A stretch of DNA of 45,474 nucleotides from Nitrospirota bacterium (lineage in GTDB: Bacteria; Nitrospirota; Nitrospiria; SBBL01; JAADHI01): NCBI GenBank assembly GCA_029261195.1, contig JAJDBU010000013.1:1-45474 (forward strand), read 5' to 3'. Shown in pieces: positions 1 through 45,474 of the stretch. The notes beneath the pieces were generated by a model. That model did not search any database and was not told the DNA's origin. It worked only from the letters and a program-made list of their open reading frames with translations. Position 1 is the first letter of the stretch; each line of letters opens with the position of its first letter. A program made the position numbers and the translations under genes.

Positions 1-123
1 GACCTCGGCCCAGGGGATCTCTTTCGAGAGGATCACCCAGCGCTTATCACTCCGAAGTTTCCCCCCGAAGGGCAGATGAAAATTCTCAAAGGACAGCTGA
101 TTCGGGTTACTTTTTCGATACAT
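1..123 (-). mobile_element. IS5/IS1182-type transposase, N-terminal fragment at window edge
   Basis: Reading the minus strand from an ATG at 121-123 gives 41 uninterrupted codons that run off the left edge. The peptide begins MYRKSNPNQLSFENF and continues through LPFGGKL and RWVILSKEIPW. This is the typical opening of a DDE transposase of the IS5/IS1182 group (DUF772 type), where a short N-terminal helix precedes the catalytic domain. No DDE residues are visible because only the first 41 codons are in the window, so it cannot be said whether the element is intact. The call rests on recognising the N-terminal pattern. Confidence 0.72.
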
Positions 124-456
124 GGAGGCTCCTGGTGCACGCTTTTTAGAGGCTAAAGGTCTTTTTCTTTGCACTTGGAGCAGGATACTACAGATTAAAA
201 CCTTTTAAAATCAAAAACTTATCGTTTTTTCAGCAAGCCCTAAGTAGAATAAATTTCAAGATACTGGGAAAGCTGGATGTTCGACCCCTCGATCCCCAAC
301 CTTGATTGCTGCGGGGATTTATTTGTTTGACAAATGGATACAAGGCTGATAGCTTCGCTTAACACGGGTGCGTTTTAGCCCGCTTCACGATATACCCATA
401 AATTATAGATGTACCCGAAATTTCCTGCCCTTCCAAACCGGGCTTGAGGTGTTTGT
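124..456. other. Gap of 333 bases without a gene
   Basis: The first part is presumably the upstream end of the transposase element; no terminal inverted repeat can be paired because the other end lies outside the window. On the plus strand TTGACA (327-332), 17 bases, then TAGCTT (350-355) makes a weak sigma-70-like promoter pointing at the gene fragment that follows. The -10 matches only three of six positions. I see no RNA gene. Confidence 0.4.
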
Positions 457-783
457 ATGGGTTTACCATCATCTGAGAAACGATACTCTTTTCAGGCAAG
501 AGTACTGGTGCCTTCCTGCTCTGTCAGGCCTTGCCTTAAGATTGCTCTGCTGATTTCTTTTGTTCTCTCCCTCTTGTTTTCACAGTTTGCATTCGCTTCG
601 CCTTCGTCGCCTGTAAGCCAAAAGACCCACAACACGAATGTCCGTTTTAATCAAGGTTTACTCTCTGTTCAGGCCGATGGTGTTGCGCTTGGGGTTTTGA
701 TGGAGGAGGTCAGCCGGAAAGCAGATATTGCGGTTTTGATCAGTGCGCCCCTGAAAGATGAAAAAGTGATGGTTCAGTTTTAA
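457..783 (+). pseudogene. Truncated exported protein with STN-like (secretin/TonB N-terminal) segment
   Basis: The 108-residue reading frame has a hydrophobic stretch at about residues 28-46 ending in FAFAS, consistent with a signal peptide, then a segment with the STN-domain rhythm (LLSVQADGVALGVLMEEVSR ... DEKVMVQF). STN domains normally continue with a second beta-alpha unit. Here the frame stops right after MVQF, and another frame continues with SLGEESQK, which resembles the expected next strand. A frameshift near 780 is therefore likely. It lies just upstream of the decayed M23/adhesin gene and could be a remnant of the same surface system. Start codon and function are uncertain. Confidence 0.45.
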
Positions 784-2232
784 GTCTTGGTGAGGAAAGC
801 CAGAAGGTCAATTCCTACAGTTAAATTTTCGTAAAAAGTGAGACACACTGTGATGAATAAACAGAAGTACGGGAAGAAGAAAAATGTATTTTGGCTTTCT
901 TGGTTTTGGCTATTAGCTCGCTTAATGCCAGCATTGCGAATGCCCAGACATTTCAATGGCCATTATCCCCATTTACTACGGTCCCTAATATAACTCAGGA
1001 CCATGCATGTAAAGGTAACACTGCATCCAACGATGGTTGTGTGAGCGATATTAAGTATCACGCCGGTATTGACATGACGCTCCTTCCCTCTGTCGAAACA
1101 GGTATCTATGCTTCTGAGGCCGGGACAGTAGTTTTAACGAAAAATGACTGTGACTCTGGGGTTTCTTTGTGTAACGGCGGATTTGGAAATGCAGTAATTA
1201 TTCAACACGGTGCCAACTTATACAGTTTGTACGCCCATTTAAAAAAAGATAGCATTCCTATCCCTGTATAGTCGGCCCGACGGTAACTCAGGGATAGGAA
1301 ATAGGAGTTATGGGTAATACAGGGAATGTAACGGGTTTGCATCTCCATTTTGAGATCAAGAAGGTTGGTACATTAGGGGCTGGATATACCACCACTCCCC
1401 CAGACGTTAACGGTTACTTTGATCCATGGAAATATTTTTCAACTACCAGCATTACTCCTGTCCCAGTAAGTATTAATCAAGCTGGCTTAAATGTTCGCAG
1501 AGGCCCCGGTACAAATTATCAGGCATTTACGACTCTAAATGTTAATCAAAAATTTGTTGCCTTTGCCAAAAGTGGTAATTGGTACCGTATTTATCTTCCT
1601 TGTGAAAAGAACTCTTGTGCCGGATGGATAGCTAAGACAGATAGCTCTTGTACCGGAGGTATATGCGCGACGGAAGACCCCACTGCCACTCAGGTTGAAG
1701 TAGAACAAGCTGGTGTCGGTGGCGGCTTATTTGTCCGACCTTCGCCAGGGAGTAGTTTAAAACATGACAAGATTTACGATGGACAAAAATTTGTTACATT
1801 TGGGACACCTCAAGCTGGTTCTAATTGTTCAAGTAACTGGTATCAAATTCATCTTCTTGCTAGTTCGGAAGCCACAAGCGGTTGGAGCTGTGGCGATTTC
1901 CTGATAGTGCCAGGAACAACCCCTACGGTAGACAAACCAGTTGTAATCACACAGGGTGCGACTGCACCCACTCAAACGGGGGCAACCCTTCACGGAGTAG
2001 TGTCTCCCTCCGCAGCCATGACAAGTGTATTTTATGATTATGGCTTGACAGAAGCCTATGGGGAATCAATAGCCGGGGAGAGTTTCATTCCCGGTCCATT
2101 CGGAAGACCTGTTCAAAAGAATATAAGTGGTCTAAGTTGTGGAACTTTATATCATTTTGGAGTGGGAGCGACGAATGCAGGAGGAACGACCAATGGCAAT
2201 GACCTTACGTTTACTACGTTAGATTGTGCGAC

Positions 2233-2780
2233 CCCTGTTCCATCAGTTACCTCTCTAAGCCCAAGCAATACCGCAGCAGAAGGTGGAGGCTTCAGCTTGT
2301 CGGTCAACGGTAGCAACTTTGTCTCCGGCTCAGTGATTCGTTGGAAAGGGGTTAATCGTCTCACGACCTTTGTGAGCAGCACAGTGCTACGGGCAACGAT
2401 CCCCGCATCAGACATTGCCACAGCAGGGACAGCCCAGATTACAGTGTTCAGTCCTGCGCCCGGCGGTGGACCCTCAAATGCTCGGGTCTTTACAATTAAC
2501 TCGCCGAGCAACCCTGTTCCATCAGTTACCTCTCTAAGAGCCCAAGCAATACCGCAGTAGGAGGTGGAGCCTTCAGCTTGTCGGTCAACGGCAGCAACTT
2601 TGTCTCCGGGTCAGAGATTCGCTGGAAAGGGGTTAATCGTCTCACGACCTTTTTGAGCAGCACATTGCTACGGGCGACGATCCCTGCATCAGACATCGCC
2701 ACCGCAGGGACAGCTGAGATTACAGTGTTCAATCCTGCACCGGGAGGTGGAACCTCAAATGCTCAAACCTTTACCATCAA
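2233..2780 (+). repeat. Tandem direct repeat encoding two IPT/TIG domains, period 279 bases
   Basis: Copy one begins at 2233 and copy two at 2512, both with CCCTGTTCCATCAGTTACC. They stay alignable for about 270 bases at roughly 90 percent identity by eye. Each encodes one IPT/TIG immunoglobulin-like unit of about 93 residues (core [19 protein letters not shown]). The second copy carries an extra AG at about 2539-2541 (CTCTAAGAGCCC against CTCTAAGCCC), which throws the frame and ends the upstream reading frame at 2560. This is a segmental duplication inside the pseudogene. Confidence 0.85.
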
Positions 2781-5700
2781 CCAATTGCCACCCTCCGACA
2801 ACAATAACTTTGCCAACCGGATTGAACTTATCGGTTTACTTGGCAACGAAACCGGTACGAATGTAAGTGCAACAAAAGAAACCGGAGAGCCGAATCATGC
2901 AGGAAATGTTGGCGGAAAATCAGTATGGTGGAAATGGACTGCACCGATTTCAGGCCTGGTCACGGTAGATACGCACGGGAGCAATTTTGACACACTTCTT
3001 GCTGTCTATACCGGTACTAACATAGGCAGTTTGACAGAGATTGTATCCAACGATGATGACGGAAGCGGTAACAATAACAGTGGTGTGGCTTTCTCTGTAC
3101 AATCGGGGAACGAGTATCAAATCGCAGTAGACGGTTTTAGTGGAGTATCGGGCGATATCGTTCTAAATTGGGTATTGGCCCCACCACCGCCTCAGCCGGA
3201 CCTTGTAGTAATCAACCCGGCTACGAGTGCGGCCACCTTAACGCCGGGACAGTCGTTTACAATCTCCGCGACGGTAAAAAATGTGGGCGGGACTTCTTCA
3301 AATGCCACCACCTTGCGTTACTACCGTTCAGCCGATTCCACCATTACGACAGGTGATACACCACTGGGGACTGATACCGTCTCGGCACTCTTAGCGAATG
3401 CCACCTCACCTGAAAGTTTCTCCAGCATTGCACCGGCGGTCGGAAACTATTGGGTTGGAGCCTGTGTGCTTGCAGTTAGTGGGGAGTCGAACACCACGAA
3501 TCAGTGTTCGACCGGTGTGCCGATTACGGTGGGCACGAATACCTATGACATCACCGCGAGTGCGGGCGCTAACGGGAGCATCTCTCTTTCGGGCGTTGTC
3601 CCCGTGAATCACGGTGCAAATCAAACCTTCATCATGACGCCTGCAGCCAATTACCATGTCGCAGACGTCTTAGTAAACGGGGTATCTGTAGGTGCAGTGA
3701 CAACGCATACCTTCACAAATGTGACTGCCGCCCATACCATCTCGGTGACCTTTGCAACAGCACCCGCACCGGATCTGATCACGATCAGCCCGAGTGTAAG
3801 CGATTCCAATTTGACACGAGGTCAGTCGTTTACGATCACTGCAACAGTCAAGAATGTGGGAACGGCTTCCTCATCCTCCACAAACTTGCTTTACTACCGA
3901 TCAGCTGATTCAAGTATTTCTACGGGTGACACACTACTGGGAGCAGGTACAGTATCGGCACTTTCACCAAATGCCACCTCGCCTGAAAGTTTCTCCAGTA
4001 CTGCACCGATGGCTATTGGAACTTATTGGGTCGGAGCCTGTGCGCTTGAAGTCAGTGGGGAGTCGAACACCACAAATCAGTGTTCAACCGGAGTACAAAT
4101 CACAGTATCGACCTCACCGACCATCAGCCGAAATCCCTCTAGCTTCAGCTTTACAGGGCAAGAAGGCGGTGCGAACCCTGTCAGTCAGACCCTGAGCATT
4201 CAAAATTCCGGCGGAGAAGCTTTAAACTGGTCAGTGGGGGATAATGCCGCTTGGTTGTTTGTGAGTCCTTCCAATGGGATATCCACCGGAGAGGCGGATA
4301 GTGTCACGGTCTCAGTAAATACGGCGGGGCTTCTCTCTGCGAACTACAATGCCACAATCACCGTCACGGCACCTGGGGCCACCAATACCCCTCTGACGAT
4401 TCCTGTGGCACTGACTGTAACGACAGCAGACAGCGATAACGACGGCATACCAGACAGCTTTGAACTCGCGCATGGACTCAACCCGAATGATCCTCTGGAT
4501 GCCCTGTTTGATCCGGATGGTGACAACTATACCAACCTCGAAGAATTCCTGGGAGGCACCGACCCGCGAGATTCCACAAGCCTTCCGATCCGACCTTTTG
4601 TTGCAGAGACCTCCCCCCACGATGGCCAGGGAGTCGTAGCAGGCACTCAACGTGTGCCGATCGACAGCTCCATTGCGATACGAATCAAGGATCAGGATGA
4701 CGGGATCGATCCGAACACCATTGTCATGACCGTGGAAGGGATCGGGGTTCAGAACAGGATTCGAACAAAGGCGGTCAATGGCGCAGGCTTCACCGATATC
4801 TGGGTGATCTACGATACAACAAACCCGGACACCGATAGTGATGGAAAGCCGGACAGCTACGAGTTTGCCTTTGATCAAGAAATTAATGTCCGAATAGAGC
4901 TCAGTGATACCCAGGGAATTGCAATGAATCCCTACGCGTTTAGTTTTAAGATTGAGTCTCAACAGGAACATGACCAGGCTCTGGCGGCCATGCCTGCCGT
5001 CACCACAAGCAGTGATCCTGTGACGGGGATGACAACGATTGAGGCGGTCCAGGGGACGCCGATTGCAGGGGCTAAAATCCTCTTTAATCCCGCAGAGCCG
5101 GTGAGTCCTCGCTTTGGACCGGTCAATGAAATCCCGCCATTAACGGTGGCGAATGGCGTGGGCTTACCCCTCAACCTGGAACCGCCAACCGTATTTGACA
5201 ACTCGGTCACACTCTTTATCCCGGCACCGGGAGTAAGCGACCTTTCTCTCTTGAAAGTATATGTCTTCACCCCTGAGAGCGGGTGGCAAGTGGCGTCGCT
5301 GGCTGGATGGTGCCGGGCTCACGAATCAATCATCCGGAAACCAGCCCGCCAACGATTGAAATTCAGCTCAACCATTTTACCGGAGTTCAGGCCGCAGAAC
5401 CTCCTTCTGCACCACCTCCCCCCCCGGAATTGGTATTTCCTGCCAATGGAGAAAGCAACCTGGAAATTCCCGTCACCTTTGGATGGAATAAGTCAGTTGA
5501 TCCGAATGGGGACACAGTAAGCTATGGTTTAATCGTCTGTGAAGATTCTACTTTTACAGGGTGCAAGCCCGACTATCGTCGCCAGAGTGTTGGAGAAATC
5601 CACTGATTATGCGGCACTGGGTCTTGTGGGTTTGGTCTTCGGGTTTGTCTTGATTGGAGGTGTCAACAAAGGACGGAGAAAAATCGGTCTACTCATGATA

Positions 5701-6039
5701 GGCTTTATTATGACAGCTTCCCTCGTCGTCTCCTGTAGTGACGGAGGAGGAGGTGGTGGAACGCCACCTCAAGGTGACCCTCCAGTAAGCGACCCTCCGA
5801 CTGCCGACATGGCCCTTCCCACCTCCAATCTAAAGCGAGGCACAAGCTATTTTTGGAAGGTAAGAGCCGATGATGGCAAGGGAGGCATCAGCGAAAGTGA
5901 AACAAGGTTTTACCACAGCTTCCTGATTGGGAGGACATCTCCACTTCCACTTTTATGCATGGCCGAGGGTGTCTGTCTCCTTGAGCCGGAATCCCTATCA
6001 TTACCGCCACTGGATTCCCGATGGAACCGTACGGGAATG

Positions 6040-6059
6040 ACGCTTAAGGTATTAAGCGT
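6040..6059. terminator. Perfect 8-bp hairpin between convergent genes
   Basis: ACGCTTAA (6040-6047), loop GGTA, TTAAGCGT (6052-6059) is a perfect inverted repeat. It sits right after the minus-strand nuclease stop codon (6061-6063) and at the tail of the plus-strand pseudogene. There is no proper T-run on either side, so a bidirectional terminator role is only plausible. Confidence 0.4.
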
Positions 6060-6060
6060 T

Positions 6061-6948
6061 TCAGCGTGCCTCACTTAAAACGAAAATAAAGGGTCGTAGT
6101 TTTTCTAATGTGCGTTTGCCGATGCCTTTGACTTTGATCAAGTCATCGATGGTTTTATAAGGTCGCCCGGCGATGATTCTTTTAGAAAGTGCCGGTCCAA
6201 TCCCTTTTAAGGATTGGAGTTCTTCTCCTGTGGCGCGATTGAGGTCGAGCTTTTTTTCGCGCTGCTTTGCTTGGCTTTGATCCTGAAATGCCGCCAGTTC
6301 GCGCTCTTCACGACCTTCCTCCGCTCGATAGGCCACAATCTTCTCCGCGTCACTTGCAGCCCAAATGCCGACTCGCTTCAACATTGCCGCAGCCTCAAGG
6401 TCGCGTAATGTTTTGAAGACTTCCTTTCGAGATCTGCCATCGGGAGCCTTCCGCCCCACGCCGTAGGTGCGCGCAAGACCCTCTTTAACCAGGAGCGCTG
6501 CGAGATCCTCGCCATCCGCTGTTGTGACAAATGCGTAGACCCGTCCTTTTTTTGATCGTCCCAAGGCGTTTGCAAAGGCGGTGTGTACCGTGAAGGGTCT
6601 GGAAAGGATTTTTGCAACAAAGGTCTTTGCCTGCTGACCAAAACGGAGGGTCTCGGCGCCTTCACTCAAACCGAAATAACGGGTTTGCGCTCGCAGACGC
6701 CGCAGATCGCTTTGACGAGAAGCAAGGGTCTCGGGGCAATCGATGAAATAAAATCTCACATGGATCTGCTTTTCTCCGATATCCACCCAAAAACTATCGC
6801 CGTCGTTTGCCTGACTTTGTATCCATTTTGCCTCATCAAAACGCTGAAGTTTTGCCGCCTGAGTGGCTGAAGCAAATCCGGAGATCAGGGAGAGCGCAGT
6901 CAAGAGAATGCGAAGACCTGTTTTGAACAAGCAATTCATGGCGGCCAT
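6061..6948 (-). CDS. Secreted thermonuclease-like nuclease with C-terminal ComEA-type HhH domain
   Basis: The 295-residue protein has a signal peptide (hydrophobic core about residues 9-27, ending ASATQAA). A staphylococcal-nuclease (TNase) domain covers about 40-205, including VRFYFIDCPET with the Arg/Asp/Glu pattern of the active site, a GRVYAFV strand and GLARTYG. A helix-hairpin-helix module at about 235-290 has LDLNRA...L..LKGIGPALSKRI and VKGIGKRTLEKL, as in ComEA. The likely role is cleavage of DNA outside the cytoplasm, with the HhH tail gripping DNA; involvement in DNA uptake or nutrient scavenging is inference. AGAGGT lies six bases before the ATG at 6948 and supports that start; a second ATG at 6939 is possible. 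It is divergent from xseB. Confidence 0.85.
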   Translation of the reverse strand: MAAMNCLFKTGLRILLTALSLISGFASATQAAKLQRFDEAKWIQSQANDGDSFWVDIGEKQIHVRFYFIDCPETLASRQSDLRRLRAQTRYFGLSEGAETLRFGQQAKTFVAKILSRPFTVHTAFANALGRSKKGRVYAFVTTADGEDLAALLVKEGLARTYGVGRKAPDGRSRKEVFKTLRDLEAAAMLKRVGIWAASDAEKIVAYRAEEGREERELAAFQDQSQAKQREKKLDLNRATGEELQSLKGIGPALSKRIIAGRPYKTIDDLIKVKGIGKRTLEKLRPFIFVLSEAR

Positions 6949-6990
6949 TGTAGACCTCTTTTCCCGACAACTCCAGTGCGCAAAGCCCTA

Positions 6991-7026
6991 AAAAGACCTT
7001 GACCTTGTGAGGGTCTTTTGTATAAT
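6991..7026 (+). promoter_or_regulatory. Sigma-70 promoter of the xseB-ispA-dxs operon inside an inverted repeat
   Basis: TTGACC (6999-7004), 16 bases, TATAAT (7021-7026): a near-consensus promoter about 35 bases before the xseB start. The inverted repeat AAAAGACC (6991-6998) / GGTCTTTT (7012-7019) encloses the -35 box and most of the spacer. That could mark an operator, or a weak bidirectional hairpin. Confidence 0.7.
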
Positions 7027-7062
7027 AATCGGTGATTAATTTTTATCTGTACCGGAGTCTTA

Positions 7063-7287
7063 GTGGCCCATCTGAAATTTGACACCGCCCTTTCCCGTCT
7101 AGAAGCCACAGTCCAATCCCTTGAAAAGGGCGACCTCCCTTTAGAGGAGGCTTTGAAAGTGTTTGAGGAGGGGGTGCGTCTTTCTAAAAGTTGCCTGAAA
7201 ACCCTTGAAGAAACAGAGCGAAAGGTCGAAATGCTGATTGAAGGAAAAGACGGAAAAATGAAGCGACAACCCTTTAGCCCCAAATAG
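7063..7287 (+). CDS. xseB: Exodeoxyribonuclease VII small subunit
   Basis: The 74-residue protein matches the XseB family in length and pattern: LKFDTALSRLEATVQSLEKG, LPLEEALKVFEEGVRL and a closing C..TLEETERKVEML. XseB binds the large subunit XseA, and the complex degrades single-stranded DNA to short acid-soluble pieces in repair. The start is GTG at 7063 with GGAG (7054-7057) in front. No xseA gene is visible in the window, so the partner must be elsewhere. It is the first gene of a run with ispA 24 bases downstream; an xseB-ispA-dxs order is common in bacteria. Confidence 0.93.
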   Translation: MAHLKFDTALSRLEATVQSLEKGDLPLEEALKVFEEGVRLSKSCLKTLEETERKVEMLIEGKDGKMKRQPFSPK

Positions 7288-7311
7288 GCCTTCTAATGAA
7301 AGTATAGAGAT

Positions 7312-8214
7312 ATGGATATGCAGGAACTCAAAAGCTACCTTGCCCACAGGCGCTCAGAAGTGGATCGCCTTTTACAATCCTACCTGCCGGGCCCTACATG
7401 TGAACCGCCCCTGATTCATGAGGCGATGCGCTATTCCCTTTTTGCCGGAGGCAAACGGATTCGTCCCATCCTCTGTCTTGCCGCCTGTGAATCGGTCGGA
7501 GGCCGGGTTGAGGCGACGCTCCCCTTTGCTGCGGCAATTGAGCTGATCCACACCTACTCCCTGGTTCATGATGACCTGCCTGCCATGGACAATGATGACT
7601 ACCGTCGCGGGAAGCCCACAAGCCACAAGATGTTCGGAGAAGGCACGGCCATCCTGACAGGAGACGCCTTACTGACTGCAGCCTTTACCCTCATGGCCGA
7701 AAAAGGTCTGGCCTCTGCGATTTCCCACAAAAAGATCCTTCGGGTGATTCTGGAACTGGGCTCGGCCTCCGGAAGCACAGGCATGGTCGGAGGACAACTC
7801 AACGACATTGAATCCGAAGGGAAAGACGGTCTTTTTTTTGAAAAGCTAAAAGAAATTCACACGCAAAAAACAGGTGTATTGATCCGGGCCTCTGTCCGCA
7901 TTGGCGGTATTCTGGGCGGGGCCGGACCCAAGAAACTCTCTAATTTGACGGTCTACGGTGAAAAGGTCGGCTTGGCTTTTCAGATCGCCGATGATATTCT
8001 CGACGTGGAAGGCAGTGAAGCGGTGACCGGAAAACCGGTAAAAAAAGATGAGGCGAAGGGGAAATGGACCTATCCTGCTCTCATCGGCCTTTCACGTGCA
8101 AAAAAGGAAGCGTCGGTACTGGTCGAAGAGGCCTTGGCGGTGATCAAGTCGTTCGGGCCGGAAGCCGATCCCCTGAGACAGATTGCCTCTTTTATCACGG
8201 ATAGAAAATCATAA
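7312..8214 (+). CDS. ispA: Farnesyl/geranylgeranyl diphosphate synthase
   Basis: The 300-residue protein is a trans-prenyltransferase. It has the first Asp-rich motif at HDDLPAMDNDD (about residues 86-96), the second at QIADDILD (about 225-231), and GGKRIRP near 46-52 for diphosphate binding. The enzyme condenses isopentenyl diphosphate with allylic diphosphates to make C15 (possibly C20) chains, the substrate for UppS encoded later in this window. It follows xseB by 24 bases, and its TAA overlaps the ATG of dxs (TAATG), so translation is probably coupled. Product chain length cannot be settled by reading. Confidence 0.94.
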   Translation: MDMQELKSYLAHRRSEVDRLLQSYLPGPTCEPPLIHEAMRYSLFAGGKRIRPILCLAACESVGGRVEATLPFAAAIELIHTYSLVHDDLPAMDNDDYRRGKPTSHKMFGEGTAILTGDALLTAAFTLMAEKGLASAISHKKILRVILELGSASGSTGMVGGQLNDIESEGKDGLFFEKLKEIHTQKTGVLIRASVRIGGILGGAGPKKLSNLTVYGEKVGLAFQIADDILDVEGSEAVTGKPVKKDEAKGKWTYPALIGLSRAKKEASVLVEEALAVIKSFGPEADPLRQIASFITDRKS

Positions 8215-10184
8215 TGGATTCTTTTTTAAACCAGATTAATCACCCCGATGACCTGAAAAAAGTCCCTCTGGAAGATTTGCCTCGGATCGCAAAAGAAATT
8301 CGGGCGGTGATTTTAAAAACCGTCTCCGAACGCGGTGGTCACCTCGGCGCAAGCCTGGGGGCCGTCGAACTCACAATTGCTCTCCATCGTGTCTTTGACA
8401 CCCCGAAAGACCGGATTATCTGGGATGTCGGCCATCAGGGCTATCCTCATAAACTTCTGACCGGAAGACGGGACCGTTTTGCAACACTGAGACAACACAA
8501 AGGGATCAGCGGATTTCTTTCTCGCTCCGAGAGCGAATTTGACGCCTTCGGGGCAGGTCACGCCGGAACCTCCATTTCAGCCGCCTTAGGCATGGCGGAG
8601 GCGAGAGACCAACAGGGGAAAAACCATCATGTTATTGCCATCATCGGTGATGGTTCGATGACGGCAGGCATGGCCTACGAAGCCCTGAATCATGCGGGCG
8701 CCTTGAAGCGAAATTTGATTGTTATACTTAACGACAATGAAATGTCGATTTCTAAAAATGTCGGCGCTTTTTCGGCCTATCTCAATCGGATTTTAACCAG
8801 CCCATTCTATACCAAGTTCAAAAGTGAAACGATGAGCATGCTGAAAAACATCCCGAAAATCGGGCCGCCGATGTTAGAGGTGGCCAGGCGTGCTGAAGAG
8901 TCGGTTAAGGGCATGATCGTTCCGGGCATTCTCTTTGAGGAACTTGGTTTTCGTTATATCGGTCCGATCGACGGACACGAAATAGACCACCTCTTGACCA
9001 CCTTTGAAAATATCAAAAAACTCAGTGGCCCCATCCTGATTCACGTCGTCACAAAAAAAGGCAAAGGTTATGCACAGGCAGAGGCCGATCCTGTCGGCTT
9101 TCACGGTATGCCCTCCTTTCATCTTTCGACCGGGCAAGCGAAAAAAGCTCCGAAAGGGCCACCGTCCTATACCTCAGTCTTTTCAAAATCCCTGATCAAA
9201 CTCGCACAAGAAGATCAGAATATTGTGGCCATTACCGCTGCGATGCCGGAGGGAACGGGCTTAACTCAGTTCAGCCAAGTCTTTCCGAATCGATTTTACG
9301 ATGTGGGTATTTCAGAACAACATGCCGTTACGATGGCGGCAGGCATGGCCGCAGAGGGACTCCGCCCTGTCGTCGCCATCTATTCGACATTTTTACAGCG
9401 TGCCTTTGATCAGATTGTTCACGATGTGGCCATCCAGAACCTCCCCGTTGTGTTCTGTCTCGACCGCGCCGGAATTGTCGGAGAAGACGGCGCAACACAT
9501 ACCGGAGCCTTCGATATCTCCTATCTTCGTGGCATTCCGAATATGACCCTGATGGCCCCGAAGGACGAAAATGAACTTCAACACATGCTCGCAACGGCCC
9601 TTAAACAGCAGGGTCCCGTCGCCATCCGCTACCCGAGAGGATCGGGCTTAGGCGTTTCGCTTGATGAGGTCGCAGTAGAACTTCCCGTCGGCAAGGGAGA
9701 GATTGTCTACGGCGCCGAAAGTAAATGTTGGGATCTTGCCTTCATCGCGATGGGTAACATGGTTCAGCCCGCAGAAATCGCGGCCTTGGCGCTTGCAGAA
9801 CAGGGCATTAAAGTGGGTCTCGTCAATGCGAGATTTGCCAAACCGATCGACCGGGCGCTGCTTGTCTCCATTGCCGCACGTTGTTCTAAAATTGTCACTC
9901 TGGAAGAACAGGCTTTGGCCGGTGGTTTTGGCGATGCGGTACTCGGGGTATTGGAGGAAGAAAGAGTCAGTGGCAATATTCCTGCTGTTTCTGTCCGCCG
10001 AGTGGGTCTTCCAGACTATTTTCTCGAACACGGCCCCCAAAAAGTCATTAGAAAAGAAATCGGGCTTGATCCCGAGAGCATCGCCAAGATGGCCCTGCTT
10101 TTTGCCGGAGAACAGTCCAAAAGTTCATCTTTTAAACAAACCTCAAAGATTAGCCCTTCCGTGCATGTGAAGATTGTTCGCTGA
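8214..10184 (+). CDS. dxs: 1-deoxy-D-xylulose-5-phosphate synthase
   Basis: This 656-residue transketolase-like enzyme condenses pyruvate with glyceraldehyde-3-phosphate to make DXP, the first step of the MEP isoprenoid pathway. The thiamine-diphosphate motif GDGSMTAGMAYEALNH is at about 145-160, the catalytic His region GGHLGASLG at 41-49, and the C-terminal half has DRAGIVGEDGATHTGAFD, the conserved DXS version of the pyrimidine-domain motif. The last 25 or so residues, rich in Ser and Lys, form a short extra tail. The ATG overlaps the ispA stop by one base and the TGA overlaps a possible upstream start of tlyA, as expected in a tightly packed operon. Confidence 0.97.
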   Translation: MDSFLNQINHPDDLKKVPLEDLPRIAKEIRAVILKTVSERGGHLGASLGAVELTIALHRVFDTPKDRIIWDVGHQGYPHKLLTGRRDRFATLRQHKGISGFLSRSESEFDAFGAGHAGTSISAALGMAEARDQQGKNHHVIAIIGDGSMTAGMAYEALNHAGALKRNLIVILNDNEMSISKNVGAFSAYLNRILTSPFYTKFKSETMSMLKNIPKIGPPMLEVARRAEESVKGMIVPGILFEELGFRYIGPIDGHEIDHLLTTFENIKKLSGPILIHVVTKKGKGYAQAEADPVGFHGMPSFHLSTGQAKKAPKGPPSYTSVFSKSLIKLAQEDQNIVAITAAMPEGTGLTQFSQVFPNRFYDVGISEQHAVTMAAGMAAEGLRPVVAIYSTFLQRAFDQIVHDVAIQNLPVVFCLDRAGIVGEDGATHTGAFDISYLRGIPNMTLMAPKDENELQHMLATALKQQGPVAIRYPRGSGLGVSLDEVAVELPVGKGEIVYGAESKCWDLAFIAMGNMVQPAEIAALALAEQGIKVGLVNARFAKPIDRALLVSIAARCSKIVTLEEQALAGGFGDAVLGVLEEERVSGNIPAVSVRRVGLPDYFLEHGPQKVIRKEIGLDPESIAKMALLFAGEQSKSSSFKQTSKISPSVHVKIVR

Positions 10185-10234
10185 TGCAGGCCGCTCTGAA
10201 TCTTGCGCAACAGGCTCAAGCCGCCGAAAAAAAA

Positions 10235-10963
10235 ATGAAAAGTCGTCTTGATCATCTCCTTGTTCAGCGTGGTTTTGCAGAAAGTACTTCAAAGGCGAAG
10301 GCCCTGGTGATGAGTGGCTCTGTCCTTGTGGATGGCGTCAAGATTGAGCGCGCCGGCGGCCAGGTCAAATTGGATGCAGAGATTGTCCTGCTCAAAGCCG
10401 CACCGCCCTTTGTGAGTCGTGGCGGCTTGAAGTTGGAGGGGGCATTGAAATCCTTCGACATTGATGTGAGTGAAGCAGTCGTGATGGACGTCGGCGCTTC
10501 AACCGGCGGTTTTACCGATTGCCTCCTAAAGAGGGGTGCGGCGCGTGTTTATGCGATTGACGTCGGTTACGGACAGCTCGCATGGTCACTCCGCAATGAT
10601 ACCCGGGTTATTGTTCTGGAACGACAGAACATCCGATATCTTGCCGATGACGCCATCAACGAGCCGCTTGATATGGTCACGATCGACGTGTCTTTTATCT
10701 CCCTTGAAAAGGTCGTTCCGCACGTCCTGACTCGCTTAAAAAAAGGTGGGCTGATCATCGCCTTGATCAAACCCCAGTTTGAAGTCGGCAAAGGGGCCGT
10801 CGGAAAAGGAGGCATTGTCAGGGATGAGCAAATCCGTCAGGCAGCAGTTGATCGCATCTGCGCCCTGAGTACGAACTGGGGACTTCAGCAAATCGCTCTG
10901 ATAGCCTCCCCGATTACCGGTCAAAAAGGAAATATTGAGTACTTGGTTTGTTTTAAAAAATAA
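10235..10963 (+). CDS. tlyA: TlyA-family rRNA 2'-O-methyltransferase (S4 + FtsJ domains)
   Basis: An N-terminal S4 RNA-binding domain (RLDHLLVQRGFAES.SKAKALV) is followed by an FtsJ-type Rossmann methyltransferase with the SAM motif DVGASTGGFTDCLL and a D/K pattern (TIDVSFISLEK, IALIKPQFE). TlyA proteins methylate ribose of cytidines in 16S and 23S rRNA; some were first named hemolysins. I chose ATG 10235 because family members begin MKSRLD-like. An ATG at 10184, overlapping the dxs stop, would add 17 residues (rich in Ala and Gln) that look unlike the family. The gene follows dxs directly, a common arrangement. Confidence 0.9.
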   Translation: MKSRLDHLLVQRGFAESTSKAKALVMSGSVLVDGVKIERAGGQVKLDAEIVLLKAAPPFVSRGGLKLEGALKSFDIDVSEAVVMDVGASTGGFTDCLLKRGAARVYAIDVGYGQLAWSLRNDTRVIVLERQNIRYLADDAINEPLDMVTIDVSFISLEKVVPHVLTRLKKGGLIIALIKPQFEVGKGAVGKGGIVRDEQIRQAAVDRICALSTNWGLQQIALIASPITGQKGNIEYLVCFKK

Positions 10964-10982
10964 TCACAATAGGAGAACAAAG

Positions 10983-11180
10983 ATGGACACACAAAAACTT
11001 GAAAAAAAAATTACAAAATTAAAAGCGACCTTGAAGGGAAGTGACAAGGACGATCTCAAAACATGCACTTTGCGAAAGTTGCTCAAACGGGCACAGCGCA
11101 AAGTAACGACACTAAAAGCAAAAGCAGAAATGGTCGCCGCAAAAGCCAAAAAGAAACCTGAAAAGGAAAAAGCCGCTTAG
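10983..11180 (+). CDS. Small lysine-rich basic protein, function unknown
   Basis: The 65-residue protein starts at ATG 10983, with AGGAGA (10971-10976) at good spacing. It is dominated by Lys, Ala and Leu (LEKKITKLKATL, LKRAQRKVTTLKAKAEMVAAKAKKK) and is probably helical, perhaps a short coiled coil with a disordered basic tail. The composition suggests binding to nucleic acid or to ribosomes, but no family motif is visible. It lies between tlyA and the patatin gene, 19 bases after the former and 11 before the latter, so it is likely co-transcribed. Confidence 0.75.
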   Translation: MDTQKLEKKITKLKATLKGSDKDDLKTCTLRKLLKRAQRKVTTLKAKAEMVAAKAKKKPEKEKAA

Positions 11181-11191
11181 GGCTGAGTACA

Positions 11192-12091
11192 ATGAAGGTT
11201 GGGCTGGCCTTAGGTGGCGGTGGCGCAAGAGGGATTGCCCACATCGGTGTTTTAAAAGTCCTGGAAGAGGAGGGCATTCAGGTTGATGCTATCTCCGGCA
11301 CCAGTTTCGGCGCAATCGTCGGCGCAATGTATGCTCAGAACCCTGATGCCCGACAACTGGAGCATCGGGTGCTTGATTTTTTAGACAGCGCGGCCTTTCG
11401 TCGCACAAAAATCTTTTTTATCAAGCGGCATTTCGAAGAGAAAAAAAACAAGAGCTTCATGACTAATGTGAAGTCCTACCTTCAAAAGGGGATTTTCTGG
11501 GGGGTCTCCCTCCAGAAAACCTCTTTCATTACGGAGGCCAATTTTTTAGCACAAATCGACGAGGTGCTTGATGACGGCCAAATCGAAGAAACGCGCATCC
11601 CTTTTTGTGCTGTTGCCACCGATCTGACCAATGGTCAAGAGATTATATTGAACAGGGGCCCTATACGGAGGGCGGTTGCAGCCAGTTGCGCCATTCCCGG
11701 TGTTTTTCCCCCGATTAGTATAGATGGCCTCCAGTTGGTTGATGGAGGCTGGGTCAATCAGGCTCCGGTCTCGCCCTTGCTCGATCTTAAATCCGATTTT
11801 TTGATGGCGGTGACCATCTCGGAAGAGGAGCAAGGGCCCAAAAACTTCGAAAGCGGCGTGGATGTCGTGTTGAGGGCGAATGAGATTACACGCTGTATCC
11901 TATCCAACAAACAAATTGAGATGGCCGATTTCGTGATACGCCCCAAAGTCGGCGACATCCACTGGTCTGATTTCTGGCGCTTTGAGGATGCCATGGCTCG
12001 GGGGGAGAAAGCCGCAAGAGAGGCGGTTGAGACCCTTAAAAGCCTGTTGTGGAAAAAACGCGTTAAAAAATTCTTAAAGTTCGATGCTTGA
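11192..12091 (+). CDS. Patatin-like phospholipase (RssA/NTE type)
   Basis: The 299-residue protein opens with the oxyanion-hole motif LALGGGGARGIAHIGVLK (about 5-22). The nucleophile elbow GTSFG has Ser38, and the second dyad element is LVDGGWVNQAPV (about residue 187-198). These form the Ser-Asp catalytic dyad of the patatin fold, which hydrolyses acyl chains from phospholipids. There is no signal peptide or clear membrane segment, so it is probably cytoplasmic or membrane-peripheral. The substrate is not predictable. The start follows the upstream small gene by 11 bases. Confidence 0.9.
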   Translation: MKVGLALGGGGARGIAHIGVLKVLEEEGIQVDAISGTSFGAIVGAMYAQNPDARQLEHRVLDFLDSAAFRRTKIFFIKRHFEEKKNKSFMTNVKSYLQKGIFWGVSLQKTSFITEANFLAQIDEVLDDGQIEETRIPFCAVATDLTNGQEIILNRGPIRRAVAASCAIPGVFPPISIDGLQLVDGGWVNQAPVSPLLDLKSDFLMAVTISEEEQGPKNFESGVDVVLRANEITRCILSNKQIEMADFVIRPKVGDIHWSDFWRFEDAMARGEKAAREAVETLKSLLWKKRVKKFLKFDA

Positions 12092-12112
12092 GGGAAAAGA
12101 AGGGAAAGTCAT

Positions 12113-12763
12113 ATTATTGATCTTCAACTGAGCAAGGAAGAGATTCGTGTTCTCGGGGCTTTAATCGAAAAAGCGCTGACAACCCCCGATTATTATCCGC
12201 TTTCCCTCAACGCACTTAAAAATGCCTGCAATCAGACAAGCAACCGCGACCCCATCGTGTCCTACGATGAGGAGACCTTACAAAAGGTGCTTGATCTCTT
12301 AAAAAACAAAAAATTGGTCAGGGACAGCCAATCGGGCCGGGTCATCAAGTACGGGGAAAGTTTAAGCAAGGCAGAAAATCTCATGCCGCGCGAAGGCATT
12401 ATCCTGGCGCTTTTAATGTTGAAGGGGCCACAAACGCCCGGTGCGCTTCGTGTCCGTGCTGAACGGGTTCACGCATTTGAAAATCTGGAAGCACTGCATG
12501 AGGTCCTGGGCAACCTTTCTGAGTGGGGCTTTATTCAGCAGCTTCCCCGTCAGGCCGGTCACAAGGAGTTGCGCTACATGCATTTGTTTGCCGACCTAAC
12601 ACAGAACGAAGCTTATCCCAATGCCTCTTCACAGCCAGAACTGAACAGTGAAGTAAGATCCGATAGTCCTAAACTTGTAGAACTTCAAGCCGAGTTGAAA
12701 CAACTTCGGTCCGACTTCGAACAAGTCAAAACAGAATTCCTGAACTTCAAAAATCAATTTTAG
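12113..12763 (+). CDS. YceH/DUF480 family protein with apparent non-canonical ATT start
   Basis: The family signature begins upstream of any ATG/GTG/TTG in this frame: LSKEEIRVLGALIEKALTTP then YYPLSLNALKNACNQ, starting near 12128. The frame is open only from 12092 and has no usual start before a GTG at 12257, which would delete the conserved N-terminus. ATT codons at 12113 and 12116 follow GAAGGGA (12099-12105) at ribosome-binding distance and give 216 residues, matching the roughly 215 of E. coli YceH. The protein contains tandem winged-helix domains and a C-terminal coiled coil (about 175-216). Its cellular role is not established. An ATG mutated, or misread, to ATT is the simplest view. 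Confidence 0.8.
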   Translation: MIDLQLSKEEIRVLGALIEKALTTPDYYPLSLNALKNACNQTSNRDPIVSYDEETLQKVLDLLKNKKLVRDSQSGRVIKYGESLSKAENLMPREGIILALLMLKGPQTPGALRVRAERVHAFENLEALHEVLGNLSEWGFIQQLPRQAGHKELRYMHLFADLTQNEAYPNASSQPELNSEVRSDSPKLVELQAELKQLRSDFEQVKTEFLNFKNQF

Positions 12764-12966
12764 ATACGCCACCTAAAATTGAAACGGTCGTCTTTCCGAA
12801 TTGCGACTCGATATATCTACTCAGATATTATTAATAATTTCAAAGATTTATATTGTTTTTCATAAATTCAGTTAGCGTTCTCAACGAAGTAAGTGAGTGT
12901 TGTCCTCTGCTTATTTAAATATTCTTGCCTCAAGTTTGTGGAAGCCCGAGATGGAAGTGACTGAGT

Positions 12967-13129
12967 TTAACTTGTACTTTCAAGGATAAAGCCAGGCAGT
13001 TCACCTGTAAACAATAACCTCAAGGCCTCGCTTGGGTTCATGTTTTTTTCGGCAAACCGAGAGATAGTTGCAGATTCGGCCAAAGACATCAGCACCTTCC
13101 ATCGGACGAAAACAGCCTGATATCTTCTG
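12967..13129 (-). pseudogene. IS66-family transposase C-terminal remnant
   Basis: Read on the minus strand from 13129, the peptide begins QKISGCFRPMEGADVFGRI and goes on CNYLSVCRK. This is the hallmark C-terminus of IS66 transposases, where the usual reading is QKISGCFRS..GA..FCRIRSYLSTCRK. At the A-run (CGAAAAAAAC) the frame slips and continues NMNPSEALRLLFTGELPGF before TAA at 12967-12969. That stretch is also typical of the IS66 tail. Only about 55 codons survive, with one frameshift and no upstream DDE domain, so the element is dead. Confidence 0.82.
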
Positions 13130-13314
13130 ACCAGTGAGAACTATAATTGTCGTTGATCATGACTTATACGACTTTTTCTAATCTTGACCTACATCACTTT
13201 TTCTCTGTTATCTAGGACAGCCCCGGTTTTAATTGTGTGTCGTTCATAATGGTCTTCATACACCTCCAATATGAACAGGATCAGCGTCACTTCAGAGTTG
13301 GATGAGGCTTTATC

Positions 13315-13343
13315 TTGCTTCAATTTTCGTTTTCGCGTAGAAT
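13315..13343 (+). promoter_or_regulatory. Possible sigma-70 promoter of mdh
   Basis: TTGCTT (13315-13320), a 17-base spacer and TAGAAT (13338-13343) stand 51 bases before the mdh start. The -10 matches five of six positions, the -35 only three of six. It is the best candidate in this gap. Confidence 0.42.
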
Positions 13344-13394
13344 TTCCAAAATTTTTTCGACGTGGTTTTTGATTAGAAACAATGTAATGGACAA

Positions 13395-14348
13395 ATGAAT
13401 ACGATGAGTAGGAGAAGAAAAATAACGATTATCGGGGCCGGGCATGTGGGCGCGACGACGGCGCAACGACTCGTAGAAAAAGCCCTGGCCGATGTGGTCT
13501 TGGTTGACATTGAGCCTGATATGCCTAGGGGAAAAGCACTCGACCTTTGGGAGTCAGCCCCGATTTATGGCTATGATAGCCGCTTAAGCGGTACGGCTGA
13601 TTATGAAGCCACTGCAGGTTCCGACATTGTTGTCATTACTTCCGGCATTGCGAGAAAACCGGGAATGAGCCGGGATGATCTGCTTCGGGTTAACGCCAGG
13701 ATCGTCAAAGAAGTGACAGAACAGGCAGTCAAACACTCGCCCGATGCCATATTGATTGTTGTTTCGAACCCACTTGATGCGATGACCTATGTGGCCTATC
13801 GGTCCAGTGGTTTTCCACGAGAACGGGTGATCGGAATGGCAGGTGTGCTCGACTCGGCACGCTTTCGCTCCTTTCTTGCGATTACATTGAATGTCTCGGT
13901 CGAAAATATTCAAACCCTTGTTTTGGGAGGGCATGGCGATAGCATGGTACCGCTTCCCCGTTATACGACAGTTTCAGGTATTCCGATTATGGATTTAATT
14001 TCAAAGGAGCGGCTGGATGCCATTGTCCAGAGAACCCGTGACGGCGGTGCAGAGATCGTGAAGCTCCTCAAGACAGGCTCGGCTTACTACGCCCCCTCTG
14101 CGGCCACCGTTGAAATGGTCGAAGCCATCATGAAAGACAAAAACAAGATCCTTCCCTGTTCAGCCCTCTGCAAGGGAGAATATGGCCTCAATGATGTTTT
14201 TATCGGCGTTCCACTTCAACTTGGACAGGCTGGGATAGAAAAAATGATTGAAGTCGTACTGACGGCCGATGAGCAAAAAGCCCTTCAGTCCTCAGCAGAA
14301 ACGGTTCAAAGCCTTTGTCTTACCGTTGATGAAGCACTTTATAATTAG
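13395..14348 (+). CDS. mdh: Malate dehydrogenase (LDH-like, NAD-dependent)
   Basis: The 317-residue protein has the NAD-binding GAGHVG (14-19) and the acidic end of beta-2 (VLVDIE, 35-40) that favours NAD over NADP. The mobile loop [15 protein letters not shown] carries the substrate arginines; Arg87 in that loop fits malate/oxaloacetate rather than lactate. LDSARFR follows near 152-158, and [10 protein letters not shown] holds catalytic His180. It interconverts malate and oxaloacetate in the TCA cycle. The start could be ATG 13395 or ATG 13404; neither has a strong ribosome-binding site. The sigma-54 regulator follows after 72 bases and may share the transcript. Confidence 0.95.
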
Positions 14349-14420
14349 TTTGATGTTTGTCGTAATACTTTTTCAGTCTACATCTACTTGCCTTCACTCT
14401 GCCTGTCTGGAGATATTCAT

Positions 14421-15731
14421 TTGACAAAAGTTGTCATTATCGGTGCCGGGCGAGGCGGTGCCGCCCTCATTGAAATCCTGCATAAAGACCCCCTCGTGCA
14501 AGTGGTTGGCATTGCCGATGTCTATGAGAAGACCCCCGGCCTTGATCTGGCACGACGCTACAAGATCCCGACGGCCACCGATTATCGGTTATTACTAAAA
14601 AAGGATGTTGACCTCATTATTGATGTGACCGGAAACAGCGGTGTACGTGAGGTCCTGGAAAAAAATTACCCTGACGTAGAGGTGATTGGCGGTCTAGCTG
14701 CAAAATTCATGTGGCAGTTAATTGAGGAGAGGATTAAGAGCAAGGCGATGTCTGAAACCATCCGTGCCCGTTATTCCTTTGAGAACATGGTCGGGAAAAA
14801 TGTCAAGATGCAAACGATCTACGACCTTATCCCCAAAATTGCAAAAACGAACGCGACCGTCCTCATTGAGGGAGAAAGCGGGACAGGGAAAGAACTGGTT
14901 GCGCACTCCATCCACCAACATAGTTCAAGAGAGGACAAGCCTTTCATTCGAGTTAATTGTGCTGCTTTAGCGGAAAGCCTGCTTGAGAGTGAACTCTTCG
15001 GGCATGTCCGGGGAGCATTTACCGGTGCGGTGACGCACAAACTCGGACGCTTCGAATTGGCCGACGGAGGTACGCTCTTTCTGGATGAAATCGGTGACAT
15101 CAACCTGGTGACCCAAGTGAAACTCCTTCGAGCCGTTCAGGAAGGTGAGATTGAGAAGGTCGGTGATTCAAGGCGAATTAAAGTCGATGTTCGCATCGTT
15201 GCGGCGACCAACAAAGATCTGAAAAAGGCTGTTGCGGCACGCGAATTCCGGCAGGATCTCTATTACCGCTTGCGGGTTGTCCCGATTAATCTCCCCCCCC
15301 TCCGAGAAAGAAAGGATGACATTCCCCTCCTTGTCGAACATTTCATTCACCGTTTCAACAAAGAAATGGGACGAAAAGTCAGTCGGATTGCACCCGAAGC
15401 GATGGACATGCTGATGGCTTATGATTTTCCAGGCAACATTCGCGAACTCGAAAACATGATCGAACATGTCATGGTCTTCTGTTCGGGGGATGTCTTTGAG
15501 GCGGATCATCTTCGAAAGGACATTCAACCCACCCACATAGATGTGATCGAGACCGTTGTGGAAGGGGAGGATCCGATGCAGGCGATGGAGCAGGAACTGA
15601 TTGCGAAGGTACTCGAGCAGACACAATGGAATTATAAAAAAACAGCAGAAAAACTCAAAATGAGCCGAACGACCCTCTGGAGAAAATTGAAACGCTATGG
15701 TTTGTCGAAACCCTTTGGAGTTTCAAAGTGA
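14421..15731 (+). CDS. Sigma-54 activator with N-terminal NAD-type Rossmann sensor domain
   Basis: The start is TTG 14421, with GGAGA (14409-14413) seven bases upstream; this gives 436 residues. Residues 2-105 form a Rossmann-like domain: TKVVIIGAGRGG with GxGxxG, Asp33 at the end of the second strand (VVGIADVYE), then DLIIDVTGNSGVREVL, as in NAD-dependent dehydrogenases of the DapB/Gfo/Idh style. Residues about 120-370 are a sigma-54 AAA+ domain with Walker A GESGTGKE (151-158), the sigma-54 contact loop GAFTGA (198-203) and Walker B LFLDEIGD. The C-terminus has a Fis-type HTH (NYKKTAEKLKMSRTTLWRKL). There is no receiver, GAF or PAS domain. The inferred role is to sense NAD(H) or a related ligand and activate sigma-54 promoters. 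It lies just after mdh. Confidence 0.9.
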   Translation: MTKVVIIGAGRGGAALIEILHKDPLVQVVGIADVYEKTPGLDLARRYKIPTATDYRLLLKKDVDLIIDVTGNSGVREVLEKNYPDVEVIGGLAAKFMWQLIEERIKSKAMSETIRARYSFENMVGKNVKMQTIYDLIPKIAKTNATVLIEGESGTGKELVAHSIHQHSSREDKPFIRVNCAALAESLLESELFGHVRGAFTGAVTHKLGRFELADGGTLFLDEIGDINLVTQVKLLRAVQEGEIEKVGDSRRIKVDVRIVAATNKDLKKAVAAREFRQDLYYRLRVVPINLPPLRERKDDIPLLVEHFIHRFNKEMGRKVSRIAPEAMDMLMAYDFPGNIRELENMIEHVMVFCSGDVFEADHLRKDIQPTHIDVIETVVEGEDPMQAMEQELIAKVLEQTQWNYKKTAEKLKMSRTTLWRKLKRYGLSKPFGVSK

Positions 15732-15762
15732 AACGCTAAAGGGTTTCACTTGTTTCGTTTTT
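15707..15762 (+). promoter_or_regulatory. Nested dyad: cluster of GTTTC/GAAAC half-sites, possible enhancer or terminator
   Basis: GAAACCCTTT (15707-15716) pairs perfectly with AAAGGGTTTC (15738-15747). Inside lies GTTTCA-AAG-TGAAAC (15720-15734), and TGAAAC-N8-GTTTCA spans 15729-15748. One more GTTTC is at 15752-15756, making five half-sites in 50 bases. The cluster covers the end of the sigma-54 regulator gene and lies roughly 90-135 bases before the GG-N10-GC element at 15843. That is the right distance for an upstream activating sequence. A T-run (15757-15762) would also allow a rho-independent terminator. Confidence 0.5.
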
Positions 15763-15840
15763 GAATCATTGTGTCTAGATTAAAAAACAGTGTATATTGG
15801 TAAGCATGTGTTTTTCCTCATGTTTACTTGTTGTGCTGAA

Positions 15841-15857
15841 TTGGTCTATATATTGCT
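15841..15857 (+). promoter_or_regulatory. Candidate sigma-54 (-24/-12) promoter
   Basis: TTGG TCTATATATT GCT gives GG at 15843-15844 and GC at 15855-15856 with exactly ten bases between, and TTGCT at the -12 element as in the consensus. The bases after GG (TCTA) do not match the usual CACG. A start site near 15868 would leave a leader of about 38 bases before the zinc-ribbon gene, which has a strong AAGGAGGT. Confidence 0.4.
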
Positions 15858-15905
15858 TAGTTCTAGGTACCATCAAGAATGAACTAACAATTAAGGAGGT
15901 AGTGA

Positions 15906-16097
15906 ATGAATTGTCCAAGGTGCAGTGGTTTTATGATCCCGGAATCTTTCCAAGACTTACAAAGTGACACAGGGACGCTCAGCTTCTGTGGTTATCGTTG
16001 CATGTCCTGCGGAGAAATTGTCGATCCTCAGATCGCCTCAAATCGTAAACACCGACCTCATTTGCAGGCAAGAAACCGTAAATTGATGTCTCATTAA
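15906..16097 (+). CDS. Small zinc-ribbon protein
   Basis: The 63-residue protein starts at ATG 15906 behind a very strong ribosome-binding site (AAGGAGGT, 15893-15900). Cys3-x2-Cys6 at the N-terminus and Cys32-x2-Cys35 (YRCMSCGE) form a four-cysteine zinc ribbon or rubredoxin-like knuckle; Cys28 is extra. The C-terminus is basic (NRKHRPHLQARNRK), compatible with contact to nucleic acid. The function is unknown. It precedes the NuoF-like gene by 45 bases and probably shares its transcript. The strong translation signal suggests it is made in quantity. Confidence 0.8.
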   Translation: MNCPRCSGFMIPESFQDLQSDTGTLSFCGYRCMSCGEIVDPQIASNRKHRPHLQARNRKLMSH

Positions 16098-16142
16098 AAG
16101 GGAATGTATTAATAGAGGCCTTTTCGCCTCGGTCCAAAAATA

Positions 16143-17444
16143 ATGACTCAATTGTTGAAGCCTGCACGAATATTAACGGAACGGGACATCTCCCTGAAGG
16201 ACCTCTTGGTGGTAGAGCCGATTGACTATACCGCTTATCGTGAACGGGGAGGTTATGGGAGCCTAGACAGAGCAAGAAACGCTCTTGAGCCGTCCGGTGT
16301 AAGAGAGGCGGTTCAATCCGCAAACCTCCGTGGACGTGGCGGGGCTGGTTTTCCAACATGGAAAAAATGGGACATGGTCATTCGGCAGCGGGAGAAAAAA
16401 CGCTATCTCTGCTGCAATGCCGCTGAGGATGAGCCGGGTACCTTCAAAGACCGGTATCTTCTCCGTTCCAACCCCCACCAATTAATTGAGGGGGTGATTC
16501 TTGCCGCCTATGCCATCGGTGCACAGGAGGCAACGCTTTTCATCAATTGTCGTTATGAGGAAGAAATCGCTTTTATGGAGGCGGCCCTTCAAGAGTCAAA
16601 AATCCAAGGCTACTGGGGCGATTCATCTGCGCAGGCTCCGGCGAATGTCAAGCTTAAGATCTGTCCGAGTCCGGGCAGTTATGTGGCCGGAGAAGAAACC
16701 GCGCTGCTAGAAGTCATTGAGGGCAAGGTCGCGGCACCCAGGCAGAAACCCCCCTATTATCCTGCAATGCACGGGCTTTTCGGAAAACCGACAGTAGTTA
16801 ATAACGCCGAAACCCTTTCTAATCTCCCTTATATCCTCCGCGAGGGAGGAGAAGCCTTTCAGGCTATAGGTCTCGGAAGCGCTTCGGGCACAATGATTTT
16901 TACTCTAACGGGGGATGTCAGTCGCCCCGGCCTTTATGAACGTCCCCTTGGCACCTCACTTCGAGACCTGATCATCGACTGTGGCGGCGGGGTCACCGAT
17001 GGCAGCACCTTGAAGGCCGTCTTTCCCGGAGGCCCCTCGACGCCCGTCCTGCCCGCATCCCGAATCGATGTCCCGCTCGACTTTGATTCACTGAAGGCTG
17101 CAGGTTCGGGATTAGGAACAGGCGCCGTGATTGTCATGTCAGACAAGTCCTGTATGCTGGGTAAGGCAATACAATATGCTCGTTTCTTTGCAAAAGAAAG
17201 CTGTGGTCAATGCCCACCCTGCAAACTCGGAACAGTTCACCTTGCCGAAATTCTTGAAAAAATCGAAGCAGGAGAAGGCAGTGAAAAAGACATAGAACAG
17301 GTCAAGCAGGTCTGTGACATGGTGAAGGGGAGAGGCCAGTGTTTTCTGTTGACTGGTGCGGCGATTGCAGTCGAAAGCATCTTTGAGCATTTCCGACCCG
17401 AATTTGATCGCCATGTTGAAGCAGGAGGTTGTTCCTTCACTTAA
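16143..17444 (+). CDS. NuoF-like NADH-binding flavoprotein (orphan diaphorase subunit)
   Basis: The 433-residue protein has the Complex I 51-kDa/NuoF fold. The FMN motif GRGGAGFPTWKKW is at about 64-76, the NADH motif NAAEDEPGTFKDR at 92-104, then GEETALLEVIEGK and GKPTVVNNAETL. The N3-type 4Fe-4S cluster is bound by Cys354, Cys357, Cys360 (SCGQCPPC) and Cys400 (GRGQCFLL). It should oxidise NADH or reduce NAD, passing electrons through FMN to a 4Fe-4S cluster. No NuoE-like 2Fe-2S partner or NuoG/catalytic subunit is adjacent, so the electron partner is unknown: another Complex I, a formate dehydrogenase or a hydrogenase are possible. An Fe-S carrier gene follows. The gene symbol is withheld because family membership does not fix the complex. 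Confidence 0.88.
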   Translation: MTQLLKPARILTERDISLKDLLVVEPIDYTAYRERGGYGSLDRARNALEPSGVREAVQSANLRGRGGAGFPTWKKWDMVIRQREKKRYLCCNAAEDEPGTFKDRYLLRSNPHQLIEGVILAAYAIGAQEATLFINCRYEEEIAFMEAALQESKIQGYWGDSSAQAPANVKLKICPSPGSYVAGEETALLEVIEGKVAAPRQKPPYYPAMHGLFGKPTVVNNAETLSNLPYILREGGEAFQAIGLGSASGTMIFTLTGDVSRPGLYERPLGTSLRDLIIDCGGGVTDGSTLKAVFPGGPSTPVLPASRIDVPLDFDSLKAAGSGLGTGAVIVMSDKSCMLGKAIQYARFFAKESCGQCPPCKLGTVHLAEILEKIEAGEGSEKDIEQVKQVCDMVKGRGQCFLLTGAAIAVESIFEHFRPEFDRHVEAGGCSFT

Positions 17445-17523
17445 CTTTCCCAGGAACAAGCGAGACCTCTATTTGCTTCAATGAGTAGAAATAAGAAATA
17501 ATCACTACAGGAGGAATCAAAGC

Positions 17524-17844
17524 ATGATTGTCATTACAGAACAGGCTGGAGCCAAACTAAAAGAAGTGATGGAAAATGAAAACAAGGCCGGTTATGGTCT
17601 CAGAATCTATGTTGAGGGCGGAGGTTGCTCCGGATTTCAATACGGAATGGCCTTTGAGGAAAAGCCCAACGAGGAAGATGACGTGATCTCAATGCACGGG
17701 ATTGATGTCTTTATCGATCCCTACAGCGTCCCGATGCTGACTGGAACCGAAGTCGATTACAAAGATGACCTTCAGGACTCCGGATTTTCGATGAAAAACC
17801 CCAACGCAAAAACAACCTGCGGCTGCGGACAGTCTTTTAGCTAA
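17524..17844 (+). CDS. erpA: A-type iron-sulfur carrier (ErpA/IscA/HesB family)
   Basis: The 106-residue protein has the three invariant cysteines: Cys35 in GGGCSGFQYG and Cys99/Cys101 in TTCGCGQSF at the C-terminus. These proteins carry and insert Fe-S clusters into target enzymes. The start is ATG 17524 with AGGAGGA (17511-17517). It sits 79 bases after the NuoF-like gene, whose 4Fe-4S cluster is a natural target. The name erpA is chosen over iscA because no isc genes are nearby; reading alone cannot separate the two. It is followed by a strong hairpin. Confidence 0.9.
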   Translation: MIVITEQAGAKLKEVMENENKAGYGLRIYVEGGGCSGFQYGMAFEEKPNEEDDVISMHGIDVFIDPYSVPMLTGTEVDYKDDLQDSGFSMKNPNAKTTCGCGQSFS

Positions 17845-17845
17845 G

Positions 17846-17902
17846 GAATCTCTGAACAACTAGGTGATTTGCCAGGTTAACCACCTACTTGTTCAGAGAT
17901 TC
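17846..17902 (+). promoter_or_regulatory. 21-bp hairpin between erpA and the gamma-carbonic anhydrase gene
   Basis: The arm 17846-17866 (GAATCTCTGAACAA...TAGGTG) is the reverse complement of 17882-17902 (CACCTA...TTGTTCAGAGATTC) with a single mismatch; the loop is 15 bases. The only purine-rich stretch before the downstream ATG at 17909 (AGAGA, 17895-17899) lies inside the second arm. Folding would therefore hide it. There is no T-run, so it is not a classical terminator. Confidence 0.8.
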
Positions 17903-17908
17903 TGTAAT

Positions 17909-18418
17909 ATGATTGACTCCTTCAAAGGCATCCTCCCCAAAATTTCACCCACCGCCTTTATCGCGCCATCCTCCGATATCATTGGTGATGTCGAAATCGG
18001 AGAAGAGAGTTCGATCTGGTACAGTTCTGTCGTCAGAGGAGATGTTCATTACATCAGAATCGGCGTACGCACAAACATTCAAGACCTCTCCATGTTACAC
18101 GTCACACGACAGACTCACCCTTTAATTATCGGTAATGAAATCACAATCGGTCATCATGTGACTCTGCATGGCTGCACGATTCACGACCGTGTTCTCGTGG
18201 GGATGGGAGCTGTTATCCTTGATGGCGCCGTCATTTCTGAAGGCTCGATGATCGGGGCGGGTTCAATTGTCACGGAAGGAACAAGGATCCCTTCCGGCGT
18301 ACTGGCATTTGGCGCACCCGCCCGAGTCAAGCGTCCTCTAACAGAAAAAGAGTCTGCTTTTCTGGCCCAATCGGCACAAAACTATGTCGATCTATCCAGA
18401 ACCTACCTCAAAAAATAA
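17909..18418 (+). CDS. Gamma-class carbonic anhydrase-like hexapeptide-repeat protein
   Basis: The 169-residue left-handed beta-helix protein is of the YrdA/CamH type. Hexapeptide turns run from SSDIIGDVEIGEESSIWYSSV to SMIGAGSIVTEGTRIPSG. Three His ligands for a metal appear at His64 (MLHVT), His82 or His83 and His87 (IGHHVTLHGC). VVRGDV and GAPARVKR are also typical. It may hydrate CO2 or act as a non-catalytic homologue. I start at ATG 17909, matching the family N-terminus; a GTG at 17864 would begin inside the upstream hairpin. The local ribosome-binding site is weak and is buried in that hairpin. Confidence 0.88.
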   Translation: MIDSFKGILPKISPTAFIAPSSDIIGDVEIGEESSIWYSSVVRGDVHYIRIGVRTNIQDLSMLHVTRQTHPLIIGNEITIGHHVTLHGCTIHDRVLVGMGAVILDGAVISEGSMIGAGSIVTEGTRIPSGVLAFGAPARVKRPLTEKESAFLAQSAQNYVDLSRTYLKK

Positions 18419-18463
18419 TTTCCCACCACTACTTCGCCTGGATCGAGAAGAGCCTTAAAGAGA
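18419..18463. other. Start of a 466-base stretch without an intact gene
   Basis: The whole stretch 18419-18884 contains no intact gene. It begins with a short spacer, is mostly the decayed VapC described next, and ends with about 86 bases of AT-rich leader for the membrane protein. Confidence 0.5.
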
Positions 18464-18798
18464 GTGTCTGTTTATTTTGATACGAGCACCCTGGCGAAGT
18501 GGTATATTAACGAGCCTGGTTCCGGCTATGTAAGGACCGTAAAAGATGCTGTGATCAGTCGCCTCACGATGGTAGAAATGCGTTGTTTGCTGAGCCGTCA
18601 CAGACGATGGTGACCATCAAATTGATGACCGCATTGTCTGAACATCCCCTACGAACACTCGGCGCGTTACACCTGAGCATTGCCCGAAGCATGGCCGGGA
18701 CGGCATTAGTTGCAGCAGATCGAGTGATGACAAATGCCGCCGAGGACTAAGGTCTCAAAGGTCTCAAAATGGAGCGTTTCGGCCACGCAAAACAATGC
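18464..18798 (+). pseudogene. vapC: Decayed VapC-type PIN-domain toxin
   Basis: A GTG at 18464 opens a 49-codon segment, VSVYFDTSTLAKWYINEPGS, continuing to LTMVEMRCLLSRHRR before TGA at 18611. The Asp of FDTS and the Glu of VEM are the first catalytic acids of PIN RNases. From 18607, in another frame, the C-terminal half reads LRTLGALHLSIARSMAG, ALVAADRVMTNAAED, then a nonsense TAA (18748-18750) where Leu is expected, then GLKGLKMERF. GGTCTCAAA is tandemly duplicated at 18751-18768, adding GLK. The middle of the domain is missing. No VapB antitoxin gene is recognisable upstream. It is a dead toxin-antitoxin remnant. Confidence 0.78.
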
Positions 18799-18884
18799 TA
18801 AAGGGTGAAACAATTGTTCTTGTTTTTTCAGGAACACGTCGTTATGATACCCGCCGCATGATTTGATAGAAGGTGAATTAGAAA

Positions 18885-19277
18885 ATGGAAAAAATGTCTC
18901 AAGATACACCCTCAGAAGAATTCATCGACCGTAAAGACCTTGCTGTGCTTTGGGCCGTCGGAATACTTGTTTCCCTCCTCCTTTCCCTTGGTGCCTTTGT
19001 CTGGCAGCCGGACCTTTATGAGGCGCTTCAAAGTACCAGCCTGGATGAAACCGAGGCCCGTGTCGAAAACAGCCAGAACCAACTGGTTGTAGATGCCCTG
19101 AATAAGCAACAAATTGAATACCATATCTCTATGAAGACTGCCGTGAAGTTGAAACCGGTCTACATTCGCCTCCCTTCCGACCTGCTTCGTCTTCTGCTCT
19201 TTCCCACGGCCCCAATTGTCATCATCGGATTACTCATCCGAAAATCAAAACGGTTTTCAAAACAAAATAATCCGTAA
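18885..19277 (+). CDS. Small two-helix membrane protein, function unknown
   Basis: The 130-residue protein has transmembrane segments at about 22-41 (AVLWAVGILVSLLLSLGAFVW) and 102-119 (LLRLLLFPTAPIVIIGLLI) and a polar region of about 60 residues between them. No family motif is recognised. The start ATG 18885 has GAAGGTG (18871-18877) upstream; ATG 18897 is an alternative. It lies 101 bases before an ABC exporter on the same strand, separated by hairpins, so it may or may not be co-transcribed. Confidence 0.7.
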   Translation: MEKMSQDTPSEEFIDRKDLAVLWAVGILVSLLLSLGAFVWQPDLYEALQSTSLDETEARVENSQNQLVVDALNKQQIEYHISMKTAVKLKPVYIRLPSDLLRLLLFPTAPIVIIGLLIRKSKRFSKQNNP

Positions 19278-19282
19278 ACGAT

Positions 19283-19348
19283 AACCCTTTACGGAGGGTT
19301 CAGGGTGCAGCAAGGTCGAAAGATCAGCTAATCTTTTTCTGCACCCTG
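19283..19348 (+). promoter_or_regulatory. Series of hairpins in the leader of the ABC exporter gene
   Basis: First hairpin: AACCCT/AGGGTT around TTACGG (19283-19300). Directly after it, CAGGGTGCAG (19301-19310) pairs perfectly with CTGCACCCTG (19339-19348). Within that loop AAAGAT (19319-19324) pairs with ATCTTT (19331-19336). The exporter ATG is 30 bases further on. It looks like an attenuator or structured leader. Confidence 0.6.
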
Positions 19349-19378
19349 ACAACTGCACTCTCTGCGAACGGATACCGA

Positions 19379-21127
19379 ATGCCTGACGATTCACATACCC
19401 GGCGAATCTTTAAACTGGCGCAGCCCTATTTCTGTATCCTGGCCCTTGCGACCTTCTTCCTTCTCTTATCCTCCGGTATCAGCCTCAGTATCCCCTGGTT
19501 GATCCGGGAACCGATTGATCTCATTCTGACGAAGCGTGAGATTCCGTCTTTTGCGACCTTCTTTGGGCTGATCCTCCTTTTTATGATCCAGGCCCTCTTT
19601 TCATTCGCACACAATTATCTCTCCGACTCGGTTGGAGAACGCCTCCTTGCCGACCTTCGCGTGAAGCTCTTTTCACACCTTGAGACCCTGTCGCTCCCTT
19701 TTTTTACGGGTCGTCGGACAGGGGAACTGCTTTCCAGAATGACGAACGACCTCGGTGTGCTGCAGACGATGGCGACGGAAATGCCGGTCAACTTCATCCG
19801 GCAAGCACTGGTGTTGATCGGTGGTGTAGGGATTATCTTTTACATGAACTGGCGTTTGACCCTGCTTGCTCTTTTGCTGATTCCGGTTGTGGTCCTCGTC
19901 GCACGATTCATTGGAAGGCGCTTAAGGGCGCTCTCCACCACGGTGCAGGATCAACTGGCAGAAACAACCACGCTGATGGAAGAGATGATCTCCGGCATCC
20001 GGACGATCAAGTCCTTCGGTCGGGAGGGCTATGAACGGGATCGTTTTGCGTTTCAGAGCAATCAAACCCTTCAAGTTGTATTAAAGCGGCTCAAGATCTC
20101 AACCGCCTTTGGCCCCCTGATGCTTTTCATGGGTTTAAGTACCGTTTGCGGGCTGCTTTGGTATGGGGCAAAGGAGGTTCAGCTGGGTAAAATCACCGCC
20201 GGTGAGGTGATCTCTTTCATCATGTACGCCGTCATCATTACCGGACCCGTCGGGAGCTTTGCCCGCCTATTTTCACGCTTGCAAGAGGGTCTGGGCGCAA
20301 GCCGTCGCATCTTTGAATTGCTTGATACGGAGCCCGAAGTCGCTGATCTTCCAAATGCCAGGCCCCTTCCTGAAATTGCAGGTGCGGTCCGGTTTGAGCA
20401 TGTTTCATTTCATTATCTCAAGAACCAACCAGTGTTGCATGAGATAGATTTTACGATCGAAGCGGGAGAAAAGGTCGCGCTTGTAGGTCCTAGCGGCGCG
20501 GGAAAAAGCACGCTTGTCCATCTTTTACACCGTTTTTACGATCCGACATCGGGAAGTATTTTAATTGACGGTCAGCCCCTGAGGTCAGTGCAATTGAAAA
20601 GTTATTACGACCAGATTGCCTATGTGCCTCAGGAAGTCGTGCTTTTCGCGGGGACGCTTCGAGAGAATATTCTTTACGGGAGACTGGATGCGACCGAAGC
20701 GGCTTTGATTTCGGCATCTCAGGCGGCCCATGCCGATGATTTCATCATGTCTTTTCCCGATGGCTATGAAACCCTTGTGGGCGAGAAGGGCTTGACGCTT
20801 TCGGGAGGGCAGCGTCAGAGAATTGCTATCGCCCGGGCATTTTTAAAAAATCCCGCGATCCTGATTTTCGATGAAGCCACCGCATTTTTAGACAACGAAT
20901 CAGAGCTTAAGATCCAAGATGCCCTGGATCGACTGATGCTGGGGAAGACCACTTTTATGATTGCCCACAGGCTCTCAACGATCCAAAAGGCCGACCGGAT
21001 TCTGGTTTTTAACAAGGGGACGCTTGTGGAGCAGGGAAAACATGAAGTGCTTATTGAAAAACGCGGACTTTATTATCACCTCTATACCTTAAAAGAGACG
21101 GGTGCGGATTTATCTGTGTCGGAATGA
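19379..21127 (+). CDS. ABC exporter, MsbA-like half-transporter
   Basis: The 582-residue protein has a six-helix transmembrane domain (about 15-310) fused to an ATPase domain. It shows Walker A GPSGAGKST (about 372-380), signature LSGGQRQRIAIARA, Walker B ILIFDEAT and an H-loop in MIAHRLSTIQ. Two such subunits make a working exporter. In a Gram-negative genome with lptABC the natural guess is flipping lipid A core (MsbA), but multidrug or other lipid export cannot be excluded. The D-loop reads AFLDNESE rather than the common SALD.ESE. The start ATG 19379 has only CGGA as a weak ribosome-binding site. Confidence 0.9.
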   Translation: MPDDSHTRRIFKLAQPYFCILALATFFLLLSSGISLSIPWLIREPIDLILTKREIPSFATFFGLILLFMIQALFSFAHNYLSDSVGERLLADLRVKLFSHLETLSLPFFTGRRTGELLSRMTNDLGVLQTMATEMPVNFIRQALVLIGGVGIIFYMNWRLTLLALLLIPVVVLVARFIGRRLRALSTTVQDQLAETTTLMEEMISGIRTIKSFGREGYERDRFAFQSNQTLQVVLKRLKISTAFGPLMLFMGLSTVCGLLWYGAKEVQLGKITAGEVISFIMYAVIITGPVGSFARLFSRLQEGLGASRRIFELLDTEPEVADLPNARPLPEIAGAVRFEHVSFHYLKNQPVLHEIDFTIEAGEKVALVGPSGAGKSTLVHLLHRFYDPTSGSILIDGQPLRSVQLKSYYDQIAYVPQEVVLFAGTLRENILYGRLDATEAALISASQAAHADDFIMSFPDGYETLVGEKGLTLSGGQRQRIAIARAFLKNPAILIFDEATAFLDNESELKIQDALDRLMLGKTTFMIAHRLSTIQKADRILVFNKGTLVEQGKHEVLIEKRGLYYHLYTLKETGADLSVSE

Positions 21128-21290
21128 GATTCGCAATATAGGCGATCTAGCAATATCATTTTATTCAATGATTCCAAAACTGTTATCGCCGCCACCTGGG
21201 ATTGGAATTTTGATCGACAATACAAGGCTTGTAAGATTGTCTGTCGCCATCTATAGCAAAAGTTGAACTTTTAAAAATTGTTTTAATTTT

Positions 21291-21761
21291 CTAAGGAGTC
21301 GTGGTTGTTGTCGTTGTGGCACATGTGATCGTAGCCGTGCCAGTCCAGAGTGCCGAGGCCGTCCCCACCGTAGCAAGAACCGTACCGGAAACCGTAGAAT
21401 CAGTGTTTCCGGTACATCCTGGAATCAACATCGTAGCAAAGACTCTCCCCCGGCCTCGATCATCTGTTTTATTTTTCACCACAAATGGTGGTATCAACGG
21501 GGTTCCTGAAAAATCGGACAAACGAGCTGAACCTCCTGCAAAAAACTCGATCTCAATGTCTCCCAAGAGGTGGGCGGTTTCATCTGTTCCGTCTCTAACA
21601 ACAAAATCAAGGGGTGCGAATGTGACCGGAAGCGGGTCTGTTTGACGGGGAAACTTCGCGGTAGAATCTTTTGGCCCAGTCACGACGGCACCATCCGGTG
21701 CGCGGTCGCCGCAGGCGGCCAGGAATAAAGACGCAAAAATGAGTACGGCGATTTTTTTCAT
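21291..21761 (-). CDS. Predicted lipoprotein, function unknown
   Basis: The 156-residue protein has a lipoprotein signal: basic MKK, hydrophobic core, lipobox LAAC with Cys17. Asp at +3 (CGD) does not clearly give an inner-membrane retention signal. The mature part reads like a beta-rich domain (LDFVVRDGTDETAHLLGDIEIEF...) with two further Cys (PGCTGN, TITCAT) that may form a disulfide, and ends in a run of Thr. No family is recognised. The ATG overlaps the aroB stop by four bases, so it is translationally coupled as the last gene of the pil-aro operon. Confidence 0.8.
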   Translation of the reverse strand: MKKIAVLIFASLFLAACGDRAPDGAVVTGPKDSTAKFPRQTDPLPVTFAPLDFVVRDGTDETAHLLGDIEIEFFAGGSARLSDFSGTPLIPPFVVKNKTDDRGRGRVFATMLIPGCTGNTDSTVSGTVLATVGTASALWTGTATITCATTTTTTTP

Positions 21762-22858
21762 GAGTGACTCCTATGCAGGGACTTAAGGAAGGCAGACAGC
21801 TCTTTTCGCTTGATCGGCATGATGCGAACCGCCCCGATCCGCTCAGGTAATATGAAATAGATTTCCCCGCCAACGACCTTCTTATCGGAGGCCATCACCC
21901 TCAGCATATCCTCAGGCGCAAGGCTCGGTAAATCAGTGGGAAGGCCAAATGCTTCAAGAAGCGCGATCTGTCTCTTGAGCGCCACTGGGTCTAAGAGGCC
22001 CAGTCGCTCGGCCAGTCGGCTCGCAAGGACCATTCCGATGGCGACCCCTTCCCCATGCCGATATTTACTGTACCCGGTCAATGTTTCGATGGCATGGCCG
22101 AAGGTGTGGCCATAGTTCAAGATCTTGCGCCGCCCCGATTCCTGCTCATCCGATTGAACGATCTCGACTTTGAGCGCCGATGAGCGATCAATACAATGGA
22201 GGATGGATTCCGGCTCAAGGGCATGGATTTTTTTGGCGTTTATTTCAAGGAAAGAGAAAAAAGACGCGTCTGCAATGACGCCGTACTTGACGACCTCTGC
22301 AAGACCGGCACGATATTCCCGTTTTGAGAGCGTTTTAAGTACGGTTGGATCGGAACAGACGAGTTTCGGCTGGTGAAAAGCGCCGATCAGGTTTTTCCCT
22401 TCGGGGTGATCCACTCCTGTTTTTCCGCCGATGCTTGCATCGACCTGTGCAACAACCGTTGTCGGGCACTGGACATAAGCAATCCCTCTGAGATAGGTCG
22501 CCGCAGCAAAGCCGCACATGTCTCCGATCACCCCACCACCGAGGGCAATGAGGGTGTCGCTTCGCTCAAAGCGGTTTGAAATTAATTGATCATAGATTTT
22601 TCCAATCTGTCGGGGGGTCTTATAGCGTTCTCCCGCAGGCACATGAATCATCAATGGATCAAATCCTGCGGCCTGCAAGCTGGTCCTTACCCGCTCACCG
22701 TAAAGTCGGTCGATTTTAGGGTTTGTTACCACAGCCACTTTACCCTTGATTGAAATTTTTTGAAGATATTCTCCCAAATGCTCAATGCCTCCCTCGGCAA
22801 TGAGCACATCATAACTTCTTTCGCCAAGATCAAGGTGTCTTCGGATCAAATCTGTCAT
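21758..22858 (-). CDS. aroB: 3-dehydroquinate synthase
   Basis: This 366-residue enzyme converts DAHP to 3-dehydroquinate, step two of the shikimate pathway. It is NAD- and metal-dependent. Visible signatures are the NAD-binding ALGGGVIGDMCGFAAATYLRG (about 106-126), PTTVVAQVDASIGGKTGVD, and the metal ligands in EVVKYG, LNYGHTFGHAIE and HGEGVAIGM. It lies 16 bases after aroK and overlaps the following lipoprotein gene. The aroK-aroB pair behind pilQ is a well known order in Gram-negative bacteria. Confidence 0.96.
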   Translation of the reverse strand: MTDLIRRHLDLGERSYDVLIAEGGIEHLGEYLQKISIKGKVAVVTNPKIDRLYGERVRTSLQAAGFDPLMIHVPAGERYKTPRQIGKIYDQLISNRFERSDTLIALGGGVIGDMCGFAAATYLRGIAYVQCPTTVVAQVDASIGGKTGVDHPEGKNLIGAFHQPKLVCSDPTVLKTLSKREYRAGLAEVVKYGVIADASFFSFLEINAKKIHALEPESILHCIDRSSALKVEIVQSDEQESGRRKILNYGHTFGHAIETLTGYSKYRHGEGVAIGMVLASRLAERLGLLDPVALKRQIALLEAFGLPTDLPSLAPEDMLRVMASDKKVVGGEIYFILPERIGAVRIMPIKRKELSAFLKSLHRSHS

Positions 22859-22874
22859 GCGGCTAAACCTGTCA

Positions 22875-23399
22875 TTAGACCTGCTCCCCGATAAGTGTTG
22901 AAATCTGCTTTAATATGCGTTGCACACTTTTTTTGATCGGAATGTCAGAGGTGTCCACCTTGATCCGGGCGCGATTGTAGGCGACTTCCCGCTCGGATAA
23001 AAGTGTCTTGATTTTTTTGAGCGGATCGGAATCTTTTAGGAGTGGCCGCTGTCCGGAGCGTCTTTGCACCCGTCTTAAAATGACCTCGGGCCGCGCGATC
23101 AAGCACACTAAAATACCTTGTTTCTCCAATCGCTCCAGGTTCAAAGCATTTAAGGCGACACCGCCTCCGGTCGAAATGACATATCCACGTAAACTGGCGA
23201 TTTCGGCCACGGTCTCTGACTCCAGTGACCTGAAGTAAGCCTCTCCTTCTTCCGAAAAGATTTCAGGAATCTTCTTGCCCGTTCTCTCTTCAATCAAATG
23301 GTCGGTGTCGATAAAACGATATTGAAGCTCCACTGCTAAGCGTCTCCCGATAATGCTTTTCCCTGTTCCCATAAAACCCAGCAACACGACATTTTTCAC
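22875..23399 (-). CDS. aroK: Shikimate kinase
   Basis: The 174-residue P-loop kinase phosphorylates shikimate at O3. Walker A is GFMGTGKS (8-15), followed by FIDTDHLIEERTG for shikimate binding and VISTGGGVALN (about 74-84), and the lid Arg-rich segment RRSGQRPLL. Length and motifs are standard. The stop is 16 bases before the aroB start, and the gene begins five bases after the pilQ stop, within the pilMNOPQ-aroKB operon. Confidence 0.95.
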   Translation of the reverse strand: MKNVVLLGFMGTGKSIIGRRLAVELQYRFIDTDHLIEERTGKKIPEIFSEEGEAYFRSLESETVAEIASLRGYVISTGGGVALNALNLERLEKQGILVCLIARPEVILRRVQRRSGQRPLLKDSDPLKKIKTLLSEREVAYNRARIKVDTSDIPIKKSVQRILKQISTLIGEQV

Positions 23400-23404
23400 C
23401 AGGA

Positions 23405-26400
23405 TCAGTCCATTATTGTCGGGGTGATGAAGACGAGGAGTTCTGAAATGCTTTTGCTTGTTGATTCATTTTTAAAGAGCCATCCTATAATGGGAAGGTC
23501 TTTAAACCAGGGGATGCCGCTTTCTGTTTCCGAGCTTTTCGACTCATAGATCCCTCCGATCACGACGGTTTCCCCATCCATAAGTAAAATCTTGGTTGTG
23601 ATCTCTTTCTTGAAAATTCGAGGGCCCGGCGCACCGGCTTCCGTTGTCAGGGCAGGCTCATTTTTTGTGAGAAGGACATCCAGTAAAATACCCCCGTCCG
23701 GTGAGATGTGAGGTGTTACTTTCAAGGTCATGTTGGCATCAATAAACTGCGTTTTTGTTCCGTCATTGCCGGAGGAAGTTTGGAAGGGAATCGACTCTCC
23801 CTGTTCGATCAGGGCTTCATGATTATCGAGTACCATAATCTTTGGCGTCGATACGATTCGGGTCGTTTCCTGGACTTCCCCCGCCGATAGGCGAAGATCA
23901 AGCGCAAAAGGACTTTGGGTAAAGCGGCCAAATGTAAATCCAACTCCGCCAAGATTGTCGCTTGCAGGCAGATTGACGGCAAAATCCGGGGTCGGTGCGT
24001 TGAAGGCCGAGCCGGATGCCGCATTTCCCAGTCCGAGAATATTGCCGCCCTGAGTCGTTTTCAAGTCCGCGCCCCATTGAACGCCGAGGCTCTTTTTAAA
24101 ACTCGGCTTGACCTCGGCAATTCTGGCTTCAATCAAGACCTGCGGGGTCTTCGTGTCGAGTTTTTTTGCCAGATGCTCGATTTGTTCCAGGTTTTCTTCT
24201 ATGTCTTTCACGATTATCGCGTTGGTCCGCTTGTCGACCATGATCTCACCACGTGGAGAGAGCAGCTTTTTCAAGAGCGCTTCTGCCTCAGCCGCTTTCC
24301 CGTAGTTCACATAGATGACTCGGGTCAAGAGATCGGCGGAATTCACCTCGGTTTCTTTCACCCGTGCCATTTCGTCTCTTTGATTCGCCAGGTTGGCGAG
24401 TGTCGTGATTCGGATGATATTCCCTTGTTGGACTTTTCCCAGGCTGTTCATCTCCAGGATAATGTCAAGGGCCTGATCCCAGGGCACATTCGATAACTTA
24501 AGGGAAATCTTCCCTTTGACGTCTTCTCCCATGACAAAGTTCAGATGGCTGACATCGGCAAGCAAACGAATGACATTAATGATTTCGGCGTCCTGAAAAT
24601 CGAGCGAGATCTTTTTCCCTGTATATTTTGGCTGAGGAGCATCTGGCATTGCTTCCTTGGCTTTCTGTTTCTGGACAAACAGGTTTGTTCCCTGGCCGGT
24701 CTTTTTCTCTCGTCTCTGGCGAAGAAAGGTCTTTTTTCTGTGTTGTTTTTTATGCTTTTCTTCTGAGGTATTTTCCTCTTCATCCGGAGACTCTAGCGCA
24801 GCATCTTCTTCGGCACTTGAAGAAAGCGGAACGGCAAGGGGCATTAGCGCAAGCGCCTCCTCCTCTCCCTCAATCAGGGTGTCTATGGTTTGATCCTGCG
24901 GATCTTCAAGCCTTTGTTCTGTATCGACAAGTAAAGGCGGAAATAAGGGAGTGATTACCTCTGGGTCTACTGAAGGTCTGGGGGACGGTGTGTTTATAAA
25001 GTTCGGGGCCTCAGTGGCGGTTTTTGTCTGCCCTGATCGTTTCACCGGGACCGACGGATCTCTGAAAATAATCTCTAAATTCCCTCGTTTCTGTTGCCAG
25101 GTATAGGACACAACGGAGGCAAGGTCGACCACAAGGCGCAGTTTTCTCGCATGGTTCCCAATACGGACCTGTTTAACCAGAGGATCGTCCGCGAAGACCC
25201 TTGATTGTTTCAGGGTTGTTTTCACTCCAGGTAAATCAATGGCAATTCGCTTGTTATCGACGCGAAAAATACTTGGGTCTAAAATTCCGTCTGCTGTGAT
25301 CATCAGCCGCAGTGCCTCGTCCTTCACAAATCGAATCGATGTGACCCGTTTTGCAAGCAATAGCGGTTTTTCTTCTGACGCAGGTGCTTCGACGAAGGCT
25401 TCAGTTTCGATTGCAGGGGCTTCTTCGCTTGCAGGAAATTCAGTGAACAGAATTTCTGTCGGATTTTCTTGGGTAGCTGAGACTTCACCTATTTCTACCA
25501 GTGAATCCGGAATATCTGAGACTTCCAGTGGATCTTCAGAGGTTTCAACTAAGGTATCCAGTATTTCTTCAATTGCTTTGTCCAAAGAGGGTTCCGGTTC
25601 CGTATCCTCTCCTTCACTAAGATCAGGCATCGGAACAAGTGGAGGCAGTTCCCCAGTCTCTATGATGAACAGTTCGGAAGACGGTTCAGAAGGGTCTGCA
25701 AAGGTCTTTTCAGTTGAAGACGACGCGGTGGTTTCTGTAGTACTCCCGGTAAGTCCTTCAGACAACACAGCTGTGCCTTGCTCGACCCCGGCTAGCGCTT
25801 CAATTGAAATTTCAGGCGCTTCATCCATCGTCATGGCAGATAAATCGTCCGTCTCAGGGTCGCCGGGCTGTTCCTCAGAAGGAGCAAGAGACAGATCTGT
25901 TTCTGCCTCAGAACCTTCCTTGTTTTCGGGCGCGACACCTACTGCTTCTTCAGGACTTTCTTCGGTTGCTTTTGCAGAAGGTGCTGTCCCATCATCAAAA
26001 AAGACGAACTTGCTTTTCATTCGTCCTGCCTCGGAAGCATTGATGATCAAGTTTGATCCGTCGCCTCTGACATCGGCTTCAACCTTTTCGTTCAGAAGTA
26101 GCTCCAGGCGGACAACATTGCTCCCGCCACCGGATACAGGCCGAATGGCGAGAATCGGTCCTTTTTTTAAATGAATTTCTTGATCAAACACGCCAAGACT
26201 AATGTCTGCAATGTCGATAATGAGTCGGTTCGGATCGGTCAATTGGAAGGTGGTATAGAGCATTGCTGCTTCACCTTCAACTTCAATCGTTGAATTATTC
26301 TCTCCTTCCGTAATACGGATATCTTGAATTTCATGCAATCGGCTGGCATCCTGTTGCGCTTGTAGCGGTTTAGCGGCACACGAAAGGAGAAAACCTGAAA

Positions 26401-26440
26401 TCAATATAATTGCTATAACACGGGTGGTTTGAGCGATCAT
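23405..26440 (-). CDS. pilQ: Type IV pilus secretin PilQ, with long acidic linkers
   Basis: At 1,011 residues this is large for PilQ. The N-terminus has a signal sequence with both a lipobox (LLSC, Cys21) and a possible signal peptidase I site (LQAQQ). A first AMIN domain (about 37-137) is followed by an acidic Ser/Glu/Pro-rich linker of some 220 residues, a second AMIN domain (about 365-470), and another acidic/basic linker (about 475-600) with KKQHRKKTFLRQRREKK. An STN domain starts at KKISLDFQDAEIINVIRLL, then come the secretin N1 region and the secretin barrel with the conserved end VVIGGIYE...PWFKDLPIIGWLFK...ELLVFITP. AMIN domains bind peptidoglycan or peripheral partners; the secretin forms the outer-membrane pore for the pilus. 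The ATG overlaps the pilP stop. Confidence 0.95.
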   Translation of the reverse strand: MIAQTTRVIAIILISGFLLSCAAKPLQAQQDASRLHEIQDIRITEGENNSTIEVEGEAAMLYTTFQLTDPNRLIIDIADISLGVFDQEIHLKKGPILAIRPVSGGGSNVVRLELLLNEKVEADVRGDGSNLIINASEAGRMKSKFVFFDDGTAPSAKATEESPEEAVGVAPENKEGSEAETDLSLAPSEEQPGDPETDDLSAMTMDEAPEISIEALAGVEQGTAVLSEGLTGSTTETTASSSTEKTFADPSEPSSELFIIETGELPPLVPMPDLSEGEDTEPEPSLDKAIEEILDTLVETSEDPLEVSDIPDSLVEIGEVSATQENPTEILFTEFPASEEAPAIETEAFVEAPASEEKPLLLAKRVTSIRFVKDEALRLMITADGILDPSIFRVDNKRIAIDLPGVKTTLKQSRVFADDPLVKQVRIGNHARKLRLVVDLASVVSYTWQQKRGNLEIIFRDPSVPVKRSGQTKTATEAPNFINTPSPRPSVDPEVITPLFPPLLVDTEQRLEDPQDQTIDTLIEGEEEALALMPLAVPLSSSAEEDAALESPDEEENTSEEKHKKQHRKKTFLRQRREKKTGQGTNLFVQKQKAKEAMPDAPQPKYTGKKISLDFQDAEIINVIRLLADVSHLNFVMGEDVKGKISLKLSNVPWDQALDIILEMNSLGKVQQGNIIRITTLANLANQRDEMARVKETEVNSADLLTRVIYVNYGKAAEAEALLKKLLSPRGEIMVDKRTNAIIVKDIEENLEQIEHLAKKLDTKTPQVLIEARIAEVKPSFKKSLGVQWGADLKTTQGGNILGLGNAASGSAFNAPTPDFAVNLPASDNLGGVGFTFGRFTQSPFALDLRLSAGEVQETTRIVSTPKIMVLDNHEALIEQGESIPFQTSSGNDGTKTQFIDANMTLKVTPHISPDGGILLDVLLTKNEPALTTEAGAPGPRIFKKEITTKILLMDGETVVIGGIYESKSSETESGIPWFKDLPIIGWLFKNESTSKSISELLVFITPTIMD

Positions 26441-27003
26441 TCTACCCTCTCTTTCTCGGAATGAAGCACCATGACCACTTCACTCTTTTTAGGTTCACCA
26501 AATATATTGATCAGGCTCTCCTCGACAACTACTTCATTCTGGGTGATTTCCCGGATAATCCCATGATTGATGCCGATCCGTGTTCCGATGTAAGCGGGAT
26601 ACCCCTTACCGCTGGAGGTCGTGATCATGGCCCGAGGTCCGAAGGAGCCCCAGACAATACCGATCAGCTTTAGATCTGATATATCTTTTCTTTGCAATGG
26701 CGGGAGGTTCCCGGACATCCGGGGCTGCTTGCGCAAGCGACTTGAAACGACAATAGATTGAAAAGGGTCACGTCGACCTTTGGCATCATAATGAAAACGA
26801 ATCATCTCTTTTTCTTCGACGATCTCGGTAAGCGGATCAATCTCTGAGGCTTCGGGAAGCTCTATCGGCTGTGGCCTGTTGTTCACAGTGAGCACTGGAG
26901 AAGGTTTCTTTGCTCTTTCTGTGTCAGGGGTATCACAGGCACTTAATAAAAGAACAAACAAAATGGCAGAGACCGCATAGGGGGAGAAGGACTTGGTTTT
27001 CAT
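26437..27003 (-). CDS. pilP: Type IV pilus assembly lipoprotein PilP
   Basis: The 188-residue lipoprotein has lipobox LLSAC with Cys23. An extended proline-rich region follows, then the PilP beta-sandwich: YDAKGRRDPFQS (the classic entry motif), LKLIGIVWGSFGPRAMI and VGTRIG-like YIGTRIGINHGIIREI. PilP is anchored in the inner membrane, and its C-terminal domain contacts the PilQ N-domains. Both ends overlap neighbours by four bases (pilO upstream, pilQ downstream), indicating coupled translation. Confidence 0.93.
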   Translation of the reverse strand: MKTKSFSPYAVSAILFVLLLSACDTPDTERAKKPSPVLTVNNRPQPIELPEASEIDPLTEIVEEKEMIRFHYDAKGRRDPFQSIVVSSRLRKQPRMSGNLPPLQRKDISDLKLIGIVWGSFGPRAMITTSSGKGYPAYIGTRIGINHGIIREITQNEVVVEESLINIFGEPKKSEVVMVLHSEKERVE

Positions 27004-27614
27004 TTTAAGGTCTTCTCCTCAGAAGACTCGGCCTCTGTGATCGTGGCAAATGCCGTTGCGGAAAAACTGGTTTGAATCATCGTTCGGGGCTTTCCTCCCT
27101 TTGCAGAGACTGCAGAGACCATCTTGATGTTCGATACATTGATAATTCGTTTGAGGTTGCTGATTTTGTCAAAAAACGCACCAACGGAGTGATATCCCCC
27201 GGAGACCTCAATGTTAACTGGAATCTCCAGATAAAGGCCGGAGACATTTTCTTTCCGGGGGCCCGGTTTCCACAACTTGAAATTAAGTCCGCTGCGTCCT
27301 CCCAATTCAGAGACTTGTTTCAAAAGTTGGTCGATTTCCGCTTCGCCGGGAAGCTGCTCTTTCTGTTCAGCAAGTCTGAGCTGCAGGACACGGTTCTCGC
27401 GCCTCAGGATATCCAGTCGACGCACCTTGACGCGATTCACATTGATTTCGTCGTTCAGCTTGACGATTTCTCTCTCAATCCGGGCAATCTGATCACTTTT
27501 TGGTATGAATACAAACCAGATAAAAGCACCGAAAACAAGAACGACCGCCAGAAAAAATATGAGGAGTTTTTGAGTCTTTGTCAGGTTATTGAGTGTTTCG
27601 AGATCGAGGTCCAC
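27000..27614 (-). CDS. pilO: Type IV pilus inner-membrane protein PilO
   Basis: From GTG 27614 the protein has 204 residues. A short cytoplasmic N-terminus (DLDLETLNNLTKTQK) leads to one transmembrane helix (LLIFFLAVVLVFGAFIWFVFI), then a coiled coil (IARIEREIVKLNDEINVNRVK) and the PilO ferredoxin-like domain with the family motif EIPVNIEVSGGYHSVGAFFDKISNLKRIINV. PilO pairs with PilN in the alignment complex. An in-frame GTG at 27701 would add 29 residues and overlap pilN by 19 bases. I prefer 27614 because AAGG precedes it and family members begin just before the helix. Confidence 0.92.
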   Translation of the reverse strand: MDLDLETLNNLTKTQKLLIFFLAVVLVFGAFIWFVFIPKSDQIARIEREIVKLNDEINVNRVKVRRLDILRRENRVLQLRLAEQKEQLPGEAEIDQLLKQVSELGGRSGLNFKLWKPGPRKENVSGLYLEIPVNIEVSGGYHSVGAFFDKISNLKRIINVSNIKMVSAVSAKGGKPRTMIQTSFSATAFATITEAESSEEKTLK

Positions 27615-27682
27615 CGGAGCCTTAATACATACAGACGGATAAACTGAAGTTATCAACCCTGTCTTTTCTAAAAACTGTCCGC

Positions 27683-28231
27683 CTAAGCCTTTATCGTCCA
27701 CTTGAGACGAAAGGAATAGACGGTAACGTCTTCTTCTTCTTTCTGTCTTGTTTCTAATATCTGAATATTTTCAAAGGAGATGTTTTTTTTTAAATTGTTA
27801 GTAAACTCGACAATTTTGCTGTTGCTCGTCGCCTTGCCGCTTAGATCAACGCTTCCAGACTGCTCACTCAGACTCAGCAGCCAGACCCGGTCTGGAAGAC
27901 GCTTGCTGACCTCATCAAGCAGACGAACCGGAATCGACTGGTTTTTCCGGAGTTGCCGAATAATCTCAATTTTTGCATTCACCTTTTTTTTGTTTGTCTC
28001 GTAATTTTCAACCTCTTCAACCTTAAGCTTCAGCGAGGAAAGTTCAATCGTCAGCTCCGAGTGATTTGTCCTCAAACGCTCGACCTTATCACTGAGTAGA
28101 CTCCAGGCGAAAGACCAAGCGAAAACCATCCCAACAGCGGCTGCGCCAGACCAGAAAACCTGCGACTGAAGCTTTAGCTTTTTCCTGTTCTTCTTCGGCC
28201 TTTCGGAGGTGAGAAGGTTGACCTTGATCAT
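27683..28231 (-). CDS. pilN: Type IV pilus inner-membrane protein PilN
   Basis: The 182-residue protein begins MIKVNLLTSERPKK, a version of the conserved IN/VNLLP motif that docks into PilM. One transmembrane helix (about 28-46) is followed by a coiled coil (LRTNHSELTIELSSLKLKVEEV) and a periplasmic domain with RLPDRVWLLSLSEQSGSVDLSG. It connects cytoplasmic PilM to PilO and PilP. It starts five bases after the pilM stop. Confidence 0.93.
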   Translation of the reverse strand: MIKVNLLTSERPKKNRKKLKLQSQVFWSGAAAVGMVFAWSFAWSLLSDKVERLRTNHSELTIELSSLKLKVEEVENYETNKKKVNAKIEIIRQLRKNQSIPVRLLDEVSKRLPDRVWLLSLSEQSGSVDLSGKATSNSKIVEFTNNLKKNISFENIQILETRQKEEEDVTVYSFRLKWTIKA

Positions 28232-28236
28232 AAGCG

Positions 28237-29322
28237 TTATCGATCTCCCTCCACCCTGAGGGCCAGACCGACGCCGACAGATGCCAAAGGCGCCATCTCT
28301 TCAACAAAAGAAGGGTCAAAAAGGGTATCGGGCACTTCGATGTTTTTGAAGGGGTTTATCATTTCAACGGGGAGATTTAACTTTTCTGAAAGATGGGGGA
28401 TGAGACCCTTCACTTTGGCTCCCCCTCCGCTGAGCAATATGCGATCAATGGCTTCATTCGACGAAGTGGTCCTGAAATAGTCAAAAGACCGCAATATTTC
28501 GGTGGAGATTTTTTCATTGAGCAGGTCGATGATATTGATCAGTGCCTCTGCGTCGATTTCTTCTGCTACCCCACCTGGGGCTTCGCCCTTTTTAAGCAAT
28601 TCAGCCTGCTCAAAATTAAGATTAAATTCCCTTTGTATTGTCTCGCTGTAGCGATTACCGCCGATGGAAATATCACGCATAAAGGCAAAGAGACCCCCTT
28701 TGAGGATGCTGATGTTCATCACACTTGCACCGATATCGACCAAGGCAACAAGCTCTTCAGGATTAACCTCATAGTTAATGTTGTACATATTTTCGAGCGT
28801 AAAGGCATCGACATCGACAATCACCGGTCGTAAACCCGCCTCCCTGACAATGCCCGAATATTCGGACAATTTTTCTCTTTTTACAGCCGCAAGCAGGACA
28901 TCCATTTGCCCACTCGCTTCTTCGAGTTCAGGTGTCCCCAGTACGTGAAAGTCGATATTGACATCATTGATATCAAATGGAATATATTGTTCCGCTTCCC
29001 ATTTGATCGATTCTTCAAGTTCATCTTCTGACATCGACGCGACTTGGATTTTTTTTACAATAACCGCATGCCCTGAAACAGAAAAAGCAACATCCTTCGT
29101 TTTAAGGCCCTGTTCTTCTGTCAGTTCCCTGATCATTGAAACAACTCGACCGGCATCCATAATGGTTCCGTCAACAATCAGTTCCGAGTCGAGTGTTTTG
29201 ACCCCGAATTTTTGGAGTTGATAGCCTTTACCCGACCGCTCCAATTGAACGAGCTTGATTGCCCCCGAACCGATATCGAGTCCGGCCAGATGCTTTTTTT
29301 TAGGGAAAAAGGGAATGCCCAT
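28237..29322 (-). CDS. pilM: Type IV pilus assembly ATPase-like protein PilM
   Basis: The 361-residue actin/FtsA-fold protein carries HLAGLDIGSGAIKLVQL at the N-terminus and the second phosphate loop VALVDIGASVMNISIL (about 188-203). The adenosine motif ILLSGGGAKVKGL lies near 303-315. PilM is cytoplasmic, binds the N-terminal tail of PilN and links the alignment complex to the pilus motor. Its ATG overlaps the stop of the upstream MerR-like gene by one base (TAATG), so that regulator belongs to the same transcript. Confidence 0.94.
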   Translation of the reverse strand: MGIPFFPKKKHLAGLDIGSGAIKLVQLERSGKGYQLQKFGVKTLDSELIVDGTIMDAGRVVSMIRELTEEQGLKTKDVAFSVSGHAVIVKKIQVASMSEDELEESIKWEAEQYIPFDINDVNIDFHVLGTPELEEASGQMDVLLAAVKREKLSEYSGIVREAGLRPVIVDVDAFTLENMYNINYEVNPEELVALVDIGASVMNISILKGGLFAFMRDISIGGNRYSETIQREFNLNFEQAELLKKGEAPGGVAEEIDAEALINIIDLLNEKISTEILRSFDYFRTTSSNEAIDRILLSGGGAKVKGLIPHLSEKLNLPVEMINPFKNIEVPDTLFDPSFVEEMAPLASVGVGLALRVEGDR

Positions 29323-29552
29323 TATTCCAGATTGTTATCCTTTTTTAAGACTCCGACTTTTTTACCTGACCTTGAAGAGATAATCTTTTTGATCTCCTGG
29401 ATATTTTGTGTCGAATAGAGTCGCCAGTTCCGCCAATCCCTCCCGACGTTTGAAATTAAGCCGATTTCCTCCCACCGGAATAAGGTCGCCTTAGAGATAT
29501 CAAACAAGGCACAGATCTCATTCGTTTTGTACTCCGGTTTCTCTTTGGGCAT
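29322..29552 (-). CDS. Mini MerR-like DNA-binding regulator heading the pil operon
   Basis: The 76-residue protein consists almost only of a MerR-type winged helix: YKTNEICALFDISKATLFRWEEIGL then WRLYSTQNIQEIKKII. There is no effector-binding domain and no long dimerisation helix, so it may need another partner or act as a simple autorepressor. It is the first gene of the pilMNOPQ-aroKB transcript and overlaps pilM by one base. The palindrome over its own promoter is the obvious target. Regulation of the pil operon is inference. Confidence 0.8.
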   Translation of the reverse strand: MPKEKPEYKTNEICALFDISKATLFRWEEIGLISNVGRDWRNWRLYSTQNIQEIKKIISSRSGKKVGVLKKDNNLE

Positions 29553-29560
29553 GGCGGAGA

Positions 29561-29626
29561 ATACTCCAGTATACCAGAAGGGTAGAGTGATGATACTAAG
29601 TATACTTAGGACTAAATGACTGTCAA
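29561..29626 (-). promoter_or_regulatory. Sigma-70 promoter with palindromic operator for the pil operon
   Basis: On the minus strand TTGACA (29621-29626), a 16-base spacer and TATACT (29599-29604) make a strong promoter about 47 bases before the regulator start. The perfect 14-base palindrome CTAAGTATACTTAG (29596-29609) covers the -10. A second related dyad, ATACTCCAGTAT (29561-29572), lies just downstream in the leader. Both share the AGTAT/ATACT half-site, suggesting two operators. Confidence 0.75.
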
Positions 29627-29714
29627 GGTTTGGCGGAAAATTTCTCAGCTTCGTAGATTTTTTCGGAGGAAGTTAAAACAAGAAGAGGGGAATCCCTGTG
29701 AAGAACCCCCGTTT

Positions 29715-30206
29715 TTAATATCGAGAAGAAGAATCTCTCGCATTCGGATTGGAAAGTTGCTGTTGTTTTTTCTTGGCGAGTCCTATTGTCGCTTTGAAAC
29801 TATCTCCTAAAAAGAGCTGTGCAAGGATCTTAACCCCCTTCGGATCATTTTCGGTACGGATGATCTTAGCGCCGCGGACAAAGGCGGTAATTTTTTTTTG
29901 CATGCTGTCATCCTTTGCGGAAAGATCGGAAATTTTGTCTCCTGAGCTCGTCTGAAGGGCCATGATTTGAGACTCTAACTGTTTATAGGCATCGACCTTG
30001 GCCTCTTGAATGGCCTGAATACGTTCAGAGATCGTCCAATCCGCATTGATTGCTCCGATGCCAGTGACATGAAGTGTCACATTGGCCCAGCTTCCCGAAC
30101 CGGCATCCTCCGGGAGGGTTTGGCAGGATGCCAGAGACAGGAGGGAGCTAAGGGCGATAAAAAGGACTGCACGGCGTAAAGGAGGTGTCATAAAGTGAAA
30201 TGTCAT
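29715..30206 (-). CDS. LPP20-family outer-membrane lipoprotein
   Basis: The 163-residue protein has lipobox SLASC with Cys28. The mature part has the LPP20 layout: VTGIGAINADWTISERIQAIQEAKVDAYKQLESQI, then a stretch leading to FVRGAKIIRTE and a closing strand KGVKILAQLFLGDS. The exact role is unknown; homologues are surface or outer-membrane lipoproteins. An ATG five codons in (MTPPLRR) is an equally good start. It lies three bases after ubiX and is the last gene of the lptC-to-LPP20 run. Confidence 0.85.
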   Translation of the reverse strand: MTFHFMTPPLRRAVLFIALSSLLSLASCQTLPEDAGSGSWANVTLHVTGIGAINADWTISERIQAIQEAKVDAYKQLESQIMALQTSSGDKISDLSAKDDSMQKKITAFVRGAKIIRTENDPKGVKILAQLFLGDSFKATIGLAKKKQQQLSNPNARDSSSRY

Positions 30207-30209
30207 CGT

Positions 30210-30809
30210 TTAAGACCAGCGTTTATAGAGTTGATTTTTGAGACCAAGCAGATCGAGGGCACGTCCGGCAATGAAATGTACCATGTCTTCTATGGTCTCA
30301 GGGTGATGATAAAAAGGAGGCATTGCCGGAAGAAGGGTCGCGCCCAACTCCGATGCCGCAAGCATGTTTTTCAAATGAATACGGTTCATGGGGGTTTCAC
30401 GCGGAATCAGAATCAGCGGACGTCTCTCTTTCAAACTCACGTCTGCGGCCCGTTCTATCAGATTTGATGAATAACCGTGGGCAATGCCGGACAGGGTTTT
30501 CATCGAACAGGGAGCGACGATCATTCCAGCCGTTAGGACAGATCCGCTGGCAATGGCTGCAGTCATATCGTCTTCATTGCAGAGGATCAAGTCATATTCT
30601 CGATAGCGTTTTTCAAGGATTTCAGCGCTTTCTGAAAAATGACTTCCCCATTCAAGTCCCATTTCATCCCGGATGATAAGTCGGGCCGAACGGGAGAGTA
30701 GCAGGTAAACCCGATGCTTCGCACGTAGCAGGTATTCCAGCAGGGTGACACCATAGACTGCCCCGCTGGCTCCTGAAATCGCAATGACATAAGACATATT
30801 GGTATTCAA
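30210..30809 (-). CDS. ubiX: Flavin prenyltransferase UbiX
   Basis: The 199-residue protein has the UbiX/PAD1 signatures AISGASGAVYG (about 9-19), VAPCSMKTLSGIAHGYSSNLIERAADV and LIPRETPMNRIHLKNM. The enzyme joins dimethylallyl phosphate to FMN, making prenylated FMN for UbiD-type decarboxylases in quinone synthesis. No ubiD is visible in the window. The start may be ATG 30809 or M5 (MSYVIAIS). The ATG overlaps the rapZ stop by four bases. Confidence 0.94.
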   Translation of the reverse strand: MNTNMSYVIAISGASGAVYGVTLLEYLLRAKHRVYLLLSRSARLIIRDEMGLEWGSHFSESAEILEKRYREYDLILCNEDDMTAAIASGSVLTAGMIVAPCSMKTLSGIAHGYSSNLIERAADVSLKERRPLILIPRETPMNRIHLKNMLAASELGATLLPAMPPFYHHPETIEDMVHFIAGRALDLLGLKNQLYKRWS

Positions 30810-31696
30810 ACCCTTGTATTCACGTCAAGATCACGGTGTTGGCGGTGGACCAGAATGCCACGCTCCTGAAGATGCTCCCAAAGCAGGTTAACAATGGTGA
30901 CAGAACGGTGCCGTCCGCCTGTACAGCCGATTCCGATCGTCAAATAGCTTTTTCCTTCTTTTTCGTAGAGCGGGAAGAGAAAATCGAGAAAGTCATAAAG
31001 CTTTTCCAGAAAAAGTCCGGTCTCAGGCAAGGCCTTGACATAGTCCTGTACGGCTTGATCATTTCCAGAAAGCGGCCTTAAATCATCAATTAAAAAAGGA
31101 TTGCTCAAAAATCGGACATCAAAGAGCAGGTCAAGGTCATAGGGCAGCATACCATGTTTGTATCCGAATGAGGTGAGAGAAAGATTGAGATGTCTGCTTG
31201 CTGCCGTCTCCAGGTAGTAGTGACTGATAAGCTCTTTTAATTTATGAACATGAAAATCAGAGGTGTCAATAATTCGGTTCGCCCGTTTCCGAAGTTCTCG
31301 CAGCGTGTCCCATTCCTGATTGATGCCATCGACTACAGGCCCCTCTTTTGCGAGGGGGTGAGGGCGCCGCGTTTCTGAAAAGCGGCGTTGGATGATTTCG
31401 TCGCGTGCTTCAAGGAAGAGAAGCTCAACCTGATAACCTTCTTCAATTAATCGGTCAAAAACGCTCAGAAATTCTCTTAGAAAAGCTCGCTCTCGAATAT
31501 CGATCCCGATTGCGGCGCGAGAAATCTCATTGCGAGATTGCCGACAGAGTCCGACAAATTTCGGTAGGAGTTGAGGGGGCAGGTTGTCAATGCAAAAGAA
31601 GCCCAGGTCTTCAAAGCATTTTATTGCGCAACTTTTGCCCGAACCGGACAAGCCGCTGATAATAACAAGCCGAACCCCCTTTTCCTTACCAGACAT
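30806..31696 (-). CDS. rapZ: RNase adapter / nucleotide-binding protein RapZ
   Basis: The 296-residue protein has Walker A GLSGSGKS (15-22), CFEDLGFFCIDNLPPQLLP, a C-terminal domain with GIGCTGGRHRSVTIV and the end HRDLDVNT. In enterobacteria RapZ guides RNase E to the small RNA GlmZ, controlling glucosamine-6-phosphate synthase. Elsewhere the role is less clear, and UDP-GlcNAc sensing has been described. It sits in the rpoN-hpf neighbourhood as in proteobacteria, but the usual ptsN gene between hpf and rapZ is absent; only nine bases separate hpf from rapZ. Confidence 0.95.
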   Translation of the reverse strand: MSGKEKGVRLVIISGLSGSGKSCAIKCFEDLGFFCIDNLPPQLLPKFVGLCRQSRNEISRAAIGIDIRERAFLREFLSVFDRLIEEGYQVELLFLEARDEIIQRRFSETRRPHPLAKEGPVVDGINQEWDTLRELRKRANRIIDTSDFHVHKLKELISHYYLETAASRHLNLSLTSFGYKHGMLPYDLDLLFDVRFLSNPFLIDDLRPLSGNDQAVQDYVKALPETGLFLEKLYDFLDFLFPLYEKEGKSYLTIGIGCTGGRHRSVTIVNLLWEHLQERGILVHRQHRDLDVNTRV

Positions 31697-31705
31697 CCTA
31701 TAACT

Positions 31706-32230
31706 CTAGCTCGGCTCAATCAATCCCAGGCTGCCGTCTTTTCTCTTGTACAAGACATTGACCTGTTTGTTTTCGTGGTGGGCAAAAAGGAAAAAGCTTT
31801 TTTTGAGTAGTTCCATTTGAAAAACGGCTTCCTCCAAAGTCATTTGTTTGACCGAAAAGGTCTTCCGCTTCTTGATAATTGAGTCGTCCCATACCTCTGT
31901 TGGTGCAATTTCGTCTTTGATCGTCTCGTTGTGCAGACGATGATCACAGAGTTTTTCTTTATGCTTTTTAAGTTGTCGTTCAATTTTAGCCATCGCCTTG
32001 TCAACCGATGCATACATGGCATCGGTTTCGTGCTCAGCCTGCAGGATAAAACCTTTGACTTTCAGCAGAACCTCCGCAAGGTGGCGGTACTTCTCCACCT
32101 TCAAGGTAAAGGTAATCTGTGTCGCCTTAGAGGTGTATTTTTTAATTTTTTCCGCCCGGTTTTCGACATACTCTTTGAGGGCCGGGGTAATATCCAATTG
32201 TTTTCCGGTAATCATCACTTCCATAGACAT
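31706..32230 (-). CDS. hpf: Ribosome hibernation promoting factor, long form
   Basis: The 174-residue protein has the N-terminal HPF/RaiA domain (ITGKQLDITPALKEYVENRAEKI, then VLLKVKGFILQAE and DMYASVDKAMAKIERQLKKHK). A linker follows, then the C-terminal dimerisation domain (FSVKQMTLEEAVFQMELLKKSFFLFAHHENKQVNVLYKRKDG). Long HPF dimerises 70S ribosomes to inactive 100S particles during starvation. AAGGAGA precedes the start, and a bulged hairpin lies between it and the upstream rpoN gene. Confidence 0.96.
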   Translation of the reverse strand: MSMEVMITGKQLDITPALKEYVENRAEKIKKYTSKATQITFTLKVEKYRHLAEVLLKVKGFILQAEHETDAMYASVDKAMAKIERQLKKHKEKLCDHRLHNETIKDEIAPTEVWDDSIIKKRKTFSVKQMTLEEAVFQMELLKKSFFLFAHHENKQVNVLYKRKDGSLGLIEPS

Positions 32231-32241
32231 CTCCTTTCGAC

Positions 32242-32274
32242 GAAGCTCAGACCGAGGACATCTGTCCGAGCTTC
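32242..32274 (-). promoter_or_regulatory. Bulged hairpin between rpoN and hpf
   Basis: GAAGCTC (32242-32248) pairs with GAGCTTC (32268-32274), and inside it GGACA (32256-32260) pairs with TGTCC (32263-32267) around TC. Seven bases (32249-32255) bulge out on one side. The structure ends 11 bases before the hpf start on the transcript and could be a processing or attenuation signal. There is no T-run. Confidence 0.6.
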
Positions 32275-32281
32275 CAGAAAT

Positions 32282-33775
32282 TTAACAGGGTTTTCTTCTC
32301 CGACTTGCCGATTCGATGTTGAGCCATGCTCGATATTTTGTCACTGTTCTCCTTGCAATCTTGATATCCTGATCCCTCAATTTATTGACAATTTCATGAT
32401 CCTTCAAAGGGTGAGCGGAATCCTCATCGGCAACCATTTTTCTGATCACCTCTCGTACTGCAACCGAGGAACGGCTTTCAAGCTGTCCACCTGTACCCGG
32501 AATGCTGCTGTTGAAAAAGAATTTTAACTCAAAAATGCCCTGAGGTGTATGGATATATTTTTGAGTCGTCACACGGCTGACTGTCGATTCATGCATTGAG
32601 ATATCGTCTGCGACCTGCCTCAGGATCAGGGGTTTCAGATATTGAACCCCGCGTTCCAGAAATTCCTGCTGAAACTTCACGATGCTTTCTCCGACCAGCT
32701 GAATCGTCCGGTTTCTTTGTTCGATAGACCGCACGAGCCAGAGCGCCGAGCGGAACTTTTCTTCCAGATAGGTCTTTGTTGAGTCTGTGATGGCCCCTTT
32801 TTGTCGAAGCAGGCTTCGATAATAGGGGCTGATCTTTAATTTCGGCAGTCCGTCGTCATTTAACATAATGACGAATTTACCTTCCGATTTAACCACATAA
32901 AGGTCAGGGGTAATGTAGGCATTTTGGGATGTGAAATAGGGCCGCCCGGGTTTCGGTTCAAGATGTTCAATGACCTTTGCCGCTTGCAGTACCTCTTCTA
33001 CCGTCACCCCGCAGTCTTTTGCGATGGTTTGATAGCGTTTTCTTTCCAGCTCACCCAGGTAGTCGCTAATGATGGTTTCCACCAGAGAACCGGACAGCTC
33101 AAGCTGTTCAACCTGGATAAGCAGGCACTCAATGAGGTCTCTGGCACCGACGCCAACCGGGTCAAAGCCTTGAACGGTTCTCAAAACTGCTTCCACGACG
33201 CTGGTTGGCACATTTAGAGAGCCGACTAGAGAGCCGGAAATTTCTTCGAGAGATGTCTTAACATAGCCATTGTCATCAATTTCTCCGATGATGGCAGTAC
33301 CGATCTCCTTTTCCTTTTCAGTCATATTGGAGAGGCCCAACTGCCAGAGCAGATGATCGACAAGGCTCGTCGTATTGGCCAAGGTTTGTTCGAAGGAGGG
33401 GCGTTCATCATCCGGGGCGGCACTTGCGGAACTCCACCCTTCATCTCGACCGTCATCCAGGTAGTAGTTTTCCCATTTCAGATCAAGGTCCTCTTTTTGT
33501 TCCACCCTCTCTTCTTTGACTTGATCAACATCCACCTGATCAAGTCCCCCCTCTTGCCGATCAAGGTCACCCTCTTGCGTTGTTCGGGTGTCGCCGTCTT
33601 CCGGCGTTTCGCTACCCGGGTCTTCAAGGACGGGGTTTTCGACCATCTCCTGGTTAATAACCTGATCCAGTTCGAGTTTGGAGAGCTGAAGGAGTTTGAT
33701 CGCCTGCTGGAGTTGGGGGGTCATCACCAACTTTTGGGCCAGCTTTAGTTCAAGGCGAGGTCGCATATCAACCAT
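32282..33775 (-). CDS. rpoN: RNA polymerase sigma-54 factor
   Basis: At 497 residues all three regions are present. Region I is Gln/Leu-rich (LELKLAQKLVMTPQLQQAIKLL) and contacts activators. An acidic region II (about 50-110) is rich in Asp and Glu. The core-binding domain follows, then HTH segments (DISMHESTVSRVTTQKYIHTPQG) and the C-terminal RpoN box ARRTVTKYR, which reads the -24 element. The factor would serve the sigma-54 activator at 14421-15731. It starts 15 bases after the lptB stop, as in many Gram-negatives. Confidence 0.97.
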   Translation of the reverse strand: MVDMRPRLELKLAQKLVMTPQLQQAIKLLQLSKLELDQVINQEMVENPVLEDPGSETPEDGDTRTTQEGDLDRQEGGLDQVDVDQVKEERVEQKEDLDLKWENYYLDDGRDEGWSSASAAPDDERPSFEQTLANTTSLVDHLLWQLGLSNMTEKEKEIGTAIIGEIDDNGYVKTSLEEISGSLVGSLNVPTSVVEAVLRTVQGFDPVGVGARDLIECLLIQVEQLELSGSLVETIISDYLGELERKRYQTIAKDCGVTVEEVLQAAKVIEHLEPKPGRPYFTSQNAYITPDLYVVKSEGKFVIMLNDDGLPKLKISPYYRSLLRQKGAITDSTKTYLEEKFRSALWLVRSIEQRNRTIQLVGESIVKFQQEFLERGVQYLKPLILRQVADDISMHESTVSRVTTQKYIHTPQGIFELKFFFNSSIPGTGGQLESRSSVAVREVIRKMVADEDSAHPLKDHEIVNKLRDQDIKIARRTVTKYRAWLNIESASRRRKPC

Positions 33776-33790
33776 GAAAATTTATTCCTC

Positions 33791-34552
33791 TTAAGACGAA
33801 CTGAAGATTTCTTCCGACTGATTCTGCCACTGGAAACGTTCTCCCAGATAGAGCGCCTTCGCTTCCGGATGCGCCGCAATTTCAGCGGGCGTACCTGAAA
33901 CCAATATCTTTCCCTCATGAATAATATAGGCACGATCTGTGATTGCAAGCGTTTCCTGGACGTTGTGGTCGGTGATTAGAATGCCGATGCCTTTTTCTTT
34001 TAATCGGGAAATGGTTTTTTGCAACTCAAGAACGATGAGAGGGTCAATGCCCGCAAAAGGTTCATCCAAAAGAATAAACTGCGGAGAAAGTACAAGCGCC
34101 CGCGTGATTTCAAGCCGCCTTCGCTCTCCTCCTGAAAGTGTGTAAGCCTTGTTTTTCGCAAGGTGAGTGATGTCCAACTCGGCTAAGAGCGATTGTAGGC
34201 GAGTATCCTGTTCTGAAGAGGAAAGGCCGAGGGTCTCAAGGATAATGATAATGTTTTCTTCCACCGTAAGTTTTCGGAAAATTGAGGCTTCTTGAGGCAG
34301 GTAACTGACGCCCTGCCGGGCACGCTGATACATCGGGACCTCTGTAATCGGTTTACCGTTGATCGACACACAGCCTTTGCTGGGTGCGGTCAGGCCGACG
34401 ATCATGTAAAAGGTGGTTGTCTTTCCAGCGCCGTTCGGACCTAACAAGCCGACAACCTCTCCTCGATTGACCTCAATACTCACGCCTTGAACAACGCTTC
34501 GATTATTGTATTTTTTTTCAAGACCGACTGCTTTGAGCAAAATCTTCCTCAT
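33791..34552 (-). CDS. lptB: Lipopolysaccharide export ATP-binding protein LptB
   Basis: The 253-residue ABC ATPase has Walker [10 protein letters not shown], signature [11 protein letters not shown], Walker [13 protein letters not shown] and the H-loop TDHNVQETL. It also shows [18 protein letters not shown], which is characteristic of LptB. LptB powers extraction of lipopolysaccharide from the inner membrane with LptFG, not seen in this window. It lies between lptA (25 bases upstream) and rpoN. Confidence 0.96.
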
Positions 34553-34577
34553 TTAGAGGTATTTTCAGGTGAATAAG

Positions 34578-35150
34578 TTACCTGTTGTGCAGATTGATGT
34601 CGCCAGGTGCATTTTGAATGACAACCTCGCTTTCTGTAACAAGGGTCCGCTCTTGGTCCATAAAAAAAGTGATCTCCTTGCCCTTAATTCGATAGCCCTC
34701 TTCCCAGAGTTCAGGGTTTCCAGTCAGGATAATCACTTCCTTCAATCTATCAAAAACACCCTTTTCAGCCTTTGCATGCTGTGTCCCTTTTTTAATCCGC
34801 ACTTGCCCAGAGGCGATGATTTTCGAGACCTGTTGTGCTCCATTGACCTTCTCCAATTCCGATGGCGCGGTCTCCTGGATCAAAAAAATCTCTGCACGGT
34901 CCGATTCGAGCAGCAAGCCTTCTTTCTTGATGATGACGGTTCCCTCAAAGATAATTTTATCTTTGAGATTCTGAAACACCATTTTATCCGAGGTAATTGA
35001 AAGCGGGTCATTTGATTTTTCAAGTGACTTTTCAGGTGAACTTTCTGCAACAGAAATCTCGGCAGCGCTTAGACCCCATCCGGGGAAAAGAGAAAAAAGA
35101 AGCAACAGAACAAGCTGTTTTCTAATAAACAAGCGCTTTAACATCACCAA
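34578..35150 (-). CDS. lptA: Lipopolysaccharide transport periplasmic protein LptA
   Basis: The 190-residue protein has a signal peptide (hydrophobic core about 12-27, then LSAAEIS) and an OstA/LptA beta-jellyroll. Repeating strands include PLSITSDKMVFQNLKDKIIFEGTV, ASGQVRIKKGTQHAKAEKGVF and ILTGNPELWEEGYRIKGKEI. LptA polymerises into the periplasmic bridge that carries lipopolysaccharide to the outer membrane. The start overlaps the end of lptC by 29 bases; a Met two codons in is also possible. Confidence 0.92.
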   Translation of the reverse strand: MVMLKRLFIRKQLVLLLLFSLFPGWGLSAAEISVAESSPEKSLEKSNDPLSITSDKMVFQNLKDKIIFEGTVIIKKEGLLLESDRAEIFLIQETAPSELEKVNGAQQVSKIIASGQVRIKKGTQHAKAEKGVFDRLKEVIILTGNPELWEEGYRIKGKEITFFMDQERTLVTESEVVIQNAPGDINLHNR

Positions 35151-35691
35151 TAACAGTCATCTCTTCCTCGTCGACCAGGATGGCCAGCTCATTTCCATCA
35201 ATCTCGGCCCCAAGTCCTGAAATATGAACCGGCCCCTGAGAGAAGAGAACCCTCTGACCTTCATTCCACCTCAAACCGGATGTTTCTACGGAATAGCGAT
35301 TTTTAAGTTCGATCGTCATGAGACCTTTATTTTTCCGGATAAAAAAATCTTTCTTATCCGACGAAATTTCTCCTGTATCTCCTTTAATCAGGACCTGTCC
35401 TTCATTTCCATAAGGCATGGTCGCCGTGATATCTCTCAGGCGGGCAATTTGTATTTTTTCAAACAATTCCGCCTCTGACGCCCTCAGCGTCCACGACGAA
35501 TTTCCCTCGCCAGTCTGAACAAAGGAGAAAGACTGAACCCGGGTATCGGCTTCACTACTCGAGAGGGTCGCCATTGGGACTGAAGTTCTCTCTATCAAGG
35601 TAGATCTCACTGAAAAGACAAGGAATAAAACGAATCCAAGAGCGAGAAGGAGGAGGAGGCACTTTCGGACTTGAATTTTGAGGGTTTCCAT
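35122..35691 (-). CDS. lptC: Lipopolysaccharide export protein LptC
   Basis: From ATG 35691 there are 189 residues. One N-terminal transmembrane helix (about 10-27, LLLLLALGFVLFLVFSV) is followed by a periplasmic LptC beta-jellyroll: SFVQTGEGNSSWTLRASEAELFEK, GDTGEISSDKKDFFIRKNKG and LRWNEGQRVLFSQGPVHISG. LptC receives lipopolysaccharide from LptBFG and hands it to LptA. A TTG at 35745 would add 18 residues and a second hydrophobic stretch, unlike the family, so I prefer 35691 although its ribosome-binding site is poor. It is the first gene of the long minus-strand run. Confidence 0.9.
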   Translation of the reverse strand: METLKIQVRKCLLLLLALGFVLFLVFSVRSTLIERTSVPMATLSSSEADTRVQSFSFVQTGEGNSSWTLRASEAELFEKIQIARLRDITATMPYGNEGQVLIKGDTGEISSDKKDFFIRKNKGLMTIELKNRYSVETSGLRWNEGQRVLFSQGPVHISGLGAEIDGNELAILVDEEEMTVIGDVKALVY

Positions 35692-35803
35692 GCTGTAAAC
35701 GTAACACAAACAAACGAGTAAAGCCAGTAAGACAAGATACGGCAAGAGTATTGCATTACTAAAGGAATTTCAATAGTTCCTTTCAAAGAAGGTCTGTTTT
35801 TTC

Positions 35804-35832
35804 TTGACACAAATGAGAAAAAGGGATAGAAA
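35804..35832 (+). promoter_or_regulatory. Sigma-70 promoter for the secreted-protein gene at 35883
   Basis: TTGACA (35804-35809), 17 bases, TAGAAA (35827-35832): perfect -35 and a four-of-six -10, about 50 bases before the start codon. A 7-bp inverted repeat (AAAGGAA 35761-35767 / TTCCTTT 35777-35783) lies just upstream. Confidence 0.6.
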
Positions 35833-35882
35833 TAGCCCCATTGTCTGACCACCTTTGCCTGACCCCCCTTTTGGAGGATATA

Positions 35883-36650
35883 ATGACTAAAAAACTTTTT
35901 GTTTCTTTAGTGATCATCGCCGCTATTTTCACCGCGAACTCGTCGCTATTCGCCGCTGACGCACCTAAGTCAACTGCAAAATTGAAAATCGAAAAACTCT
36001 TTCCCTCAGATGTAGGCTTAAAAACCCTCTTTGACGCTACGGTTGCGGTTCTCACGGAAAAGGGTTTGGCGGTCCACCCCCTCAAAAATATGAAAGCAAA
36101 ACTGAAAGAAAAAAAAGGGAAGGGGAAGATAAAAACGCCGGTCTACCGTTATTTTAAAATATTTTCCGCCAAACCCGTAGTCGAAAACCACTACCGGGAT
36201 TCATATGTGCTCGTGTTTAAAGTCATCGAAACAGAAAAGCCCTTACCGGTAGAACCTGAGGCCGTGAAAGAGGGAGAGGCCGCTACTCCCGCAGATGCAT
36301 CGGCGGGCTCCTTAGATGCTGCCGCCACACCCGTTGATCCGACGGCAAATGCCGGTACGGAGAGTGCGCCTGGCACAGCAGAAGGCGAAATCGTTGCTGC
36401 ACCCCCGGAAGCTCCTCCTGCTCCCGCTGTTGAAATCATCAAAAACGTGAACTTGGCAATCGCTCGAAAATTCGAGATCCACAACGATGAAACACGAAAA
36501 TGGGACAAGGCCGATCCTGTTGAACATCCGGTGGGCTACACAGTTGTCTATCTGCTGGACGCAATTGAAAAACGATTGTCTTCAGGAGAAAATGCAGAAA
36601 AAGTCGAACAGGCCAACCTCAACATCAATCCGCCGATCAACGTCCAATAA
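35883..36650 (+). CDS. Secreted protein of unknown function with Pro/Ala-rich linker
   Basis: The 255-residue protein starts at ATG 35883 with GGAGG (35873-35877). A signal peptide ending SSLFAADA leads to a first folded part (about 26-125) with KLKIEKLFPSDVGLKTLFDATVAVL. Next comes a low-complexity Ala/Pro/Glu linker (about 126-185), then a second part with VEIIKNVNLAIARKFEIHNDETRKW and VGYTVVYLLDAIEKRL. No known family is recognised. It stands alone between its own promoter and a strong terminator, so it is a single-gene unit. Confidence 0.8.
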   Translation: MTKKLFVSLVIIAAIFTANSSLFAADAPKSTAKLKIEKLFPSDVGLKTLFDATVAVLTEKGLAVHPLKNMKAKLKEKKGKGKIKTPVYRYFKIFSAKPVVENHYRDSYVLVFKVIETEKPLPVEPEAVKEGEAATPADASAGSLDAAATPVDPTANAGTESAPGTAEGEIVAAPPEAPPAPAVEIIKNVNLAIARKFEIHNDETRKWDKADPVEHPVGYTVVYLLDAIEKRLSSGENAEKVEQANLNINPPINVQ

Positions 36651-36688
36651 GCCCGTATTGGTACTAGACTTTAAGGAAGAACCTCTTC

Positions 36689-36715
36689 GCCCCCCGTTTT
36701 CGGGGGGCTTTTTTT
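36689..36715 (+). terminator. Rho-independent terminator
   Basis: GCCCCCCG (36689-36696), loop TTTT, CGGGGGGC (36701-36708), then seven T (36709-36715). This is a textbook terminator 38 bases after the stop of the secreted-protein gene. Confidence 0.95.
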
Positions 36716-36719
36716 GTCC

Positions 36720-36749
36720 GTGACAGCCCTCTTTAGAGAATGATAAAAT
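36720..36749 (+). promoter_or_regulatory. Possible sigma-70 promoter of the uppS-ispG operon
   Basis: GTGACA (36720-36725), 18 bases, TAAAAT (36744-36749): five of six matches at each box. It lies directly after the terminator and about 79 bases before the first gene of the run. Confidence 0.5.
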
Positions 36750-36827
36750 CGCCGCCGTGATGTGCATGACGGAAATGAGAAAGAAGGCATCGACTCCATC
36801 GACATTTTTTAATCAGGAGCATAGACT

Positions 36828-37643
36828 TTGAGGCTCTTTTTTCAACCGATAGAAATAATATTGGCTCAATTATTATTAAGACCATGGCTTGTTTTAGCAA
36901 TCTTCCTACTTCAAGCCTTCATGGGATCACAACTTGCTGTGTATGCAGCCGACACACAAGCCCCTAAGGTGCAAAGCTCTGATGTAATTGAAGGAAATAT
37001 TGATGACGTCGCCAGGGCGATACTCACCTATTTCCCGAAGGTTAAGGGAAAGGTCATCACACTCAAAGAGGAAGAAATTGCGGTCGATCTCGGCGGAAAA
37101 CGAGGACTTTCACGTGGGACACTCCTGACCGTTTATCGTGAGGGAGAGCACTTTCACCATCCTGTGACTGGTGTTCCGCTCGGACGATTTGAAGATGCGG
37201 TCGGAATCCTCGAAGTCAATCGCTTTGAGTCCTCCCGTCTCTTCGCCCGTCCCATTCCACCAAAGACTGAAATTCGGGTCGGCGATCTTATCCGCATTAC
37301 CGCAACGCGTATTCCCCTTTCGGTTTCCTTGTCATCCGATACGGGCCACCCCTTTTTAATGAATGAGTTGGTTTTAGCCCTTGCCCATACAGGACGGTTC
37401 AAAATAGAATCACTGTCTCCGGGTTCAGATTTAAATGCGTCCCGTAAAGGGGATCATCTCTACCACATCGAACTGGCAACCTCCCGACAGGACGATCGCT
37501 TTTCGATGGACCTTCAGATTCAAAATACCTACACTGGAACAACACTTGCGAAACTTTCCGTCCTGATTAAGCAGTCTAGAGAGAGTGACTTGATCCTGGA
37601 ACATTTACAGTTTCAGTTATTTGAACAACGCCAAAAGAAATAA
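36828..37643 (+). CDS. Secreted protein with FlgT-C-like domain, function unknown
   Basis: The 271-residue protein starts at TTG 36828 with AGGAG (36814-36818). The N-terminus has a hydrophobic segment (about 17-40) ending AVYAADT, probably a long signal peptide. Residues about 63-160 resemble the C-terminal domain of FlgT and related envelope proteins: VKGKVITLKEEEIAVDLGG, GLSRGTLLTVYREGE, then PVTGVPLGRFEDAVGILEV and IRVGDLIRI. The rest reads like a beta-rich domain (HLYHIELATSR...MDLQIQNTYTG). It heads the operon leading into uppS (six bases downstream). Its role is unknown. Confidence 0.75.
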   Translation: MRLFFQPIEIILAQLLLRPWLVLAIFLLQAFMGSQLAVYAADTQAPKVQSSDVIEGNIDDVARAILTYFPKVKGKVITLKEEEIAVDLGGKRGLSRGTLLTVYREGEHFHHPVTGVPLGRFEDAVGILEVNRFESSRLFARPIPPKTEIRVGDLIRITATRIPLSVSLSSDTGHPFLMNELVLALAHTGRFKIESLSPGSDLNASRKGDHLYHIELATSRQDDRFSMDLQIQNTYTGTTLAKLSVLIKQSRESDLILEHLQFQLFEQRQKK

Positions 37644-37649
37644 GCGCTC

Positions 37650-38468
37650 ATGCGACTGAAACTTGACCAAAAAAAAATGACCGAAGAGGAAGCCGAGCTT
37701 CTTGCCAAGATCGATTTGAGCAAACTTCCGAAACATGTTGCCATCATCATGGACGGCAACGGACGTTGGGCGTCAAAGCGGCATCTGCCCAGAATATCGG
37801 GCCACCAACGGGGCATCCGCTCTGTTCGAGAGATCATCACCTTTGCCAGAGAAATCGGAGTCAAGCACTTGACGCTCTATGCTTTTTCCAATGAAAACTG
37901 GAGCCGTCCCATCAAAGAGGTCTCCCGATTGATGATCCTTCTGGAGAACTACCTGATCAGAGAACTCGACACGATGATGTCGAATGGTATCCGCTTCCGG
38001 GCAATCGGCCAGATTGATCGTCTGCAAAGCTCTGTTTCCAAATTAATCCAGTCGGTTGAGGAAAAGACCAAACAGAACGATAAAATGACCCTCGTACTCG
38101 CATTAAGTTACGGCGGCAGAACAGAGATTGTCGACGCCGTCAAGAAAGTTGCAGAGGCAATTCAAAAGGAACAGATTTCACTGAAAGATCTTGATGAAAC
38201 ACTTTTTTCCACTTACCTTTATACTGACGACCTACCTGATCCGGACTTGATGATCCGGACAAGCGGAGAAATCCGGATCAGTAATTTTTTCCTCTGGCAG
38301 GTCGCCTACACCGAACTCTACTTCACAAAAACCTTGTGGCCGGACTTTAGAAAACGGGACTTTCTGCTTGCCCTACTTGACTATCAGGGGCGAGAACGCC
38401 GCTTTGGGCTAGTCTCAGGGAAAAGCTCAGTTTCCTATAGCGAAAAACAGATCGAGGGCTTAATATGA
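37650..38468 (+). CDS. uppS: Undecaprenyl diphosphate synthase (cis-prenyltransferase)
   Basis: The 272-residue enzyme extends farnesyl diphosphate with eight isoprene units to the C55 carrier used for peptidoglycan and lipopolysaccharide. Signatures are IIMDGNGRWASKR (Asp35 binds magnesium), HQRGIRSVREI, LYAFSNENWSRP, and the C-terminal DLMIRTSGEIRISNFFLWQVAYTELYFT. ATG 37650 is used; Met10 (37677) is an alternative, since the first residues are not conserved in the family. It overlaps cdsA by four bases. Confidence 0.96.
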   Translation: MRLKLDQKKMTEEEAELLAKIDLSKLPKHVAIIMDGNGRWASKRHLPRISGHQRGIRSVREIITFAREIGVKHLTLYAFSNENWSRPIKEVSRLMILLENYLIRELDTMMSNGIRFRAIGQIDRLQSSVSKLIQSVEEKTKQNDKMTLVLALSYGGRTEIVDAVKKVAEAIQKEQISLKDLDETLFSTYLYTDDLPDPDLMIRTSGEIRISNFFLWQVAYTELYFTKTLWPDFRKRDFLLALLDYQGRERRFGLVSGKSSVSYSEKQIEGLI

Positions 38469-39265
38469 TCCGTTCCAGTCGAGTTCTTACTGCAATCATC
38501 CTTCTCCCGATTCTTGTCACTCTGATCTGGACACTACCACCCTTCGGCTTCTTTCTCTTTATCTCAATCGTCATTCTTCGTGTTCAGTATGAGTTTTATC
38601 TGCTCTATCTTCCAAAAGAAAACTTAGGGGCAATCCTTTTTGGGCTGGGATTGGGCTTTCTTTTTTTAAGCGCGATTTATTTTCGACTCTCGCCGCTTTC
38701 CGGCATTTTAGCCTTGCTTATGATGTTCTGCCTGCTACATACCCTTTCGACATTTAAAGATATTAAGCCCGCCTTTGCAGACAGTGCGGTCCTTTTCATG
38801 GGCATTATTTATATCTGCGGTTTCTTGAGCCACCTGATTTTAATCCGCAATCACCCCGCCGGTATGGGACTCATCTCTCTGCTCCTACTGATGATCTGGG
38901 GAGGGGATGCGGGGGCCTACTACATTGGCCGGGGGATGGGAAAACGCAAACTCTCTCCCAGGGTCAGTCCGAACAAAACGGTCGAAGGCGCAATCGGAGG
39001 GGTCATTGTCACCTTCCTTGCAGCCGCAGTAGCAAAACTCACCTTCCTCCCGCTTTTTTCCTGGGCCGACCTGATCATCCTTGCTCCTCTCCTAGGTGGA
39101 TTCGGCATCTTAGGTGATCTCTGCGAATCAATGCTGAAACGCTCGGCAGGCGTCAAAGACTCCAGTGCCCTCGTACCGGCCCATGGCGGTCTCTTCGACA
39201 AACTCGACAGCATTGCCTTTGCTGCTCCGCTCCTTTACTATTATCTTATATTTGTCAAAGGCTAA
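38465..39265 (+). CDS. cdsA: Phosphatidate cytidylyltransferase
   Basis: The 266-residue membrane protein has about seven hydrophobic helices. It makes CDP-diacylglycerol from phosphatidate and CTP, the entry to all phospholipids. The C-terminal signature is complete: SPNKTVEGAIGG, then GDLCESMLKRSAGVKDSS..VPAHGGLFDKLDS. The last part reads VPAHGG where most members have LPGHGG. Its start overlaps the uppS stop by four bases, and dxr begins 28 bases after its stop. Confidence 0.95.
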   Translation: MIRSSRVLTAIILLPILVTLIWTLPPFGFFLFISIVILRVQYEFYLLYLPKENLGAILFGLGLGFLFLSAIYFRLSPLSGILALLMMFCLLHTLSTFKDIKPAFADSAVLFMGIIYICGFLSHLILIRNHPAGMGLISLLLLMIWGGDAGAYYIGRGMGKRKLSPRVSPNKTVEGAIGGVIVTFLAAAVAKLTFLPLFSWADLIILAPLLGGFGILGDLCESMLKRSAGVKDSSALVPAHGGLFDKLDSIAFAAPLLYYYLIFVKG

Positions 39266-39293
39266 TTCCCTTGTCGTCAGGCAAGTCCTCATT

Positions 39294-40457
39294 ATGAAGC
39301 ACATCGTCATCCTCGGCGCGACCGGTTCCATCGGAACCAACACCCTGGACATCATCAACCGCTTCCCGGATCGCTTCCAAGTCCTTGGTTTGACGGCCAA
39401 ATCGAGCGATGATAAACTTGAAAAAATCATTCGTTGCGTAAAACCTGCGGTCGTTGCATTGTCTGACCCGAAGGCCGCTGCCGCCCTAAAGCGTCGGATT
39501 GCCTCACTGAATGTCGAGGTTCTGTCCGGTGAAGAGGGCGTGAAGCAGGTAGCTTGTCTTCCGGAAGCAGAGCTTGTGATCTCCGCTATTGTTGGTGCGG
39601 CGGGACTTCTCCCGACCCTGAGTGCAATAAAATCGGGGAAAACAGTTGCCTTGGCCAACAAGGAGCCGATGGTTATGGCAGGTGAGATCATACAGCGAGA
39701 AGCAAAAAAAAGAGCCGTGCCCATTCTTCCGATTGACAGTGAACATTCAGCGATTTTTCAAGTCTTAAACGGTGAGCGACATGGTGATATCAAACGCATC
39801 GTTCTGACTGCGTCGGGCGGCCCCTTACTGAAATTGAGCAAGGCAATGAAGCAGAAGGTCACAAAAAAAGAAGCACTGGCCCACCCGAACTGGAAGATGG
39901 GCCCGAAGATTTCGATCGACTCTGCGACCTTGATGAACAAGGGCCTTGAGATCATCGAGGCAAAATGGCTTTTTGATCTGCCACCGGGAAAAATTGACGT
40001 CCTCATCCATCCGCAAAGCATCATCCACTCCATGGTCGAATTTATTGATCGCTCCGTCATCGCCCAAATGGGTCTGCCGGACATGCGCGTACCCATTTCC
40101 TATGTCCTCAACTACCCGGAAAGAACAGCGCTGCCCCTGCCATCACTTGATCTTGCTGCCCTGGGTACACTAAGCTTTGAGGCGCCTGACTTTGAACGTT
40201 TTCCGCTGCTGACTGTCGCCTATGAGGTGCTTAAAGAGGGACTGACCCTGCCATCGGTTTTAAACGCAGCTAATGAGGTCGCTGTCTCCGCTTTTCTCGA
40301 AGAGCGAATCTGTTTTGGCGACATCGAACGCGTGGTCAGGCAGACCGTCGATGCTCACCTCCCTCAAAAGGCCGAAACCATTGAGGATGTGATGGCAGCC
40401 GACGCCTGGGCACGCACGGAAGGCGCGCAGGTAGTACAACAGATTGGCTCTTGTTAA
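39294..40457 (+). CDS. dxr: 1-deoxy-D-xylulose 5-phosphate reductoisomerase
   Basis: From ATG 39294 the protein has 387 residues and begins MKHIVILGATGSIGTNTLDII with the NADPH motif GATGSIG. It continues ALANKEPMVMAGE, PIDSEHSAIFQ (metal ligands and substrate), ASGGPLL, the HPNWKMGPKISIDSATLMNKGLE block and the C-terminal LNAANEVAV. It converts DXP to MEP, step two of the MEP pathway, and is the target of fosmidomycin. An upstream in-frame start inside cdsA would add 43 unrelated residues and is rejected. There is no strong ribosome-binding site, so translation may be coupled to cdsA. Confidence 0.97.
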   Translation: MKHIVILGATGSIGTNTLDIINRFPDRFQVLGLTAKSSDDKLEKIIRCVKPAVVALSDPKAAAALKRRIASLNVEVLSGEEGVKQVACLPEAELVISAIVGAAGLLPTLSAIKSGKTVALANKEPMVMAGEIIQREAKKRAVPILPIDSEHSAIFQVLNGERHGDIKRIVLTASGGPLLKLSKAMKQKVTKKEALAHPNWKMGPKISIDSATLMNKGLEIIEAKWLFDLPPGKIDVLIHPQSIIHSMVEFIDRSVIAQMGLPDMRVPISYVLNYPERTALPLPSLDLAALGTLSFEAPDFERFPLLTVAYEVLKEGLTLPSVLNAANEVAVSAFLEERICFGDIERVVRQTVDAHLPQKAETIEDVMAADAWARTEGAQVVQQIGSC

Positions 40458-40482
40458 AATTTAGAAAGAAAGGAGCGTAAAC

Positions 40483-41553
40483 ATGACTTCAATTCTTACC
40501 TTCCTGGCCGTATTAGGGGTATTGGTCCTTGTGCATGAATTTGGTCATTTCATTGTGGCCCGCTGGTGTGGGGTAGAAGTCGAAACCTTTTCTTTGGGTT
40601 TCGGTCCGAAAATCGCCTCGAAAAAAGTGGGAGCGACGGAATACTGCCTTTCAATTGTCCCGCTCGGGGGCTATGTCAAGATGTTTGGAGATGACCCGAA
40701 TGAAGAAGTCGATGCGGAAGATGCCGGCCGCGCCTTTTTGACTCAAGCCGTGAGTAAGAAAATCGCCATTGTTTTTGCCGGGCCTTTTTTTAATCTCATC
40801 CTGGCCTTTTTAATTTTTTCGGGTGTCTTCCTGGTGGGTGTGCCTGCATTGACGCCTGATGTCGGGGAGGTTCAGGAAGGCTCCGCCGCCGAAGCGGGGG
40901 GCTTGCTGGCCGGTGACAAGGTCTTAGCCATTGAAGGTGAGGCGGTTACACAGTGGGAAGATATTCGTACAACACTGCAAACAAGCAGAGGTCGAGGCCT
41001 CGACTTTCTGGTCATGCGAGAGGGCACTGAAACGCATTTAACCATCGCGCCGATCATGAAGGAAGTTGAAGATGTCTTTGGCGATCCCAAACAGCTCTGG
41101 TTAATCGGCATTCTGCCGACTGGCGACCAAATGACAAAGCGCTACGGCCCCATCGATGCGATTGTCATGGGCATGGAGCGCACCGTCAGCACCACCGTCC
41201 TGAATGTCGTGGGTATTTTTAAACTCATCCAGGGAAAAATCTCCTCCGATAATATCGGCGGGCCCATCATGATTGCCCAAATGGCCGGTCAACAAGCATC
41301 GGAGGGTTTCCTAAATGTCATCCTTTTTGTCGCCATCCTGAGTATCAACTTAGGGATCATCAACCTGTTTCCCATCCCTGTTTTAGATGGAGGCCATCTC
41401 TTTTTCTTCGGGATCGAAGCGATCATCGGTCGCCCCGTCAGCATTAAAAAAAGGGAAATCGCCCAACAGGTCGGCCTCTTTCTAATTGTCTCCCTGATGG
41501 TCTTCGCCTTTTATAACGATATTATGCGCTTCTTCGTCAATCCGAGTTCATGA
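40483..41553 (+). CDS. rseP: RseP-type site-2 membrane metalloprotease
   Basis: The 356-residue protein has the zinc motif HEFGH (18-22) in the first membrane helix. A PDZ domain (about 110-205) carries [23 protein letters not shown], and the second catalytic motif [12 protein letters not shown] is in a late helix. Family members have [10 protein letters not shown]; the Phe is a mild change. The enzyme cuts anti-sigma factors within the membrane in envelope stress and clears signal-peptide remnants. A good AAAGGAG precedes ATG 40483. Only one PDZ domain is evident, against two in E. coli. The stop overlaps ispG by four bases. Confidence 0.95.
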
Positions 41554-42650
41554 CAGAGGTCCACCGGATTAATCGCCGAAAAACGCGGCAGATTTCTGTC
41601 GGGTCGGTCAAGATCGGCGGCGATGCACCGATCGCGATTCAGTCCATGACGACGACCGACACTCGGAACATTGAGGCGACGGTCAAACAGATTCATCGAC
41701 TTGAGGAAGCAGGCTGTGAGATCGTCCGGGTCACGGTGCCGGACAAAGCCTCCGCCGAAGCTCTGCCAAAAATTCGCTCGCAAATCAACATTCCACTCAT
41801 TGCCGACATCCATTTCAGCCACCAGCTTGCCCTCCTGGCTCTGGATGCCAAAGTCGATTGTCTTAGGATTAACCCCGGGAATATCGGATCGCGTGAGCGG
41901 GTCGAGCGCATCGTCAAGCAGGCCTTAGATCAAGGGGTACCGATCCGCATCGGCGTAAATGCCGGCTCACTTGAAGAAGATCTCCTTGAGAAATACGGCT
42001 ATCCCACCGCGGAGGCCATGGTCGTTTCTGCCTTGCGTCATATCGAAATTCTAGAATCACTCGATTTTTACGAAACCAAAGTCTCCCTTAAAGCCTCTCA
42101 GGTTGGCTTGGCCGTAGAAGCCTACCGATTGTTTTCAAAAGAGTCGGACTACCCCGTCCACCTGGGCATCACTGAAGCGGGTACGGCCACAAGCGGTGCG
42201 GTCAAGTCGGCTGTGGGCTTAGGCATCCTGTTGGCCGATGGCATCGGAGACACCCTTCGGGTTTCATTGGCCGCCGATCCGGTCGAAGAGGTCCGTGTCG
42301 GTTATGAAATCCTCAAATCCCTCAACTTAAGGCGACGCGGTATTAACGTCATCGCCTGCCCCACCTGCGGTCGCCTTGAGTTCGACGTCATCAAATTAGC
42401 CAAGCGTCTTGAAGATAAACTGAGGCACATCACAGAACCCCTTGATGTCGCCATCTTAGGATGCGTCGTCAACGGCATCGGAGAAGGTAAGGAGGCTGAC
42501 ATCGGCATCGCCGGAGGCAAAGGCGGGGGGATGCTTTTTGTGCAGGGAGAGGTCGTCCGCAAAGTCGCCTCAGAAGATCTTGAATCCGTCCTGATTGCAG
42601 AAGTCGAAGCCCTCGCCGCACAACGACAGTCGTCCTTAATAAGGGAATAA
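41550..42650 (+). CDS. ispG: 4-hydroxy-3-methylbut-2-enyl diphosphate synthase
   Basis: The 366-residue protein has a TIM-barrel domain ([33 protein letters not shown]) and a C-terminal ferredoxin-like domain. The 4Fe-4S cluster is held by Cys270 and Cys273 (ACPTCGR), Cys305 (LGCVVNG) and Glu312. The enzyme makes HMBPP from MEcPP, step seven of the MEP pathway. Length suits the two-domain bacterial type. It overlaps rseP by four bases and is the last gene of the run. Confidence 0.97.
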
Positions 42651-43074
42651 GTCTAGCTTTATACGTCATTCCGATAATCTTTTAGCCGGAATCCATATTA
42701 TTCAGCAACTGGTCCCGCCCTCCTATCCATCAGAATTTATTCCCAAGAACGGCGATTGGAAGGGTTTTTAGACAAAAACCCCCTGTTAGTTTGGTCAAAT
42801 AGGACTCCTAAACGACCATCAAGCCGACACCAACAGGGTGAAATCATGATGTCACAAAGCATACTACCCTTCAAGTTAGAAACAATAAATTGTAGAAATG
42901 GAGGAAGGGGGTTCACGAAAAATGGCCTATAAGGGATTCGGATATCTTGTGTTTCTAATTTGACCTCTTATAAGGAAGTAGTCTATATATATCGGCTGTC
43001 AGAGGCCTTTTTATTGATCAGCCTCCGAATATTTCAACCTGAGAATTCCAGAAAAATCCTAAGGTAAGGCAGAC
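42651..43074. other. Gap of 424 bases with insertion-element remnant
   Basis: A weak hairpin (ATTCCG 42668-42673 / CGGAAT 42687-42692) follows ispG. GGGTTTTT-AGAC-AAAAACCC (42762-42781) is a perfect palindromic stem without a T-tail. After it comes the start of an IS1380-like reading frame. The rest up to the NTF2-like gene is AT-rich with no recognised feature; GAGGC/GCCTC near 43001-43024 could form a weak stem. Confidence 0.5.
42846..42932 (+). pseudogene. Possible IS1380-type transposase N-terminal remnant
   Basis: A 28-codon frame begins MMSQSILPFKLET and then turns into unrelated sequence before TAA at 42930. The opening resembles the first residues of IS1380-group transposases (M.QSILPFK.E). 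The sequence before it (CCCCTGTTAGTTTGG...) could be an element end. Only the start survives, so this is a suggestion. Confidence 0.4.
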
Positions 43075-43509
43075 ATGACGAGGACAACGACAGTGGATAA
43101 GGATCTTGAGACTTTAAAGGAGGCAAACAAGGCATTCTATGAAGCTTTTGAAAGTCTCGATATTCAAAAAATGGATGCCGTCTGGCTCAAGGAAGCCCAT
43201 GTGAAATGTGTCCATCCCGGATGGGACATTCAAGTCGGTTGGCCTGATGTTCGCGATAGCTGGGTGCTGATCTTTAACCACACGATCAAAATCAAGTTTT
43301 CTATCTGCCTGTTTGATCTTTCCGTTCGGGGAAATCTGGGCTGGACCATCTGCAACGAATCGATCTCTACTCAGGATAAAGGCAAGTGGGTGGATGGACG
43401 GATCATCTCAACAAATCTCTTTGAGCGCCATGATGACACTTGGCAACTGATCCACCACCACGGATCGCCCCTTCTATCCCTTGATACCCAAACGGACCCC
43501 TCCTCCTGA
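43075..43509 (+). CDS. SnoaL/NTF2-like protein
   Basis: The 144-residue protein has the NTF2-like cone fold pattern: an N-terminal helix (LKEANKAFYEAFESLDIQKMDAVW), HPGWDIQVGWPDVRDSW, and closing strands GRIISTNLFERHDDTWQLIHHHGS. It belongs to the SnoaL_3/DUF4440 type, which includes ketosteroid-isomerase-like enzymes and many binding proteins. Conserved polar residues in the cavity (His at HPGW, terminal HHHGS) suggest a small-molecule site. Substrate and role are unknown. The membrane protein gene follows after 81 bases. Confidence 0.82.
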   Translation: MTRTTTVDKDLETLKEANKAFYEAFESLDIQKMDAVWLKEAHVKCVHPGWDIQVGWPDVRDSWVLIFNHTIKIKFSICLFDLSVRGNLGWTICNESISTQDKGKWVDGRIISTNLFERHDDTWQLIHHHGSPLLSLDTQTDPSS

Positions 43510-43590
43510 TCGCATCATCAATCCATAGAAAGTACTTCACAAAAATAATTTAAGGCCTTTCATTAAGGTCCGCTCGGGCACTGGAGAGCA

Positions 43591-44415
43591 ATGGGACGCA
43601 TTCAGGAAATCATTTTTCTAGTCTTCGGGCAGTTGGCCGTCGGTGGTGTTTTTCTTATGGCCCTTCCTGTCTTAGACTCAGTCGGCATCTGGTTTTTTCG
43701 GATAAACGGGCTTGTCTTTCTGATTACAGTCATACTAGGTATCGCCCTCTTTCCAGTCACCCTGTCAAACTGGGCGACCCTGCTGTTTCAATTCGATACC
43801 ATCGGCATCATTTTTCTTCTATTTATCGCCTTTATTCTTGTCCTTTTTCTTTATAACCTCAGGCTCTGGTTTCACCATCCCCATCACAGCCCTACCCTGC
43901 TTTTTGGCGCATCCCTTCTCGGCGGGCTTGCCATTTTAATGACTGCAGGGTACTACCTGCCCCAGGATCGTTCCCTCTTTCGTCTGCTTTCCCTATCGGC
44001 TTATTTTCTCAATTCAAGCCTCTTGCTGGGCGCGGGGGTGCTTGGCATGTTGTTGGGGCATAGCTACCTCACTCGCGCCGACCTTTCAATTGTTCCCCTG
44101 AAAAAGCTGGTCAGGATTTTTATGATCCTCGTTTTTATCGAAGCAGTTTTTTCTGTAAGCAGCCTCATTATTTCTGCCCCGACGCCACGCCTGCAGAATG
44201 CCTTTTTTTTAAGATCCTTTGAAGGGCTTTATCTCTGGATACGCATCTTGATCGGCATTTGCGGGCCGGTTATCCTTGCACCCATGATCGTCCAGACCGT
44301 CAAGGAACGGGCAACTATGTCGGCAACCGGCCTGCTGTATGTCGCCATGTTAATGGTGATTCTCGGAGAGATCTTTTCACGCTTTTTTCTGCTGCTTGAT
44401 GCAGCCTACTTATAA
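43591..44415 (+). CDS. Eight-helix integral membrane protein, function unknown
   Basis: The 274-residue protein has about eight hydrophobic helices (near 6-26, 36-56, 72-91, 100-122, 132-155, 170-190, 213-235, 243-267). His residues occur in WFHHPHHSP between helices three and four, and in GHSYLTRADLSIVPLK. The layout recalls NrfD/DmsC-like quinone-interacting membrane subunits, but no decisive motif is present and no partner subunit is adjacent. The cupin gene starts 12 bases after its stop, so the two are probably co-expressed. Confidence 0.75.
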   Translation: MGRIQEIIFLVFGQLAVGGVFLMALPVLDSVGIWFFRINGLVFLITVILGIALFPVTLSNWATLLFQFDTIGIIFLLFIAFILVLFLYNLRLWFHHPHHSPTLLFGASLLGGLAILMTAGYYLPQDRSLFRLLSLSAYFLNSSLLLGAGVLGMLLGHSYLTRADLSIVPLKKLVRIFMILVFIEAVFSVSSLIISAPTPRLQNAFFLRSFEGLYLWIRILIGICGPVILAPMIVQTVKERATMSATGLLYVAMLMVILGEIFSRFFLLLDAAYL

Positions 44416-44427
44416 ATGGAGGATTGA

Positions 44428-44769
44428 ATGCAGATTGCAAACATTGAAAAAATGAAGGCCTTTTCTTCTGAAAAGATGAAGAAGACAAATCTTTTTAATA
44501 CGGATCGCATGTTGACTGATCTCTACTGCTTTGAGCCGGGACAATTCCAGAAACCACATGCACATGGGGGAGAAGACAAGGTCTACCTCGTTCTTGAAGG
44601 AGAAGGGGTTTTCCAGGTTGACGAAGAAGAAGAAACCCTTTCAAAAGGATCGGCAGTCATCGCACCCGCCGGTTCAATCCACGGTGTCGCCAATCACTCC
44701 TCTGAACCCTTGCTCTGCCTGGTTTTCATGGCACCCTTACCCAGTCATGCCAAGGCTCACAAACACTAG
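44428..44769 (+). CDS. Small cupin-domain protein
   Basis: The 113-residue protein is a single cupin barrel. Metal-site residues are His44, His46 and Glu49 or Glu-Asp nearby (KPHAHGGEDKVYLVLEGEG), with His85 in PAGSIHGVAN. The spacing fits cupin motifs one and two. Single cupins may be dioxygenases, isomerases or sensors; no substrate can be named. GGAGG precedes ATG 44428. It directly follows the membrane-protein gene. Confidence 0.85.
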   Translation: MQIANIEKMKAFSSEKMKKTNLFNTDRMLTDLYCFEPGQFQKPHAHGGEDKVYLVLEGEGVFQVDEEEETLSKGSAVIAPAGSIHGVANHSSEPLLCLVFMAPLPSHAKAHKH

Positions 44770-44909
44770 AAAGCGATTGATCAACGTCCCTTCTGAGCCA
44801 GGAATGAGTCTGAAACGAGGTGTGCGTGAACATGCTGGACATATTGAATTCGTAAAAGGAAACAGTAAAATAAAAATAAAAACTTTGTTTCTCTAATTTT
44901 CCCAGGAGC

Positions 44910-44937
44910 TAAAGTTTTTTAATCGACCTGCCGATAG
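44910..44937 (+). promoter_or_regulatory. Sigma-28-like (flagellar) promoter
   Basis: TAAAGTTT (44910-44917) and GCCGATAG (44930-44937) match the enterobacterial FliA consensus TAAAGTTT-N11-GCCGATAA at 15 of 16 positions. The spacer is 12 rather than 11. The small gene at 44974 starts 37 bases after the -10. Confidence 0.65.
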
Positions 44938-44973
44938 ACTAAGGTAGCAATCCTTCTTAAACAAAGGAATTGA

Positions 44974-45183
44974 ATGTCGATTACTGTTTTAAAGATTCAT
45001 AATGTTTTGCGGACCTATGATCATCTGATCAAGTCGAAGGTCGATCGCAGGCCTCCAAAGCATGAAAACCCTGAGAACAAACCACAAGAATCCGCTGTTC
45101 CCTTAGACCGGGTGACCATCTCCAAGGAATCCAGGGAACGCCTGAGCCAATATCTAGACTTGGATGCGAAAAACGAGGAATAA
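44974..45183 (+). CDS. Small protein, DVU0524/FlgM-like pattern, possibly flagellar
   Basis: The 69-residue protein starts at ATG 44974 with AAAGGA (44964-44969). It reads ITVLKIHNVLRTYDHLIKS at the N-terminus, then a charged disordered middle and DRVTISKESRERLSQYL at the end. The N-terminal VLRTY and the D.V.IS.E.R block recall FlgM and the DVU0524-like small proteins found in flagellar loci. The sigma-28-like promoter upstream agrees with a flagellar link. Identity as FlgM is not proven: it is short and lacks a clear C-terminal sigma-binding helix pair. Confidence 0.62.
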   Translation: MSITVLKIHNVLRTYDHLIKSKVDRRPPKHENPENKPQESAVPLDRVTISKESRERLSQYLDLDAKNEE

Positions 45184-45444
45184 AGTGCCTAGCGGAAGAA
45201 AAAACTACCGACCGAATTAGATCATCATCTTTTTTTGTTGATGTTGACAGCATCCCCGGAAATCTCTTAAAAACCGCACTCACAGAGGAAAATTTCCCCG
45301 TTCAGCCCGCCAATTGCGACTTGGAAGCCTGTCAAAGAAAAAGTCCTAAACTTAGTTGAAATTGAGAAATGACCTCCGAGTCAGTATTGTTGGTTTAGCA
45401 AACTGCGAAGCCGCAAAACAGACAAACCTAAGCACGGAGGCCAC
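45184..45444. other. Gap of 261 bases before the right-edge gene
   Basis: I see no gene and no confident hairpin or promoter. Sequence from about 45355 (GAAATTGAGAAATGACCTCCG) could be an insertion-element end belonging to the gene that follows, but no partner repeat is in view. Confidence 0.35.
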
Positions 45445-45474
45445 ATGAAAATCGTAGAGAAAAAAGGAAGAAAA
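45445..45474 (+). CDS. First ten codons of a gene cut by the window edge
   Basis: ATG 45445 follows GGAGG (45436-45440) and reads MKIVEKKGRK to the edge. The strong ribosome-binding site makes a real gene likely. The product cannot be identified; a transposase is possible. Confidence 0.5.
   Translation, partial: MKIVEKKGRK

Follow-up and report, generated by a model that had tools for sequence, protein, structure and literature searches.

Gene X, as we call the small gene at positions 44974..45183 (plus strand) of the DNA analysed here, is on the evidence of its sequence a late flagellar gene of the sigma-28/FliA class. Its short product is a divergent relative of the DVU0524 family, and we hold this identity and regulation with high confidence. 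Because it combines a conserved sigma-28 promoter with one segment in common with FlgM, yet is not FlgM, X probably works beside FlgM and FliA as an accessory regulator of the late flagellar stage. The best explanation as a whole, to which we give a probability of about 0.55, is that this late gene tunes the FlgM/FliA feedback through its FlgM-like segment. The stretch of DNA analysed (the window, 45,474 nucleotides) is the whole of contig C5 in a 3.04 Mb, 99% complete assembly of a Nitrospirota bacterium.

The promoter of gene X

Gene X is an intact open reading frame of 69 amino acids with an ATG start, preceded by AAAGGA, a probable ribosome-binding site, 6-11 nt upstream (44963..44968, plus strand). 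Farther upstream lie a SnoaL-like gene (PF13474, 43075-43509) and a cupin gene (PF07883, 44428-44769). The earlier note had described a near-perfect sigma-28 promoter with 15 of 16 matching positions and a 12-base spacer, and exactly this was present at 44910-44937. The -35 block TAAAGTTT (44910..44917, plus strand) agrees with the consensus at 8/8 positions and the -10 block GCCGATAG (44930..44937, plus strand) at 7/8, which gives TAAAGTTT-N12-GCCGATAG a score of 15/16 against the consensus TAAAGTTT/GCCGATAA.

The exact pattern occurred once in the window and in 0 of 100 shuffles, and once in the whole genome, where the reversed-pattern control gave 0. No other site of at least 13/16 was found on either strand of the window with a spacer of 11 or 12, and in 3.04 Mb of random DNA with the base composition of the window, 0.05 sites of 15/16 would be expected on each strand. 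The same genome encodes FliA on contig C17 (246 bits, cut-off 189.6), and the absence of fliA, which the earlier note had named as a sign against its reading, was therefore not observed; a consensus site of 15/16 with N12 and its sigma factor are both present.

Comparison with other promoters showed that flgM of the same genome has a promoter of the same type, TAAAGTTT-N12-ACCGATAG. When the whole genome was searched with a looser sigma-28 pattern, 5 sites were found (reversed control, none), in front of X, flgM (N12), flagellin (N11), a pseudopilin-like gene (N11) and a gene for a secreted protein (N11). The last two sites, both sigma-28-like with N11, are at G000:C35:14857-14883 (type IV pilin-like, or pseudopilin, gene) and G000:C7:5759-5785 (secreted protein), and both genes were labelled by eye from their sequence. 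The usual spacer of E. coli sigma-28 promoters is 11. Among 30 flgM loci, drawn from the 41 FlgM matches and belonging to the family, order and class of this genome, all 30 had a site of at least 12/16 within 200 nt upstream and 24 had N12, so a spacer of 12 is normal locally.

The promoter is also conserved upstream of orthologues. In the family of this genome (8 genomes), a sigma-28 site precedes X in 7/7 genomes that have the gene, with 13-16 of 16 positions and N12 in every case; the remaining genome (G004) has FliA and FlgM, X was not detected there, and it may have lost the gene. When 8 upstream regions were aligned, 15 of the 21 invariant columns fell in the two promoter blocks. A chance promoter is ruled out by this conservation, by the uniqueness of the site in window and genome and by its low random expectation, and it is highly probable that X has a true sigma-28 promoter. 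A sigma-70-like site of 9/12 also precedes X on the same strand (44844-44871); sites of this quality numbered 2 in the region when 0.9 (sd 1.1) are expected by chance, which is not above chance. No terminator was found behind X in 44700-45474.

Relation to DVU0524 and FlgM

The two sequence blocks reported in the earlier note, VLRTY and one of the DRVTIS.ESRERL type, were found at residues 11-15 (within IHNVLRTY) and at residues 45-57 (DRVTISKESRERL). A structure model of the protein has helices at 5-24 and 51-67 joined by a linker of lower confidence (mean pLDDT 75.6, pTM 0.30), and no solved structure matched X at E<=10. A Pfam search with the protein gave no match at E<=10, FlgM, FliS, FliT and FlaG included, and an Rfam search of the window gave none either.

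DVU0524_fam (NF041863) was the best and sole NCBIfam match for X at E<=10, with an E-value of 2.4e-4 and a score of 21.4 bits, which is below the curated cut-off of 40 bits; the six-frame search gave 19.5 bits. Residues 3-56 align to positions 2-49 of the 64 in the profile and cover both conserved blocks, the N-terminal IxNVLRTY block followed by the D.V.IS.EA block, while the last 15 profile positions are unmatched by X. The model found the window open reading frame as its only match in the genome at E<=10 (E 0.003). It also gave sub-threshold matches in 7/14 control genomes at E<=10, and the single score of X is therefore weak when taken alone. DVU0524_fam was also the best match for 8/8 other orthologues tested, all of them under the cut-off.

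Relatives that bridge X and the family exceeded the cut-off of 40 bits: L141 scored 40.5, L139 47.7, L137 47.9, G363 54.3 and L140 80.7 bits. The four records with L numbers are of Deltaproteobacteria type (three Deltaproteobacteria MAGs and Dethiosulfatarculus), and N12 sigma-28 promoters precede these members too. A site of 14/16 with N12 is followed by X and then FlgM in L137, L139 and L140, where FlgM was identified by profile in L137 and L140 and by likeness to L137 in L139. In L141 a 15/16 site with N12 is followed by X and a response regulator, which links X to a DVU0524 member over the cut-off with the same type of operon. The flgM adjacency implied by the family name is absent for X of the window, whose genome has flgM on another contig (C18), and in relatives X precedes a response regulator, a cyclase and a PilZ gene. 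We read X as a divergent relative of the DVU0524 family that falls short of membership under the curated cut-off.

The family name, DVU0524 or 'FlgM-associated', was found in no paper of the literature searched, and searches for the X gene, including those on FlgM with diguanylate cyclase and on sigma28 promoters in Nitrospira, returned nothing on X.

The earlier note had proposed a FlgM/DVU0524-like protein, to be checked with the profiles of both families. The two were not both rejected, and the DVU0524 half of the proposal stood at the sub-threshold level given above; the FlgM half did not, because neither the Pfam (PF04316) nor the NCBIfam (TIGR03824) FlgM profile matched X at E<=10 and the C-terminal part of FlgM is missing. 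The X protein stops at residue 69, some 20 residues past the motif, and has no counterpart of the GtYxV...-type C-terminal part that 30 FlgM sequences show. The genome encodes a true FlgM on C18 (66 bits, cut-off 25) in the setting flgI-flgJ-flgM-flgN-flgK, where names other than flgM were given by eye.

Alignment of the two families by hhalign showed that they are similar in part. Comparing 23 sequences of X with 30 of FlgM gave a probability of 89.7, a P-value of 1.8e-6 and a score of 35.4, when 40 column shuffles reached at most 11.9 and reversed FlgM scored 7.3. The similarity was found in the C-terminal halves, which scored 29.9 (P 9.5e-6) against a maximum of 13.4 in 60 shuffles. The N-terminal halves scored 5.3 without the start methionine, within the range of 60 shuffles (up to 9.2), and marginally above it when the methionine was kept (11.0 against a maximum of 10.2 in 60 shuffles); homology of the N-terminal halves is thus unsupported. 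The motif D.[VIL].[ILV]S..[AGS] is present in 29/30 FlgM and 22/23 X sequences. It also occurs in 21 of 593 open reading frames from the window and 12 loci, 9 of them X or FlgM and 12 neither. The L141 protein aligned to the Pfam FlgM profile under the cut-off (residues 39-62 to profile positions 1-24, E 0.047).

By these alignments, the C-terminal half of X resembles the start of the anti-sigma region of FlgM (the DxVxIS..A segment). The common segment is short, its well-conserved residues number about 10, and convergence could account for it. A different protein of 95 amino acids with EDRVTISPEARRR stands before an ATPase-like gene, identified by eye, in locus L098 (G382), and this motif may have a wider use across the phylum.

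FlgM is a disordered protein, and X is like it in its D.V.IS..A segment, its type of sigma-28 promoter, its small size and a predicted mostly unfolded state. That X is itself a true FlgM, an anti-sigma-28 factor, would agree with the common segment and the promoter. X differs from FlgM in the lack of a profile match and of the C-terminal sigma-binding part, and the genome encodes a genuine FlgM elsewhere; on the missing match and the separate FlgM we reject this identity as extremely improbable. A paper that PMC3861889 cites states in its title that the C-terminal half of FlgM becomes structured on sigma-28.

Gene order, distribution and the contig end

We then compared 36 loci of X, which comprise 16 of the 30 loci from one X search and 20 further loci of the 30 from the profile search. 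Three loci judged not to be X (L021, L028 and L098) were left out before this count, as were 12 weaker loci (L022, L025-L027, L031-L036, L038 and L039, L038 being the same place as L091) and the 32 of 62 profile matches that came without loci. The fliS gene is just upstream of X in 23 of the 36 loci, and 22 of these 23 are without their own sigma-28 site. When fliS is not upstream (13 loci), 12 carry a site of at least 13/16 with N12 within 150 nt. The exceptions are G003, which has both fliS and its own site, and G012, which has neither. The association between the position of fliS and an own site was significant by Fisher's test (p 1.3e-7, with relatedness ignored). The two arrangements would serve one end, in which X is expressed either as part of the late cluster of flagellin and cap genes or from a sigma-28 promoter of its own. 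The genome of the window has a fliC-flaG-fliD-fliS-fliT cluster without X, named by eye and by analogy with profile-checked loci.

That X is a late export substrate or a FliS/FliT-like export chaperone, expressed together with flagellin and cap, would fit the frequent position behind fliS, the two-helix flexible model and the confirmed FliT gene adjoining X in G013. It would also fit the long DVU0524 form of Dethiosulfatarculus sandiegensis (L140:6001-6438), which ends in a FlaG domain (PF03646, 28.6 bits) and is followed by flgM. The window protein has no match to the FliS, FliT or FlaG profiles and X stands beside FlgM in other loci, and we regard the export reading as unlikely. In G054 fliS and X are separated by a gene of 109 aa, for which Pfam gave no match.

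Downstream of X, a gene with a REC or GGDEF domain was found in 33 of the 36 loci, the exceptions being the window, G363 (flgM next) and G064. In relatives of its own family, X is mostly the first of a co-directional set of X, response regulator, diguanylate cyclase and PilZ genes, and its stop codon overlaps the next start in G002 and perhaps in G001, where the true start is uncertain. Domain searches in representative loci confirmed the response regulator, GGDEF, PilZ, FliS and FliT. A neighbour of about 500 aa that had been considered as a sigma-54 activator (FleQ-like) is a GGDEF cyclase by the same searches. X and the response regulator form one open frame of about 240 aa in L018 and L136 (Candidatus Manganitrophus GAC4) and are separate in G013 and G014; the fusion is possibly an assembly error, since neighbouring genes look frame-shifted too.

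This gene order and these domains would also fit a reading in which X is a partner or adaptor of a c-di-GMP module, binding the adjacent response regulator or cyclase and gating the flagellar brake, with an incidental FlgM-like segment. X stands directly before flgM instead in L137, L139, L140 and G363, and we find this reading possible but fairly doubtful. Further evidence against it came from the end of the contig, where the response regulator of the window is a pseudogene.

The left part of this remnant is at 45231..45336 (plus strand). It ends in CCTGTCAAA (45328..45336), a probable 9-bp target-site duplication whose other copy is at C32:55045-55053, and the left end of an insertion sequence follows at 45337..45474, in which the contig ends. 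The last 138 nt of the window are 100% identical to sequence at C6:1-139, C75:26903-27040 and C7:17168-17305 and 78% identical at C51, a repetition typical of insertion sequences, and the insertion-sequence end of the window forms an imperfect inverted repeat with the end of C32 (C32:55045-55191). A tblastn search with the window alone gave no response-regulator match at 45231..45336; a 58-residue response-regulator fragment scored 50 on its own, against a maximum of 42 in 500 shuffles. When the flanks of the window and C32 were joined at CCTGTCAAA, the alignment to the response regulator of G001 was restored (summed E 1e-24), from which we infer that C5 and C32 are neighbours and that the insertion sequence broke the assembly.

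The joined response regulator, which the insertion sequence splits, has in-frame stops, frame changes and NLVRKGLNKP where the relative has DLVLTDLKMP, the block that holds the phosphoacceptor Asp. X keeps its motifs and its promoter beside this dead gene, which argues that X is independent of that regulator. The diguanylate cyclase (62% identical to that of G001) and PilZ genes are both intact at the end of C32, so the pseudogene argument applies to the regulator only and not to the cyclase or PilZ. The dead regulator and the start of the insertion sequence 153 nt past the X stop codon could also point to a decaying operon leftover after the insertion; against this, the open frame, both motif blocks and the 15/16 promoter of X are intact, and we consider decay very unlikely.

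In the phylum, a profile of X (alignment A1) matched 62 of 395 genomes at E<=0.01, and a FliA search of equal scope gave 247 of 395 genomes over the cut-off. Comparison of the two lists by eye placed every one of the 62 X-matching genomes among the 247 with FliA (hypergeometric p 8e-15, phylogeny ignored), and some weak matches among the 62 cover the D.V.IS part only and may be other proteins. The remaining 185 of the 247 FliA genomes had no X match at E<=0.01, and this result, together with the genome of the family in which X was not detected, makes X a dispensable, accessory gene.

Proposed role of X

In the preferred reading, that of a late gene tuning the FlgM/FliA feedback, FliA, free after completion of the hook-basal body and export of FlgM, would transcribe X. 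The product would have two helices and be largely unfolded, and its FlgM-like DxVxIS..A segment may let it touch a partner of FlgM, either FliA or the flagellar export gate. Such a contact, made without the sigma-28 block of the FlgM type, would tune the feedback in the late stage, and c-di-GMP genes on the same transcript would tie the late stage to the flagellar brake. The molecular step by which X would act is tentative and, in our estimate, rather doubtful as stated. A more specific and quite unlikely version is that X is a sigma-28-made 'FlgM fragment', the opening anti-sigma segment without the inhibitory helices, that competes with FlgM, either over FliA or over export, and keeps sigma-28 active. 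If true, X would be a positive arm to the negative feedback of FlgM, made in relatives on one transcript with the c-di-GMP brake.

The phosphodiesterase (pdeH) and YcgR genes of E. coli are at separate loci. FliA (sigma-28) places these c-di-GMP/PilZ genes, pdeH and ycgR, in the late flagellar class of E. coli, as stated in a passage of PMC8669469. The likeness to the loci described here is the presence of c-di-GMP/PilZ genes in the sigma-28 late class; the difference is that a phosphodiesterase and YcgR are found there, whereas a diguanylate cyclase and PilZ stand behind a DVU0524-like leader gene here.

The DVU0524 family has so far been named by its neighbour alone. The comparisons tie a divergent branch of it to the sigma-28 regulon, with a promoter where the gene is on its own and, in all cases but one, none behind fliS. 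They also connect the family with c-di-GMP genes that neighbour late flagellar genes in Nitrospirota. The segment common to X and FlgM is open to direct testing with FliA.
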